Assembly: GCA_947627045.1 (NCBI GenBank)
Contig: CANQUM010000002.1
Span: 1 to 64,000 of the forward strand
DNA length: 64,000 bases
Direction of reading: 5' to 3'
Source of the DNA: an uncultured Clostridia bacterium
Lineage (GTDB): Bacteria; Bacillota; Clostridia; Oscillospirales; Ruminococcaceae
How positions within the stretch are numbered: position 1 is the stretch's first letter; each line of letters opens with the position of its first letter. This document shows, in pieces, positions 1-64,000 of the stretch. Both the position numbers and the translations under genes were made by a program. The notes below the pieces were generated by a model that was not told where the DNA came from, did not search any database, and worked only from the letters and a program-made list of their open reading frames with translations.

Positions 1-69
1 ATCGATGATGGAGTTGAAGGAGAAATAAAATATAATACAGTAGATATTTTGCCAGTGAAACAAACATAG
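1..69 (+). CDS. C-terminal end of a truncated upstream ORF (…IDDGVEGEIKYNTVDILPVKQT*), function unknown
   Basis: Open frame from base 1 to TAG at 67-69; cut by window edge. Confidence 0.35.
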   Translation: MDDGVEGEIKYNTVDILPVKQT

Positions 70-263
70 TGGCAACAAATTGGCAACAAAAAATCGGATA
101 GCATATGCTTTACCGATAATACGGATAATGTAGATACGCTTTGCTAAATTTCATAAACAAACTTGTTTAGAATTAATTTATCAGGAGCGAGTGAGAATGA
201 TTTGATTTTTAATACGAATTTATTTTCATTTTGAAAAATGATTTTAGAGAAAGGGGTTAATAT

Positions 264-1451
264 ATGAATTTTGTTAAAGTACTTAATGTGGGACAAGGTG
301 ACTCCATTGTTATGAGGCCGCCCAAAGGTTGTTATTATGCCGATAAAACCTTTTTTATTGATCTTGGTCCCGGAAATACGGATATTACAAAAGGTATTGG
401 TGAGAATGAAAAAATACATATATGGATTTCGCATCATGACAAAGACCACTTGGGAGGACTTTCCTTTTTTGCGGGGAAATTTGCACATATTGAAGAGATA
501 ACAGTTCCCTTTTTTCAGAATGAAATTACGCTCATTGCTAGTGCAATTTTAAATCTGAAAGGAATAAATTCATCCAAGGATTGTGGCGAATTTATTAATG
601 CGTTAGAAGAAATTGTAAACAATCAGGTTGTAATTAAATCTCTCGTGGAAGGCAACAAAGCGTGTCCACGGTTATCATATGCTTATGAGGGACAAAAATT
701 TTGTAATCATATCAAATGCCTTAATCCACCAAGATGTGTTGACGTGTTCAACTGGATTGACGAAACTGACACAAGAGATTTGGTTGAGATGTTTAATGAG
801 GTATTTTCTAAACCTTTTGCCAGAGAAATGGAAATGTACATTTATAATTTTTCTCGTGGAGGCATAAGTTTAGGTACAGTTGACTCTGCTACATTTAATG
901 AGTTTTGGCTTTATGGAGGAGAAGAAGAACAAGACCCTCAAATTGAACGGAATAAGTGCAATTATGTGGTAAACTTTTTATTTAGAAACATGCCATTATT
1001 CCGTAGTTTTAATGTTAGCAGTACAAGAGCAAATATGAGAAAAATCTATAACAGGTATGTAAACTGCACGCATGATGTATGCATGGTGTTAATGGCTTAT
1101 TTTTACAATCAGAAAATGCTACTGACGGGAGATGCAAGCAAGAAAGTATTCAATCGACTGATAAATGAAGGAATTGACATTAGTGCTTCATATTTAAAAA
1201 TGCCGCATCATGGAAGCAAACACAATATAAGCGAAAGAATACTTAAATGTATTAACCCGGAAGTTGCTATTATTTCACACGACAATGGACATTTTGGGAA
1301 ATCTCGGGATACACATCCTAATATGGAAGTGTTGGAATGCCTTCAGAGGATGGGAATTAAAATCTTATTAACAAATGATGTAAGAAAAAATGGACAAATT
1401 ATTATGAAAAAACAGAATCACAGTTTTGATAATTTTGTAACGATTTTATAG
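264..1451 (+). CDS. ComEC/Rec2-like metallo-beta-lactamase-fold hydrolase
   Basis: Motifs LNVGQGDSIV, ISHHDKDHLGG, LLTGDA and PHHGSKHN; RBS AAAGGGG upstream. Confidence 0.8.
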   Translation: MNFVKVLNVGQGDSIVMRPPKGCYYADKTFFIDLGPGNTDITKGIGENEKIHIWISHHDKDHLGGLSFFAGKFAHIEEITVPFFQNEITLIASAILNLKGINSSKDCGEFINALEEIVNNQVVIKSLVEGNKACPRLSYAYEGQKFCNHIKCLNPPRCVDVFNWIDETDTRDLVEMFNEVFSKPFAREMEMYIYNFSRGGISLGTVDSATFNEFWLYGGEEEQDPQIERNKCNYVVNFLFRNMPLFRSFNVSSTRANMRKIYNRYVNCTHDVCMVLMAYFYNQKMLLTGDASKKVFNRLINEGIDISASYLKMPHHGSKHNISERILKCINPEVAIISHDNGHFGKSRDTHPNMEVLECLQRMGIKILLTNDVRKNGQIIMKKQNHSFDNFVTIL

Positions 1452-1658
1452 AATTGGTTTCCTTCGTTGAAATATAAGTAAGAACGATGTACTTAAAATA
1501 CCGGTTGTTTACAATTAATTCCCCGTTATCACCCCATGATAACAGCCCATCGTGTAGGCTGTATAATATGGATATATCAAATAATCAAAAGAACCACAAA
1601 CACAACAAAGAATAATCTCTAAACAAAATTGATTAGGCTTTGTCGAGTGGGAATAACT

Positions 1659-2771
1659 ATGAATGACTGGTTTACAATAGATAAAATAGACGCAAAAACT
1701 TATGTTATCAGTGAATACCATCACCCGGAAGAAACACATTGCTACTTGTTAAATGGAAATGAGAGAAGTTTGCTGATTGATACTGGAGTTGGTATTTCAA
1801 ACATATATGATGAAGTTATAAATTTAACTGATAAACCTGTTACTGCAGTTGCAACACACATTCATTGGGATCATATCGGAGGACATAAATATTTTTCGGA
1901 TTTTTATGTCCATAGTGCAGAAATGGATTGGTTAAATGGCAAGTTTCCTTTACCGTTAGAAATTGCCAAATCGGAGTTGACCTATGTAATAGATGTTTTA
2001 GAGGATACGTTAGATATGGATGCTTTAAATGATTTGCTTAAAAGTTTTGTCACACAAAGTCAAAAAATATTAGGAGATAATCTGATTGGGATTTATCTTC
2101 ATGGCTCTGCTGTTATGGGATGCTATAATGAGAAAAAAAGTGATATTGATTTGTTAGTTGTAGTAAAGGAGGCTATTCCAAACAACATAAAACATCATTT
2201 CATGGATATGGTTATAGAATTAAATACATATGCTCCTCCAAAAGGAATTGAACTAAGCATTGTTAAAAGAGGGGTATGCAATCCGTTTGTTTATCCGACA
2301 CCTTTCGAATTGCACTTTTCTATTGCACATTTAGAATGGTATAAAACCAATCCTTTAGATTATATTGATAAAATGAAGGGAACAGATAAAGATCTGGCAG
2401 CTCATATTACTATTATTTATCACAGGGGAAAATGTCTTTATGGAAACGATATCAAAGATGTCTTTGGAGCAGTCAGTAAAGAAGACTACTTTGATAGTAT
2501 TTGGAGTGATATTGAGGAAGCTGAAACGGAAATAATGGACAATCCCACTTACATTATTCTAAACTTATGTAGAGTATTAGCATACAAAAAAGAAGAACTT
2601 ATCCTGTCAAAACAGGAAGGTGGTAAATGGGGAATATGCAATGTCCCTGAAAAGTATCAAACTTTAATTGTACAGGCACTGAATGAATATTTATCTAATA
2701 AATCAACAGAATGGGATGAAAATAATGCCCATGAATATGCTGCATATATGATAACACAGATAAGAAATTAG
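1659..2771 (+). CDS. Chimeric protein: truncated MBL-fold N-terminus (THIHWDHIGGH) fused to an aminoglycoside nucleotidyltransferase-like domain
   Basis: MBL motif in first ~105 aa, then LIGIYLHGSAVMGCYNEKKSDIDLLVVV nucleotidyltransferase motif; ORF track begins at TTG 1629, ATG at 1659. Confidence 0.75.
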   Translation: MNDWFTIDKIDAKTYVISEYHHPEETHCYLLNGNERSLLIDTGVGISNIYDEVINLTDKPVTAVATHIHWDHIGGHKYFSDFYVHSAEMDWLNGKFPLPLEIAKSELTYVIDVLEDTLDMDALNDLLKSFVTQSQKILGDNLIGIYLHGSAVMGCYNEKKSDIDLLVVVKEAIPNNIKHHFMDMVIELNTYAPPKGIELSIVKRGVCNPFVYPTPFELHFSIAHLEWYKTNPLDYIDKMKGTDKDLAAHITIIYHRGKCLYGNDIKDVFGAVSKEDYFDSIWSDIEEAETEIMDNPTYIILNLCRVLAYKKEELILSKQEGGKWGICNVPEKYQTLIVQALNEYLSNKSTEWDENNAHEYAAYMITQIRN

Positions 2772-3031
2772 ATGAATTCATATTTGTTAAGGTATTAAAT
2801 GTTATGCTTTAGGTACTCTGGAAGCCTTATATTTCAAGAGATTCCAAACGCAATATAAGCATATATGATATTTTATACCTATCGTCTCACAAATGGATTT
2901 CTATTGCGTAACATTTCAAAAGTAGGTTGTCAATAAAATTCCCGATTTGATAGCAAAATGATAGCAGACTGCAAAATGTATTTATTCTGCGTACCCTGCA
3001 GTTTGTGAGTACAGTTATCTTAATAAATTCT

Positions 3032-3073
3032 AAAAAGGCATTACTGACTTTTGCAGTCGGTAATGCCTTTTTG
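3032..3073. terminator. Bidirectional intrinsic terminator
   Basis: AAAAAGGCATTAC...GTAATGCCTTTTT inverted repeat. Confidence 0.8.
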
Positions 3074-3174
3074 TATAAAGAAAACAGCGCAGCCACTTGT
3101 CGAGACTGCGCCATACTATGAATAATTATACTGCCCTACGTTTGGGATATGTCAGGATGTTTTTATTTATATAT

Positions 3175-5850
3175 TTACAGCTTCCTTAAATATTGAATAC
3201 CAACAGTAATAAGCGAGAATATCAAATTATAAAGAACAACCGAAGTCGCTGAAAGCGAACTGAACGACCCTATAATCATCAGCACCAAAGATACCAAAAG
3301 TCCCAGCAGAGCAGCCGCCAATTGAACCGTCATACCTAAATTAGTGATGAACTGCAGCTTCTTTGCACCGCTTATAAGCATAGCAAACGACGGAAAATGT
3401 CCCGAACAAAGCATTGAAGCAGAAGACTTGGGAATAAATCCTGTTTGTTCTTCATACTCTTTATGATACCTGAATGGGAGAAGCTTTAAAGAATCAGGTG
3501 AAACATCATAAATCTCTGACATAAGATTTAATGAAATAAAACCGTCTACCGATCTGATTACCGTTGTGATTTTCTGATTTTCTAAAACCTGAAGCCATTT
3601 CTTTACGCTTATACTTGAATTTACAGTTATAACAAACAAAGTTGAAACAATTCCCGAAACTGAAAGATATATAGGAATGTAGCCCTTTGTGTATTCCTTT
3701 TCCTTTGACAGCGGAGGAAGTCCTTCAATAGAATGGTTTTCCATAAGCTCTCTTGTTCCGAATAGTATTCTTTGATTATCTATCCAACCTGAAAGTCCTA
3801 AGCCGTCCTCGTATATATAGCTTTCAACCGGGTAAAGCATTTCAGTCTTTCCTCTAAGCATATTATAGAACATCGACTGTAAAACGCTTCCCGCCTGACA
3901 GGACAAGCTGGCTGCCATCAAAATAGATTCCTCTATTGGGGTTGCAGACATTGCTTTTAAATTAACTAGATTTATCATTCCTTCTGGGAAAAGCTGACGT
4001 GCGTCAACCAAAATGGCATTAGTGTCAGCAAATTCCTGTACAGCCGAATACCCAAGCATAACTCCCGACGAACGCAGAAATCTTTTTGACGCTCTGGCAA
4101 GCGGCAGGTTTACAACAAGCATCAGAGCAAACGATGCCGCAATTGAAATTGTTCCGGAAAAAGCTATGAAAGCAGATAATATTTTCTGAGACAGACCTGA
4201 TGCATTCCTGTCGCAAATAAGCGCAAGTAAACCAACTAAAGCGCCTGCAAGAAGAAGTATAGGTGCATATTTTTTGCTGTATTTATCAGCAACATCCATT
4301 GAATATGAATGTTCAAGAAAGTTATTGTTAAACTCGGTTTTCCTCATTGTCGCAAGCTCGGGAAAATCATTCAGAAGAGCACCTTTAGTAAATTTTGCGG
4401 CGACATCCTCATTTAGAACATTTGTAACAGCAAACTTTTCATAATCACCTGCAACATATCTGAAGCTTCTCTCGGTTCTGTTGACTATAAGAAGTTTTCC
4501 AAGTGTATTGAATAAAAGACCCAATATAGCAGCTGACATATAAATATGATATGCTTTTGTCTGCATGATTCCGGGATTTATAAACAAAAGCAGCGACGAT
4601 ATGAGCGAGGAGCTTATACCCAGTGCAGCAACGCTGTCGCAGTCGGCATTTCGTTTAAACAGCTTCTTCAATCCCGAAATAAGAACCGTATACGAAACAA
4701 ACGCAGATACTAGACCTAATGCTATGTTTGTAAAAATAAATGATTCAGCACTTGTTCTCTTAAACGCTTCAATAACAGGCCAGCCTAAATCGTTTGCAAA
4801 TGCTATGTATAGACTGAAAAACGATGTGATTACCAGTATGCAGAGTCTTATAACAAGATTGCTCTTTAACTGTAATATGTCATCAAGGACCTTAGGAGCT
4901 TCGTTATAGTCAGTAAAATCTTTAACGTGCTTTTTAGCCTCACTGTCTTTAACATCAGATGCATCATACTTGCCTTCATCTGAATTTTCCAGAACAAAAT
5001 TGTCTACCTTGTCCTTCCTTCTCTCGGCAAGTATTCGCAGCTTCATAGTATCGGTAGCACCCTCAGGGAATACAATATCGTCTTCAATATCAATATTGAT
5101 TTTTTCTAATTGCTCTGTTCTCGGAATAATTTTTCCTTCCAATCCCAAATCAACATCTTTGATCCTAAGACGCTTAACAGGAGAAACATTTGCTTCTCTG
5201 CTTACGGTTCCTCTTTCTCTTTTTAATTTTAAAAGCCCTTCAATAATAGCTGTATTGCCTGACGTCTTTCTAAGTCTGAACCTGCTGCCCATGCCCGCTT
5301 CAAGACCTTCTCTTGCAGCTTCTTCTTCCTCTGCCTTTTCAGCTTCTATCTTTTCTTTTTCAGCTTCAATCTTCCGGCTTATCTTTTGTGCCAGACCCTT
5401 TTTATGCTTCTTTGCGTCTTCCGTTCCAGATCCAGCAACAGTATTATCAGTTTCATCGACTTCAATATCGGGAAGTGTAAAATCGTCTATGTTGTTTAAT
5501 TTGTCTTCTTTGACCAGTGTAGGTTCCTCATCTTCTAAAATCGGCGTATCCTCAACATCAGATACAGCCTCTTCAATCAAAGAGTCTACATCCATATCAT
5601 CTATTCCGCCGTTTAAATTCTCACTTTTAACCTCTGTTTTGACAGTATCCTTCGGTCTTCCGTCGTCAATTACTTCATTAAAAATTGAATCGTCAATAAT
5701 AGATTGTCTTTCAGTTTTGTCAGCCTTATCCTCGTCCTTTGCATTTGCGCCGATAAGTGCGTCTACATCAGCATCAGACAGAGGAGTTACATTTTTAGCC
5801 TTGTCAGAATATTCATCTAAAATATCGTCAAGATCAAAATTATCTGCCAA
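3175..5850 (-). CDS. Degenerate P1B-type ATPase-like membrane protein with acidic N-terminal region
   Basis: P1B-like helices (CDSVAALG; DVADKYSKKYAPILLLAGAL; SSLSATSVVLYN) but DARQL in place of DKTGT. Confidence 0.7.
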   Translation of the reverse strand: MADNFDLDDILDEYSDKAKNVTPLSDADVDALIGANAKDEDKADKTERQSIIDDSIFNEVIDDGRPKDTVKTEVKSENLNGGIDDMDVDSLIEEAVSDVEDTPILEDEEPTLVKEDKLNNIDDFTLPDIEVDETDNTVAGSGTEDAKKHKKGLAQKISRKIEAEKEKIEAEKAEEEEAAREGLEAGMGSRFRLRKTSGNTAIIEGLLKLKRERGTVSREANVSPVKRLRIKDVDLGLEGKIIPRTEQLEKINIDIEDDIVFPEGATDTMKLRILAERRKDKVDNFVLENSDEGKYDASDVKDSEAKKHVKDFTDYNEAPKVLDDILQLKSNLVIRLCILVITSFFSLYIAFANDLGWPVIEAFKRTSAESFIFTNIALGLVSAFVSYTVLISGLKKLFKRNADCDSVAALGISSSLISSLLLFINPGIMQTKAYHIYMSAAILGLLFNTLGKLLIVNRTERSFRYVAGDYEKFAVTNVLNEDVAAKFTKGALLNDFPELATMRKTEFNNNFLEHSYSMDVADKYSKKYAPILLLAGALVGLLALICDRNASGLSQKILSAFIAFSGTISIAASFALMLVVNLPLARASKRFLRSSGVMLGYSAVQEFADTNAILVDARQLFPEGMINLVNLKAMSATPIEESILMAASLSCQAGSVLQSMFYNMLRGKTEMLYPVESYIYEDGLGLSGWIDNQRILFGTRELMENHSIEGLPPLSKEKEYTKGYIPIYLSVSGIVSTLFVITVNSSISVKKWLQVLENQKITTVIRSVDGFISLNLMSEIYDVSPDSLKLLPFRYHKEYEEQTGFIPKSSASMLCSGHFPSFAMLISGAKKLQFITNLGMTVQLAAALLGLLVSLVLMIIGSFSSLSATSVVLYNLIFSLITVGIQYLRKL

Positions 5851-6020
5851 TTCCTACACTTCCTTTACAATTTGCTGTTTCCTTTTTTGTTCATATTTCT
5901 ATATTTACAGGCAAAATTTTCTCGCCTGAAAAAAACATAAATAAAAATCTTAACTTTTTCTATTACCGATAATCTATATTAAATCCAATAATTAAAACTG
6001 CACTCCGACCTGATTTGACG

Positions 6021-6887
6021 TCAATTCATTCTTGACTTCAAAACTTCATACATAAATATGCCACCCGCAACCGAAGCATTCAAAGATGTAATTTTCCCAA
6101 CCATAGGAAGTCTCAGCAGAAAATCACACTTTTCTTTTAAAAGTCTGCTCATTCCAAAGCCTTCAGAACCTATAATAAGACCGACAGCTCCGTCAAATGA
6201 TACGCTCTTATAATCCTCTCCGCTTGAGTCTGTACCGTAAATCCATACGCCGTTTTCCTTTAGGGTATCAACTGCCTGACTGAGATTTGAAACCCTTGCA
6301 ACAGGCATCCAAGCCGCTGCACCTGCCGACGTTTTAAAAACAGTGTGATTTAAAGACGCACTTCTTCTTTTAGGTATTATAACGCCGTGAACTCCGCTTG
6401 CCTCAGCGGTTCTTATAATCGCGCCCAAATTATGAGGGTCCTCGATCTCGTCGCAAATTATAATAAACGGTGGCTCATTCTTTTTCTTAGCAATATCGAG
6501 TATATCCTGTATTTCTACATATTCCGCACAGGCAGCCATCGCTATAACGCCCTGATGAGAAGCACCGTTTGCCATTTTATTCAGCTTCTGCTCGTTGACT
6601 TTTTTTATAACGATACCCTGTTCTTTTGCCATCGAGCAAATAACAGAAATTGAACCGCCGGCTTCGCTGCTTATATAAATAGAATCTATCATCTTACCTG
6701 CTTTAAGACTTTCAATTACAGGATTGCGCCCTAATATAAGGCTTTTATCCTCTGTATCATCTTTACCATGATAACTGTCCACAGTTTTCCTAAAATCGGA
6801 AGCACGCTTAACATTTTGAGCGTCCAACCTTTTATTCTGGCGCTTTTTATCAAAATTTTTCTTACTATACCCGTTATTAAAGCCCAT
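6021..6887 (-). CDS. rlmB: 23S rRNA (guanosine-2'-O-)-methyltransferase, TrmH/RlmB family
   Basis: LGRNPVIESLKAG, DEIEDPHNLGAIIRTAEASGVHGVI, IIGSEGFGMSRLL, LNASVAGGIFMYE. Confidence 0.9.
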   Translation of the reverse strand: MGFNNGYSKKNFDKKRQNKRLDAQNVKRASDFRKTVDSYHGKDDTEDKSLILGRNPVIESLKAGKMIDSIYISSEAGGSISVICSMAKEQGIVIKKVNEQKLNKMANGASHQGVIAMAACAEYVEIQDILDIAKKKNEPPFIIICDEIEDPHNLGAIIRTAEASGVHGVIIPKRRSASLNHTVFKTSAGAAAWMPVARVSNLSQAVDTLKENGVWIYGTDSSGEDYKSVSFDGAVGLIIGSEGFGMSRLLKEKCDFLLRLPMVGKITSLNASVAGGIFMYEVLKSRMN

Positions 6888-7016
6888 AAAAATAATAACT
6901 CCCGAATCTAAATCCAACTACTCAAAATACATTATAACATAAAAATCCTCAAAAGCCAATAGCTTTCGAAGATTTTTTTAATAAATTATATTTTTTGTAA
7001 AAATCCCAATTTACTC

Positions 7017-7280
7017 TTAAAGAAGAGTAAATACCAAAAATCCCAATAGAAACAAACATGCCAGCGACAGCAAAACAACACACGCAACAGCATTGTTCCG
7101 CTCGTGAGCCTCCTGCCTTGACTGGCTCATAATTGAACTGTACATTTCAAGCATATCCTCGTCTATTTCGCTCACGCGGTTTATATCGCTGTTCTGTTTT
7201 GTGAATAGTAATATCTTTTCATATTGTTCATTTCTAGGACATTTGATTTCAACAATTTGTTTATTTATACCCTTGATCAT
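7017..7280 (-). CDS. Small protein with C-terminal transmembrane helix
   Basis: 87-aa ORF ending in a hydrophobic segment. Confidence 0.55.
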   Translation of the reverse strand: MIKGINKQIVEIKCPRNEQYEKILLFTKQNSDINRVSEIDEDMLEMYSSIMSQSRQEAHERNNAVACVVLLSLACLFLLGFLVFTLL

Positions 7281-7380
7281 AATTGAATTAAACCCCCGAC
7301 ATCAATAAAATTCGCTCAAAATTAGTATTGACCGTAATTTTTTGCATTATTCAACAAGATTTTAAAAAAGCACAAAATTC

Positions 7381-7500
7381 TGTTGAAAAAGCTGTTGAAA
7401 AGGTTTAAATCTGCATAAAAATTGTTTAAAACTCTGTTGAAAAGGTTGAAAACTACCCAATTATTTGGCTTTTCCGAAAAAACACCCTTAATGTTGAAAA
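7381..7500. repeat. Cluster of TGTTGAAAA direct repeats
   Basis: TGTTGAAAA at 7381, 7393, 7435, 7492; GTTGAAAA at 7445. Confidence 0.6.
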
Positions 7501-7625
7501 GATTTTTTAACTTCATTTAACTAAATATTTATCAGACTTATTATAATAAATTCACATTGTTAATAAACAAAGTTTCCCCTTAAAACCAAAATACCTGCAT
7601 CTGAGAAAAATCTTAAATTTTAGTT

Positions 7626-8492
7626 TCAGTTTACTTTTTCCATATTTCTTATATAGTGAAAAAGATACTGCTGTGCAATGCCTTCCTTGCCCTTCACACA
7701 ATCGGGCAATCCGTTAGGATAATATTCCTTCATAACACGCTTTATCCACACATCTATCGGAAATGCGTCTAAGCGATACATACCATACAGCAATGCACAT
7801 TCTGCCACCTTTGGACCGACGCCCTTTATTGTCATAAGCGACTTTCTTGCAGATTCTAGATCCATTACAGAAATTTCATCTAAATCCAGCTCACCCTCCG
7901 ACAATTTTCTCGCAGCGTCAATAAGATACTTTGCACGAAATCCTGCACGGAGATACGCCAGACTTTCCACTGATTCCTCTGCAAGTTCACCATATGACGG
8001 AAAGCCGCCGTAATGACCGCACAATCTTGAGATTATGCCTTTTATACGGGGTATATTATTGTTCTGAGAAATAATGAACGAGCAAAGAGCTTCCCATTTA
8101 TCCTGCTTTAACATTCTGATGCCTGGAGCAAACTTACATGCACTGCTCATAGTATCGTCAGATGAAAACTCCTTTTTCAAAGCTGAATAGTCGGTTTCAA
8201 GGTCGAAATAGTCAGCCCATATCTCCAAAAAATCGCTCTCCGAGGTGTTATGTAAAGTTATCTGACTTTCATCACTGTTTTTTTCTGCTTTCTTCTGACT
8301 TATTAAAAGCGGAGTGTTAAATCTGTAACCTTTATATGCTTTATCAAAGTCAATTCCCAACATAGAAACGGCTTCTCTGCTGTCTTTATTTATCCTCTCC
8401 CAACGGAAAGCTTGTCCACAGTCAAGAGTTTCGTCTAAATCAAAATCACTCTGAATCAGTACAATATCATTACCCACAACTTTGTAATTCAT
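7626..8492 (-). CDS. ogg: 8-oxoguanine DNA glycosylase/AP lyase
   Basis: FDLDETLDCGQAFRW and FIISQNNNIPRIKGII...LMTIKGVGPKVAECALLYGMYRLDAFPIDVWIKR (HhH-GPD). Confidence 0.9.
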   Translation of the reverse strand: MNYKVVGNDIVLIQSDFDLDETLDCGQAFRWERINKDSREAVSMLGIDFDKAYKGYRFNTPLLISQKKAEKNSDESQITLHNTSESDFLEIWADYFDLETDYSALKKEFSSDDTMSSACKFAPGIRMLKQDKWEALCSFIISQNNNIPRIKGIISRLCGHYGGFPSYGELAEESVESLAYLRAGFRAKYLIDAARKLSEGELDLDEISVMDLESARKSLMTIKGVGPKVAECALLYGMYRLDAFPIDVWIKRVMKEYYPNGLPDCVKGKEGIAQQYLFHYIRNMEKVN

Positions 8493-8506
8493 TGTATTAC
8501 CTCTTT

Positions 8507-8539
8507 TATATAATAGTATATCTATTATACTATTATATA
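8507..8539. promoter_or_regulatory. Perfect 14-bp inverted repeat upstream of ogg
   Basis: TATATAATAGTATA-TCTAT-TATACTATTATATA. Confidence 0.6.
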
Positions 8540-8570
8540 TTTAGTTTTGCAAATGAATAACTATCTCCAA

Positions 8571-8604
8571 AAAAACAAAAACTCTCAAGGCATAACCCTG
8601 AGAG
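8571..8604 (-). terminator. Intrinsic terminator of argS
   Basis: GCTCTCAGGGTTATGCCTTGAGAGTTTTTG on minus strand. Confidence 0.8.
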
Positions 8605-8611
8605 CTGAATA

Positions 8612-10372
8612 TTACATTCTTTCGACTGCTTTTATTCCCAGCACGTCTAAATGCTTAATAAGCAGCTTTCTCACCAATATGCAAAGCGAGAGCCAGTTAG
8701 ACTGCTTGTTCTTATCAGTCTCGCCCATAATGTGATTGTCGTGGTAGAAGGTAGAGAACAGCGACGCAAGACGATATGCGTTATCACAGATAACGCTCGG
8801 TGCTCTTTCGCTTAGAGCGTGCTTGAACGCTTCTCCGCTTAAAATTATATTGAGCAAAAGCTCACGCTCAATATCAGAATAAACCCCATTGAAAATCGCA
8901 GGCTCATCGTTATTAACTCCCAGATTTCTAAGTATTGAATTTATTCTTGTTACTGTGTAGATAAGGTAAGTTCCTGTCTTACCCTCAAATGACAAAAATT
9001 TATCTATATCGAATATATAGTCCTTCTGAATGTGGTTTGACAAATCGCCGAACTTAACTGCGGCAACTGCCACCTTTTGAGCCGCCTCACGTTTTTCCTC
9101 TTTAGTGTAAAAGTTCTCATCTGACATCTTTTCATAAGCCGCTTCAACAACAGTATTTATCAAATCAGAAAGACGCATTACTCCGCCGTCTCTTGTTTTA
9201 TAAGGCTTTCCGTCCTTACCGTTCATTGTTCCGATCGCCAAGTGAGCAAGCTCGGTGCTTTCAGGAACAATCCCAGCTTTCCTTGCACAGCGGAAAACCT
9301 GAGTTAAGTGCAGACCCTGTCTTTTGTCTACCACATACCAAATTCTGTCCGGAGAAAAATCCCTTTCACGCTGAATAATAGTGGCCAGATCGGTCGTTGC
9401 ATAAATATTTGAATTATCAGATTTCTTTACTATTACAGGAGGAACAGGCGCTTTATCTGTTTCCTCCTCAACATCGACAACCATAGCGCCTTCGCTCTCA
9501 TACATTAAACCTTTTTTATTCAGAATTTCTATAAGCTCGTCCACATATTCGTTAGCGTCGCTTTCACCGTACCAAAGATCAAAGTCAACATACAGCCTTT
9601 TGTAATTCTCTTTTAAATCTTTAACAGAAACCCGCATTATCTCTTTCCACACAGCTATATATCCCTTATGACCGCTTTGAAGTTTTGCAGTAACAGTTCT
9701 TGCCTTTTCTTTGAAGGCTTCATTAGACTTGCTCTTTTGACTTGCAAAGGGATAAATCTCGTTTAGCTCGTCAACGTCAATAGGATTGACCTTATCTTTT
9801 ACAGGGTCGAAATCAGGCGAAAAGCATACCCAATCAGGATTACGCTCTGATAACTCCGCAATAACCAGACCAATCTGCAAACCCCAGTCGCCCAAATGAA
9901 CATCAGAAATGACCTTGTTTCCCATAGCCCTTGCAATTCGCTTTAAAGATTCGCCTATAATGGCTGAACGCAGATGTCCGATGTGAAGAGGTTTGGCAAC
10001 ATTAGGTCCACCGTAGTCTAAAACAATAGTTTCGCTTTTTTCTGCCTGCGGAATACCTAAATTTACATCAATTGCGATTTCCTTTGCCTTTTTAAGAAGC
10101 ACTTCATCTTTGAGAGTAATGTTTATAAAGCCGGGCTTTACCATTTCTACAAATTTGAAAATCTCATTTTTGCTTATTTTTTGAACTACTTCATCGGCTA
10201 TCATAAAAGGAGCTTTTTTATATTGCTTTGCTCCTGCAAATGCTCCGTTACACTGAAACTGACATAAATCAAGCCTGTCCGATACTGACACTGCTCCTAA
10301 ATCTCTATCATATCCGCACTCTTCAAAAGCTCCGCTTACTATACTTGTCAAATCATCAATTATACTTGTCAT
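8612..10372 (-). CDS. argS: Arginyl-tRNA synthetase
   Basis: LDYGGPNVAKPLHIGHLRSAIIGESLKRI; class I aaRS. Confidence 0.96.
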   Translation of the reverse strand: MTSIIDDLTSIVSGAFEECGYDRDLGAVSVSDRLDLCQFQCNGAFAGAKQYKKAPFMIADEVVQKISKNEIFKFVEMVKPGFINITLKDEVLLKKAKEIAIDVNLGIPQAEKSETIVLDYGGPNVAKPLHIGHLRSAIIGESLKRIARAMGNKVISDVHLGDWGLQIGLVIAELSERNPDWVCFSPDFDPVKDKVNPIDVDELNEIYPFASQKSKSNEAFKEKARTVTAKLQSGHKGYIAVWKEIMRVSVKDLKENYKRLYVDFDLWYGESDANEYVDELIEILNKKGLMYESEGAMVVDVEEETDKAPVPPVIVKKSDNSNIYATTDLATIIQRERDFSPDRIWYVVDKRQGLHLTQVFRCARKAGIVPESTELAHLAIGTMNGKDGKPYKTRDGGVMRLSDLINTVVEAAYEKMSDENFYTKEEKREAAQKVAVAAVKFGDLSNHIQKDYIFDIDKFLSFEGKTGTYLIYTVTRINSILRNLGVNNDEPAIFNGVYSDIERELLLNIILSGEAFKHALSERAPSVICDNAYRLASLFSTFYHDNHIMGETDKNKQSNWLSLCILVRKLLIKHLDVLGIKAVERM

Positions 10373-10442
10373 TAAACTTCTCCTATCTTTTATAAAAACG
10401 ATAATATAACTATAAAAATGTCAATTATCAATTATAAAATAT

Positions 10443-10868
10443 TTAGCTTGGCTTTACATTTATATTTACTTCATAATCACTCATAAAGCTGGAATTTATA
10501 TCTATAACATATTTAAAAAACAGATTTCCGCCGTTATCATTAAGCTTAGATTCGATTTCCTTTGCCGTAACTCCTATCATAAGCGCACCGTAAGGCGTTC
10601 CGTAATGACAATGCTGCTTATTTTCCTTATCAATAATGATCTGACTCTGTGAAGAACCTGTTCTCTCGATCTCAACTTTACTGCTCTGCGTTGCCGTGAG
10701 AACGGTTGACGAGCCTTCAAACCCTGTTGCTTCAGACTCATCATAGGAAATTATATAACCATCTTTGAACTTATTATACTTCCCCTTAGTAATAATCTCT
10801 ATCTGTTCACTGTTGACACCGTCAGATTGTTTTGTATTTAATGTTATCATTACATCCTTTTCATTCAT
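10443..10868 (-). CDS. DUF1934-like beta-barrel protein
   Basis: Small beta-rich ORF directly upstream of argS; GALMIGVTAKEIESKLNDNGG...F.Y.ID. Confidence 0.7.
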   Translation of the reverse strand: MNEKDVMITLNTKQSDGVNSEQIEIITKGKYNKFKDGYIISYDESEATGFEGSSTVLTATQSSKVEIERTGSSQSQIIIDKENKQHCHYGTPYGALMIGVTAKEIESKLNDNGGNLFFKYVIDINSSFMSDYEVNINVKPS

Positions 10869-10912
10869 CTTAAATCATCTTACCTCTTTTAAGATCCTGT
10901 GAATTCTTACAA

Positions 10913-11722
10913 TTATTTTAATACAGTTCTGTATATTGTGCCGTTAATATCAGAGCCTAAAAACGCTTTCACATTTTCAGTAAACAGCTCAACGCTGTCC
11001 GTACAATAAAGCTCCAGTTTTCCGTTTGTATCGCTGCTTGAGAGCATATCCTTTTCAGACAAAATACTTAGAGCGTATTTTGCAGCCTCTGCACCGGGAG
11101 AGATCAAAGTTACCTTATCGCCCAGTATATCTGCAATAATATCCTTGAGCAGCGGATAATGGGTGCACCCCATTATAAGGGTATCGACATCTTCATCTAT
11201 CATAACCTGAAGATAATCTTTTGCTATGATTTTTGCGACCTCATTATCTCTGTCTGTATAACCGTTTTCAACCAGCGGGACAAACATTGGACAAGCCTTG
11301 CCTATCAGCTTAGCGTCAGGGATTATCTCACGAATAGCTTTCCCGTATCCGCCGGATTTTATTGACGCACTTGTAGCAATAACACCAATTCTTTTATTTT
11401 TAGTAGCATTGCACGCCGCCCATACAGCAGGATACAAAACTCCGCTTGACAGCTCGCCCTCATTAAAGATCGGGTTTGTCATCATAACTGCGGAAACAGT
11501 TCCACAGGCTACAATTATCATCTTTACATTATGCTCACGAAAAAAAGCAACGTCCTGTCTCGCATATTCAAAAACTGTTTCCCTGCTCCTTGTTCCGTAG
11601 GGAATTCTTGCAGTATCGCCTAAGTAAATTATGTCTTCATTCGGAAGAATTTTCTGAAGCTCAGATACACAGGTCAATCCTCCCACGCCCGAATCAAAAA
11701 CGCCTATTGCATTATTATTCAT
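10913..11722 (-). CDS. murI: Glutamate racemase
   Basis: IGVFDSGVGGLTCVSELQKILPNEDIIYLGDTARIPYG; MGCTHYPLL. Confidence 0.96.
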   Translation of the reverse strand: MNNNAIGVFDSGVGGLTCVSELQKILPNEDIIYLGDTARIPYGTRSRETVFEYARQDVAFFREHNVKMIIVACGTVSAVMMTNPIFNEGELSSGVLYPAVWAACNATKNKRIGVIATSASIKSGGYGKAIREIIPDAKLIGKACPMFVPLVENGYTDRDNEVAKIIAKDYLQVMIDEDVDTLIMGCTHYPLLKDIIADILGDKVTLISPGAEAAKYALSILSEKDMLSSSDTNGKLELYCTDSVELFTENVKAFLGSDINGTIYRTVLK

Positions 11723-12790
11723 CTATCTCTGTACCTCGAATGCTAAATTTATCAGTCTGTGAATTTGCTCTGAAAAAGGAAGCCCTTCGTAATCCATTAG
11801 CTTAGGATACATACTGATAGCAGTATGACCCGGAAGCGTATTGATTTCATTTAATATTATTTCGCCGTCGTCAGTAAGGAAAAAGTCTACCCTTGCAAGC
11901 CCTGTACATCCCATAGCGGTATAAGCCTTTAGTGCTATCTGCTTTATCTTAAAAATATTTTCCTCGCTTATTCTTGCCGGAATATATGTACGGGATTCAT
12001 CATTATGATACTTTCCCTCATAGTCGTAAAATTCATTCGCAGACTCGATCTCGCCCACAGTAGACGCAATAGCACCGCAGTTTCCCATAACAGCACACTC
12101 ACATTCAACTCCGGAAATACCTGTTTCCACAACTACCTTTTTATCGTGAGCAAAAGCTTTTTTTATACCGTTAACAAGTTCGTCTTTGTTTCTAACCTTT
12201 GAAATTCCCACCGACGAACCGCAGTTTGCAGGCTTAACGAACATAGGGTATTTCAGTCTTTTTTCCATTTCGTCAGCAATTTTATCTGCTCTCTCTATAT
12301 CATATCTGTTGATAGACATCCAATCAGCCGTTTTTATACCGTGCTTCTGAAGAATAATGTGCGTAAGCTCCTTATCCATACAGTTTGCAGACGATATGCA
12401 GTCGCATCCGACAAACGGTATCTTTGAAAGCATAAAAAGCCCCTGAATAGTTCCGTCCTCCCCGTTTTTTCCGTGAAGAACAGGAAAGATAACGTCAACC
12501 TTAACAGGCTGAATCTGACCGTCGTTAAGTATTGCAATAAATCCCTTATGAATAGGATCAGGCGAAAGAATACAGGAAACATTATCACTGTCCTGCTCCC
12601 ACGAGCCGTCGGCGATCTTTGACGTATCTCCGATATAAAGAAGCCAGCGTCCCTTTTTTGTGATACCGATACAAACAACGTCATATCTGTCTCTCGGTAT
12701 GTTATTTATTATATTTGTCGCAGACAAAAGCGATATTTCATGTTCATTAGATACACCGCCGAATATAACGGCTACTTTTGTTTTTGCCAT
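11723..12790 (-). CDS. ddl: D-alanine--D-alanine ligase
   Basis: VAVIFGGVSNEHEISLLSA, FVKPANCGSSVGISKV, EINTLPGHTAISMYPKL; RBS before ATG at 12790. Confidence 0.95.
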   Translation of the reverse strand: MAKTKVAVIFGGVSNEHEISLLSATNIINNIPRDRYDVVCIGITKKGRWLLYIGDTSKIADGSWEQDSDNVSCILSPDPIHKGFIAILNDGQIQPVKVDVIFPVLHGKNGEDGTIQGLFMLSKIPFVGCDCISSANCMDKELTHIILQKHGIKTADWMSINRYDIERADKIADEMEKRLKYPMFVKPANCGSSVGISKVRNKDELVNGIKKAFAHDKKVVVETGISGVECECAVMGNCGAIASTVGEIESANEFYDYEGKYHNDESRTYIPARISEENIFKIKQIALKAYTAMGCTGLARVDFFLTDDGEIILNEINTLPGHTAISMYPKLMDYEGLPFSEQIHRLINLAFEVQR

Positions 12791-13062
12791 TTCAATCCTC
12801 CTTGACAAACCACTATCTGCACACAGCCAAAATTATTCAATATAGCATATATTATATCATATTCTAATATCCTTTGCAATAGCAGACCGCTTTGATAATG
12901 TCCTATAAATTATGCCGAAAATCTTAAAAATAGAATTCTGACTTTTTAAATCAGCCTCACTTTGTTTTATCTTTGAATTTCTATTCAAAGCACTATATAT
13001 TGTAGTTGCTTTTATATGTTTGCCCAATATTTATGTAATTTTATAAAATTTAATTAAAAGTT

Positions 13063-13083
13063 TACCATTTGTTATTAATGGTA
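13063..13083. promoter_or_regulatory. Inverted repeat in the pflB upstream region
   Basis: TACCATT-TGTTATT-AATGGTA. Confidence 0.4.
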
Positions 13084-13282
13084 TTTTTGGTAAAATATAA
13101 CTCATTTTAACCATTAAAAAAATCATTACATTATATGTTTTGCATAAAATAATATTACTTTTTTTATAGAAATCTTACTATTTTTATATTTCAATATACA
13201 TTAATTCTGCTTTTTATGAAAATTAGTTTGTTTAATTTATAAAACCAATAATTTTTGTTATCAAATATAAGAAAATGACCTC

Positions 13283-13310
13283 TTGATTTTTTTTATAATT
13301 TAACTATAAT
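13283..13310 (+). promoter_or_regulatory. Candidate pflB promoter (TTGATT-16-TATAAT)
   Basis: Near-consensus -35/-10; predicts a ~200-nt leader. Confidence 0.5.
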
Positions 13311-13523
13311 AACTAATAGTGAGGTTTAATAGAAGTAACAACCACTATATATTGTGTTTGAATGAAAATATTGGCGAATAATAATTCAAGCGAAATATAA
13401 TAATAATAATAATAGCATATCATTCTGTTTTAAAAAATAAAAAAGCAGAGATAAAAATTAGAAGAAACAAACGCTCAGCCCAAAAAGCGTTGGATAACAT
13501 AAACGGGAGAAAGAAAACAAGCT

Positions 13524-15605
13524 ATGAGAACTATGAAATTTGAGGAATGGAACGGATTTAATCACGGCACATGGGAAAGAGAAATTAATGTCCGTGACTT
13601 TATACAAAAGAACTATGAGCCTTATGACGGAGACGATGAATTTCTTGCCGGACCTACGCAGGCGACTAAAGACCTTTGGGAGCAGGTAATGGATCTGTCA
13701 AAAAAGGAACGTGAAGCCGGCGGAGTTCTTGATATGGACACCAAAATAATTTCAACTATCACCTCTCACGGACCGGGCTATCTAAACAAAGAAAAAGAAA
13801 CCATAGTAGGCTTTCAGACAGACAAGCCGTTTAAAAGGGCGCTTCAGCCGAACGGCGGAATTCGTATGGCAATGAAGGCTTGTTCAGAAAACGGCTATGA
13901 AGTCGATCCTGACATATGCAAGTTTTACACTGTTCACAGAAAAACTCACAATCAAGGAGTGTTCGACGCATATACTCCTGAAATGAGAGCCTGCCGTTCC
14001 AGTCATATTATAACGGGTCTCCCAGACGCTTACGGCAGAGGAAGAATTATAGGGGATTACCGAAGGGTTGCACTTTACGGGGTTGACAAGCTGATTGAGG
14101 ACAAACAAAATCAGAAGGATTCAACAAGAATTACAATGTACTCCGATGTTATCCGCGAGCGTGAAGAGCTTTCTGAACAGATAAGGGCATTAGGAGAACT
14201 TATTGAGCTTGGCAAGATTTACGGCTTCGACATTTCTAAGCCTGCTAAAAACGTACAAGAGGCTATCCAGTGGACGTATTTTGCGTACCTTGCCGCTGTT
14301 AAAGAGCAAAACGGTGCGGCAATGTCGCTGGGAAGGACCTCAACATTCCTTGACATTTACGCACAACGCGACCTTAAAAACGGCACTTTTACAGAGGAAC
14401 AAATACAAGAGTTTGTTGACCACTTTATAATGAAACTGCGGCTTGTAAAGTTCGCAAGAACTCCCGAATATAATGAGCTGTTCTCAGGAGATCCTACATG
14501 GGTCACAGAATCAATTGGCGGTATCGGCGTTGACGGACGCCATATGGTAACTAAGATGTCGTTTCGGTATCTTCACACGCTTGAAAATCTGGGTACAGCC
14601 CCCGAACCTAATCTTACGATTTTGTGGTCGGTCAAGCTGCCCGACAACTTCAAAAGGTTTTGCGCTAAAACATCAATTGAATCCTCTTCAATCCAATATG
14701 AGAACGACGACCTTATGAGGGTTACGCACGGAGACGATTATGCGATCGCCTGCTGTGTATCTTCAATGAGAATAGGCAAGGAAATGCAGTTTTTCGGAGC
14801 AAGGGCTAATCTTGCAAAATGCTTGCTTTACGCTATAAACGGCGGTGTTGATGAAATTTCTATGAAGCAGATAGGGCCTAAATACAGACCTATCACTTCT
14901 GAATACCTTGACTACAAAGAAGTTATGGATAAATTTAAAGATATGATGAAGTGGCTTGCGTCAGTTTATGTAAACGCTCTGAATATCATTCACTATATGC
15001 ACGATAAATACTGCTATGAGAGAATACAAATGGCTCTTCACGACAAGAAGGTAACAAGATGGTTTGCAACAGGTATTGCAGGGCTTTCGGTTGTTGCTGA
15101 CTCGCTCTCAGCAATAAAGTATGCAAAGGTCAGACCGATAAGGAACGAAAAAGGCATAGCTGTAGATTACGAAATTGAAGGAGATTTTCCTAAATACGGC
15201 AATGATGACGACAGAGTAGATGAAATCGCAAGCAGTATAGTGCATATCTTTATGAACTATATAAAAGGTAACCACACCTACAGAGGCGGAATACCTACGA
15301 CCTCAATTCTTACAATAACATCAAACGTAGTTTACGGACAAAATACAGGTTCAACTCCTGACGGACGAAAAGGAGGAGAAGCATTTGCACCCGGTGCAAA
15401 TCCTATGCACACCCGTGATAAAAATGGTGCTGTTGCGTCGCTTAAATCTGTTTCAAAGCTGCCGTTCAAAGACGCTCAGGACGGAATATCCAATACATTT
15501 TCAATTATACCCGACTCGCTTGGAAAAGATAACAAAATATACGTCGGCGATATAGACGTTGATATAGAGCTTTCAGAAACCGACAGCTTTAACAGAGAGT
15601 ATTAA
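13524..15605 (+). CDS. pflB: Pyruvate formate-lyase catalytic body lacking the C-terminal glycyl-radical domain
   Basis: [57 protein letters not shown]; no RVSGY. Confidence 0.92.
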
Positions 15606-15629
15606 TATAAATTCAAACGGAGGATCATT

Positions 15630-15863
15630 ATGCGAAATTCTGATGAAAGAATAGATGATATTGTTAATATGCTTGACGATTTTATGTCAAAAAAAGGCGG
15701 GCATATGAATATTAAGGTCAATAATAACGGAGGAGTTAAATATAAAAATAATGAAAAAAAGGTTAAGACCGCTAAATCACTCGACTGTATCGAAGGAACT
15801 ACAGCCTGCGGTTCTCCGACACTGTCTGAGGGCTTAGATGTTGAAAACGAACTGCTTCAATAA
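15630..15863 (+). CDS. Small ORF resembling the N-terminal half of a glycyl-radical domain, without the glycyl motif
   Basis: [32 protein letters not shown]. Confidence 0.7.
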
Positions 15864-15897
15864 ACAAAAAATTGAAAGAAATTTAGGAGGAATAAAT

Positions 15898-16149
15898 ATG
15901 TCAAGAGTAAAGGCAAATAAAGAACAGATAGATAATCTTGTTTCGATTTTAGACGGCTACGCAGAAGAGGGCGGTCATCATTTGAATATCAACGTACTAT
16001 CCCGTGAAACTCTGATAGACGCACAAAAGCATCCTGAAAAATATCCGCAGCTTACTGTTCGAGTATCGGGATATGCTGTAAATTTTGTCAAGCTCACAAA
16101 GGCACAGCAGGATGAAGTCATTTCAAGAACATTTCACAACAAACTTTAA
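15898..16149 (+). CDS. Stand-alone glycyl-radical subunit (GrcA/YfiD-like)
   Basis: [64 protein letters not shown] before ATG 15898. Confidence 0.93.
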
Positions 16150-16190
16150 ACAGCCGCTTATCAATTCCCTTTTATAAGGAGAGAACTTAA

Positions 16191-16940
16191 ATGCTTGGTC
16201 ACATACATTCAATAGAGAGCTTTGGAACAGTAGACGGTCCGGGCGTAAGAATGGTTATTTTCACAAAGGGATGCCCTATGCGGTGTCAATATTGCCACAA
16301 CCCCGACACATGGGATATGACAGGCGGAGAAGATATAAGCGTAAAAGAAATCATTTCAAAATATAACTCAAAAAAGAGCTTTTACAGAAACGGCGGAATA
16401 ACCGTCAGCGGCGGCGAACCGCTTATGCAAATGAAGTTCGTAACCGAGCTTTTTAAAGCCGCTAAGGCACAGGAAATTCACACTTGTATTGATACATCAG
16501 GCATTTTATTCAATAAAGATGATAAAAAGAAAATCAAGGAGTTCGACAGACTTATAAAATACACCGATTTGGTACTTCTTGATATAAAGCATATAGATGA
16601 TAACGAGCATAAAAAGCTGACCGGCTTCTCAAACAAAAACATACTTGACTTTACAAAATACCTTGAAGAAAAAAACATTCCGGTTTGTATAAGGCACGTA
16701 GTCGTTCCCGGCATAACGTTTAATGAACACTATCTTTTTGAATTGGGCAAATATATCGGAACGCTAAAAAATCTCAAATCAATAGACGTACTGGCTTATC
16801 ACGATATGGGAAAATCAAAGTACGAAGCTTTGGGAATAGCGTATCCGTTAAAGGACACTCCCCCGCTTTCCAAAGAGGACGCTTTAAAAGCGAAAAAGAT
16901 TATTTTAAGAGGGATAAAGATAACAAGAAAAAAGGATTAA
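16191..16940 (+). CDS. pflA: Pyruvate formate-lyase activating enzyme
   Basis: VDGPGVRMVIFTKGCPMRCQYCHNPDTWD radical SAM CxxxCxxC. Confidence 0.95.
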   Translation: MLGHIHSIESFGTVDGPGVRMVIFTKGCPMRCQYCHNPDTWDMTGGEDISVKEIISKYNSKKSFYRNGGITVSGGEPLMQMKFVTELFKAAKAQEIHTCIDTSGILFNKDDKKKIKEFDRLIKYTDLVLLDIKHIDDNEHKKLTGFSNKNILDFTKYLEEKNIPVCIRHVVVPGITFNEHYLFELGKYIGTLKNLKSIDVLAYHDMGKSKYEALGIAYPLKDTPPLSKEDALKAKKIILRGIKITRKKD

Positions 16941-16950
16941 TATTAAATAT

Positions 16951-16980
16951 GGCTGATGAAAATTTCATCAGCCGTTTTTT
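16951..16980. terminator. Terminator between convergent pflA and hydF
   Basis: GGCTGATGAAAATTTCATCAGCCGTTTTTT. Confidence 0.85.
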
Positions 16981-18184
16981 AATAGGAAATTTTATCTAAA
17001 ATATTATTAAGATATGCGATTATCACTCCGTAGTTTGACATTGGAACGCCTTGCGATTTTGCCCTGTCAATTCGCGACAGCACATACTTTCTGTTAAACA
17101 TACACGCTCCGCACTGAATCACCAAATCATACTCTGTTAAATCATCAGGAAAATCAGGTCCGCTGACAATATCTACTGTAAGCCCCTCGCCGACCTTTTT
17201 TCTTAACATTCTCGGTATCTTTTCTCTGCCAATATCCTCTGCTAAAGGCGCATGGGTGCAAGCCTCTGCTATAAGAACTTTTGACTTCTCAGTCAGAAGT
17301 TCTACTGCTTCGGCAGATTTTATATAATATTCCAAATCGCCCTTATACCCTGCAAACAGAGTTGAAAAGGAAGTCAGCATACTTTCTTTGGGCTTTTTAT
17401 CATAGACTGTTTTGAAAACCTGCGAATCGGTAATTATCAGCTTAGGAGGATAAGACAACGCCTCTAATGTTTTATCAAGCCTGTCGGTAGTGCAGCTCAT
17501 AACAAGACATTTTTTATCAAGCAAATCACGAATTGTCTGAACCTGAGGAAGTATAAGCCTTCCCTTAGGCGCCTGAATATCCTGAGGCATTACCAAAAGC
17601 ACCAAATCACCGTCGCCGACTAAATTTCCTGTTATACTTCTGCTCCCGAAATCCTCAGGTATGAGCCTTATAAGCGTATCTTTGAATTTTTCGGTTATAC
17701 TTTCATTTTCAGCGCTTACAATCAAAGGCTCTTCACTTGACTTTCCTAAAATTTCAGACCTTATTTGTGAAATTTCACCGCTTGACATAGTATCCGCTTT
17801 GCTTATCACATTCAGAACAGGCGTACCCTTTTTTTTAAAATAATCAAACCATTCAAGTTCTTTTTCTATATCTGTATCGGAAAACAATATTACGGCAACA
17901 TCTGTTCTTTCGGCTGCTTTTTTTGTCTTTTCAACTCTGATCTTACCCAGCTCGCCTACATCGTCAAAGCCTGCTGTGTCGATCAGCACGCATGCGCCTA
18001 TTCCCGCAATCTCCATAGACTTGAAAACAGGATCGGTCGTTGTACCTGCAACATCTGAAACTATTGATATCTGCTGTTTTGTAAATGCGTTTATAAGAGT
18101 TGATTTTCCTGCATTGCGCTTTCCGAAAAATCCTATGTGAAGTCTGTCTGACCTTGGTGTTTCGTTTAAAGTCGGCATAAACAT
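16979..18184 (-). CDS. hydF: [FeFe]-hydrogenase H-cluster maturation GTPase HydF
   Basis: GFFGKRNAGKSTLINA, DTAGFDDVG, VIQCGACMFNRKYVLSRI; next to hydG/hydE. Confidence 0.95.
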   Translation of the reverse strand: MFMPTLNETPRSDRLHIGFFGKRNAGKSTLINAFTKQQISIVSDVAGTTTDPVFKSMEIAGIGACVLIDTAGFDDVGELGKIRVEKTKKAAERTDVAVILFSDTDIEKELEWFDYFKKKGTPVLNVISKADTMSSGEISQIRSEILGKSSEEPLIVSAENESITEKFKDTLIRLIPEDFGSRSITGNLVGDGDLVLLVMPQDIQAPKGRLILPQVQTIRDLLDKKCLVMSCTTDRLDKTLEALSYPPKLIITDSQVFKTVYDKKPKESMLTSFSTLFAGYKGDLEYYIKSAEAVELLTEKSKVLIAEACTHAPLAEDIGREKIPRMLRKKVGEGLTVDIVSGPDFPDDLTEYDLVIQCGACMFNRKYVLSRIDRAKSQGVPMSNYGVIIAYLNNILDKISY

Positions 18185-18217
18185 TCCGCCTTTCAAAAAT
18201 TATTGTTCCGTCTTAAA

Positions 18218-19639
18218 TTAGAACCTGAAATCACGCTCGCCCGAATGAATTCTTTCAATTCTCTCTTTGGCAATTTTTCTGGTCTTTTCATTTGGAATAA
18301 GCTCAAGCTGTTTTTGAATCAAAGCCTCTCCCTTTCGTCTTGTATCCTCACCGGCATAATCCTCAAGATACTCCTTTAAAGTCATAAGAGCGTTCGGCTG
18401 ACAGCAGTTTGCTATCTGACCCGATTTGCACAGGCTCATAAACCTGTCGCCTGTTCTGCCCTCATGATAACAAGCCGTACAAAAACTCGGAATATAACCC
18501 ATTTCTAAAAGCCAGTTTACGACCTCGTCTAATGTTCTTGTATCAGTAACATCAAACTGAGCAGAATTTTCCTCCTCAGGCTCGGGGTCAACATAACCGC
18601 CGACGCTTGTTCGAGAGCCTCCGCTGATTTGAGAAACCCCAAGCTTTAAAACTCTTTCTCTTGACTTTTTCGACTCACGGGTTGAAATTATCATTCCGGT
18701 ATACGGAACGGCAATTCTTATAACTGCTACCAGTTTTGCAAAAATATCGTCTGAAATTGCATTTGAAAAATCAGCTTTGTCAATGTCATCGGCACCGCAT
18801 ATTCTCGGCACTGAAATGGTATGAGGACCTACTCCGTGAACAGCTTCCAAATGCTCTGCGTGCATCAAAAGACCGACAAAATCGTATTTATACATCTCAA
18901 GCCCGAACAAAACTCCGATTCCTACGTCGTCTATACCGCCCTCCATTGCTCTGTCCATAGCCTCAGTGTGGTAAGCGTAATTGTGCTTAGGACCTGTTGG
19001 GTGCAAAAGCTCGTAATCGTGCTTGTTATAAGTCTCTTGAAAGAGTATATATGTTCCTATCCCTGCTTCCTTGAGCTTTCTGTAGTTTTCTACTGTCGTT
19101 GCAGCAATATTTACATTAACTCGTCTGATAGCACCGTTTTTATGATTAATTGAATAAATGGTTTTTATACTCTCTAAAATATACTCAATAGGATTATTCA
19201 CCGGGTCCTCGCCCGATTCTATGGCAAGTCTTTTATGTCCCATATCCTGAAGGGCAATCACCTCTTTTTTGATTTCCTCCTGAGTGAGTTTCTTTCTTGC
19301 AATATGCTTGTTGCAGTGATGATACGGGCAATATGTACAGCCGTTTACACAGTAGTTTGAAAGATACAGCGGTGCAAACATTACTATTCTGTCGCCGTAC
19401 AATTTTTCCTTTATCTCCATTGCCGTTTTTTCCATAGCTTCAATACATTCCGGTATTTCACATTCAAGCAGTACTGCCGCTTCTCTATGGCTTAATCCCT
19501 TGCAGTCTCTTGCCCTATTGATAAGCGACATTACATATTCCTTATCGTCCTTACGCTTTTCTGCCTCTTTAAGCGTCTCTAAAATCTCAGCGTCGTTGAT
19601 AAATTCCTCTGCCTTCATAGACTTAACATCATACTTCAT
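18218..19639 (-). CDS. hydG: [FeFe]-hydrogenase maturation radical SAM tyrosine lyase HydG
   Basis: APLYLSNYCVNGCTYCPYHHCNK; C-terminal FCTACYHEGRTGDRFMSLCKSG. Confidence 0.96.
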   Translation of the reverse strand: MKYDVKSMKAEEFINDAEILETLKEAEKRKDDKEYVMSLINRARDCKGLSHREAAVLLECEIPECIEAMEKTAMEIKEKLYGDRIVMFAPLYLSNYCVNGCTYCPYHHCNKHIARKKLTQEEIKKEVIALQDMGHKRLAIESGEDPVNNPIEYILESIKTIYSINHKNGAIRRVNVNIAATTVENYRKLKEAGIGTYILFQETYNKHDYELLHPTGPKHNYAYHTEAMDRAMEGGIDDVGIGVLFGLEMYKYDFVGLLMHAEHLEAVHGVGPHTISVPRICGADDIDKADFSNAISDDIFAKLVAVIRIAVPYTGMIISTRESKKSRERVLKLGVSQISGGSRTSVGGYVDPEPEEENSAQFDVTDTRTLDEVVNWLLEMGYIPSFCTACYHEGRTGDRFMSLCKSGQIANCCQPNALMTLKEYLEDYAGEDTRRKGEALIQKQLELIPNEKTRKIAKERIERIHSGERDFRF

Positions 19640-19693
19640 AATTATCCTCCAATTTTGATTTTATTTAAACACAAATATGTTCATTATCCATTG

Positions 19694-20752
19694 TCAATTA
19701 TCAATTGTCAATTCCTGATAATCTCCCCTGTCGGTAACTATCTCATATCCAATGCTTTTCATTCTGCTGCTAAGACACGCCTTACACTGTGCAGATTCAT
19801 CGCCTGTGCAGATTTTGTTGTCATACAAAAGATATTTCTGCCTTACCTCCGTCGGCGAGAGATTTGGCATAACAACATTTGCTCCTGCCAAAATCCCCTG
19901 CTCCCTGCCGATCAGCGAAATTGTTCCGAGCGCCGTAGTTGCAGGAAGAAGCACATTCGGCTTCATAAGCCTTATAAGCGACAGCATAAAAAGCGTATCC
20001 TCAAGACTGCCCTTTTTCTTATCTCTGAACGGAGTATCGTGCTGTGGTATAAACGGTCCTATCCCGACCATCTCGGGGTCAAGTCTTTTGATAAACAGCA
20101 TATCCTCAGCTAAGTTTTCTGCCGTCTGAAATGGCGAGCCTACCATAAATCCGCAGCCTGTCTGATAGCCTATTCTTTTTAAAGCCTGCAGACATTCCTG
20201 CCTGTGCTCTGCTTTTAATCTTTTAGGGTGAAGCTTTGCATAATGCTCAGTATTCGCCGTCTCGTGGCGAAGAAGATACCTGTCAGCACCTGCATCGAAA
20301 AGCCTTTGATAGCTTTCCTCACTTCTATCGCCCAATGAGAGAGTTATCGCACAATCAGAATGTGCATTTTTTATGCTTTTTACAATATCACATAAAATTT
20401 CATCAGTGAAGAAGCCGTCCTCACCGCTTTGCAGTACGAAGGTTCTGAAACCAAGTTCATACCCCTCGTCAGCACACCTTAGTATATCCTCCTTGCTAAG
20501 ACGGTAGCGTTCAGCATTTATGTTTGAGCGTCTCAAACCGCAATAGTAACAGTCGTTTTTGCAATAGCTTGAAAATTCGATAAGACCTCTTACAAAAATC
20601 TTCTTGCCAAATACCCTGTCAGCCTCTTCTCTTGCCAGCTTTGCAGAAAACTCTCTGTCCTCTTTTGTATATGTACCGATAAGCTGTGTAAATTCGGTCT
20701 TTGATAAAGCTCTTTCATTTTTCAGCTTTTCAATTAATTCTCTGTTATTCAT
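19694..20752 (-). CDS. hydE: [FeFe]-hydrogenase maturation radical SAM protein HydE
   Basis: GLIEFSSYCKNDCYYCGLRRSN; operon context. Confidence 0.95.
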   Translation of the reverse strand: MNNRELIEKLKNERALSKTEFTQLIGTYTKEDREFSAKLAREEADRVFGKKIFVRGLIEFSSYCKNDCYYCGLRRSNINAERYRLSKEDILRCADEGYELGFRTFVLQSGEDGFFTDEILCDIVKSIKNAHSDCAITLSLGDRSEESYQRLFDAGADRYLLRHETANTEHYAKLHPKRLKAEHRQECLQALKRIGYQTGCGFMVGSPFQTAENLAEDMLFIKRLDPEMVGIGPFIPQHDTPFRDKKKGSLEDTLFMLSLIRLMKPNVLLPATTALGTISLIGREQGILAGANVVMPNLSPTEVRQKYLLYDNKICTGDESAQCKACLSSRMKSIGYEIVTDRGDYQELTIDN

Positions 20753-20771
20753 ATAACTCCTATTACTCGCA

Positions 20772-21032
20772 TTACAGCTTTGAATAAACCGTTTTTACTG
20801 TTATATTATCTATCATTCCCAGCTTACCCGAAATCGCACCTATTACATCATTCGGAGCGTCAACAACAACGCTTATTACATTGACGTTTTTCTTCTGATA
20901 CGGTATACCCATTCTGCCAATGATATACTGAGAATAATTATGCAGAATTTTATTAAGACGTTCTGTCTGTTCTATCTCCTCTACGATTATCGCTATAATA
21001 GCAAGTCTTGTTTCGCTGTTTTTTACCTCCAT
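20772..21032 (-). CDS. TM1266-family putative regulator of iron-only hydrogenase
   Basis: ETRLAIIAIIVEE...HNYSQYIIGRMGIPYQKKNVNVISVVVDA; ATG at 21032 with AGAGG RBS. Confidence 0.85.
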   Translation of the reverse strand: MEVKNSETRLAIIAIIVEEIEQTERLNKILHNYSQYIIGRMGIPYQKKNVNVISVVVDAPNDVIGAISGKLGMIDNITVKTVYSKL

Positions 21033-21053
21033 ACTTAACCTCTTTTCTAAATC

Positions 21054-21085
21054 AAAAAATCCTTTCACCAAAAGGCAAAAGGATA
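21054..21085 (-). terminator. Leader intrinsic terminator upstream of the hyd operon
   Basis: Minus strand ATCCTTTTGCCTTTTGGTGAAAGGATTTTTT. Confidence 0.8.
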
Positions 21086-21230
21086 GAATTAACCCGCATA
21101 CCAAATCAAAAAACGATTCGATAAAAGCATTGCTATACTCTCGCCTTGCAACTCAGAATAAACCTTTGTTATCAGAACGATTTATGTTTTTTAAACGCTC
21201 GCAGTCAGGACTTATATCCTTTCTGTTTAC
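21054..21230 (-). ncRNA. Candidate cis-regulatory leader RNA of the hyd maturation operon
   Basis: Segment 21078-21085 can pair with 21215-21222 or with terminator arm 21059-21065. Confidence 0.55.
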
Positions 21231-21236
21231 GAATAT

Positions 21237-21265
21237 ATTTTAGCACAGATGAATGGCAATGTCAA
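21237..21265 (-). promoter_or_regulatory. Promoter TTGACA-17-TAAAAT for the hyd operon
   Basis: Minus strand TTGACATTGCCATTCATCTGTGCTAAAAT. Confidence 0.8.
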
Positions 21266-21293
21266 CAGGGCGAACCTTGAAAAACATAGAAAA

Positions 21294-21316
21294 ACTCCCA
21301 GATAAATTCAGGGAGC
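21294..21316 (-). terminator. Terminator of the 21338-22468 gene
   Basis: Minus strand CTCCCTGAATTTATCTGGGAGTTTTT. Confidence 0.75.
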
Positions 21317-21337
21317 CATTTCTATAAAAAATTTAAC

Positions 21338-22468
21338 TTACCTTATAAGCTTTAACGTCTTACTCCATTTGCCGAAATACTTTCTGCCGTTTTTAATCTT
21401 ATATGCTCTTACCTTAATAAAATATTTTTTCTTATTAAGCTTCTTTAATGTAATCGTCTTTTTGTTAGTAAACTTCTTTTTGGCTTTCTTGAATTTTTTG
21501 TTTGCCGACCATTTAACCTGATAGCCCTTTGCTTTGCTGACTTTCTTCCAAGAGATTTTAGCTTTTCTCTTTCCGCCCTTTTTCAGAAATACTCCACTAA
21601 CCCTTGCCGGTTTTTTAGTTGATGACTGCTTTATCAAAGAATTTGACGGTGCTGATTTTTTTGATGAGCTTTTAGGCGGATTGAACTTTAAAATGTATTT
21701 ACAGCTATTATCATGTTTAGATATTCTTATATAATATATACCCTTATCTAAAGTATAACTGAACTTTTTAGTTTCATCTGAAAAGACGCCAACAGTAGTG
21801 TAATTTGTTATATCATTTAAATTATTATCAAATAAAGTAAATATTATATAATATACATTAGAATCATAGACAGAAACATAAAAATCATATTTAGTTGGTT
21901 TGCCTATATATATTTTATAATAATCATATTCATCTTTTTTTACACTTGTTATAGTTCCATTTATTGTAGAACCGTTGCTTACCGACTGTGCCTGAAAATA
22001 TGTATCGTTAGGTTCAATTTCATTAGAATTGGCTGATGTAAAACTGGCTTTTACTCTATAACCCCCTGAATAATAAGGATCCCAAGAAGCATTATATTCT
22101 GATATTCTTAAATAATAAGTACCTTTCTCTAACCACTCAGCAAATACCTCGTTTTCAGGATTACCACTGCTTGCATAATATGTACTAGTACCATATATAG
22201 AATTATAATCTGAGTCCAACACATCAAAATACAACTTTCCAAAAGATTGCATATCAATGGTTAATTTACCTGTTGATGAGGTATATATAGGAATATAATC
22301 ATACTCGCTTTTATTATCGTCGTAACCTATATAGCCGTTCACCCATACGCCGTTAGTTTTGAGTTCAGGTTTATTATTTACAATATCCTCCGCACCAACA
22401 GGCAATATCCCGACTAAACCAACAACTATAACAAGAGTTGTCAATATACTTAAAAATCTTTTTGTCAT
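21338..22468 (-). CDS. Secreted protein with PPC-like beta-domains and Lys-rich Fn3-like C-terminus
   Basis: Signal peptide; EPNDTYFQAQSVSNGSTINGTI; ISWKKVSKAKGYQVKWS…KYFIKVRAY. Confidence 0.75.
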   Translation of the reverse strand: MTKRFLSILTTLVIVVGLVGILPVGAEDIVNNKPELKTNGVWVNGYIGYDDNKSEYDYIPIYTSSTGKLTIDMQSFGKLYFDVLDSDYNSIYGTSTYYASSGNPENEVFAEWLEKGTYYLRISEYNASWDPYYSGGYRVKASFTSANSNEIEPNDTYFQAQSVSNGSTINGTITSVKKDEYDYYKIYIGKPTKYDFYVSVYDSNVYYIIFTLFDNNLNDITNYTTVGVFSDETKKFSYTLDKGIYYIRISKHDNSCKYILKFNPPKSSSKKSAPSNSLIKQSSTKKPARVSGVFLKKGGKRKAKISWKKVSKAKGYQVKWSANKKFKKAKKKFTNKKTITLKKLNKKKYFIKVRAYKIKNGRKYFGKWSKTLKLIR

Positions 22469-22620
22469 TTTTATTCCTCCGTTTATTACAAATTATATTA
22501 TACAACATAAATATTGTAATAATAGTATTATAACATCATTTTTGCTGTTTGTAAATACCACATAAGTGACGTATAATAATATTTAGGATTAATGTTTTTG
22601 CTAATATACGGAGGTTTATT

Positions 22621-22953
22621 ATGCAAGATAATTTGTATTTATACCCCAATCTAGTAAAGGTCAGAAAAGCCCACCGTATGACGCAGTCTGAGCTTGCTAA
22701 ACTTATAGGAATTTCTCAGCAGGAAATAAGCAGATATGAAAATGGTGATGTAAAGGCACCAATAAATTATATAGTAGATTTAGCAAATTGTTTCAATGTA
22801 ACTACTGATTATATTCTCGGCAGAGATGAAATGAACCGAGATAATATCACGGACGATAAAAATATTTTAAATTCATTTAATCAATTAACTGACGAAAATA
22901 AAATCAAAGTATCTGAAAGGATAAAAACGTTGTTAGATTTGCAGAAAGAATAA
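22621..22953 (+). CDS. XRE-family HTH transcriptional regulator
   Basis: LVKVRKAHRMTQSELAKLIGISQQEISRYENGDVKAPINYIVDLANCFNVTTDYILGR. Confidence 0.92.
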   Translation: MQDNLYLYPNLVKVRKAHRMTQSELAKLIGISQQEISRYENGDVKAPINYIVDLANCFNVTTDYILGRDEMNRDNITDDKNILNSFNQLTDENKIKVSERIKTLLDLQKE

Positions 22954-22990
22954 GGACGAACCTATTTATACAGGTTCGCCCTTAATTTTA
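22951..22990. terminator. Intrinsic terminator
   Basis: AAGGACGAACCTATTTATACAGGTTCGCCCTTAATTTT. Confidence 0.65.
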
Positions 22991-23011
22991 TATAGACTCA
23001 TTTTATCAATT

Positions 23012-24448
23012 CTACCTAGTTTTCGCCTTTATAATTTTAGACCATTTGCCGTTTGACTTACGCATTTCACCGCTTTCAGACTTATACGTTTTATATGCCC
23101 TTACTTTAATATAGTATACTTTCTTTGACTTCAAACCCTTAATAATTTTAGAGCTTTGGTTAGCTTTTACAAAAACCACCTTTTTGCCTTTTTTCATTTT
23201 TCTATTAAGTCCGCATTTTATCTCATACCCTGAAACACCGCTTATTTTTTTCCATTTAACCTTCAGCCGTCTTTTCTTTGAAGTTTTTGTAACCTTCTTG
23301 ATTTTAGCCTGTTTCACCTTTGGTTTTACAACCTTAATAACCTTGCTTGGTGCGGGTGAAATGCTTGCACTTGTACTGATGTGAGGCTTTTCAGAAGCAG
23401 GCTGGTCTTTTATATTATTACTTGAATTTCCCGTATTTGTTTTGTCGGAGCTATCAATGGGATCAGGCTCTTTGGTTATAAGAGTATAATCTATTCCGTT
23501 TTGCTTGGCATATTCCTCAATCGTAGAACCCGCATTGCAGATTATTTTAAAATCGCTGTACTTATTACCGTTTTCGTCGTAGCCTAAGCATTGCGGCTCA
23601 AGAACAACATCATAAGAATTAATAGTAATGCTCCTTAACGACTCACATCCAGCAAAAGCTCTGTAGCCGATAGTTTCAATATTCCTGTTAAGACTAACTG
23701 TATTCAGCATTTTACAGTTTAGAAAAGCCTCAGAAGCTATATAGGTTAAATCAGACGGCAACATAATACTCTCTAAATATTCATTTCCCTCAAACGCATT
23801 TAATCCTATTCCATCTAAAACAACATCATCCATAGGTGTGAAAAGCGAATCATCCTTGCTGACCGTGTAATAATTATATAATGTAAATTCCTTTGCTGAA
23901 CCAGTATATCTGTAAAGCTCATAACGCCCTGAAAATTCATCTAATAGCGAATATGTAAATACCAAATCGGGAGCTTTTATTACTCTTATATAATATTTAC
24001 CGCTGTTATCAGGATTAAGAAGCTGTGTTTTGTAGTAGTATACCTCACCCTTCTTTAGCTTCTGTACCATTTTTGTATACGGAACTTGCCCTTTAACAGA
24101 CGGGTCATAAAAATCAAACTCAACATACTGCAGCTCGTTTTTATCACTGTCATAAAGCGTGGCAACAGGCTCATAATAATTATACTCTTTTTCAAAAAAC
24201 GCTCCTACTTTATATTTAACACCCATAGCTTCAAACAGATAATATCCGTCCTCAGGAGCGGTAAAGCTCGATAATGAATAACTATTACTCTCGACTGATT
24301 TTTCGTAAATAATACCGCTTTCAATATGCTCTGCAGAAATAAAATCTATTTCACTGTCTGCTCCTAAAACCATCAATGACGAATCTGCATAAAATACAGT
24401 CATAAACAGTAAACACATCAAAGAAAAAACTGTTAATGCTCTCTTCAT
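23012..24448 (-). CDS. Secreted BspA-type leucine-rich repeat protein with Lys-rich Fn3-like C-terminus
   Basis: GIGLNAFEGNEYLESIMLPSDLTYIASEAFLNCKMLNTVSLNRNIETIGYRAFAGCESL; C-terminal VKWKKISGVSGYEIKCG...YYIKVRAY. Confidence 0.8.
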   Translation of the reverse strand: MKRALTVFSLMCLLFMTVFYADSSLMVLGADSEIDFISAEHIESGIIYEKSVESNSYSLSSFTAPEDGYYLFEAMGVKYKVGAFFEKEYNYYEPVATLYDSDKNELQYVEFDFYDPSVKGQVPYTKMVQKLKKGEVYYYKTQLLNPDNSGKYYIRVIKAPDLVFTYSLLDEFSGRYELYRYTGSAKEFTLYNYYTVSKDDSLFTPMDDVVLDGIGLNAFEGNEYLESIMLPSDLTYIASEAFLNCKMLNTVSLNRNIETIGYRAFAGCESLRSITINSYDVVLEPQCLGYDENGNKYSDFKIICNAGSTIEEYAKQNGIDYTLITKEPDPIDSSDKTNTGNSSNNIKDQPASEKPHISTSASISPAPSKVIKVVKPKVKQAKIKKVTKTSKKRRLKVKWKKISGVSGYEIKCGLNRKMKKGKKVVFVKANQSSKIIKGLKSKKVYYIKVRAYKTYKSESGEMRKSNGKWSKIIKAKTR

Positions 24449-24643
24449 TTTTCCTCCAAATACCAACGATTGACATTCAAACTACTACTTTACGCATTTT
24501 TATTATACAATATTATAGTACTTTCGTCAAACTAATAAAAGTATATTTTGATTAATTTTATATTGAAATATTTGAGTAAATATGTTAGCATTAATCTATA
24601 AACAAATGTAATTTAGATCAAAAATAAGAAAAGAGGTAAAAAA

Positions 24644-27304
24644 ATGAAAGCAAAAAGAATACTTTCAGGGCTGATAAGCGCAGTTGTTGCAATATCAGCA
24701 ACGTTCAGCATGGTTTCTTTTACAGCAAGTGCTGATGAAACTTTTGATGATTTGAATCAAGAGCAAATCACTGCCGCTATGGGAGCAGGCTGGAACTTGG
24801 GTAATCAGCTGGAGGCTACCAATGAGGCCGGAGAGCCAAATGAAACAGCATGGGGCAACCCGGTAATTAGAAAAGAACTCCTGCAGACAGTAAAAAAAGC
24901 AGGATTCAAATCAGTAAGAATCCCTATTTCCTATTTAACTAAAATAGGTCCTCAGACAACTTATAAAATTGACGAAGCATGGCTTAACCGTATTAAGGAA
25001 GTTGTAGACTATGCAATTGAAGAAGATCTTTATGTAATCATCAATATGCACGCAGACGGCTATTATGATACTGTTAAAGGTGCGTGGCTTGATTGCTCAG
25101 CGTCATACCAAACTACTATCGTGAATAAATTTAAAGCCTGCTGGAAGCAGATTGCTGAAAAATTTGCAAACTATGACGAGCATCTTATCTTTGAGTCAAT
25201 GAACGAAGTAGGCGCTTCAGGAACTCCTACTGAAACTGTTTATAACAACATAAACAATTACAATCAAGTATTTGTTGACACTGTACGCCAGACAAGTGAA
25301 AACAATTCTAAAAGATGGCTTTTAGTTCCTGGCTGGTACACAAACATTAACTACACGGTAGGAAGCTACTTTGCAATCCCATCAGATACCTACAGAGATA
25401 CATCTATTCCCGAGAGTGAAAAAAGAATAATGGTTTCTGTTCACTACTATGACCCTTGGGATTTCTGCGGAGACGACACAAGCGGATCATATTCGCAATG
25501 GGGAGATGACGGTAACCCGAACAAAAAGGTTAACTGGAACAGCGATGAAGACTATATGGAAGGTCAGCTCAAAAAGGTATACGACAAATTCGTATCAGCA
25601 GGCTATCCTGTAATAATCGGTGAGTACGGATGTATAAACAAAACCGCTACCGACGCTGCTAACACTATATACAGAGCACACTATGTAGGAACAATGTGTA
25701 AACTTGCAAAGGAATACGGCTGTGTACCGGTATACTGGGATAACGGAGCAGTAGGAAACAGTTTCGGACTTATCAACAGAAATACATACAAAATAGAACA
25801 GCCAGAAATGATAGACGCTATGATGGAAGTATATCTGACACCAAAGGAAAACCTGAGCAGATTCATCACATTCATATCCGAATTAAAGAGCGACAATTAC
25901 ACAACAGATACATGGAACGCAGTAGATACAGCACTAAAAACAGCAGAAGGTCTTGTAGAAGCTGAAGGCACATCAGATGAAGACTTAACAAAGGCATATG
26001 AAGACCTTAACACAGCATACTACAAGTTAATGGAAAATGATAGTGCAACAGACGAATATGTAGCAATAAGAAACGAAGATGAAATAGGAAACTCAATAGA
26101 ATTGTATGAAGAAGCAATTGCACTTGGACAGTCTCCTGAAGGATATGCAGTATCGCTAAAACCAGATATGATGAATGTTCTGTCATCAAAAGTACTAACG
26201 ATTAAATTCAAGATCACATCAGCTAAGAAGCCTGCAGCCGGTGATACTGTACTTAATTTAAAACCATTTGACACAAAAACATGGTCAGGCTGGAATGATA
26301 ACTTTGTAAAATTATCAGACTGCAAATATGATGCAGCAACAGAAGAATACACATACACAGTAGAATCAAAGAAGATATTGGATTCATATGAAGGCGGAAT
26401 TGAAAGTGGAGCAGATGGTATAAATCTTTACTATGGCATGGTTGTTGATAAAAATGGAAAAGTAGGAAATGCTCTTGATGAAGACGGCAATGCAATATTT
26501 GACAAGGATGGAGTAGCAATACAGTTGACATACTATTCGGCATCATATCCTATATCACATACACGTCATCACTATGAAGAAGGCTCATACACATTCACAG
26601 AGCCGACCTGTACAGAGCAAGGATACAGAGAGTATAAATGTACAGCATGCGGAGAAGTATATAAAGATATGTACAAAGCCAACGGACACACATGGGAAGC
26701 ATGGAAAACAGTAAAAGAAGCTACCTGCGGAGAAGCAGGAATACGTGAGCACACATGCTTGATAGATAATGTAACAGAACAGCAAGAAATAAAGGCAACA
26801 GGAAAACATAACTTTGTAAACGGCGTATGCACAGTATGCGGAGCAAAGGATATTATAGAGGAACCACATAAACCGGAGAATCCTGGCAATAACAACGGAA
26901 GCACAGTTAAGCCCGGAACACCTGGAAACAAGGTAACACCTACTCCAAAGACAAACGCTAAGGCAGATGCACAAAAGATAGTAAACAAGGCTAAGATCAA
27001 GAATCTTAAAGCTAGTGCTAAGGGCAAAAAGGTAACAGTTAAGTGGAAGAAGGCAAGCAAGGTTACCGGTTACATTGTACAGGTATCAGCTAAGAAGAAC
27101 TTCAAGAATATACTTGCAAAGAAGACCTTAAAGAAGAACGCAAAGAAGGTTACAATCAAGATTAAGAAGCTCAAGAAGGGCAAGACTTATTGGGTAAGAG
27201 TAAGAGCTTATAAGACTTACAAAGCTAACGGCAAGACCAATAAGGCAACAGGTTCTTGGAAGAAAATTAAATTTAAAGTAAATATAAGTGCAAAATCTAA
27301 ATAA
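24644..27304 (+). CDS. Secreted GH5-like endoglucanase with accessory domains and Lys-rich Fn3-like C-terminus
   Basis: GAGWNLGNQLEA, SVRIPISY, FESMNEV, VIIGEYG; signal peptide; CxxCG repeats; C-terminal VKWKKASKVTGYIVQVS. Confidence 0.88.
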   Translation: MKAKRILSGLISAVVAISATFSMVSFTASADETFDDLNQEQITAAMGAGWNLGNQLEATNEAGEPNETAWGNPVIRKELLQTVKKAGFKSVRIPISYLTKIGPQTTYKIDEAWLNRIKEVVDYAIEEDLYVIINMHADGYYDTVKGAWLDCSASYQTTIVNKFKACWKQIAEKFANYDEHLIFESMNEVGASGTPTETVYNNINNYNQVFVDTVRQTSENNSKRWLLVPGWYTNINYTVGSYFAIPSDTYRDTSIPESEKRIMVSVHYYDPWDFCGDDTSGSYSQWGDDGNPNKKVNWNSDEDYMEGQLKKVYDKFVSAGYPVIIGEYGCINKTATDAANTIYRAHYVGTMCKLAKEYGCVPVYWDNGAVGNSFGLINRNTYKIEQPEMIDAMMEVYLTPKENLSRFITFISELKSDNYTTDTWNAVDTALKTAEGLVEAEGTSDEDLTKAYEDLNTAYYKLMENDSATDEYVAIRNEDEIGNSIELYEEAIALGQSPEGYAVSLKPDMMNVLSSKVLTIKFKITSAKKPAAGDTVLNLKPFDTKTWSGWNDNFVKLSDCKYDAATEEYTYTVESKKILDSYEGGIESGADGINLYYGMVVDKNGKVGNALDEDGNAIFDKDGVAIQLTYYSASYPISHTRHHYEEGSYTFTEPTCTEQGYREYKCTACGEVYKDMYKANGHTWEAWKTVKEATCGEAGIREHTCLIDNVTEQQEIKATGKHNFVNGVCTVCGAKDIIEEPHKPENPGNNNGSTVKPGTPGNKVTPTPKTNAKADAQKIVNKAKIKNLKASAKGKKVTVKWKKASKVTGYIVQVSAKKNFKNILAKKTLKKNAKKVTIKIKKLKKGKTYWVRVRAYKTYKANGKTNKATGSWKKIKFKVNISAKSK

Positions 27305-27330
27305 TAAATTCTAAAAAATTGTCAAAACTA

Positions 27331-27359
27331 TTGACAGTAGAAAATCAAAGTGCTAAAAT
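27331..27359 (+). promoter_or_regulatory. Promoter TTGACA-17-TAAAAT
   Basis: TTGACAGTAGAAAATCAAAGTGCTAAAAT. Confidence 0.75.
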
Positions 27360-27389
27360 AAGGTATGTCAGAAATGGCATACCTTATTT
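27356..27389. promoter_or_regulatory. Perfect 12-bp inverted repeat overlapping the -10 and predicted start site
   Basis: AAATAAGGTATG-TCAGAAATGG-CATACCTTATTT. Confidence 0.7.
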
Positions 27390-27405
27390 CATAGGAGGAA
27401 TAAAA

Positions 27406-28386
27406 ATGAAACTAAAACAAATTTTATCAGGATTAACGGCAACAATTTTGGCATTATCATCTGTTGCTGTTGCATCATTCACATCATCTGCTGCTGATAC
27501 TATTGAACCGTCAAACGGTTGGTATGAAACAACAGGAAAACTTGAAGGCGATCAGTTCAAGCTAATTCAGGATTGGGGAAATCAAACTAAATTACCTGAG
27601 CTATATCAAAAAAATGAACTTTATATTGCAATTGATGTTAAAGGTATAACAACACCGATTGCCGCTTACATGATTTTTTCAAACGGAGTTGACTGGACAG
27701 CTTGGAATCCGGACGATAACGGAAATCCATTAGTACAAATCGATAAAGACGGAGTTTATGTTATCCCATGGAAGGGTACCTCATCTGTTAATGCTGAGGT
27801 AGTTTTGTTCCTTGCGGCAGCATTTAAAACTGCTGATAATTCAGCTGTATATTATGCTGCTGATAACGGTGTTACCTGTTCTCTTATCGGTGTTTACTTA
27901 ACAGATCCTTCAGATGAATTAATTGATAACAATGATGATACATCAAATTCTTCTAGCGAATCATCAAGTGAATCGTCATCTGAATCATCAAGCAAATCAT
28001 CAGCGCCTACTACAGCGCCTAATTCAACAAGCAATATAACTACAACAGCACCCACATCAAAGGTAACACCTGTAGCTCCAAAGGCAACAAAAACAACTGT
28101 CGCTAAGCCTGCAAAAGTTAAAAATGTTAAGGTGAAAGCAAAGAAAAAGAAGCTCAATGTAAGCTGGAAAAAGGTAAGCGGAGCAAAAGGCTATAAGGTA
28201 ACATATGCAACTAACAATAAATTTACCAAAGGTAAGAAAACATCTATTGTAAAGAAGAACAAAATTACTATTAAAAATCTTAAATCAAATAAAAAGTACT
28301 ATATTAAAGTTAGAGCCTTCAATAATGCAAACGGTAAAAAGAATTTCGGTCCTTGGTCAAAGGTTGTAAAGAAAAAAGCTAAATAA
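27406..28386 (+). CDS. Secreted protein with a CBM-like beta-domain, Ser-rich linker and Lys-rich Fn3-like C-terminus
   Basis: Signal peptide from ATG 27406; SSSESSSESSSESSSKSS linker; VSWKKVSGAKGYKVTYATNNKF...YYIKVRAF. Confidence 0.7.
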   Translation: MKLKQILSGLTATILALSSVAVASFTSSAADTIEPSNGWYETTGKLEGDQFKLIQDWGNQTKLPELYQKNELYIAIDVKGITTPIAAYMIFSNGVDWTAWNPDDNGNPLVQIDKDGVYVIPWKGTSSVNAEVVLFLAAAFKTADNSAVYYAADNGVTCSLIGVYLTDPSDELIDNNDDTSNSSSESSSESSSESSSKSSAPTTAPNSTSNITTTAPTSKVTPVAPKATKTTVAKPAKVKNVKVKAKKKKLNVSWKKVSGAKGYKVTYATNNKFTKGKKTSIVKKNKITIKNLKSNKKYYIKVRAFNNANGKKNFGPWSKVVKKKAK

Positions 28387-28398
28387 TTTAATATTATT

Positions 28399-28436
28399 AA
28401 AGCCGTTCAGGATAAAACCTGAACGGTTTGTTTTTT
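28399..28436 (+). terminator. Intrinsic terminator
   Basis: AAGCCGTTCAGGATAAAACCTGAACGGTTTGTTTTTT. Confidence 0.85.
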
Positions 28437-28558
28437 ACTGTTTTGGGATAAAATTTTCTATTTATTTCATAATATAAAATGTATAGTGTTAAATCAAAGC
28501 CGTGTTAAACTATTCAAAAAGAATGCTTTTTTATGGTTAATTTTAGGCAAAAGGTAGA

Positions 28559-28576
28559 ATGTTAAATAATTAACAA
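28559..28576. promoter_or_regulatory. Rex-type operator upstream of rex-adhE
   Basis: ATGTTAA-ATAA-TTAACAA versus TTGTTAANNNNTTAACAA (1 mismatch). Confidence 0.8.
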
Positions 28577-28584
28577 TATTATCA

Positions 28585-28613
28585 TTGACAACGCAATTAT
28601 GTGATATTATAAT
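28585..28613 (+). promoter_or_regulatory. Consensus promoter TTGACA-17-TATAAT for rex-adhE
   Basis: TTGACAACGCAATTATGTGATATTATAAT; both hexamers perfect. Confidence 0.9.
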
Positions 28614-28664
28614 TATACCGATAAATTAATACCGATTAAAGCTTCTGACTTGTGAGGTGATAAT

Positions 28665-29309
28665 ATGTCAGAGTCAGAAAAAACGGTGTCAAAGCAAACT
28701 GTCAAAAGACTTCCCAACTATTTGACTTATTTGAAAGGCAAGGCAGATGAAGGTATTATCAATATTTCTGCACCTGTTGTTGCCAAAGGCTTAAATTTAA
28801 ACGAGGTACAGGTCAGAAAGGATCTAGCATCAGTGAGCGAAAGCGGCGGAAAGCCCAGAACAGGCTATCTGCTAAGCAAGCTGATAATGGATATAGAAAA
28901 GTATTTAGGCTATGATAATATTAAAGACGCTATTGTTGTAGGGGTTGGACATCTAGGCAGTGCATTGATGTCATTTAAGGGTTTTAAAAGTCATGGGCTC
29001 AACGTAATTGCAGGCTTTGACACTAGCGGCGATTTAATAGGAACAGAGCTTCACGGAAAAAAGATTTATCCAAACAGCCGTATAATTGAACTTTGCACAA
29101 AGCTCAATGTTCACATAGGGATAATAACCGTTCCCGACGAGTATGCTCAAGAGGTCTGCGACATTATGGTCAAAGCTGGTATTAAGGCTATATGGAACTT
29201 CGCTCAGGTACATTTAAAAGTACCCGACAGCATTGTAGTTCAAAACGAGAACCTTGCAGCGTCGCTTGCGATTTTGTCGAGAACCATCAGTAAAAAAGAT
29301 GCTGACTGA
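28665..29309 (+). CDS. rex: Redox-sensing transcriptional repressor Rex
   Basis: TVKRLPNYLTYLK, VQVRKDLASVSESGGKPRTGY, VVGVGHLGSALMS. Confidence 0.96.
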   Translation: MSESEKTVSKQTVKRLPNYLTYLKGKADEGIINISAPVVAKGLNLNEVQVRKDLASVSESGGKPRTGYLLSKLIMDIEKYLGYDNIKDAIVVGVGHLGSALMSFKGFKSHGLNVIAGFDTSGDLIGTELHGKKIYPNSRIIELCTKLNVHIGIITVPDEYAQEVCDIMVKAGIKAIWNFAQVHLKVPDSIVVQNENLAASLAILSRTISKKDAD

Positions 29310-29348
29310 TAAATTATATTTTTATATCATGATAGGAGAGATTTTTTA

Positions 29349-31994
29349 ATGAGTAACAAAAAGGAAACATCGTGCGAGACAAAGACAATACTTGTTGACA
29401 GCGTTGAATCTTTAGACGCAAGACTTAAACAATTGAGAAAGGCTCAGGAAGAGTTCGCTGCATTTTCGCAGGAAAAGGTCGATGAGATTTTCAAAGCGGC
29501 GGCAATTGCTGCTAACAAGCAGAGAATACCTCTTGCAAAAATGGCTGTTGAAGAAACAGGTATGGGAATAGTTGAAGACAAGGTAATAAAAAACAACTAT
29601 GCGGCTGAATATATTTACAACGCATATAAAGATACTAAAACCTGCGACATAATTGAAAGAGACGAAGCATTCGGAACAATCAAGGTAGCAGAGCCTATCG
29701 GTGTAGTCGCAGCGGTAATCCCTACTACCAATCCGACGTCGACCGCAATATTCAAGACCCTAATCTGCTTAAAGACAAGAAACGCAATTATTATCTCCCC
29801 TCACCCGAGAGCTAAAAACTGCACGATCGAAGCTGCAAAAATCGTTCTGGAAGCCGCTGTTAAAGCAGGCGCACCTGAGGGAATTATCGCTTGGATAGAC
29901 GTTCCGTCCCTTGAGCTTACAAATATGGTAATGAGCGAGGCTGATATTATTCTCGCAACGGGCGGACCGGGTATGGTTCACGCTGCTTATTCAAGCGGAA
30001 AGCCTGCTTTGGGTGTCGGTGCAGGAAACGTACCTGCTGTTATTGATAAATCGGCTGATATTAAAATGGCTGTAAACTCAATTATTCACTCAAAGACGTT
30101 TGATAACGGCGTTATATGTGCATCTGAGCAATCTGTTATTGTTGACAAGGATATTTACCTTGACGTCAAGAAAGAGTTCAAAGAACGAGGATGTTACATT
30201 CTAAATAGGTCAGAGACCAAAAAGCTCGGCGAAACAATGATCATCAACGGTTCTCTAAACTCAAAAATTGCAGGTCAGTCTGCATACGACATTGCTAAGC
30301 TCGCAGGAATAGACGTTCCTGAAAGGACAAAAATTCTTATCGGAGAGGTTACTTCAGTTTCTCTCGATGAGCCTTTCGCTCACGAAAAGCTGTCTCCTGT
30401 TCTGGGTATGTATAAGTCAAGGAGCTTCGACGATGCTTTAAACAAAGCCGACCACCTAATTAAAGACGGCGGCTACGGACACACTGCTTCGCTTTATGTA
30501 AATCCTGTAACTGAAAAAGAAAAAATCGACAAGTTTGCAAATATGATGAAAACCTGCCGTATTCTTGTAAACACTCCGTCGTCTCACGGCGGTATCGGCG
30601 ACCTTTATAACTTTATGCTTTCACCGTCGCTTACGCTTGGCTGCGGTTCATGGGGCGGAAATTCAGTTTCTGAGAATGTCGGAGTTAAGCATTTGTTAAA
30701 CATCAAGACCGTTGCCGAAAGGAGAGAGAATATGCTTTGGTTCAGAGCGCCTGAAAAGGTTTACTTCAAAAAGGGCTGTCTGCCTGTTGCACTTAAAGAG
30801 CTGAAAACAGTAATGAATAAAAAGAAGTGCTTTATAGTTACCGACCAATTTTTATATGAAAACGGATACACAAAATGTGTAACAGACCAATTAGACGAAA
30901 TGGGAATCAAGCACGCAACATTCTTCGACGTTGCTCCCGACCCGACTCTTGCCTGTGCATTAGAGGGTACAAAGCAGATGACTGCCTTCGGACCAGATGT
31001 TATTATCGCAGTCGGCGGAGGTTCGGCAATGGACGCCGCTAAGATCATGTGGGTGCTTTACGAACATCCTGAGGCTGACTTTATGGATATGGCAATGAGA
31101 TTCATTGACATAAGAAAGAGAGTTTACACATTCCCAAAAATGGGCGAAAAGGCATACTTTATCGCTGTTCCTACTTCATCGGGTACAGGCTCAGAGGTAA
31201 CGCCTTTTGCAGTTATAACAGACGAAAGAACCGGAACAAAATATCCTCTTGCCGACTACGAGCTGATGCCGAATATGGCAATCGTAGACGCCGATATGAT
31301 GATGAATCAGCCAAAGGGACTTACAGCAGCTTCGGGTATCGACGCTGTTACCCACGCTTTAGAAGCGTACGCATCTGTTATGGCAACAGATTACACAGAT
31401 GGTTTAGCCTTAAAAGCTCTTAAAAACATTTTCACATATCTGCCGTCTGCATACGAAAAAGGTGCTAACGATCCTCTCGCAAGAGAAAAGATGGCTACGG
31501 CTTCAACACTTGCAGGTATGGCGTTTGCAAATGCGTTCTTAGGCGTTTGCCACTCAATGGCTCATAAGCTAGGAGCTTATCATCACCTGCCTCACGGCGT
31601 TGCCAACGCACTTTTAATAGACAATGTTATGAGATTTAATGCAAACCCATCGCCTAGAAAGATGGGAACATTTTCACAATATCAATATCCTCATACCCTT
31701 GAAAGATACTGCGAATGTGCAAACTTCTTAGGTATAAAGGGCAAGGACGACAAGGAAACTCTTGAGCTGTTTATAGACGCTATCGACGAGCTTAAAGAAA
31801 CGGTTGGTATCAAGAAGTCAATAAAGGATTACGGAATATCCGAAGAGGATTTTATGACAACGATAGACCAGATGACTGAAGACGCTTTCGACGACCAATG
31901 CACAGGCGCTAACCCGAGATACCCGCTTATGAGCGAGATCAAGGATATGTATTTAAAGGCATACTATGGCGAAAAGCTGATAGAAAAACGCTAA
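29349..31994 (+). CDS. adhE: Bifunctional acetaldehyde-CoA/alcohol dehydrogenase
   Basis: VAAVIPTTNPTSTAIFK; VIAVGGGSAMDAAKIMW; GIDAVTHALEAY. Confidence 0.97.
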   Translation: MSNKKETSCETKTILVDSVESLDARLKQLRKAQEEFAAFSQEKVDEIFKAAAIAANKQRIPLAKMAVEETGMGIVEDKVIKNNYAAEYIYNAYKDTKTCDIIERDEAFGTIKVAEPIGVVAAVIPTTNPTSTAIFKTLICLKTRNAIIISPHPRAKNCTIEAAKIVLEAAVKAGAPEGIIAWIDVPSLELTNMVMSEADIILATGGPGMVHAAYSSGKPALGVGAGNVPAVIDKSADIKMAVNSIIHSKTFDNGVICASEQSVIVDKDIYLDVKKEFKERGCYILNRSETKKLGETMIINGSLNSKIAGQSAYDIAKLAGIDVPERTKILIGEVTSVSLDEPFAHEKLSPVLGMYKSRSFDDALNKADHLIKDGGYGHTASLYVNPVTEKEKIDKFANMMKTCRILVNTPSSHGGIGDLYNFMLSPSLTLGCGSWGGNSVSENVGVKHLLNIKTVAERRENMLWFRAPEKVYFKKGCLPVALKELKTVMNKKKCFIVTDQFLYENGYTKCVTDQLDEMGIKHATFFDVAPDPTLACALEGTKQMTAFGPDVIIAVGGGSAMDAAKIMWVLYEHPEADFMDMAMRFIDIRKRVYTFPKMGEKAYFIAVPTSSGTGSEVTPFAVITDERTGTKYPLADYELMPNMAIVDADMMMNQPKGLTAASGIDAVTHALEAYASVMATDYTDGLALKALKNIFTYLPSAYEKGANDPLAREKMATASTLAGMAFANAFLGVCHSMAHKLGAYHHLPHGVANALLIDNVMRFNANPSPRKMGTFSQYQYPHTLERYCECANFLGIKGKDDKETLELFIDAIDELKETVGIKKSIKDYGISEEDFMTTIDQMTEDAFDDQCTGANPRYPLMSEIKDMYLKAYYGEKLIEKR

Positions 31995-32135
31995 AAGAAA
32001 AGCATATTGATTTTCTTACTATTGCGTTTTACTGCCGGCAATTGATAATACTTGCATTTAGAACATAATTTTGGTATTATTTAAAGGTAAAGATATTTAA
32101 TAGTTTGCAAATAAATTAATTGGAGGATATTGATT

Positions 32136-32885
32136 ATGGATTTCAAAGAAGTTGTAGCTGAAAGAAGCAAAAAGACCATATATAAAGACGGCGATAAAGC
32201 TATTAAGGTATTCAATGAAGATTTCAAAAAGTCTGACATTCTCAACGAAGCTCTTAATCAGGCAAGAGTTGAAGAAACAGGACTTAACATACCTTCCATT
32301 CTAGAGGTATCAAAAATAGACGGAAAATGGGCAATAACAAGCCAGTTTATCGAGGGTAAAACAATAGCAAAGCTGATAGAAGAAGAACCCGAAAAAACCG
32401 ACGAATATTTAGAGCGTTTTGTTGACGTTCAGCTGAAGATCCAAAGCAAGCAATGCCCGCTTTTAAACAAGTTGCAAGACAAAATGCAGGGCAAGATCTC
32501 CCAGACAGATTTAGACGCTACAACAAGATATGAGCTTCACACCCGCTTAGCAGGAATGCCAAAGCATCACAAGGTATGTCACGGAGATTTCAATCCTTCA
32601 AATGTTATCATAACAGAAAGCGGCGAGGCTTATGTAATCGACTGGGCTCACGCAACTCAGGGTAACGCTTCTGCCGACGCTGCAAGAACCTATCTTCTGT
32701 TTATGCTTCACGGTAAAAAGAAACTCGGAGAGAAGTATCTTAATCTCTTCTGTGAAAAGAGCGATACGGCAAAGCAGTATGTTCAGAAATGGATGCCTAT
32801 TGTAGCAGCTTCGCAGTCGGTAAAGGGCAACCCTGAGGAAAAGGACTTCTTAATGAAGTGGGTAAACGTAGTAGACTACGAATAA
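32136..32885 (+). CDS. APH-family (aminoglycoside phosphotransferase-fold) kinase
   Basis: VCHGDFNPSNVIITESGEAYVIDWAHA. Confidence 0.85.
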   Translation: MDFKEVVAERSKKTIYKDGDKAIKVFNEDFKKSDILNEALNQARVEETGLNIPSILEVSKIDGKWAITSQFIEGKTIAKLIEEEPEKTDEYLERFVDVQLKIQSKQCPLLNKLQDKMQGKISQTDLDATTRYELHTRLAGMPKHHKVCHGDFNPSNVIITESGEAYVIDWAHATQGNASADAARTYLLFMLHGKKKLGEKYLNLFCEKSDTAKQYVQKWMPIVAASQSVKGNPEEKDFLMKWVNVVDYE

Positions 32886-32911
32886 ACTGCACTTAAATTA
32901 ATATATAAAAA

Positions 32912-33203
32912 AACAAAGGCTCCCGATATTTAATCGGAAACTCAACCAATTGAAAAGAGTTCCGTTTAATCAATTAAAAGTTTTAGGTCAAGCCTTTTTC
33001 AAAAGGCTTGCGGGTCAAGGGCAGAGCCCTGTCGCCGACCGCAGTCGGCGAAATACTCATTATCCGTAGGGCGTTCCGAAAAGGGTGAATTTTAAAATAG
33101 TCCAGTGGACTATTTTAAAAGAGGGGAAGCCCTACAAGAGAGGGCTTCCCCTAAAACAGACTTTATCTACAGACAAAAGCTCCCGATGTTTAACCGGGAG
33201 CTT
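32912..33203. repeat. Hairpin-rich intergenic element bounded by two similar terminator sequences
   Basis: CTCCCGATATTTAATCGG and CTCCCGATGTTTAACCGGGAG flank several inverted repeats. Confidence 0.55.
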
Positions 33204-33219
33204 AATTTTATCTCTATCT

Positions 33220-33990
33220 TTAATTGCGAGAACCTTTTGAATCGTAATTGTCAAAATCCTCTGAATCCTCTGCATAGATTATTTCTGGCTCATCGTCATA
33301 GTCCTCACGGAAGTTCTGATTTCTCGTATTATCATAACCGTTATAGTTCTGATTGTCATAATACCCGTCGTTGTAATCATTACCGCCGTTACCTGTGCCC
33401 TGATAATCGTCGTAGTCGTCATAATCATCGTAATCGTTATCGTTCTTTTTATTTTTGTATCTCATCCACAGAACTACCGCAATTATCGCAATTACCAATA
33501 CTATAATTACCATCATCAAAACCGACTGAAACAGCGACATACTTCCTCTTGGTTTTTCATCTGAGTTAGTTACCATAGATGCTGAAGCTGTTTCTTTATC
33601 GTCATCTTTATCCTTTTTAGAAGCAGCGGAAGTAGTCTTTACCTGTGCAGGATTATTGTTGACCGTCGTGTCCTTGTACTCATATGTCTGAGCCTTAGTA
33701 GTGGTCGTTTTTGTCTTTGATTTTTTTGAACGCTTAGTGGTAGTTTCAGATGTCGCAGTAGTTGTAGTAGTGGTAGTCGTGGTTGTTGTAATCGTAGTTG
33801 TCGGAGTGGTAACAGTATCGGTATCTTCGGCTTCGGTAACAGAGCTTGTAGGCTCGTAAGCCTGCTCGCTGTCATTGTTTGAAGGCTCAGCGGCAGAATC
33901 TTCCGCAAAAGCAAATAAACAAGCTGCCGGCATTATAACAAGCGACAATATTATGCAAAGTATTACTTTCAGCTTATCTGACATTTTCAT
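33220..33990 (-). CDS. Secreted/membrane protein: Thr-rich ectodomain, one TM helix, Asp/Tyr-rich tail
   Basis: Signal peptide; TTTTITTTTTTTTTTTATSETTT; TM VIIVLVIAIIAVVLWM; DYDDYDDYDDYQGTGNGG. Confidence 0.8.
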   Translation of the reverse strand: MKMSDKLKVILCIILSLVIMPAACLFAFAEDSAAEPSNNDSEQAYEPTSSVTEAEDTDTVTTPTTTITTTTTTTTTTTATSETTTKRSKKSKTKTTTTKAQTYEYKDTTVNNNPAQVKTTSAASKKDKDDDKETASASMVTNSDEKPRGSMSLFQSVLMMVIIVLVIAIIAVVLWMRYKNKKNDNDYDDYDDYDDYQGTGNGGNDYNDGYYDNQNYNGYDNTRNQNFREDYDDEPEIIYAEDSEDFDNYDSKGSRN

Positions 33991-34086
33991 CTTCCTTTCG
34001 TTTTGTTGTCTGTTTATATATTAAATTATACCCTTATTATTTCCTAAAGTCAAATGTATTAGTAATATTAAGTCATTAAATTATAT

Positions 34087-35925
34087 TTAAACTATACATA
34101 TATTATACTTATCCAGCCAGTAATTTACCTGTAAAAGATACGCTATTGTCTGAGGCTTTGCCATAAGCTGTCCGTACCAGTATATTTCCTCCTCGCGCTT
34201 AAGCAGCTTTTCCAGTTCCGACTTCTTTACTATATGAAGAATAGGCGATGCAGAATTCTCTATTACCTCCTCCATCAGCCTTGTAACAGCAGAAAGATAG
34301 TTCGGATTGTGCGTTTTAGGGTAAGGGCTTTTCTTTCTCCATAAAATTTGCTCTGGCAGGCAGTTGTCGACTTCCAGAGCCTTTCTCAAAAGACCCTTTT
34401 CCCTGCCCTCATAGTCCTTATACTTCCACGGAACAGAATATAAATACTCGGCGATACGGTAATCGCAAAACGGAACTCTCACCTCAAGACCGCTGTACAT
34501 ACTCATTCTATCTTTACGCTCAAGCAGATTTTGCATAAACCAGTCAACATTAAGCCTGAACATTTCACGCATACGTTTTTCGGTTTTATCAAAGTTATCA
34601 GGTACATTCACCTTGCCTATTGTATCAAGATACTTTTCATAAACATACTGCTGGGCATTGATAGATGATTTGAATTCATCTCTCAGCAAGCTGAAGCGGT
34701 ATGCTGTCGACTGCGACCACGGAAAGCCGTCCGTCATACGTATTTCCTTGTCTCTATACCACGGATAACCGCCGAAAATCTCATCGGCACATTCGCCTGA
34801 AAGAGCAACCTTGCAGGTGTTTTTCACCTCTCTGCAGAACAAAAGCATTGAGGCGTCAACGTCAGCCATTCCCGGCAGATCCCTTGCGTCGACCGACATA
34901 AAAAGTGCTTTTACAAGCTCAGGAGTATCTACCTTTATGTAATGATGATTGCTGCCCAAAAACTCAGCCATTTTGTCTACATAGATGTTATCGCTGTTTG
35001 GCTGAAACTTATTTACCTTGAAATACTTTTCATTATCGACATATTCAACTGAAAACGTATCAAGCTGACGGTTCTGCTTTTTATACTCTCTGTTGGTTAT
35101 AGCTGAGATCGCACTTGAATCAAGACCTCCCGATAAAAATGTTCCCAAAGGAACATCAGATACTATCTGACGTTTTATTGAATCGGTAACTAAGTATGTA
35201 ACCTTTTCTAAGCACTCTTCAAAAGTATCGTTACACTCCTTATCCTCAAGTTCCCAGTATTTCTTAATTTTAAGCCGTCCGTCTTTAAACGTCGCACAAT
35301 AACCCGGAAGAAGCTCTCTTATATCTTTATATACTCCGTAGCCCATCGTCCGTCCCGGACCTATAAGCATAATTTCTGCAATCGAAGTCAGATCGACGTG
35401 CGTCTTTATTAGAGGATGAGCAAGCATACCTTTTATCTCGCTTGAAAAAATAAGCCTGTCGCCCTTCTGCGAATAAAATAAAGGCTTAACACCCATTCTG
35501 TCCCGAGCCATAAATAGACTGTTGTCGTTTTCATTCCATATAGCATAGGCAAAAATGCCGTTTAGCTTTTTAACGCTTTCCTCTCCCCACTCTATAAAAG
35601 CCTTTAAAACAACCTCCGTATCCGAATGTCCATCAAATCTGTGTCCTTTGTATTTAAGCTCGTTTCTTACTTCATCTGTGTTGTAAATCTCACCGTTATA
35701 AACTATTATGTAATCTTCCCCGTATTCTTTCGTTATCATCGGCTGTATTCCGTTAAGAACATCTATTACAGCCAATCTGGTATGCACAAGTGCTACATCG
35801 TTATTTATATAAACTCCGTCCTGATCGGGGCCTCTCCTCTTGAGAACATTTTTTATATCATACAGATACCTTATATCTTTTTCAAAAACATCATTGCAGT
35901 TCACAGAGCCTGCTATTCCGCACAT
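34087..35925 (-). CDS. asnB: Asparagine synthetase (glutamine-hydrolysing)
   Basis: MCGIAGS; LSGGLDSSAISAI; ALSGECADEIFGGYPWY. Confidence 0.96.
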   Translation of the reverse strand: MCGIAGSVNCNDVFEKDIRYLYDIKNVLKRRGPDQDGVYINNDVALVHTRLAVIDVLNGIQPMITKEYGEDYIIVYNGEIYNTDEVRNELKYKGHRFDGHSDTEVVLKAFIEWGEESVKKLNGIFAYAIWNENDNSLFMARDRMGVKPLFYSQKGDRLIFSSEIKGMLAHPLIKTHVDLTSIAEIMLIGPGRTMGYGVYKDIRELLPGYCATFKDGRLKIKKYWELEDKECNDTFEECLEKVTYLVTDSIKRQIVSDVPLGTFLSGGLDSSAISAITNREYKKQNRQLDTFSVEYVDNEKYFKVNKFQPNSDNIYVDKMAEFLGSNHHYIKVDTPELVKALFMSVDARDLPGMADVDASMLLFCREVKNTCKVALSGECADEIFGGYPWYRDKEIRMTDGFPWSQSTAYRFSLLRDEFKSSINAQQYVYEKYLDTIGKVNVPDNFDKTEKRMREMFRLNVDWFMQNLLERKDRMSMYSGLEVRVPFCDYRIAEYLYSVPWKYKDYEGREKGLLRKALEVDNCLPEQILWRKKSPYPKTHNPNYLSAVTRLMEEVIENSASPILHIVKKSELEKLLKREEEIYWYGQLMAKPQTIAYLLQVNYWLDKYNICIV

Positions 35926-36000
35926 AATAATCACCTCAGAATATTATATGATAATACTTAAAATCGGGTGCAAATCAAACGATATTATATGCAAAAAGAA

Positions 36001-36021
36001 AGGGCGTCAAAAGACGCCCAA
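36001..36021 (-). terminator. Intrinsic terminator
   Basis: GGGCGTC-TTTT-GACGCCC followed by T-rich tract on minus strand. Confidence 0.65.
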
Positions 36022-36092
36022 AGCTGTATCAATTTTAAGAAGTTTAATAAGATAGTATTAAAACGCTGACGGAGTGATTTTCTTGTTAAAAA

Positions 36093-36911
36093 TCAATTCT
36101 CTGTAACCGGTTGGTTTAGGCTGTCAAACGTAACTTGATTTTCAAGCTCCGCTTGTTCAGAATTATCATCGCTTACATCTGAGCCTGAAATAGAAGTCAT
36201 ATCGCTTTCACTTTCATCAAGGGATTTTTCCTCAATAATTTCAAGAATTGAGTTTGTATTTTCCTTTGTGTTTTCATCAGAAGATTTTGAATCTGCAGAA
36301 ATGTCCTTGCTTTCATCAACAACGCTTTCAATACCTTCAACCACAACAGGCTCGCTGTTGTCCACCTCAAATGCCAAAGGAAGCTGTTTTTCAACCTTGA
36401 CCTTAAATGTTTCCGCTGACAGTCTTGCAAACATAGTCAGCGAGGAGAGAATTATAAACACAGCAGGCAATATTGTAAACGCTTCAACACAGTATCTGAA
36501 CAGTGATATGAACAGCTCTGAATCATTAAGCCCTGCAAAATCCAAAAATCTGCCGGTTTTAAGCTCGTGCCCTGCCTGAACTATAGAGTAAGCTCCCATT
36601 GAAAGTGATGTGAGCATAACTACCGCACATTCAGATGCGCCGACGCATTTTCTTTTTCTTGATTTAAACAAGATAACACAAAACGAAATAGATATTATAA
36701 ATACAGTAAGCGCTCTTCCGTAATTTTGAAAGAACATATATTTCCCTGCACTTAATATGTATTCACGTTTTGATTCAAAAAAGTAATTAAACACAGCACG
36801 TCCTAAGAATTCTGAAAACACAGCAGCCGCACTCAATATCACAGCGAAAATCGAAAGCGCTAGAGGTGCTCCGTCACCATAGGTTAATTTTTTTCTCATT
36901 TTGTTGTACAT
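36093..36911 (-). CDS. Multi-TM protein with acidic Ser/Glu-rich C-terminus, unknown function
   Basis: 272-aa ORF with several hydrophobic helices. Confidence 0.6.
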   Translation of the reverse strand: MYNKMRKKLTYGDGAPLALSIFAVILSAAAVFSEFLGRAVFNYFFESKREYILSAGKYMFFQNYGRALTVFIISISFCVILFKSRKRKCVGASECAVVMLTSLSMGAYSIVQAGHELKTGRFLDFAGLNDSELFISLFRYCVEAFTILPAVFIILSSLTMFARLSAETFKVKVEKQLPLAFEVDNSEPVVVEGIESVVDESKDISADSKSSDENTKENTNSILEIIEEKSLDESESDMTSISGSDVSDDNSEQAELENQVTFDSLNQPVTEN

Positions 36912-37134
36912 CCTTTCTTAAATTTGCGAGTTTGAAAAGCGTACAGCACGATCCAAACTCATTGCTGAAATAAGTGTTTTAATTGTTACCTCCTAAAATT
37001 TACACATTAAAATATAAAAATATAAAAGAATAAAACAAAACAGGAGGGAATTATTCCTCCTGTTATAATAATAAACCTATATCAATTTTATTGTCAACGA
37101 TGATATGTGCCGAAAGAAAAGACTATTTATCATT

Positions 37135-39978
37135 TTATTTAGCTTTAGAGAATTTTTTTACTATCTTTTCTTTTATAATACCGTCTTTATATTCGTAACA
37201 AAATATCACAGCACATATGATAAGACCGATAATCGATATGACAATTGAAACAATAAAGTAATTAGGCATAAAGACCATTTCAATCTGATGACTTCCTTCA
37301 TCAAGTTTCAATGCAACAAGAGAGTCTATCGCACAAACAGGCTCTGCTTTCTTTCCGTCGACTGTTATTTTCCAGCCCTCCTCATAAGGAATAGTCGTTA
37401 GCATGACCTTATTGTCTCCGCTGATTTTAATGTTACCCTTTAAGCTCCTGTCAGTATACTCGGTAACATTAAGTTCGTTTTTCTTTATGTTATCTACAGC
37501 ATTGCCGAAAGCCGTATAATCCATTGTGTAAAACAGCTCCTGACTCCAAAAAGCCTCTCTGTCTAGAGTTATTCTGAGTCTTATCGTGCTGTTCTTTTCA
37601 TAATCACCCAAATCTACTATTCTGTAATCGTCTCCCTCGAAATAACCGCCTGCATAATTCATTTCCGGCTCAGTGCTGTTCTCGCTCTTATACTTTTGGA
37701 ATTCCTCTTCATCATAATACCAAAGATTGCACGCTTTTTCATACGTTGTCGGGAAATATACATAAACAGGACCGTCTTTCTCAACATTGATAAGATAATC
37801 TATATGGCTTTCAGAACCCTCCTCCGCCGTGTTATAATACCTGACCAGATCATCTCCGTAAGGCTCTGACTCTACATTTAAAATCTCATCAACCGTATAC
37901 TGCAAAGGCTCTAATATTTGTTTTGTCTCTTCATTTGAACTATTTGCAAGAATTGCACTGAAAATATTATTCTGATTCTCAAACGGATTAAATTCTCCCA
38001 GCTTTAAATCACATACTCCTGCATCAGCCTGAAAACCTACAGATAATGCGTATGGATTTTGATACTGCGTAACCGTTCCGTCCCCTGATTCATCATACGC
38101 AGCAAAGTCTTTTACCTTAAAATAGTTTACCGGAACATTTTCTATTCTTGTTCCGCAATAATCCGACCAAAGTTCATCACTTTTGTCAATAAGATATTTT
38201 ATACCCAAAAGCGAATCATTCATATATGTCGAGCCGTTGTAGCAGGTAAAATTACCGCCGTATCCGTATCCCAGCTTTTTAAGGAACAAAAGTGCTTTTG
38301 TATTCATAGTAGAGGACGAATGTGAAACTCCGGCATAGCCTATTCCCATAGGATCGCAAACAGTTCTGTCGAAAGTCTTTTCCATTCTGTAAAACGACTT
38401 ATCGTCCTTTTTAATGTCGTCCACGATACCGCGTATTTCGGTCATATAATTTTCATAGCTTGAATATTCGCTGTATGCAACGTCCTTATCTATTTTTTTG
38501 ATTGTGTCAAATGATACCAGATACAGTTCGGCAAAAACAATTATTGAGATAAAAACAGCAATACTTTTTCTATTCTTTTTCTTTAAAAGAATTAAAAGAA
38601 TAAAGTAAATCGCAAGCATAATTGCCGAAAACCATATTCCGCCGATTTGACTGCTTGTTGTTCCGTCATCATACGTTTTTTGAGTTAAAGTATAAAAGCT
38701 CGGCATATCGGTCGTTTCATAATATGCAAGAAGACAAATCAGAGCAAAAACCGTTCCGCCCACAGCCTTTATGCTGACGCCTCTTAAATTATCGAATGTT
38801 TTTACCGCCATAATCAAAAGAACAAATGAAAAGGCAAAAGAGTATCTGTAAGGCAGCCAGTTAGGAACCTGAAATCCGTGCCACACAATATCAACAGGAG
38901 CCAAATACATACTTACAAACAGCACCGCTGTCAAAGCACCCAGACCTGCTTTTTGTTTTATATCAATTTTTTTATTCAGGAAAAACAGCGGAACCATAAT
39001 AAGTGTGAGCGTTCCGCAGAAAATCATAGGAAGCCCTTCGGGACGAACTGTATCATAGCTCATAGGGAATAGCTTTGTAAAGAAATCGAACAAATTAAAC
39101 TGTGTATGCAGTGAAAAATCAGGAGTACTGAAATCGAGTTTTCCAAGACTCAGCGATTTATAGACAGGAATCAAAACAATGCAGGCAAGCATTACCGCTA
39201 TAACAGCAGAGCCTATAAACCTGAGAATACTGAATAAAACTGATTTTGCCGTCTGTTTTGTTTTTGTTGTGAAAAGATAATATAAAAAATATAAAGCTGT
39301 AAAAATTCCTATCATATACCCGATATAAAAATGGGCAATGAAAACAAGTGCCAGAGGTATAATAAAGAACAGCGTCTTTTTCTTATCAATGAGCTTTCCT
39401 ACACCGTAACAAATAAACGGAAGATAAATAAGTCCGTCCAGCCACATAGGGTCCATAAGCTCTACGACTATATATGTCATAAGCGCATAGCAAGTAGAAA
39501 AAATAACTGTAGTTACATTTTTTGTCTTATAGCTTTTTCTTATAAAAAACGCAAATGCAACAGCCGCTGCAGCGATTTTCAAAAGCTGAATAATTTCAAT
39601 AGCTCCGCACATCATTGTTCTTGGAAGAATGCAGATGATAAGCATAAACGGACTAAGCAAATAATATGCAAATATACCAAACATCTCACCTGACAGATTT
39701 CTATACCAGCTATAGATAAAACTGCCCTTTCCCCAGAAAGCGTCCCGCAATGCCTCATAGTAATACACATACTGACCGTTCAAATCAAGAACTAAAACCG
39801 AATTATCTCCCCACGGATGCACCTTAAACACCGCATAGACGATATACATTATTATCAGCGGAATAATGAACACCAATCCATAAATTCTGTGCTGATAAAG
39901 CCATTGCTTTACGCCTTTCTTGCTGTTAGAAACAGCACCTTTTGGCGGAGTGAGCATAATCTTTTCGCTTTTACTCAT
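37135..39978 (-). CDS. YfhO-family membrane protein
   Basis: DLNGQYVYYYEALRDAFWGKGSFIYSWYRNLSGEMFGIFAYYLLSP. Confidence 0.85.
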   Translation of the reverse strand: MSKSEKIMLTPPKGAVSNSKKGVKQWLYQHRIYGLVFIIPLIIMYIVYAVFKVHPWGDNSVLVLDLNGQYVYYYEALRDAFWGKGSFIYSWYRNLSGEMFGIFAYYLLSPFMLIICILPRTMMCGAIEIIQLLKIAAAAVAFAFFIRKSYKTKNVTTVIFSTCYALMTYIVVELMDPMWLDGLIYLPFICYGVGKLIDKKKTLFFIIPLALVFIAHFYIGYMIGIFTALYFLYYLFTTKTKQTAKSVLFSILRFIGSAVIAVMLACIVLIPVYKSLSLGKLDFSTPDFSLHTQFNLFDFFTKLFPMSYDTVRPEGLPMIFCGTLTLIMVPLFFLNKKIDIKQKAGLGALTAVLFVSMYLAPVDIVWHGFQVPNWLPYRYSFAFSFVLLIMAVKTFDNLRGVSIKAVGGTVFALICLLAYYETTDMPSFYTLTQKTYDDGTTSSQIGGIWFSAIMLAIYFILLILLKKKNRKSIAVFISIIVFAELYLVSFDTIKKIDKDVAYSEYSSYENYMTEIRGIVDDIKKDDKSFYRMEKTFDRTVCDPMGIGYAGVSHSSSTMNTKALLFLKKLGYGYGGNFTCYNGSTYMNDSLLGIKYLIDKSDELWSDYCGTRIENVPVNYFKVKDFAAYDESGDGTVTQYQNPYALSVGFQADAGVCDLKLGEFNPFENQNNIFSAILANSSNEETKQILEPLQYTVDEILNVESEPYGDDLVRYYNTAEEGSESHIDYLINVEKDGPVYVYFPTTYEKACNLWYYDEEEFQKYKSENSTEPEMNYAGGYFEGDDYRIVDLGDYEKNSTIRLRITLDREAFWSQELFYTMDYTAFGNAVDNIKKNELNVTEYTDRSLKGNIKISGDNKVMLTTIPYEEGWKITVDGKKAEPVCAIDSLVALKLDEGSHQIEMVFMPNYFIVSIVISIIGLIICAVIFCYEYKDGIIKEKIVKKFSKAK

Positions 39979-40091
39979 ATTTCATCAATACCCCTTTGCA
40001 TTTTAATTATAATCAATTGTCATACATCTGACAAATATTATTCTAAATTACTGCTCTTCTTTTTCTCAGAAATAATATATCTGGGTCTGCA

Positions 40092-40712
40092 TTAAATTTC
40101 CTCAGAAGACCTTAAAACCTTTGAAATCTTATAAACACAATAAACAAACCATATTTTAAAGAAAATTACTCCTACTACTAAAATCTGCATAATTGCTTTT
40201 TGAATTGCATCCGGCAGATAATTTACAATAAAATTATTAAACGAAAACGTAAAAATTTCAATTATCAGAATTGCAAGCCAGACTGTTCCCAGTATTTTAA
40301 TTCTATGAATATCTCCTAAGCAGTCCTTTGCCTTATAAAACGCAAACACCAGTAATGTAAATGCAATAAGTTTTATTCCCCAAAAAGCATTTGTTAAAAC
40401 GAATTCTGTTTCTGCGTTTCCTATGCCGAAACGCTCTAAAAAATATGTATAGATGTAATTTTTATCTAAAAACGATATTACAAACTGAACCAGACTGACA
40501 ATTGTCATAAATATCCCTGCAATTTTAATGCAGTTAAACGCTTTTGAATACCGTGAAAGCCTGCATATTCCGAAAACTGTTAGAATCCAGCCTGTAAAAT
40601 CAGGCAGAATGTCAATGCCGTAAACAGAAGCATTAATATCAAACAATAAAAAAACAGAACCCCAAAAAATCTGCAACACATTTTCCACCTGATCTTTGTA
40701 TTTTTTTATCAT
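40092..40712 (-). CDS. Multi-TM protein, unknown function
   Basis: 206-aa hydrophobic ORF. Confidence 0.55.
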   Translation of the reverse strand: MIKKYKDQVENVLQIFWGSVFLLFDINASVYGIDILPDFTGWILTVFGICRLSRYSKAFNCIKIAGIFMTIVSLVQFVISFLDKNYIYTYFLERFGIGNAETEFVLTNAFWGIKLIAFTLLVFAFYKAKDCLGDIHRIKILGTVWLAILIIEIFTFSFNNFIVNYLPDAIQKAIMQILVVGVIFFKIWFVYCVYKISKVLRSSEEI

Positions 40713-40832
40713 CTCTAAATAAAAATTATACTATACTTACCAACCCGTGTCAAGACACCAGCAAACCGCTGGGTCATCTAAAAAGGACAAATCCAAAACG
40801 GATTTGCCCTTTGTTGTGGTTATAATTTAAAA

Positions 40833-42626
40833 TTACTTATTAAGTCTTGCCTCAAGCTTGTTAAGCTCATCTGTCATTTCTTTAGGCAGCCTGTCGCCAA
40901 ACTGCTTGTAGAACTCTCTAATATCAGCAACCTCGTCATTCCAGAGTTCTTTATCAACAGATAAAAGCTCGTTTAAAGTTTCAGGAGTAATTTCGTCCTC
41001 AATGCCTTCTAGGTTCAGATCCTCAGGCTTTGGAAGATACCCAATAGCAGTTTCCTGAGCGTCAACTGTTCCCTCACATCTCTTGATTATCCAGTCAAGA
41101 ACTCTCATATTGTCGCCGAAACCGGGCCAGATAAAGTTACCCTCATCGTCCTGCTTGAACCAGTTTACATTGAATATCTTAGGAGCCTTATCACCGAGCT
41201 TCTTGCCCATTTTGACCCAGTGAGCCCAATAGTCGCCCATATGGTAGCCGCAGAAAGGCTTCATAGCCATAGGATCGTGTCTTAAAACTCCAACAGCACC
41301 TGTTGCAGCAGCGGTTGTCTCGGAAGAAACTACCGAGCCTACAAATGTACCGTGAGTCCAGTCAAATGACTGATAAACAAGCGGTGTAGTCTTAGCTCTT
41401 CTTCCACCGAAGATAATAGCCGAGATAGGAACTCCCTCAGGGTTATTGAATTCAGGCGAAATGCAGGGACAGTTTTCAGCAGGAGCGGTAAATCTTGAGT
41501 TAGGATGTGCAAGGTTGTTGCCCTCAGCAACATACTCAGGACCGTTTACTTTTGCTCCCTTCCACTCTGTAGCGTTTACAGGAGGATTTTTGTCGAGTTT
41601 TTCCCACCATACTGTCATATCGTCATTGTTGATAGCAACATTTGTGAATATTGTGTTCTTCCTTGTTGACTCCAAAGCGTTATAATTAGATTTAGCGTTT
41701 GTTCCCGGAGCAACTCCGAAGAAACCGTTTTCAGGATTTATAGCATAAAGTCTGCCGTCTTCGCCCTGCTTTAGCCAAGCAATATCATCTCCTACTGTCC
41801 ATACCTTATAGCCTTTCTTTGTATAAACCTCAGGAGGAATAAGCATAGCAAGATTTGTCTTTCCGCAGGCTGACGGGAAAGCCGCAGTGATATATTTAAC
41901 TTCGCCGTCAGGCTTTTCAACACCGAGAATGAGCATATGCTCAGCCATCCAACCCTCGTTTTTACCCTGATATGAAGCGATTCTCAAAGCAAAGCACTTC
42001 TTGCCGAGAAGTACGTTTCCGCCATATGCCGAATTTATCGACCAAATAGTGTTATCCTGCGGGAAGTGTACAATATATCTCTTTTCAGGGTCAATATCAG
42101 CCTTCGAGTGAAGACCTCTTACAAAGTCATTTGAAGTATCGCCGAGGTTTTCAAAAGCCTTAGCTCCCATTCTTGTCATAATGTCCATATTAAGAACAAC
42201 ATATATCGAATCCGTTATCTCCACTCCGACCTTTGCAAGCGGTGAGCCGATAGGTCCCATTGAATATGGAATAACGTACATTGTTCTTCCCTTCATAACT
42301 CCGTCGTACATAGGAGTCAGCTTTGCATACATTTCCTCAGGGTCGCACCAGTTGTTTGTAGGTCCTGCTTCTTCTTTTGTATTTGTGCAAATAAATGTTC
42401 TGTCCTCAACTCTTGCAACGTCATTAGGAAGTGTTCTGTGATATAAACATCCCGGAAGTTTTTCTTCATTTAGCTTTATCATTTCGCCTGTCGATATAGC
42501 CTCGTCTCTAAGAGCCTGAAGCTGTTCGTCGCTGCCATCGATCCAAACGACCTTTTCCGGCTTTGTCAATGCAATCATTTCATCAACCCACGCATTTACA
42601 TTTGGGTTTTTAGTTAAACTGGCCAT
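40833..42626 (-). CDS. pckG: Phosphoenolpyruvate carboxykinase (GTP)
   Basis: FPSACGKTNLAML, VGDDIAW, FGGRRAKTTPLVYQ; start ATG 42626. Confidence 0.96.
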   Translation of the reverse strand: MASLTKNPNVNAWVDEMIALTKPEKVVWIDGSDEQLQALRDEAISTGEMIKLNEEKLPGCLYHRTLPNDVARVEDRTFICTNTKEEAGPTNNWCDPEEMYAKLTPMYDGVMKGRTMYVIPYSMGPIGSPLAKVGVEITDSIYVVLNMDIMTRMGAKAFENLGDTSNDFVRGLHSKADIDPEKRYIVHFPQDNTIWSINSAYGGNVLLGKKCFALRIASYQGKNEGWMAEHMLILGVEKPDGEVKYITAAFPSACGKTNLAMLIPPEVYTKKGYKVWTVGDDIAWLKQGEDGRLYAINPENGFFGVAPGTNAKSNYNALESTRKNTIFTNVAINNDDMTVWWEKLDKNPPVNATEWKGAKVNGPEYVAEGNNLAHPNSRFTAPAENCPCISPEFNNPEGVPISAIIFGGRRAKTTPLVYQSFDWTHGTFVGSVVSSETTAAATGAVGVLRHDPMAMKPFCGYHMGDYWAHWVKMGKKLGDKAPKIFNVNWFKQDDEGNFIWPGFGDNMRVLDWIIKRCEGTVDAQETAIGYLPKPEDLNLEGIEDEITPETLNELLSVDKELWNDEVADIREFYKQFGDRLPKEMTDELNKLEARLNK

Positions 42627-42687
42627 AATTTTTCTCCTCTCATAAATAGGTATTTTAGTTGAAATAAACCAACTTTCCACAAATACC

Positions 42688-42716
42688 ATTATACTGTTAA
42701 TTCTAAGTGTTGTCAA
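42688..42716 (-). promoter_or_regulatory. Consensus promoter TTGACA-17-TATAAT for pckG
   Basis: Minus strand TTGACAACACTTAGAATTAACAGTATAAT. Confidence 0.9.
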
Positions 42717-42724
42717 TAGGCGAA

Positions 42725-42742
42725 TTGTTAAATATTTAACAC
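42725..42742. promoter_or_regulatory. Rex-type operator upstream of pckG
   Basis: TTGTTAA-ATAT-TTAACAC (1 mismatch). Confidence 0.8.
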
Positions 42743-42934
42743 AGTTTTGCAGGATTTATTGTTTAATTATTCATATTTTATTTTAAATGTGAATAATATT
42801 CTAATATATCTTTTGAAAATTGATAAATAAAATAATAAAAAATTCATTATTATGCAGAATAATAAATTATCATACAGCATTTAGTTTAAGTTTTGTTGAT
42901 TATGATAATATACGCTATTATTTGTAATTCTAGT

Positions 42935-42963
42935 TTGACTTTTAAGATAAATTATCGTATAAT
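42935..42963 (+). promoter_or_regulatory. Promoter TTGACT-17-TATAAT for SH3 protein gene
   Basis: TTGACTTTTAAGATAAATTATCGTATAAT. Confidence 0.7.
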
Positions 42964-43051
42964 GAAATATAACTATAAATATGAATTTTATTATTGTAAA
43001 AAGCCAAACATATATATTGAGTGATAATGTTTATTATAGGAGAGAGATTTT

Positions 43052-43675
43052 ATGCAGGACAGTAAAAAGAATAACGGCAACTCAAAGAGCAACAATTCTA
43101 AGAACAACCTTATCGGTCTGGCTATTTTTGTTGGTATGTTTATTTTAATAGTCATTGTTATCGTAATATTTACCCGATCTATTCTTCCAGACAGCGGAAG
43201 CTCGGCAAGCAGTATGCTTGTAGCCGATTCTAACCTGGGTATTCACACTGATACTACTACTGAACCTATTACTGTCAAGCCAAAGAAGGACAATTCATCT
43301 AATGACGATAACGGCGAAGATAATGACTCTGACAACGATGACAAAGAGAAAGGTACTGTAATGACTGTTAGCTCAAGTGTAAATGTGCGTTCGGGACCTG
43401 GTTCCAAATACACTCAGTTGGGCGAGCTTGCCGCAGGAAGGGAAGTTACAGTTTATGAAAACATAGGTGGCTGGTATAGAATTTCATTCAACGGCTCGAC
43501 TGACGCATACGTTTACAGCGGATATATCTCAGGCACACTGCCTGAATCCACTTCTTCAAACGGCTATTACAATGAATATACTGAAAGCACCACCACATAC
43601 ACAAGCTATGCGCAATATAACCAGAACAACAATTTCAACAACGACAATAATAACGGAGGATACTATTATAACTAG
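43052..43675 (+). CDS. Membrane-anchored bacterial SH3-domain protein
   Basis: N-terminal TM; VNVRSGPGSKYTQLGELAAGREVTVYENIGGWYRIS. Confidence 0.85.
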   Translation: MQDSKKNNGNSKSNNSKNNLIGLAIFVGMFILIVIVIVIFTRSILPDSGSSASSMLVADSNLGIHTDTTTEPITVKPKKDNSSNDDNGEDNDSDNDDKEKGTVMTVSSSVNVRSGPGSKYTQLGELAAGREVTVYENIGGWYRISFNGSTDAYVYSGYISGTLPESTSSNGYYNEYTESTTTYTSYAQYNQNNNFNNDNNNGGYYYN

Positions 43676-43734
43676 CAGGGCTGACCGCCAAGCCGGCGAC
43701 GGTTCAAAATTATCTTAAAATATATGTAATGACA

Positions 43735-43768
43735 AGAGCGTTCAGAATTTTCTGAACGCTCTTTTTTA
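43735..43768. terminator. Intrinsic terminator
   Basis: AAGAGCGTTCAGAATTTTCTGAACGCTCTTTTTT. Confidence 0.85.
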
Positions 43769-43782
43769 CACATCTTTACACA

Positions 43783-45690
43783 TCAAATAATTTCATTCAT
43801 CCACACACGCATCTGATTTTCTCCCCTGTTTCCCCATGTATAATATGGTACTGCAACTGCTGTGCACGGTTTTTGTACAGGCAGAGTATCTGAATACAGT
43901 TTATCAGTTTGCTGAATGCAAACGGCTTCAGCTTTCAGCTTGACTGCCCCTCCTAAAGACTTGTCAGCTTCTAAAACACTAACTTTTCCGTTTCTTTTAA
44001 GTGAAACAGATAACACATCTCCGTTATTGTCGATTCCCTCAAAGCAATACACAAGAGGACCTCTGCAAAGAGCTACTCGACCGCTAAGTTGAGGAACTTT
44101 TGAGGAAGCATATATAAATCTAGGCGTATCATCGAGCTTTAATTCAACCGTATCTCCATTTGAAACTTCAAGATAAACATACCCTTTAATCGGTGAAATT
44201 TCAATAGCTTTTTCGTTGATTCTCAATGTATATGTTTTGCTCCAGTGGGGAATTCTTATTGCAAGTTTGCCGCCTTTTTCAATTTTATATGTAACATTGA
44301 AATCATACGGATACGACGTCTTGCAGCACATTTTAATACCGTTTCTAAAAGAAATCTTACCTGCGGCGAACATATGACAAAACGCAGTATCGCTGTTTTC
44401 TCCGTAAGCATACACAGCTATTGATGAAATCAATCTTGCTGCATTCGGCGGGCAGCAAGCACAGGCATACCATTCAGAACGCAAAGTCAAAGCATGACGG
44501 TGTGTAGGAGAAGCTCCTGAAATACCGGGAATGACCTCAAGGGGATTTACATAGAAAAAGCGTTTTCCGTCAAGCTGTATTCCTGCAAGAACAGTATTAT
44601 AAAAAGCTTGTTCCATAACATCCGCATATTCGTTACTAATATCAATTTCGAGCATTCTCGATGCAAAAAACATCAGACCAATTGAAGCACAGGTTTCCGC
44701 ATAAGCGGTATCGCCGGGCAAATCATAATCAACGCTGAATGCTTCTCCAATCGCTGTTGAGCCGATTCCGCCTGTAATATACATTCGTCTTTGAGTAATG
44801 CTTTCCCATAGTCTGCGGCAGGCAGAAACCAGTTCTTTATCCTCCGTTAAAGAAGCAAGGTCTGCCATTCCTGTGTATAAATAAACGGCTCTAACCGCAT
44901 GACCGACTGCGTTGCTCATTCTTCTGACAGGCATTCCGCTTTGCTGATAATTATTATCCTCAGCATTGTTTCCCCAAACCGTCCAATCACGCTTTTCTTT
45001 TTCTTTTTTATAATAGTCAGGGTCTACGCCTCTTATATCAATAAAATGCTCGGCAAGTTCAAGACAATGCTTATTACCCGTTGTACGGTAGAGTTTCAGC
45101 AGTGCAAGTTCGATCTCAGGGTGCCCCGGATACCCCTCATGACCGCAGGTAACAAAGACCTTATAGATATGTTCGGAGTTTTTAAGCATAACCTTGAGAA
45201 GCTTATCCTTTCCTGTAGCCTCAAAATACGCACAGGCCGCCTCAATCATATGACCGCTGCAATACAGCTCATGACCTTCAAGCAGATTCGTCCAGCGTTT
45301 TTCCTTATCCTTTATCGTATAATATGTGTTAAGATAACCGTCTTTGTCCTGAGCATTTGAAATTATGTCAATAAGCTCATCTGCGGTTTTCTCAAGCTCT
45401 TTATCAGGATAATTTGATAACGAATAAGCAACCGCTTCTATCCATTTCGCAGCATCGCTGTCTTGGAAAACCATTCCGTAAAACCCGTCGTGATTTGTAT
45501 TTCCGCTGAGAGCTTTACCCGCATTAATAAAATTTTGAACCGCATGGCTTTTTTCAGAGGATCTATCATTGAGTACACTATACTGATACGGAATTACCGT
45601 TTCACTTATTAACCGTTGATATTTTTCAATAAATCCCTCTGCCTTAAACGCCTTTACTGAAATTTGATGCTGTGCTTTCACTTCACCCAC
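43783..45690 (-). CDS. GH127-like (DUF1680) beta-L-arabinofuranosidase family protein
   Basis: GHELYCSGHMIEAACAYFEATG; YITGGIGSTAIGEAFS; ACACCPPNAARLISS. Confidence 0.9.
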   Translation of the reverse strand: MGEVKAQHQISVKAFKAEGFIEKYQRLISETVIPYQYSVLNDRSSEKSHAVQNFINAGKALSGNTNHDGFYGMVFQDSDAAKWIEAVAYSLSNYPDKELEKTADELIDIISNAQDKDGYLNTYYTIKDKEKRWTNLLEGHELYCSGHMIEAACAYFEATGKDKLLKVMLKNSEHIYKVFVTCGHEGYPGHPEIELALLKLYRTTGNKHCLELAEHFIDIRGVDPDYYKKEKEKRDWTVWGNNAEDNNYQQSGMPVRRMSNAVGHAVRAVYLYTGMADLASLTEDKELVSACRRLWESITQRRMYITGGIGSTAIGEAFSVDYDLPGDTAYAETCASIGLMFFASRMLEIDISNEYADVMEQAFYNTVLAGIQLDGKRFFYVNPLEVIPGISGASPTHRHALTLRSEWYACACCPPNAARLISSIAVYAYGENSDTAFCHMFAAGKISFRNGIKMCCKTSYPYDFNVTYKIEKGGKLAIRIPHWSKTYTLRINEKAIEISPIKGYVYLEVSNGDTVELKLDDTPRFIYASSKVPQLSGRVALCRGPLVYCFEGIDNNGDVLSVSLKRNGKVSVLEADKSLGGAVKLKAEAVCIQQTDKLYSDTLPVQKPCTAVAVPYYTWGNRGENQMRVWMNEII

Positions 45691-45714
45691 CCCTGTTTAA
45701 ACAAACAATATCTT

Positions 45715-47862
45715 TTAATCGCTCAGTTCAAAATCTACCTTGCCCGAGCTTACATTAGCGTTTGCAACCTTTACTTTAACAACGTCGCCCAACATAAAAC
45801 TCTGACCTGTCAAGTTGTTTCGCAAAGTCATTGAGCCGTCATAATCATATTCACCTATCGGCAGAGATTCAACTCTCACCAAACCCTCGCAGGTATTAGT
45901 TAATTCAACAAAAAACCCATACCCCAATACCGAAACGATAATACCTTCAAAAACTTCTCCTATATGAGCGCTTAAATATTCAGCTTTATAGCAATCCTCA
46001 CAGCTGCGCTCAACCGACATCGCATCAAGCTCCTTTTTTGTTGACCTGTCGGCAGACTCAACTGAAAACTTGCTGTATTTTTTCAATATTTCAGAACGAT
46101 CTGCGTTTTCAATATAGTCGCTCATTATCCTGTGAATTGTCAAATCCGGATAGCGTCTTATAGGAGATGTAAAATGCGCATAATTTTTAAGCACCAATCC
46201 GAAATGTCCTATAGGTTCTACCGAATACTTAGCCTTTGCCATACTTTTTAGAACAAGAGTATTAACAACACCCTCTTTAGGCGTTCCCTTTGTCTGATTT
46301 AGAACGCTTTGCAAAAAGCCTGCCGTAACCGCACCGTTTGAATTAAACGGAATACCCAGCCTTGTAAGCCCGTCATAGAGACGTTCAATTTTATCCTTTG
46401 GCGGCTCTTCGTGAATTCTGTATACAAACGGAAGATTATTTTTCTTTCCGAATTCAGCCGCACATTCATTTGCAGCAAGCATAAAATTTTCTATAATTTC
46501 CTCGCTCATACCCCTTGACTTGCTTTCAACTCCGATGCACTCATCTTTTTCGTTGATAATAAGCTTGCTTTCGCTTGTTTTTATATCAGGACAGCCCCGT
46601 GCTGTTTTGTTTCTGTCAAGCAACTTAAAAAGCTCGAGCATAACGGGAAATGAGTCTGAAACTTCAAGGTATTTTTCCTTTATCTTATTATCCGCAGTGC
46701 CGGAAATAATTTTATTGATTTCTGAATACACGCCCTTTACCCTCGAACGGATTACCGACTTTTCAAATCTGTAGCTTTTGGTAATTCCGTTTTTGTCGAT
46801 ATTCATAATACACGAAAAAGCCAAACGGTCAGACTGAGGATTAAGAGAACAAATTCCGTTTGAAAGCTCCTTTGGCAGCATAGGAACAACTCTATTTGCA
46901 TAATACACGCTTGTTCCGCGATTGAACGCCTCTTTATCGAGCATAGATCCGGGCTTTACATAATGCGAAACATCAGCAATATGAACGCCCAGTTCAAAAC
47001 CGTCCTTTGTTCTTGATACAGATATAGCGTCGTCAATATCTTTAGTATCCTCACCGTCAATAGTAAATATGGGCAAGTCTCTTAGATCGACACGGTTTTT
47101 TATCTCATATTTTACCAGTCTTTCATCAGAGACAGACTTAGCCTCACTTATAACCTCATTTGGAAAAACAGGAGTTACCCCGTTTAAATCAAGAATGCTC
47201 ATAGCACAGGAGGAAGCTTTAAATGAGCTCCCGAAGTTAAAAAGAAGCTCGCATTTATGTTCGCTGTGTTTTTTTCCTCTGTAAGTTATTTTTGCTAAAA
47301 CCTTATCGTTTTCTTTATATTCTATTCCACGCCTATTGCTAAAATCAATTGAATAGCTTGATAAAACATCAGGTACAATTTTATATATACCATTTTCAGC
47401 AACTATATTCCCCGTAAATTTTGAGAAGTTTTTCTCTTTTATTTCAACTATTTCTCCCTCAATTAGTTCCTTTTTTCCTTTGAAGGGTCTTACAAGAACT
47501 ATATCACCCGGCATTGCCCCTAAAAAGTATTTTCCCGAAATAAAAATCTCCTCATCTGTTTTGCAGTCTCGAACAAAACCATAAGTTTTATTCAGTTTAA
47601 CTACCTCGCATTTTGTATATTTCACTCTCTCCGAAAGAATAAAGCCATTCTCCGCTTTGCTTATTTTCCCGTCTTTCTTTAACATTTTCATACACATAGT
47701 AAAGTGCTGAAAATTATAACCCGTTACTCCGCATTTTTTCCTAAGTCTGCTGAATGTAACCGGTTCATTACTTTTCTTCAGAACATTAATAATTTTTTCA
47801 TAATATTCCCTTTTTATTCTGTTTTTTCTTGGCTGCTTTGATTTATTCTCTTTCTTTGACAT
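45715..47862 (-). CDS. rnr: Ribonuclease R
   Basis: DLRDLPIFTIDGEDTKDIDDAISV, GVHIADVSHYV, HFTSPIRRYPDLTIHR, C-terminal S1 domain. Confidence 0.96.
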   Translation of the reverse strand: MSKKENKSKQPRKNRIKREYYEKIINVLKKSNEPVTFSRLRKKCGVTGYNFQHFTMCMKMLKKDGKISKAENGFILSERVKYTKCEVVKLNKTYGFVRDCKTDEEIFISGKYFLGAMPGDIVLVRPFKGKKELIEGEIVEIKEKNFSKFTGNIVAENGIYKIVPDVLSSYSIDFSNRRGIEYKENDKVLAKITYRGKKHSEHKCELLFNFGSSFKASSCAMSILDLNGVTPVFPNEVISEAKSVSDERLVKYEIKNRVDLRDLPIFTIDGEDTKDIDDAISVSRTKDGFELGVHIADVSHYVKPGSMLDKEAFNRGTSVYYANRVVPMLPKELSNGICSLNPQSDRLAFSCIMNIDKNGITKSYRFEKSVIRSRVKGVYSEINKIISGTADNKIKEKYLEVSDSFPVMLELFKLLDRNKTARGCPDIKTSESKLIINEKDECIGVESKSRGMSEEIIENFMLAANECAAEFGKKNNLPFVYRIHEEPPKDKIERLYDGLTRLGIPFNSNGAVTAGFLQSVLNQTKGTPKEGVVNTLVLKSMAKAKYSVEPIGHFGLVLKNYAHFTSPIRRYPDLTIHRIMSDYIENADRSEILKKYSKFSVESADRSTKKELDAMSVERSCEDCYKAEYLSAHIGEVFEGIIVSVLGYGFFVELTNTCEGLVRVESLPIGEYDYDGSMTLRNNLTGQSFMLGDVVKVKVANANVSSGKVDFELSD

Positions 47863-47949
47863 ACTTTCACCTTAATATGTTTAACTTCTTGTTAAATACC
47901 TGATTATTTTTTACGTTATTTTTCTGTCATATACAGTTGCTCTATATAT

Positions 47950-47979
47950 TAAAAAACCCTGCGTAATTAATTACGCAGG
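47950..47979 (-). terminator. Terminator of secG
   Basis: CCCTGCGTAATTAATTACGCAGGG next to A-tract. Confidence 0.8.
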
Positions 47980-47993
47980 GAAATTGTTTACTG

Positions 47994-48242
47994 TTAACGA
48001 TAAGTAATAAAATTAACAACAAGCGTTACCACAAAAAAGATAACTGCACAAACTCTTGTAAGCTTTGAAAGCTTTGCATCACGAGTGTTTCCCATATTTC
48101 CCGAATAGAACGAATCGTTTTGCCCTCCGCCTATCGCAGAAGTCATTCCCTGATCTTTACCCTCCTGAACGAGAACTACAAGAATAATTAATATACTCGA
48201 GAGCAACAGTAAAATACCGCTAATAATTTCAACTTTAGTCAT
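47994..48242 (-). CDS. secG: Preprotein translocase subunit SecG
   Basis: LLLLSSILIILVVLVQEGKDQGMTSAIGGGQNDSFYSGNMG. Confidence 0.92.
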   Translation of the reverse strand: MTKVEIISGILLLLSSILIILVVLVQEGKDQGMTSAIGGGQNDSFYSGNMGNTRDAKLSKLTRVCAVIFFVVTLVVNFITYR

Positions 48243-48310
48243 AATTTATTCCTCCAATAAAATCAATGTAAAAAGTATAGCACAAAAAAATCCAAATTTC
48301 AAGGCTTTTT

Positions 48311-48358
48311 CAAAAAAAATTCGCAGTCCTTATGCGCCGTTGCATAAAAACTGCGAAT
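48311..48358 (-). terminator. Intrinsic terminator with nested stems
   Basis: AATTCGCAGT-cc-TTATGC-GCCGTT-GCATAA-aa-ACTGCGAATT. Confidence 0.75.
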
Positions 48359-48407
48359 TAAACGGGTCATCTGCTTTGTAATGATATGCGAAGATCATTC
48401 TTCAATA

Positions 48408-48692
48408 TTATCTTACCACATCAGAAACCGCATCCGAAGCGCCGTCCATTGCGTCGTTAACGCCTTCCTTTACGTCATCTCCTAAATCGTCTGCATCACT
48501 TTCAAGATCATCTGATCTTGAAGTGTCAGTGCTGTCTGTGTCTCTTTCGGTCGTAGTTGTAGTTTCTGATTCTGTTGTAGTTGTTGTGTCATTGCTTGAA
48601 GCCTTCTCATCATTATTCTTGTTGTCCCCGCAGCCTGCAAGCATCATTGCACATACTACAAGACTTAAGCCCATTGCAATAAACTTCTTCAT
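48408..48692 (-). CDS. Small Thr/Asp-rich lipoprotein
   Basis: Lipobox MLAGCGDN; ATG at 48692 with RBS. Confidence 0.75.
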   Translation of the reverse strand: MKKFIAMGLSLVVCAMMLAGCGDNKNNDEKASSNDTTTTTESETTTTTERDTDSTDTSRSDDLESDADDLGDDVKEGVNDAMDGASDAVSDVVR

Positions 48693-49027
48693 ATAAATCC
48701 TCCATTTCTTAATGGTTTTGTGCCAAAGCGGATTCAAACTTATCTTATTATAGATCAATAACGTCTGCTTTAAAACACAAATCCTGCGTGAATATACTTC
48801 TCACGCTATGACCGTTTTTTATTAAACGAAATACCTGAAAAAGACAAAATGTAATACCAAATAGTTTGAGAATTTCAAGTCTTCGCCATTTAAGCATTGC
48901 GTCATTGCAATGCCTTTTAAAGCCCTCTGAGGAACTTGTAGATATTATTGCTCATTTTTTAATAATTATACAAAGGGATAGATTTTTTAATTACTATGTG
49001 ATATTATTAATTAAATAAGGCTTTATT

Positions 49028-50590
49028 TTAAACCCTGCTTAGGAATTTATAATTACACTTCTGCTTTATCATTTTATTTATTCCAAACAGTATTATAATC
49101 AGCGAAATATACCAAAAAAGCTCTCCTGTAATTGAATACAGCGTACGCTTTGAAATCAAACTCGCTTTTGACAAAATTTTTCCGCTTCCGCTGTCAGTTA
49201 TTAAGTCGGTAATCTCTCCGCAGGGCGTTATAACAGCTGAGATACCGCAGTTGGCGGCTCTTAAAACATATCTTCCGTTTTCAATGGCTCTCAGCCTTGA
49301 ATGTCGAAAGTGCTGTTCTCTTGCAGAAGTGTTTTCAAACCACGAATCATTTGTGCTTACCAGTATGATTTGACCGCCGTCTTTGACCTGTTTTCTTGAA
49401 ATTGAAGAATATATAGATTCAACACACACAACAGATGTCATTTTTCCGAGCGATGTATTCAATGGCGTGCTGTCATTTCCCGGCTCAAGACTGTTCTTGT
49501 TTGTGATCAGCTTTCCAAACGGAACATACTCCCCGAACGGAACAAGACGCTGTTTAAAATATGATAAAACCTCATCTGTATTCGGGTCTATATACGAAAG
49601 AGTGTTATACCGTTTATCGTTCGCTCTGTCGTAATAGAAGCTGCCCGTTGCAATTATCGTATCAGTGCTTTTTGAAATGCTTTTTAGATAAGACGCAACA
49701 TTGCTTTCATTTATATTTTCGCACAGGGCTGTTTCAGGCATAACAGCTAGATCAACTTTATTCAAATCAACGCTTTTTAAAATCTCATCATACTCAAAAA
49801 AAACTTTGTTTTTGGATATAGACCATTTTTCAACTCCCATAACCGATCCCTGAGCAATAAGTATGTTAATATTTTTCCCATATTCATTTGTTTTAAAATC
49901 AGAATTTATTTTAAACATTCCGAAACTAAACACCAAAAGATAAATAATCAGCGCCGAAGCAAAAGAAGTAAAGGTCTTTTTATTATAAGCTGCAGACTTT
50001 ATCCCTACTGCGATAAGTGCGTTTATTGAAACGATTATTACTCCTGCAAACCTTCCCCCGAACAAGGAGGCTATTTGCATAAATGGCGTAAAGCTGATAC
50101 AGGAAAGCTCAATTCTTGACCAGGGAAAAGAAACAAACGAAATTATTTCCATTAAATATTCGCCGAACACAAACAAAAATGCGAATGAAAAAGAATCAAT
50201 AACTCTGCCCTTTGTAATTTTCTGAAATACCGACATTATTAAAACAAAAATCAAAGATACAAAGCCTGACACCAACAAAACTGCCAATACCGCAGAGGTT
50301 ATTCCGACGGCTTTTGGTACGCTAAGCAGATCCACTATTTTCAGCAAAAAGCTGAAATTAATTATATTATATAAAACTGCAAAAGCAGAGAACTTTTTAA
50401 TATACACCGAAAAGCTATGCTCGTTGATAACGCTTATACACAGCGGAACAAGCCCTACAAAACACAGAAGCGGAATATCAAGGCAAGTTTGCAAAAGCCC
50501 CATTATTACAGCGGATATGCACGGCAGGTATATTCGTTTTAAAAATATTTTAATTTTATTTTTGTATATCATACAAATTATTTTTAACAT
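49028..50590 (-). CDS. lnt: Apolipoprotein N-acyltransferase-like protein
   Basis: Polytopic N-terminus; nitrilase-like LAVMPETALCEN, RLVPFGEYVPFG, SVVCVESIYS, STNDSWF. Confidence 0.88.
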   Translation of the reverse strand: MLKIICMIYKNKIKIFLKRIYLPCISAVIMGLLQTCLDIPLLCFVGLVPLCISVINEHSFSVYIKKFSAFAVLYNIINFSFLLKIVDLLSVPKAVGITSAVLAVLLVSGFVSLIFVLIMSVFQKITKGRVIDSFSFAFLFVFGEYLMEIISFVSFPWSRIELSCISFTPFMQIASLFGGRFAGVIIVSINALIAVGIKSAAYNKKTFTSFASALIIYLLVFSFGMFKINSDFKTNEYGKNINILIAQGSVMGVEKWSISKNKVFFEYDEILKSVDLNKVDLAVMPETALCENINESNVASYLKSISKSTDTIIATGSFYYDRANDKRYNTLSYIDPNTDEVLSYFKQRLVPFGEYVPFGKLITNKNSLEPGNDSTPLNTSLGKMTSVVCVESIYSSISRKQVKDGGQIILVSTNDSWFENTSAREQHFRHSRLRAIENGRYVLRAANCGISAVITPCGEITDLITDSGSGKILSKASLISKRTLYSITGELFWYISLIIILFGINKMIKQKCNYKFLSRV

Positions 50591-50658
50591 AATAAGATAA
50601 AATATTTACTTGGCTTTTAATATAATAATTACGATTGTTAAGGAATGTGATATAACCA

Positions 50659-51357
50659 ATGTCAGACAAAAGAAAAGAGAAAATTTCATCTGAAGAATTA
50701 TTTATAACAGGCGGACTTTTAGCAATAGTCGGCGGCTTTTTAGACGCTTATACATATATTCTGAGAGGCGGAGTATTCGCAAACGCCCAGACAGGAAATA
50801 TAGTTCTGCTGGCTGTAAACATCGCAAAAGGAGCCTATAATAAGGCAGGTCTTTATTTGATTCCCATATTTGCCTTTGCCTTCGGAGTATACATAACAGA
50901 AATTCTAAAATCGAGCTTTAATAACAATACGTTGATAAAGTGCGAACAATTTGTTATACTAATTGAAACAGTACTGCTTTTTACAGTAGGTTTTATACCT
51001 TTAAGCGTTTCTCCGTGGATAGTAAACGTAACAATATCTTTTATATGTTCAATACAAGTAAACAGCTTTAGAAAAATTGACGGTATACCTTATGCTTCAA
51101 CAATGTGCACGGGAAATCTTAGAAACTGCTTTGAAAATCTTTATAAATACACTCACCACAAAAACAAGCAGACACTATTCAGTTGTTTAAAATATATGGG
51201 AATAATTCTGCTTTTTATGCTGGGTGCTTGTATCGGAACTGTTTTGTCAAAAATCATCGGTTATAATTGTATTTGGTTCTGCTGCATAATACTCATAACT
51301 GTATTTATAATTTTAACATTCAGAAAAAATCAGTCAGAGCGGGAATGTACAAAATGA
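50659..51357 (+). CDS. YoaK/DUF1275 membrane protein
   Basis: GGLLAIVGGFLDAYTYILRGGVFANAQTGNIVLLA. Confidence 0.88.
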   Translation: MSDKRKEKISSEELFITGGLLAIVGGFLDAYTYILRGGVFANAQTGNIVLLAVNIAKGAYNKAGLYLIPIFAFAFGVYITEILKSSFNNNTLIKCEQFVILIETVLLFTVGFIPLSVSPWIVNVTISFICSIQVNSFRKIDGIPYASTMCTGNLRNCFENLYKYTHHKNKQTLFSCLKYMGIILLFMLGACIGTVLSKIIGYNCIWFCCIILITVFIILTFRKNQSERECTK

Positions 51358-52700
51358 AATATGAACACAAAAATAAAATCAAAATTCCAAAACAGGCAGA
51401 GAAAGCCATTGAAATTCTTGAAGCGTATGATTATGAGGCATACTGCGTAGGCGGCTGCGTTCGTGATTCTCTTATGGAAAAAGAGCCTGCCGACTGGGAC
51501 ATATGTACAAGCTGTAAACCCGAAAAACTTAAAGAAATTTTCTCAGAATATAAGATAATTGATACAGGCTTAAAGCACGGAACTGTTACTGTTATAGTTG
51601 ACAGTATGCCTATTGAGATAACGGCTTTCAGAAAAGACGCAAATTATACAGATCACCGTCATCCTCTAAATGTTGAATACGTTACAAATCTTAAAGAGGA
51701 TCTCTCAAGACGGGATTTTACAATAAACTCGCTTGCATACAGCAAAAGAACAGGTCTTATAGACTATTTTGGCGGACTTAACGACATACAAAACGCAATC
51801 ATCAGATGTGTAGGTGAGCCTAAAATGCGTTTTGAAGAGGACGCTTTGAGAATTCTCCGTGCCGCAAGGTTTGCGTCAACACTTGATTTTTCAATTGAAT
51901 CTAATACCAAATCTGCGTTGTATGAAAAATTAGATCTGCTTGAATTTATTTCTGCTGAACGTATTCGCAGCGAGCTTTTAAAGCTTCTTAGCGGAAACGG
52001 CGTTCTGTCTGTTTTATGTGATTATAAAGAGGTCATTTTCTTTATAATACCCGAACTTAGAAAGTGCTATTCAACGCCTCAGAACACGCCCCACCATTGC
52101 TATAATGTTTATGAGCATACTGCTCACTCAGTTGCTAATATTGAACCTCTGCCTCATCTGCGAATGACAATGCTGCTTCACGATATAGGAAAACCGAGTA
52201 CGCTGACAACAGACACGCAGGGAATTTCCCATTTCAAGACCCACCAATATGTTGGCGAACAAATCGCTGAAAAAATACTAAAGCGTCTCAGGTTTTCAAA
52301 AAAAGAAACCAAATACATCTGTTCACTTATTGTTCAGCACGATAATAGATTTCCGGCAAGCGAAAAAAGTGTCAAAAAATTTATTTCAAGACACGGCAAA
52401 GATTTTTTCAGAGACTATGTTAAAATACGAACTGCCGACACATTAGCACAGTCAAACTATATGAGAAATGAAAAGCTGAACAATATTAAAAGTGTAAATA
52501 ACATTGGAGAAGAAATAATAAAATCAGACTTACCGCTTAGCCTGAAAGAGCTTGCTCTAAACGGAAACGACCTTATCAATCTTGGATTTAAAGGCAAAGA
52601 TATTGGAAAGATGCTGAATGAAATTCTAAATTTAGTAATAGACAACAAGCTTTCAAACAACAAAGACGAATTGATAAATCACGCACGAAAAAGGCTTTAG
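51354..52700 (+). CDS. cca: CCA tRNA nucleotidyltransferase with HD domain
   Basis: YCVGGCVRDSLMEKEPADWDICT; RRDFTINSLAY; HDIGKP; ATG 51354 overlaps upstream stop. Confidence 0.93.
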   Translation: MKYEHKNKIKIPKQAEKAIEILEAYDYEAYCVGGCVRDSLMEKEPADWDICTSCKPEKLKEIFSEYKIIDTGLKHGTVTVIVDSMPIEITAFRKDANYTDHRHPLNVEYVTNLKEDLSRRDFTINSLAYSKRTGLIDYFGGLNDIQNAIIRCVGEPKMRFEEDALRILRAARFASTLDFSIESNTKSALYEKLDLLEFISAERIRSELLKLLSGNGVLSVLCDYKEVIFFIIPELRKCYSTPQNTPHHCYNVYEHTAHSVANIEPLPHLRMTMLLHDIGKPSTLTTDTQGISHFKTHQYVGEQIAEKILKRLRFSKKETKYICSLIVQHDNRFPASEKSVKKFISRHGKDFFRDYVKIRTADTLAQSNYMRNEKLNNIKSVNNIGEEIIKSDLPLSLKELALNGNDLINLGFKGKDIGKMLNEILNLVIDNKLSNNKDELINHARKRL

Positions 52701-52801
52701 GCATTATCTATAATGTTTATTTCACCTACAACAGCCAATAATTAAATGTAACGCTATCGGGTAAAACCGATTTGTTAATAAAATTTTTAGGAGGAAAATT
52801 T

Positions 52802-53353
52802 ATGAGCGATTCAAAGAAATTAAAAGGCACAAAAACAGAGGCAAATTTATTTGCCGCATTTGCAGGCGAATCACAGGCTTACACAAAGTACGGCTACTAC
52901 GCAAAGAAGGCTAAATCCGACGGATATGTACAAATCGGAAAGCTGTTTGAGGAAACCGCAAATAACGAAAAGGCACACGCAAAAATATGGTTCAAGCTGA
53001 TAAACGACGGCACTATGCCGGGCACTGAAAAGAATCTTACAGACGCCGCTGCCGGTGAAAACTATGAGTGGACTGATATGTATGCAGGCTTTGCAAAAAC
53101 CGCAAAAGAAGAAGGCTTTGACCAAATCGCATTCTTATTTGAGAAGGTTGCCGAGATTGAAAAAACACACGAAGAAAGGTTCAGAAAGCTGCTTGCCAAT
53201 ATAGAGGGCGACTGCGTATTCTCAAAAGACGGCGACGTTATCTGGGAGTGTTCAAACTGCGGACATATTGTTGTCGGCAAGAAGGCACCAGAGGTTTGCC
53301 CTGTATGTGCACATCCTAAGTCATATTTTCAGGTAAAAGCTGAAAACTATTGA
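52802..53353 (+). CDS. rbr: Rubrerythrin
   Basis: [21 protein letters not shown]-terminal [29 protein letters not shown]. Confidence 0.96.
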
Positions 53354-53378
53354 TAGTCAAAATGAATAAAACACAAAA

Positions 53379-53416
53379 GTCTGATGATGCATATTTTTGC
53401 ATCATCAGACTTTTTT
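53379..53416. terminator. Intrinsic terminator
   Basis: AGTCTGATGATGCATATTTTTGCATCATCAGACTTTTTT. Confidence 0.85.
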
Positions 53417-53442
53417 ACATAGTTAGATATTATGAATTTATA

Positions 53443-54525
53443 TTATTTGATCTCTCTGTAAACCTTGCCGTTTTTGAGTTTAGTTTTCTTATACTCAGCA
53501 AGTTCAGAGACTGTTACAATCTGATACCCTTTCTTTTTAAGAGCGGGAATAATTTTCAAAACCGCATCTTTAGTAGACTTGTGAATGTCGTGCATAAGAA
53601 TAATATCGCCGTCGCTCACACTGTTCATTACATTTTTATATGTTTTCGAAGCGCTTAATGTAGCCCAGTCGCGGGTATCGACATTCCACGTTATTATAGG
53701 TTTTTTTAAGGTTTTCTTTACCTTTGAATTAACAGCGCCGTATGGAGGACGCACAAGTGTAGCTCCGTGTCCTATTAAGGCTTTTAAACGCTTATCGGTT
53801 TTATTTATCTGACTTTTAATACCTTTTTTAGATAACCCCGTCAAATACACATGGTCAAACGTATGGCTTCCTATTTCACAGCCTAACAGATCGGCTTTTT
53901 TTATTGCCGATTTATATTTGTTTACCTGGCTTCCCAGAACAAAAAAAGTAGCGTGAACGTCATACTTATCCAAACAATTTAAAACTGCTTTTGTATACTT
54001 ACCCGGTCCGTCATCGAAGGTAAGTGCGACTATTTTTTTGTTTTTATCAAACCAAACAAACTTTTTCTTCACAATGTTGGAGTATCCGCTGTACAGTTGA
54101 CCTTCCTTTTGCTTGATAACAGCCCTTACCTTGTAAATATAAATGTTACCGGTTATAGTTGTCTTGTCTGAAAATTTATTTGTTCGGGTCGTACCTATCA
54201 GAGTAAAGCCCTTTTCTCCCTTTATTTTTCTGAAAATTTCATACTCAGTACTGTGCGGTACAGCTGTATATTCAAGGCTGAAACCGCTTATATCCGACTT
54301 CAATGATAAATTTATTTTTGCGTTAAAAAAACTATTTATGTCAATATTATTTTCACTTGAATTATTAGTAATGTTTACACTGACCTTCTTTGCAGCCGGC
54401 TGCTGAACAGTTTTCCTTACCGTAAACACAGACAAAGCTGAAGCGCACAGCAATACAATTAACAAGAATACCGCTAATGCACAGGAAAGCATTTTAATAT
54501 TTAATACTTTAAAAAAATCTTTCAT
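53443..54525 (-). CDS. Membrane-anchored polysaccharide deacetylase with Fn3-like N-terminal domain
   Basis: VALTFDDGPGKYTKAVLNCLDKYDVHATFFVLG; GSHTFDH; VRPPYGAVN; LMHDIH. Confidence 0.92.
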   Translation of the reverse strand: MKDFFKVLNIKMLSCALAVFLLIVLLCASALSVFTVRKTVQQPAAKKVSVNITNNSSENNIDINSFFNAKINLSLKSDISGFSLEYTAVPHSTEYEIFRKIKGEKGFTLIGTTRTNKFSDKTTITGNIYIYKVRAVIKQKEGQLYSGYSNIVKKKFVWFDKNKKIVALTFDDGPGKYTKAVLNCLDKYDVHATFFVLGSQVNKYKSAIKKADLLGCEIGSHTFDHVYLTGLSKKGIKSQINKTDKRLKALIGHGATLVRPPYGAVNSKVKKTLKKPIITWNVDTRDWATLSASKTYKNVMNSVSDGDIILMHDIHKSTKDAVLKIIPALKKKGYQIVTVSELAEYKKTKLKNGKVYREIK

Positions 54526-54707
54526 ATTCCTAACCTTTTCAAATTTATAATCCCACACAGCTTACTTTTTGCATCATATAAAATTCTGTTTCGACAATTA
54601 TCTAATATTATTATACTTCAATTTCAGCTTTAAATATACTGATTTTTTTAACCAATATATTAATTAAAAAATAACATAATAAATAATTTTTCTGTGAATT
54701 TTAAATA

Positions 54708-55283
54708 TTAATTATGAGTACGAGAATACACTGTCATAGATAACCCACTATCCTTGATCAATACATCCTTAGGCAGTTTAGAGAGTTTATATGTTAAGTA
54801 GATATGGCTAAACGAACTGGAAATACAATAAACCTGAATAATATAAATACACCAAAACCATCCGATACCTGCTATAACATTAATTATTAAAAATAAAACT
54901 ACAATTATTATCATAGGTGCAAATCCTATGGCAACATAAAACTTTTTATTAAAATAAATATCGCTTCCTACATATGAAAATCCATTAGCCAAACCAATGT
55001 TAGTTTTTGTTTTAGCAAAGCACTTCAAAATTATTATAGATAATAAATTTTGCAAAACAATACAAAGTATTAGCCCTACAATTATAACTAAAAATTTTAT
55101 AAAAAGAATTACTGGATAATCAAAAAACGTCGTAATAGGAACAAATATCATACCAATAATAATCATCAGTATTACGATGACAAATCCGATTATATATATA
55201 AACGCCGCTTTCTTTTTGTCATTTTTTAAATCAATTTTATATATTTCCTCATATCCTTCCGGAAGCTTAGTTGTATTTTTCAT
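54708..55283 (-). CDS. DUF3267-like membrane protein lacking a zincin motif
   Basis: YLTYKLSKLPKDVLIKDSGLSMTVYSR; LQNLLS at the expected HExxH position. Confidence 0.65.
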   Translation of the reverse strand: MKNTTKLPEGYEEIYKIDLKNDKKKAAFIYIIGFVIVILMIIIGMIFVPITTFFDYPVILFIKFLVIIVGLILCIVLQNLLSIIILKCFAKTKTNIGLANGFSYVGSDIYFNKKFYVAIGFAPMIIIVVLFLIINVIAGIGWFWCIYIIQVYCISSSFSHIYLTYKLSKLPKDVLIKDSGLSMTVYSRTHN

Positions 55284-55402
55284 TTTTACCTCCGTAACTT
55301 ATTTTATTGAACAAAAAGCCTTCCAAATAAAACTTATGATTTTGGGAGGCTTTAATGTTACTTTATTGATTTTTTATTTAACTCGGTCTTTATCACTTAA
55401 CC

Positions 55403-56884
55403 TTATTTAAAAGGATTCTCACTCTTATAGAGCATTCCCTTAGGCTGATTAAAGCCTATCTCTTCGACACCCAAGTATCTGAACACGCTGAAAATAGCCT
55501 TTCCAAAATGCCCGAACGCAACAGCACCGTGATGAGGGAAGTTGCCCTCAATCAGAACATGACGGTAGAAACGTCCCATCTCAGGGATAGCAAATATACC
55601 GATTGCTCCGAATGAACGTGTTGCAACAGGCAGAACCTCTCCCTGAGCTATGTATGAACGCAGCTTTCCGTCAGAGGTGCTTTGTAGTCTGAAGAATGTA
55701 ATGTCTCCCGGGATAATATCGCCCTCAAGAGTACCCTGAGTAACCTCCTCAGGCAAACTTCTTGCCATGATCATCTGATACTTCATAGAACAGCTTGTGA
55801 GCTTCTTTGAGCTTGTATTTCCGCAGTGGAAGCCCATAAATATATCTTTAGACGTGTAATCGTGCTTGCCCTTGATGTCTTCATCATAAATATCGTAAGG
55901 AACTGTGTTGTTAATATCAAGAAGCGTAACTATATCGTCGCTTACACAGGTTCCGATAAACTCGCTGAGAGCTCCGTAAATATCTACCTCACAGGAAACG
56001 GGAATTCCCCTTGAAGTAAGACGGCTGTTTACATAGCACGGAACAAATCCAAACTGCGTCTGGAATGCAGGCCAGCATTTTCCTGCTATTGCAACGTACT
56101 TTCTGTAGCCCTTGTGTGCTTCGATCCAGTCTAACAGAGTAAGCTCATATTGTGCAAGCTTTGGAAGAATCTCAGGCTTATTGTTGCCCTCTCCAAGCTC
56201 TGCCTCCATGTCCTTAACGATATCGGGAATTCTTGGGTCGCCGTCATGCATCTTGAAAGCCTCAAACAAATCAAGCTCTGAATTTTCCTCTATTTCAACG
56301 CCCAAATCAAATAAAGGCTTTATAGGAGCGTTACACGCCATAAAGTTAAGCGGACGAGGTCCGAATGAAATGATTTTCAAATCTTTAAGTCCTACAATTG
56401 CCCTCGCAACAGGAACAAACTCGTTTATCATATCAGCACATTCTTCTGCTGTTCCTACAGGATATTCGGGTATGTATGCTTTGATGTTTCTTAGTCTCAG
56501 ATTATAGCTTGCATTGAGCATTCCGCAGTAAGCGTCGCCTCTGCCTTGACAAAGGTTGTCGCCGCGCTCCTCTGCTGCCGCTACGAACATTGCAGGTCCG
56601 TCAAAGTGCTTTGCAAGCAGAGTTTCAGAAATCTCAGGACCAAAGTTGCCCAGATAAACGCAAAGAGCGTTGCATCCGTTTTTCTTTACATCCTCAAGAG
56701 CCTGAACCATATGAATTTCGCTTTCAACAATACAGATAGGACATTCATAAATATCGTCTGCTCCGTATTTCTCTTTGTAAGCCTTAACTAATGCTTCTCT
56801 CCTCGAAACAGATAGGCTTTCGGGAAAGCAGTCTCTTGAAACTGCTACAATTCCGATTTTTACTTTTGGCATATTGTCAAACAT
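55403..56884 (-). CDS. L-fucose/L-arabinose isomerase-family protein
   Basis: Whole-protein similarity pattern (CVYLGNFGPEISETLLAKHF; FGPRPLNFMACN; GNFPHHGAVAFG). Confidence 0.85.
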   Translation of the reverse strand: MFDNMPKVKIGIVAVSRDCFPESLSVSRREALVKAYKEKYGADDIYECPICIVESEIHMVQALEDVKKNGCNALCVYLGNFGPEISETLLAKHFDGPAMFVAAAEERGDNLCQGRGDAYCGMLNASYNLRLRNIKAYIPEYPVGTAEECADMINEFVPVARAIVGLKDLKIISFGPRPLNFMACNAPIKPLFDLGVEIEENSELDLFEAFKMHDGDPRIPDIVKDMEAELGEGNNKPEILPKLAQYELTLLDWIEAHKGYRKYVAIAGKCWPAFQTQFGFVPCYVNSRLTSRGIPVSCEVDIYGALSEFIGTCVSDDIVTLLDINNTVPYDIYDEDIKGKHDYTSKDIFMGFHCGNTSSKKLTSCSMKYQMIMARSLPEEVTQGTLEGDIIPGDITFFRLQSTSDGKLRSYIAQGEVLPVATRSFGAIGIFAIPEMGRFYRHVLIEGNFPHHGAVAFGHFGKAIFSVFRYLGVEEIGFNQPKGMLYKSENPFK

Positions 56885-56939
56885 TATTATTCCTCCATAT
56901 TTAGTAATATTATAAAGCAAAATGCTTTTTCAACTGAAT

Positions 56940-57578
56940 TTAACTATCGAGTTTTAAGTTCTCGCCTTTAAGACCGATAAATCCGCCGTCTTGCTGAACT
57001 CCCGACTCCTCATGACCGATAAGCCATTTATTTTTAGCAAACAAAAGCTTGTTGTCTCCTATCGACTTATCAACGCTTCCTGCAAGGTCTGTATTTGTAT
57101 CCTTCGGAAGTACCACAACGCACTTAAAACCGCCGTCGTTTGCATTGCACGGAGCATAGTGAAGCGTCGTAGCATAAACCTCTATCATAACTCCCTTTGG
57201 GACCTTGAACATCTCTACCTTGCTTGTATCATATGTAAAATCATCCTCAATATCGGGCTGCCAGCCGAGCATAAGAATAAGGTCGGTCGCCGCAATATTG
57301 ATCTCGCTTGAACGGTGATACTCAAGCGCATTGAGTGCATAGTTATTGCCGTTGCAATACCCTACCTGACAGGGCAGTCCTCCGTAGACCTCAGCGATAA
57401 GAGCCTTTTTAATATTAAGAGCCTCTAGCGACGGAACGCTAGGTACATATGCAACGTCTGACGGAAGCGGTGTTCTCTCCATAGCGTCTAAAACATCGCT
57501 GAGATTATAGCCCTCGATAACCCTTCCGTATTTTTTGAACTCCTTATCAAAAACGGATTTTATCTTATAATCTGCCAT
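56940..57578 (-). CDS. DUF4867-like protein
   Basis: SVFDKEFKKYGRVIEGYNL; GGLPCQVGYCNGNNYALNALEYHRSSEINIAATDLILMLG. Confidence 0.8.
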   Translation of the reverse strand: MADYKIKSVFDKEFKKYGRVIEGYNLSDVLDAMERTPLPSDVAYVPSVPSLEALNIKKALIAEVYGGLPCQVGYCNGNNYALNALEYHRSSEINIAATDLILMLGWQPDIEDDFTYDTSKVEMFKVPKGVMIEVYATTLHYAPCNANDGGFKCVVVLPKDTNTDLAGSVDKSIGDNKLLFAKNKWLIGHEESGVQQDGGFIGLKGENLKLDS

Positions 57579-57667
57579 AAAATGAACCCCCTAAATTACT
57601 ATAACACCTTACAAAACACAAAAGAATTATAAAATGCTACAGTTAATAAAAAAGTTTACTAAAGATA

Positions 57668-57696
57668 ATTATACCATTTATAAAGAATTTCGTCAA
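57668..57696 (-). promoter_or_regulatory. Promoter TTGACG-17-TATAAT for the DUF4867-isomerase operon
   Basis: Minus strand TTGACGAAATTCTTTATAAATGGTATAAT. Confidence 0.8.
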
Positions 57697-57702
57697 CGAA
57701 AT
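57687..57702. promoter_or_regulatory. Operator-like inverted repeat covering the -35 hexamer
   Basis: ATTTCGT-CA-ACGAAAT. Confidence 0.7.
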
Positions 57703-57785
57703 ACCAAATGTGATATTGCACTAAAATGCAATGATATTTTTGTAAAATGTGATAATCTTTTTTGTCTCAGCATTATAAACGGCTG

Positions 57786-60089
57786 TTATTTTACTTCTCT
57801 TGCACAGAATAGACCTCTTGAGCCTGTTGCAATATAAAAGGTACCGAACTCTCTAGGATCGCCCGAAATACTTATCACTGTTCCAAAATGCTGATCATCA
57901 TTACTTAAAAGCTCAAAGGTTTCTCCGTAGTCGCAGCTTCTCCAATAACCGTATTTACCATTAATAGTTCCGCTCGTATAAATAACAGGCACATCAGAGC
58001 CGTCTTTAGGCTTGCCGAATCCCACGCCGCGAGTAAATTCGTTCGGCTTTGTAATATGAATACAGTTTACCTTCTTAGCGATCTCGTCAAATTCCAAGCG
58101 CCAAAGCCCTGCAGGACCAAAAGATAACCAAAGGGTTTTTTCCTTTCCGCTTTCGGCACGCACCTCAATATGCCGAAGTTTTAGCTCCCTTCTGCTTTTC
58201 GGAGCTTCAAATATCCCGTTAGGAATACACTCATAAAAGGTTTTACCCTTATCAACGCTTATAAACATTGTTGACTCTTTGTTTATCGCCATAAAGATAT
58301 TCGGGTTTACCCTGTCTGCCAAAATATATAAAGACACAGGATCTTTTTCAAAATCTCGGCTGCCGACAAAAACAGACTTCCTCCACGTTTTTCCCTCATC
58401 GTCGGTATAAACGACGCCGTCGGTCAAAAATTCGTGCTGTTGAGCAATAGCCCAGATTATTCTTTTCCCGTCCGCTGATAAAGCGACCCAGCCTGAGTCT
58501 GTATTAGGTTTTTTAATATTGTCGCAAAGTGTGTCTATCTTTTCACTTAATCCATATGGAAAATCCAAGTGCCTCCAGGTTTTGCATTGGTCGTGAGAAA
58601 TAATAACTCCGCCGACAGTCTCGCCTGTCCAGTTGCCTCTGGGAGTTGCAGCAACGATATATGGGTTCTCATCTGTAAAATCAGCATTCAGACAGGTTAT
58701 ATATCTGTCTCCGTTTTCGTTCGCAAAGGAGTTTTCAGGAATTTCATCAACGCTTGAAAACGCAAAACCTCCCAAGTCGCCGACAATATCTATACATCTT
58801 ACATTTCCTTTAGGGGGGCTGTATACATTGATATGAACGGTTTCCTCCATACCCTCGCAAAGAGGCTCCCACACGACCGTACTGCCGTTTTCAGATACAG
58901 TTAAATTATTTGATACAAACACGCCCGTACCTGTATTGAACACTGCCATATCCGGGTCGAATGGATTTATTTTTATGTCGCTCATCCAATGAACCAATAG
59001 CCTGTTGGAATTATATTCAGGCTTCATATAAGGCACTATAAAATTCATTTTTCCAACGCTTAAATCATATAGAATCTGTTTCCAGCTATCGCCGTTATCA
59101 AAACTTATATAGATACTGTTAGGGTGAGCCTCGCCTATTTCCGACAGAATTAACATTCCGTCATGGAGATCCACTCCGCTCAATCCCACGCCTAAGACAT
59201 TTTCAGGTGTAATATCATTTTGCATATTTTCAATTATCCTGCCGTTGTTATCAAGCTCGTATCTGAATATTCTTCCGCTTGCGATTTTAGCCGAATCGCA
59301 GGTGTATCTATAAGGCTCTTTATCCTCACCCGTTTGACAGAACGTAACATAAAAATACCGCTTGCCGGTTTTTTTATTAGTGCCGAAAGAACTTCTCTGG
59401 GCAACAAACCCCGCTAAAGCCGAAACAGCAGAATAATCAGCCTCTGGCTGAGCAACTTTAAAAAAGCTCTCTCCGTTATCATATGAGGCGTAAAGCGAAT
59501 GTCCTCTGAATTTTTGACCGTCCTTATCAGAGATATTCTCTCCTCCGCTTGCACCTACGAAAACCGTGCGGTTCTCGCCCGACTGAACAGCGTTTACAAA
59601 TGTCAGATTAGTTTCGCCGTTTACATTCAGCTTATCCCAGCTTTCGCCCTCGTTTCTTGACCGCAAAAGACCAGACGATTGAGAGGCAAAAAACAAATCA
59701 TTCCCGATTTTTATTAACCTTTCGCCTGTTGCTCTGCCCATGCAATTTCCGTGAATACCGCACGGAATTGATTTTATTTCAAAGCTCTCACCCTTATTAT
59801 GACTTATGCAAAGCTCGCCTTTTTTATGATCTCCGCAGGCTATGTAAAGAACATTACCGTCGTTTTCGTCTAACGCAATGGACAAGGGATAGCACTGATT
59901 TGGCTCTATCGACGTAACGCTGTCAATAAGAGAGACCCACCTGATGTTTTCAAAATCGAACCTATAAACTCCGCCTATATCAGTTCTTGCGTAAAGAATG
60001 TCTGGTATTTTATTATGAAAAACAAAGCCTGTTACAAAGCCTCCGCCGCCTATCTTGAAATTCTTATACTCATAGTTGACTTTATTCAT
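57786..60089 (-). CDS. GH74-like / BNR-repeat glycosyl hydrolase, apparently cytoplasmic
   Basis: GGGGFVTGFVFHNKIPDILYARTDIGGVYRFD; repeated S.D.G.S/TW motifs; no signal peptide. Confidence 0.82.
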   Translation of the reverse strand: MNKVNYEYKNFKIGGGGFVTGFVFHNKIPDILYARTDIGGVYRFDFENIRWVSLIDSVTSIEPNQCYPLSIALDENDGNVLYIACGDHKKGELCISHNKGESFEIKSIPCGIHGNCMGRATGERLIKIGNDLFFASQSSGLLRSRNEGESWDKLNVNGETNLTFVNAVQSGENRTVFVGASGGENISDKDGQKFRGHSLYASYDNGESFFKVAQPEADYSAVSALAGFVAQRSSFGTNKKTGKRYFYVTFCQTGEDKEPYRYTCDSAKIASGRIFRYELDNNGRIIENMQNDITPENVLGVGLSGVDLHDGMLILSEIGEAHPNSIYISFDNGDSWKQILYDLSVGKMNFIVPYMKPEYNSNRLLVHWMSDIKINPFDPDMAVFNTGTGVFVSNNLTVSENGSTVVWEPLCEGMEETVHINVYSPPKGNVRCIDIVGDLGGFAFSSVDEIPENSFANENGDRYITCLNADFTDENPYIVAATPRGNWTGETVGGVIISHDQCKTWRHLDFPYGLSEKIDTLCDNIKKPNTDSGWVALSADGKRIIWAIAQQHEFLTDGVVYTDDEGKTWRKSVFVGSRDFEKDPVSLYILADRVNPNIFMAINKESTMFISVDKGKTFYECIPNGIFEAPKSRRELKLRHIEVRAESGKEKTLWLSFGPAGLWRLEFDEIAKKVNCIHITKPNEFTRGVGFGKPKDGSDVPVIYTSGTINGKYGYWRSCDYGETFELLSNDDQHFGTVISISGDPREFGTFYIATGSRGLFCAREVK

Positions 60090-60111
60090 AAATATAACCT
60101 CTTTCAGAATA

Positions 60112-61098
60112 TTATGAATACTTTTTCTGTTTTCTCACTGTGTCTCTGCGGTTTACTATATAAATTCCGGCGCTGACTAAGATCATAGAAATAAAAGCCG
60201 AAACACCGAAAGTCTCGCTTTCGGCAAGAAAAATAAGCGAGAAAACCGAACCGAACACAGGATTCAGAAATCCGAAAACTGTTACCTTAGAAACAGGATT
60301 ATACTTCAAAAGCACAGACCAAAGACTATATGCAGCTGCCGAAAGAAAAGCAAGATATAAAAGCATAATCACTGCCTTAGTGGAATTAATTTTTAACGTT
60401 CCGCCAAAGACCAGTCCTACAATTGTCATAACCGCTCCGCCGAACATAAACTGCCAGCCGCTTAAAAGGATCGGGCTTGTACTTGATGAATACCTTTTCA
60501 TAAGCACAGAAGAAAGAGCATATCCGATTGCAGAAAGCAGAATAAAGCCTTCGCCTGTAAGTTTAAACTGAAAGTCAAGACCTGTGAGGTTTATAAGTAT
60601 CACTCCAATAAAGCCTATAAGACTTCCAAATATTTTTGCAGCACTTAACCTTTCAAGTTTAAACACCATACACGAAACAAAAAGAGCGATAAATACGCTT
60701 GCTCCATCGAGAACAGACGCCTTGACCCCTGTGGTATGCGAAAGACCGATATAGAAAAACAAATACTGAATTATCGTCTGAAACAAAGAAAGCATAACTA
60801 TTTTGCCTGCTGAATTTTTACTTGGAAGAAGCGGTCTTTTTTCAATGACACTTCCCAAAAGAACCGTAAAAACGCCCGCAATAAAAAATCTAATCCCTGC
60901 AAATAGAATTTGAGAAAACGTATCACTGCTTTCTATACCAAAAAGCCTGTAGCCTATTTTAACGCAGGGAAAAGCGCTTCCCCACAAAGCACAGCACACC
61001 GTTGCACATAATACAACAACACCAGTCCTTATCAAAATTAACTGGATCTTGCTTTTCTCTTTTGAATCACCTGAATGTAAATTCTCTTTATCCGTCAT
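60112..61098 (-). CDS. EamA/DMT-superfamily transporter
   Basis: ~10 TM helices; WGSAFPCVKIGY; AAYSLWSVLLKYNPVSKVTVFGFLNPVFGSVFSLIFLAE. Confidence 0.88.
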   Translation of the reverse strand: MTDKENLHSGDSKEKSKIQLILIRTGVVVLCATVCCALWGSAFPCVKIGYRLFGIESSDTFSQILFAGIRFFIAGVFTVLLGSVIEKRPLLPSKNSAGKIVMLSLFQTIIQYLFFYIGLSHTTGVKASVLDGASVFIALFVSCMVFKLERLSAAKIFGSLIGFIGVILINLTGLDFQFKLTGEGFILLSAIGYALSSVLMKRYSSSTSPILLSGWQFMFGGAVMTIVGLVFGGTLKINSTKAVIMLLYLAFLSAAAYSLWSVLLKYNPVSKVTVFGFLNPVFGSVFSLIFLAESETFGVSAFISMILVSAGIYIVNRRDTVRKQKKYS

Positions 61099-61114
61099 TT
61101 AAACTATCTCCGAA

Positions 61115-61861
61115 TTATTGACCATTATATTGAGTCCAATTTTCATATTTCAACATATGATACAAGCCGTCAATTACCCATTGCTGGGACGAAAACATTT
61201 TACAAACTTCTATCTTTTTATTATATAATTTATCATCTAACGGCGTCATTTTACTTTCAAACTTAGGTATTTTCTTCCTACTGTGATATTTGCCGAAATA
61301 ATAAAGAACATTTTGTTTTCCTAGTTTCTCACACTCGTTGCTTACTATCTCACTGATTGCCTTATGATGAATATGACCGTATTCTCCGTCTTTATTGTGA
61401 GTAACTATCAAATTCCAGTCCTGCATTTCCAGAAAATTATCGACAGTTTTAAATACCTTATACTTAATTCCGTACCAATTATCTCTTTTGCGGAATGTCT
61501 TATCCGGAAAATCCAATATGATTGGAATGTTGGAGTTGTTTAAAGAAGTAACAGCATTAATAAACTCATCTTTTCTGACATTGTTATAACCGTCAGTAAA
61601 GCATACCACTAAATATCCTCCTTCTTCCAAATGACCTCCGCCCCAAATAGTTTCATCATCTGGATGAGCAACTATCATAAGTTTATCTACACTTGAAGTG
61701 TTAATGCTTCCAAGAATATCTTTATCATAATAGCTTTTACCGACTCTATTCTCCCAATACACACCTGATAATAGTATAAACAATACAATTACAGTGGTTA
61801 TAATAACTGCCAGTCTTTTTAATAAACACCAGCTTTTGATTGTTTTTAATGAACTGTTCAT
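61115..61861 (-). CDS. Membrane-anchored PIG-L/LmbE-family deacetylase
   Basis: MIVAHPDDETIWGGGHL; HNKDGEYGHIHHKAISE; N-terminal TM. Confidence 0.88.
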   Translation of the reverse strand: MNSSLKTIKSWCLLKRLAVIITTVIVLFILLSGVYWENRVGKSYYDKDILGSINTSSVDKLMIVAHPDDETIWGGGHLEEGGYLVVCFTDGYNNVRKDEFINAVTSLNNSNIPIILDFPDKTFRKRDNWYGIKYKVFKTVDNFLEMQDWNLIVTHNKDGEYGHIHHKAISEIVSNECEKLGKQNVLYYFGKYHSRKKIPKFESKMTPLDDKLYNKKIEVCKMFSSQQWVIDGLYHMLKYENWTQYNGQ

Positions 61862-61904
61862 TGTCAGTTAAATCTCCTTAATTTATACTTTCGCAATTAT
61901 TATT

Positions 61905-63983
61905 TTAATTACTTTGCCGTTTATTATATTTTTTACTTAACCTAAAATAAAAACGTTTTTTTAATATTTGTACTGACAATATGAAAGCGAATATCAAAAC
62001 TCCCAAAAGCGAAATTATTTTCGCTTCTTTCAAAAGCGGAGCTTTATATACTATTTTAATATTATGTTTCCCTTTTGAAATCTCAAAACCGATAAACGCT
62101 TTATCGACTGTTTCAATATCCGTCTTTTTCCCGTCAACATAAGCGCTGAAGCCCTTGTCATACGGAACTGACAGCTTAAAATAACTGTTGTCATTTTTAA
62201 CATTTATCGTTCCCTGGAAAACATCGCCTTTGGTTTTTGACTTATTTATTATAAACTCATCAATATCGTTTTTCAAGCCCTCAAGCTCGCTCTTTTTAAC
62301 AGTATAGAACCTCCAGTCAGACAGCTTGTATTCACCCCTTGAAAAATTAAGTGTAATACTTTCTATAGGCTCGTTTGATGACAAAACAAAACAAAAGCTG
62401 TTATTATTGTTATAATACTTCCACTCAGGCTCTGTAAGTTTGTTTTTTATACCGTTTATCGTCATATAAATGTCGGTAGGTTCTTTCGAAATTTTATTAT
62501 CGGCATTGCAAGTGATAATAAGATAGTCATTTATGGGATTTTTAAGATTTACAACGCATTTGTCAGAATCATAAGCATTTTTTGTGCCTGATGTTTTAAA
62601 ATGCCGATTATTTTTTTCAAAGGTATTAACATAAACGGTATTTTCCTGTTTGTCATACCTTATATTTTCAGGAAGCTCCGCAAAGAGCTCGTTTGCCAAA
62701 TCAACGCCCTTGTCTTCAACACCATCTATTGGAACGTCTGATAATTTTTCATCGACGGCAATATAATCCATCAGTGCCTTCATATTGTAAGGATAAGCGA
62801 GTTTGTCATACTGCTCACAGCTTATAAGATTTGATGACGCATAACCAAGAGGCATAACATTCTCATTCACAAACAGAGTTATATTTTTTTCTCTTTTGAC
62901 CTCTTTATATCCGTTTGGAACAGATACACGTTTTTTTGAAAGCGTTTTGTTATCTACAAATAAATACCTATTCCCAATAAAAGAGCAGAAAAAGGAATTC
63001 ATAGTTTCAGAGATCATTGCAGAGATCCTGTGCGGCATTTCATTTTGGAACTCATCATAATAAAAATGATTATACAGCTGGCTCTGAAGCGATGAATATA
63101 CCGTTGTCTGGTAATAATTTTCACCGTAGACCTTGTTAATAGTCTCACTCTCGTCAGCAAACAGAGAAACACGGTATACGCTTTTGTCGTTTTTTGAAAA
63201 ATTTGTACTGTCAATCTCTTTGGAATATTCTTTATCCACCTTTACGACGTCTTTTTTAAGGCTGAGAGTGTCATAAGAATTAAATGTCAGACAAAGAGCA
63301 AACACAGCTATAGAAATAATTGAAATAAACGCTGTAGAATTCCCTTTTTTATAGTAAATTAAAAATGCTGCATTTAAAAAGACAATATCAATTATCAAAG
63401 GCAGTAAAATACTGTTTTCCTCATTGATAAGCAAATATATAGCGCCGCCTAAAACTATTCCTAAATTCATCAGAACCCAAAAACGCATTGAAATATTTCT
63501 ATCAAAAACTGCTTTGACAAATTCGGCAGTCAGCAGCAAAGCAATAGGTATAAGCGGAATTATTGCTTTGTTTTCGCTATACATAAAGCCGTTCATTACG
63601 AAGGGTAAAATCTTAAACACCACAAAGGCTGACAGTACAATTCCTATAAACCTATAGCCTTTATTTTTTCTTAACACTGCAAAAACAATTGCCATAAGAG
63701 AAATTAAAGTCAGCCCTAAAGAATAAAAATCATATAAAACAACGTCATAATCAAGCGTCGGAATTAAAATATCCTTCAAAGAAACATTTGTGTTCGTCTC
63801 GGCTCTGCCCTGCATAATTGCATTTAATGTCGGCAGCCACAATACCGCCGAGATCATAACCGATACAAGCATACATATTCCCAAATTCACAACTGTTTTA
63901 ACATACTCTTTTATCCTGAATGCGGAATTTTTATTCAAATAAACAGCCGTAATATAGACAAAAACAGTAAGATAACTTCCCAC
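61905..63983 (-). CDS. YfhO-family membrane protein (5' end probably beyond window)
   Basis: Polytopic N-terminal part; SVPYDKGFSAYVDGKKTDIETVDKAFIGFEISKGKHNIKIVYKAP. Confidence 0.8.
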   Translation of the reverse strand: MGSYLTVFVYITAVYLNKNSAFRIKEYVKTVVNLGICMLVSVMISAVLWLPTLNAIMQGRAETNTNVSLKDILIPTLDYDVVLYDFYSLGLTLISLMAIVFAVLRKNKGYRFIGIVLSAFVVFKILPFVMNGFMYSENKAIIPLIPIALLLTAEFVKAVFDRNISMRFWVLMNLGIVLGGAIYLLINEENSILLPLIIDIVFLNAAFLIYYKKGNSTAFISIISIAVFALCLTFNSYDTLSLKKDVVKVDKEYSKEIDSTNFSKNDKSVYRVSLFADESETINKVYGENYYQTTVYSSLQSQLYNHFYYDEFQNEMPHRISAMISETMNSFFCSFIGNRYLFVDNKTLSKKRVSVPNGYKEVKREKNITLFVNENVMPLGYASSNLISCEQYDKLAYPYNMKALMDYIAVDEKLSDVPIDGVEDKGVDLANELFAELPENIRYDKQENTVYVNTFEKNNRHFKTSGTKNAYDSDKCVVNLKNPINDYLIITCNADNKISKEPTDIYMTINGIKNKLTEPEWKYYNNNNSFCFVLSSNEPIESITLNFSRGEYKLSDWRFYTVKKSELEGLKNDIDEFIINKSKTKGDVFQGTINVKNDNSYFKLSVPYDKGFSAYVDGKKTDIETVDKAFIGFEISKGKHNIKIVYKAPLLKEAKIISLLGVLIFAFILSVQILKKRFYFRLSKKYNKRQSN

Positions 63984-64000
63984 ACTGAAATAGTAGCTTG

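Follow-up and report, generated by a model that had tools for sequence, protein, structure and literature searches.

A CUGA/RAAG hairpin in leaders of TM1266 and hydrogenase maturation genes of Clostridia as a putative new class of RNA switch

In an uncultured Clostridia bacterium of the Ruminococcaceae, the [FeFe]-hydrogenase maturation genes are preceded on the minus strand by a gene for a TM1266-family putative regulator (order TM1266-hydE-hydG-hydF) and, between promoter and TM1266 start, by a leader of ~200 nt. What could such a leader do, and what would act on it? The window analyzed here is a 64,000-nt stretch of contig CANQUM010000002.1 (assembly GCA_947627045.1); its locus is L001 in the comparisons below. 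A first-pass annotation of this DNA had placed a promoter at 21265-21237, a leader of this length before a TM1266-like gene starting at 21032, and an intrinsic terminator near the leader end. All of these were recovered, and conservation of the promoter extends to nine further species of the genus. The features of the locus are as follows.

21237-21265, minus strand: sigma-70-type promoter TTGACA-17-TAAAAT (11/12 consensus), conserved in 10 genomes
about 21230, minus strand: putative RNA start
21199-21232, minus strand: putative incomplete motif copy in tandem with the complete one, UCG-UAAA-[CAG]-AAAGG-AUAUAAGU-CCUGA-[CUG]-CGA, read from the sequence and conserved in the genus
21137-21184, minus strand: complete motif (model R1, 46.9 bits), the sole significant match in the genome
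21180-21178 and 21143-21141, minus strand: motif P1, UCG/CGA
21171-21168 and 21152-21149, minus strand: motif stem A, UAAC/GUUG
21175-21172, 21167-21163, 21156-21153, and 21148-21144, minus strand: motif loop strands CUGA, AAAGG, CUGA, and CAAGG
21133-21147, minus strand: antiterminator 5′ strand AAGGCGAGAGUAUAG, overlapping the motif 3′ strand and P1
21098-21123, minus strand: spacer hairpin UAUCGAAUCG..UGAUUUGGUA, between the antiterminator strands; stem kept with other bases in L008
21072-21086, minus strand: antiterminator 3′ strand CUAUCCUUUUGCCUU, including the terminator 5′ arm; 14 bp with 21147-21133
21084-21059 (hairpin) and 21059-21054 (U tract, U6), minus strand: intrinsic terminator, −13.5 kcal/mol, conserved in 10/10 genomes
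20772-21032, minus strand: TM1266-family putative regulator, 86 aa, ATG at 21032, TIGR03959/PF21699 member
19694-20752, minus strand: hydE (TIGR03956)
18218-19639, minus strand: hydG (TIGR03955)
16979-18196, minus strand: hydF (TIGR03918)

Two further observations concern the neighborhood. A pyruvate formate-lyase at 13524-16149 (plus strand) looks split into two open reading frames (ORFs), a long one combining PFL-like sequence with the opening half of a glycyl-radical domain (PF01228 positions 1-51) and a separate downstream one (15838-16146, plus strand) with PF01228 positions 34-106, including RVSGYA; a PflA-like ORF, read by eye, follows at 16191. On the other side of the operon, three secreted-looking proteins (21338-22468, minus strand; 23012-24466, minus strand; 24644-27304, plus strand) share a C-terminal Lys-rich, fibronectin-like repeat (WKKxSxxxGYxVxxxxxKxFKK...KxYxVRAYK), and the first of them had no match in Pfam.

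Folding of the leader outperformed shuffled sequences (z −2.3; as good in 1 of 200). By genome search the leader is unique within its genome, and homologous leaders occur in the nine other species of the genus at 83 to 97% identity. Their alignment revealed near-invariant blocks, among them AUCGUUCUGAU..AAAGG, CUGAGU..AAGGCGAGAG, and the terminator; the stretches in between vary and contain one-base indels. The spacer hairpin is maintained across the genus, even with the different stem sequence of L008. An internal hairpin previously proposed for this leader (AUAAAUC/GGUUUAU) is not conserved in the same alignment. The conserved heart of the leader, which the first-pass annotation missed, is a ~45-nt hairpin in the 3′ half (21184-21137), consisting of an outer stem (P1), a variable stem A of 3 to 4 bp flanked on either side by a CUGA/RAAG internal loop, and a capping hairpin. 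Leaders of TM1266 genes in other Clostridia display the same pattern, CUGA-[stem A]-RAAGG-loop-CUGA (or CCGA, UAUGA)-[stem A′]-RAAGG, and share no other alignable DNA with the window; in 199 relatives outside the genus, searching at the DNA level returned only short chance matches. A covariance model (R1) was built from 20 leaders, including that of the window, and then extended to 63 matches. In the extended alignment, nine pairs have 95% of their cells paired, eight of these pairs show double changes, and the covariation reaches 0.674, compared with 0.184 in shuffled alignments and at most 0.124 with slid partners. Because the seed leaders were selected by eye and the extended alignment was fitted to the model, most weight falls on the slid control and on the diversity of stem A, where CG, GC, AU, UA, and UG occur at equivalent positions. 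A Clostridium-type subset, aligned separately, likewise supported stem A, the capping stem, and the outer P1 (UCG/CGA, UUG/CAA, AUG/CAU). As judged by sequence comparison, this covariation is overwhelming and identifies the motif as a structured cis-regulatory RNA. An alignment of all subtypes with MAFFT (A2) was structurally inconsistent and was left out of the model, and a second model, R2, was dropped for finding fewer genomes than R1, probably as a result of stricter prefiltering.

CUGA facing RAAG permits C-G, U-A, and two purine-purine pairs; the motif thus looks like a short helix between two loops of tandem G.A type, with pseudo-two-fold symmetry overall. Complete tandem copies are present in three leaders (L072, L074, and L201) and probably in two more (L075 and L115). 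The window carries a single complete copy and, immediately upstream, the incomplete one, which falls below the model threshold and is a putative tandem copy. Searching 246 genomes of the class with R1 (E ≤ 0.01) yielded matches at 62 places in 58 genomes. Fifty of them are located just upstream of TM1266, hydE, hydF, hydG, or aspA (in one case a nifH-like gene), and the other 12, within genes or repeats, are false. The motif, which recurs before these genes across Clostridia, is common to many gut and soil members of the class.

How might this hairpin govern expression? In 49 of 61 motif leaders, a terminator at least as stable as −6 kcal/mol is placed between motif and gene, and the motif 3′ strand (RAAGGC plus ~10 nt) can pair with the terminator 5′ arm as an antiterminator. 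This duplex is more stable with the leader's own terminator than with exchanged ones (−11.24 versus −9.35 kcal/mol; z −6.1, 0/5000 permutations), and the preference persisted in permutations within subtypes (1/5000 and 2/5000) and in a shorter version of the test. In L061, for example, GAAGGUGUGAACGGAAA pairs with UUCUGUGCGUGCCUUUC, and L131 and L142 do the same with different bases. The corresponding duplex in the window, AAGGCGAGAGUAUAG (21147-21133) with CUAUCCUUUUGCCUU (21086-21072), comprises 14 bp at −16.2 kcal/mol against −13.5 kcal/mol for the terminator. A pairing between the terminator arm and the motif 5′ strand, which visual inspection of Clostridium-type leaders had suggested, was no better than permuted pairs (989/5000). 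The first-pass annotation had instead paired the terminator arm with a complement near the leader 5′ end in a P1-like stem, AAAGGAUA (21222-21215) with UAUCCUUU (21085-21078). The 8-nt complementarity is literally present, but only AAAGG/CCUUU (5/8 bp) is kept in relatives (L003 has AAAGGAUC, and L004 to L006 have AAAGG-UUUU), and the stem is not conserved. Enforcing it also gives the least favorable leader energy, −42.0 kcal/mol, versus −44.1 with the antiterminator and −48.7 with motif plus terminator. The covarying partner of the arm is 21147-21133. That annotation was right in proposing a structured leader controlling the operon by a terminator/antiterminator choice, which is conserved and covarying in related hyd leaders.

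The antiterminator takes up the RAAGG and P1 strand and is thereby incompatible with the outer portion of the motif. Covariation supports this mutually exclusive expression platform. As read from the sequence, in hydG and hydF leaders elsewhere the final RAAGG of the motif coincides in part with the Shine-Dalgarno sequence or lies next to it (L186, GAAAGGUGGAAAAACAAUG; also L205, L208, L209, and L234). The terminator and Shine-Dalgarno layouts agree, and thus a stabilized motif would mean genes OFF. The ON-switch polarity suggested earlier for this leader would then be reversed, since motif formation would conceal the strand needed for antitermination or, in other leaders, the Shine-Dalgarno sequence.

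The gene content behind the motif points to what may stabilize it. The true motif was present in 45 of 159 genomes with TM1266 but in only 3 of 87 genomes without it (p 5e-7, kinship ignored). Restricting the comparison to HydG-positive genomes left a modest association (42/132 versus 3/29, p 0.02, kinship again ignored). Four genomes found only in a scan of the phylum all encode PF21699 above cut-off. The three exceptions, with the motif before hydG or hydE and no detectable TM1266, are drafts (G386, 93% complete; G212, 97%; and one 65%), a number that assembly gaps could about explain. Operons devoid of hydrogenase maturation genes also start with motif and TM1266. In G077, a genome without HydG, the order is TM1266-FecCD-ATPase-NifH-like (L200 and L276); in G297, G365, and G287, TM1266 is followed by SsuA-like substrate-binding and permease genes of ABC type (L148, L167, and L233); and in G253 (L271), read by eye, by an ECF-like gene, whose product has no Pfam match, and NADH-hydrogenase-like genes. 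Two other genomes have the motif upstream of an ECF-type S-component gene (G702, L262; PF12822 just above cut-off) or directly before nifH/nifD-like genes, with TM1266-like genes elsewhere in the genome (G266, L237). A divergent TM1266 subfamily (L202, L207, L243, and L244; less so L233) accompanies a motif variant, CUAA/CUGA-CAGA..UCUG (UUUG in L233), a hint of coevolution. In these sequence comparisons, the TM1266 family is the constant partner of the motif, outside hydrogenase operons too, which favors a protein-bound element. Many TM1266 genes have no upstream motif. Four such leaders (L106, L134, L141, and L147) share a different, short palindrome over the ribosome-binding site, GUUAA-n-UUAACGAGG, which is possibly another control mode.

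TM1266 itself is annotated only as a putative regulator, and its structure was solved as "uncharacterized." The protein of the window is predicted to form a beta-alpha-beta-beta-alpha-beta domain (pLDDT 92), the closest structures being Thermotoga maritima TM1266 (2nzc) and then chains of the NikR C-terminal domain (TM about 0.8). The predicted structure thus has the NikR C-terminal sensor-domain fold. The ribbon-helix-helix DNA-binding domain of the NikR nickel regulators is absent, the 86-aa protein being the sensor fold only, and on this ground we propose that TM1266 acts on RNA, although it bears no known RNA-binding signature. The simplest reading of a regulator-like protein that lacks a DNA-binding module, is encoded first behind an RNA element, and follows that element into unrelated operons is that of an RNA-binding sensor, an assignment that we consider probable, with considerable room for doubt.

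The explanation that we favor as a whole, at a similar level of confidence, is a new-class cis-regulatory RNA switch held by TM1266 in autogenous feedback. With the motif held together, its 3′ strand would be unavailable, the terminator would form, and the operon would be OFF; with the motif released, the antiterminator (21147-21133 with 21086-21072) would form and TM1266-hydE-hydG-hydF would be transcribed. In the hydG and hydF leaders, whose Shine-Dalgarno sequence lies partly within or right beside this strand, the OFF state would be set at translation. The holding factor would be the protein of the TM1266 family, acting as a NikR-type sensor domain on its own, which would make the switch an autogenous feedback between protein and RNA that reports the status of metals or metalloclusters. 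A protein oligomer of two-fold symmetry would fit the pseudo-two-fold CUGA-stem-RAAGG repeat.

The strongest competitor, which we regard as possible but distinctly less likely, is a true riboswitch, with a metal or small ligand (for example, an H-cluster precursor, Fe, SAM, or tyrosine) recognized by the motif itself and TM1266 being simply a coregulated gene. Its layouts at terminator and Shine-Dalgarno sequence resemble those of OFF riboswitches, in which a 3′ strand is likewise shared by the sensor fold and the antiterminator or ribosome-binding site, although the motif differs from these in having no Rfam match and in being constantly tied to one protein family; the tandem copies, the invariant CUGA/RAAG loops, and the G386 and G212 drafts also fit. 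However, the core is small with few invariant bases, the genes behind it vary (hydrogenase maturation, FecCD, SsuA-like ABC, NifH-like, and ECF-like) with TM1266 as the one common companion, and the true motif is absent from 26 of the 29 HydG-positive genomes without TM1266. Binding by another protein, e.g., a ribosomal-type protein recognizing kink-turns or tandem G.A pairs, is improbable. CUGA facing (R)AAG beside a short stem is, by sequence alone, compatible with tandem sheared G.A pairs like those of kink-turns, but the motif has two such loops, arranged pseudo-two-fold about stem A, and this reading leaves unexplained both the co-occurrence with TM1266 and the confinement to TM1266 operons. 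Leader-peptide attenuation through ribosome stalling, for which the terminator/antiterminator pair might speak, is very improbable given the single-base indels of the genus alignment and a conservation that follows base pairs rather than codons. A constitutive terminator with a chance complement is scarcely credible: terminator-like sites are frequent by chance (9 found in the region versus 7.6 expected), but conservation across genera and the covariation of motif and antiterminator already contradict it.

Does the element belong to a known class? Rfam returned no family at gathering score for the window or for the leader (searched to E ≤ 10), in agreement with the first-pass annotation, which had found no match to the SAM, FMN, TPP, cobalamin, ZTP, THF, NiCo, or purine consensus motifs. 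Nineteen homologous loci gave only T-box, TPP, and tRNA hits on other stretches, and six loci searched at E ≤ 0.5 gave none. The PyrR, TRAP, and HutP attenuators of Bacillota offer a parallel, since there too the regulator gene heads the operon, the leader is the would-be target, and a terminator choice is made. The leader nevertheless scored below the Rfam cut-offs (PyrR, 18.7 versus 54 bits; L10 leader, 20.8 versus 44), and TM1266 is presumably unrelated to the PyrR, TRAP, and HutP proteins, to go by their folds. Open full-text literature on hydG, hydE, or hydrogenase maturation combined with riboswitches or RNA motifs, and on TM1266, held no description of the element, and the RNA surveys consulted do not mention the motif. 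On this evidence, the leader is a previously uncatalogued RNA switch of a putative new class.

Neither RNA-level control of hydEGF nor a function for TM1266 was found described in the open literature, and the RNA element ties them together and opens both to experiment. That TM1266 proteins are stand-alone NikR-type RNA-binding sensors, exerting widespread posttranscriptional control of [FeFe]-hydrogenase maturation, nitrogenase-like, and transport operons via the CUGA/RAAG hairpin, is a broader proposition on which we are evenly divided. The element is widespread among Clostridia, in transcriptional and translational versions, and would provide a handle on when hydrogenases get built.
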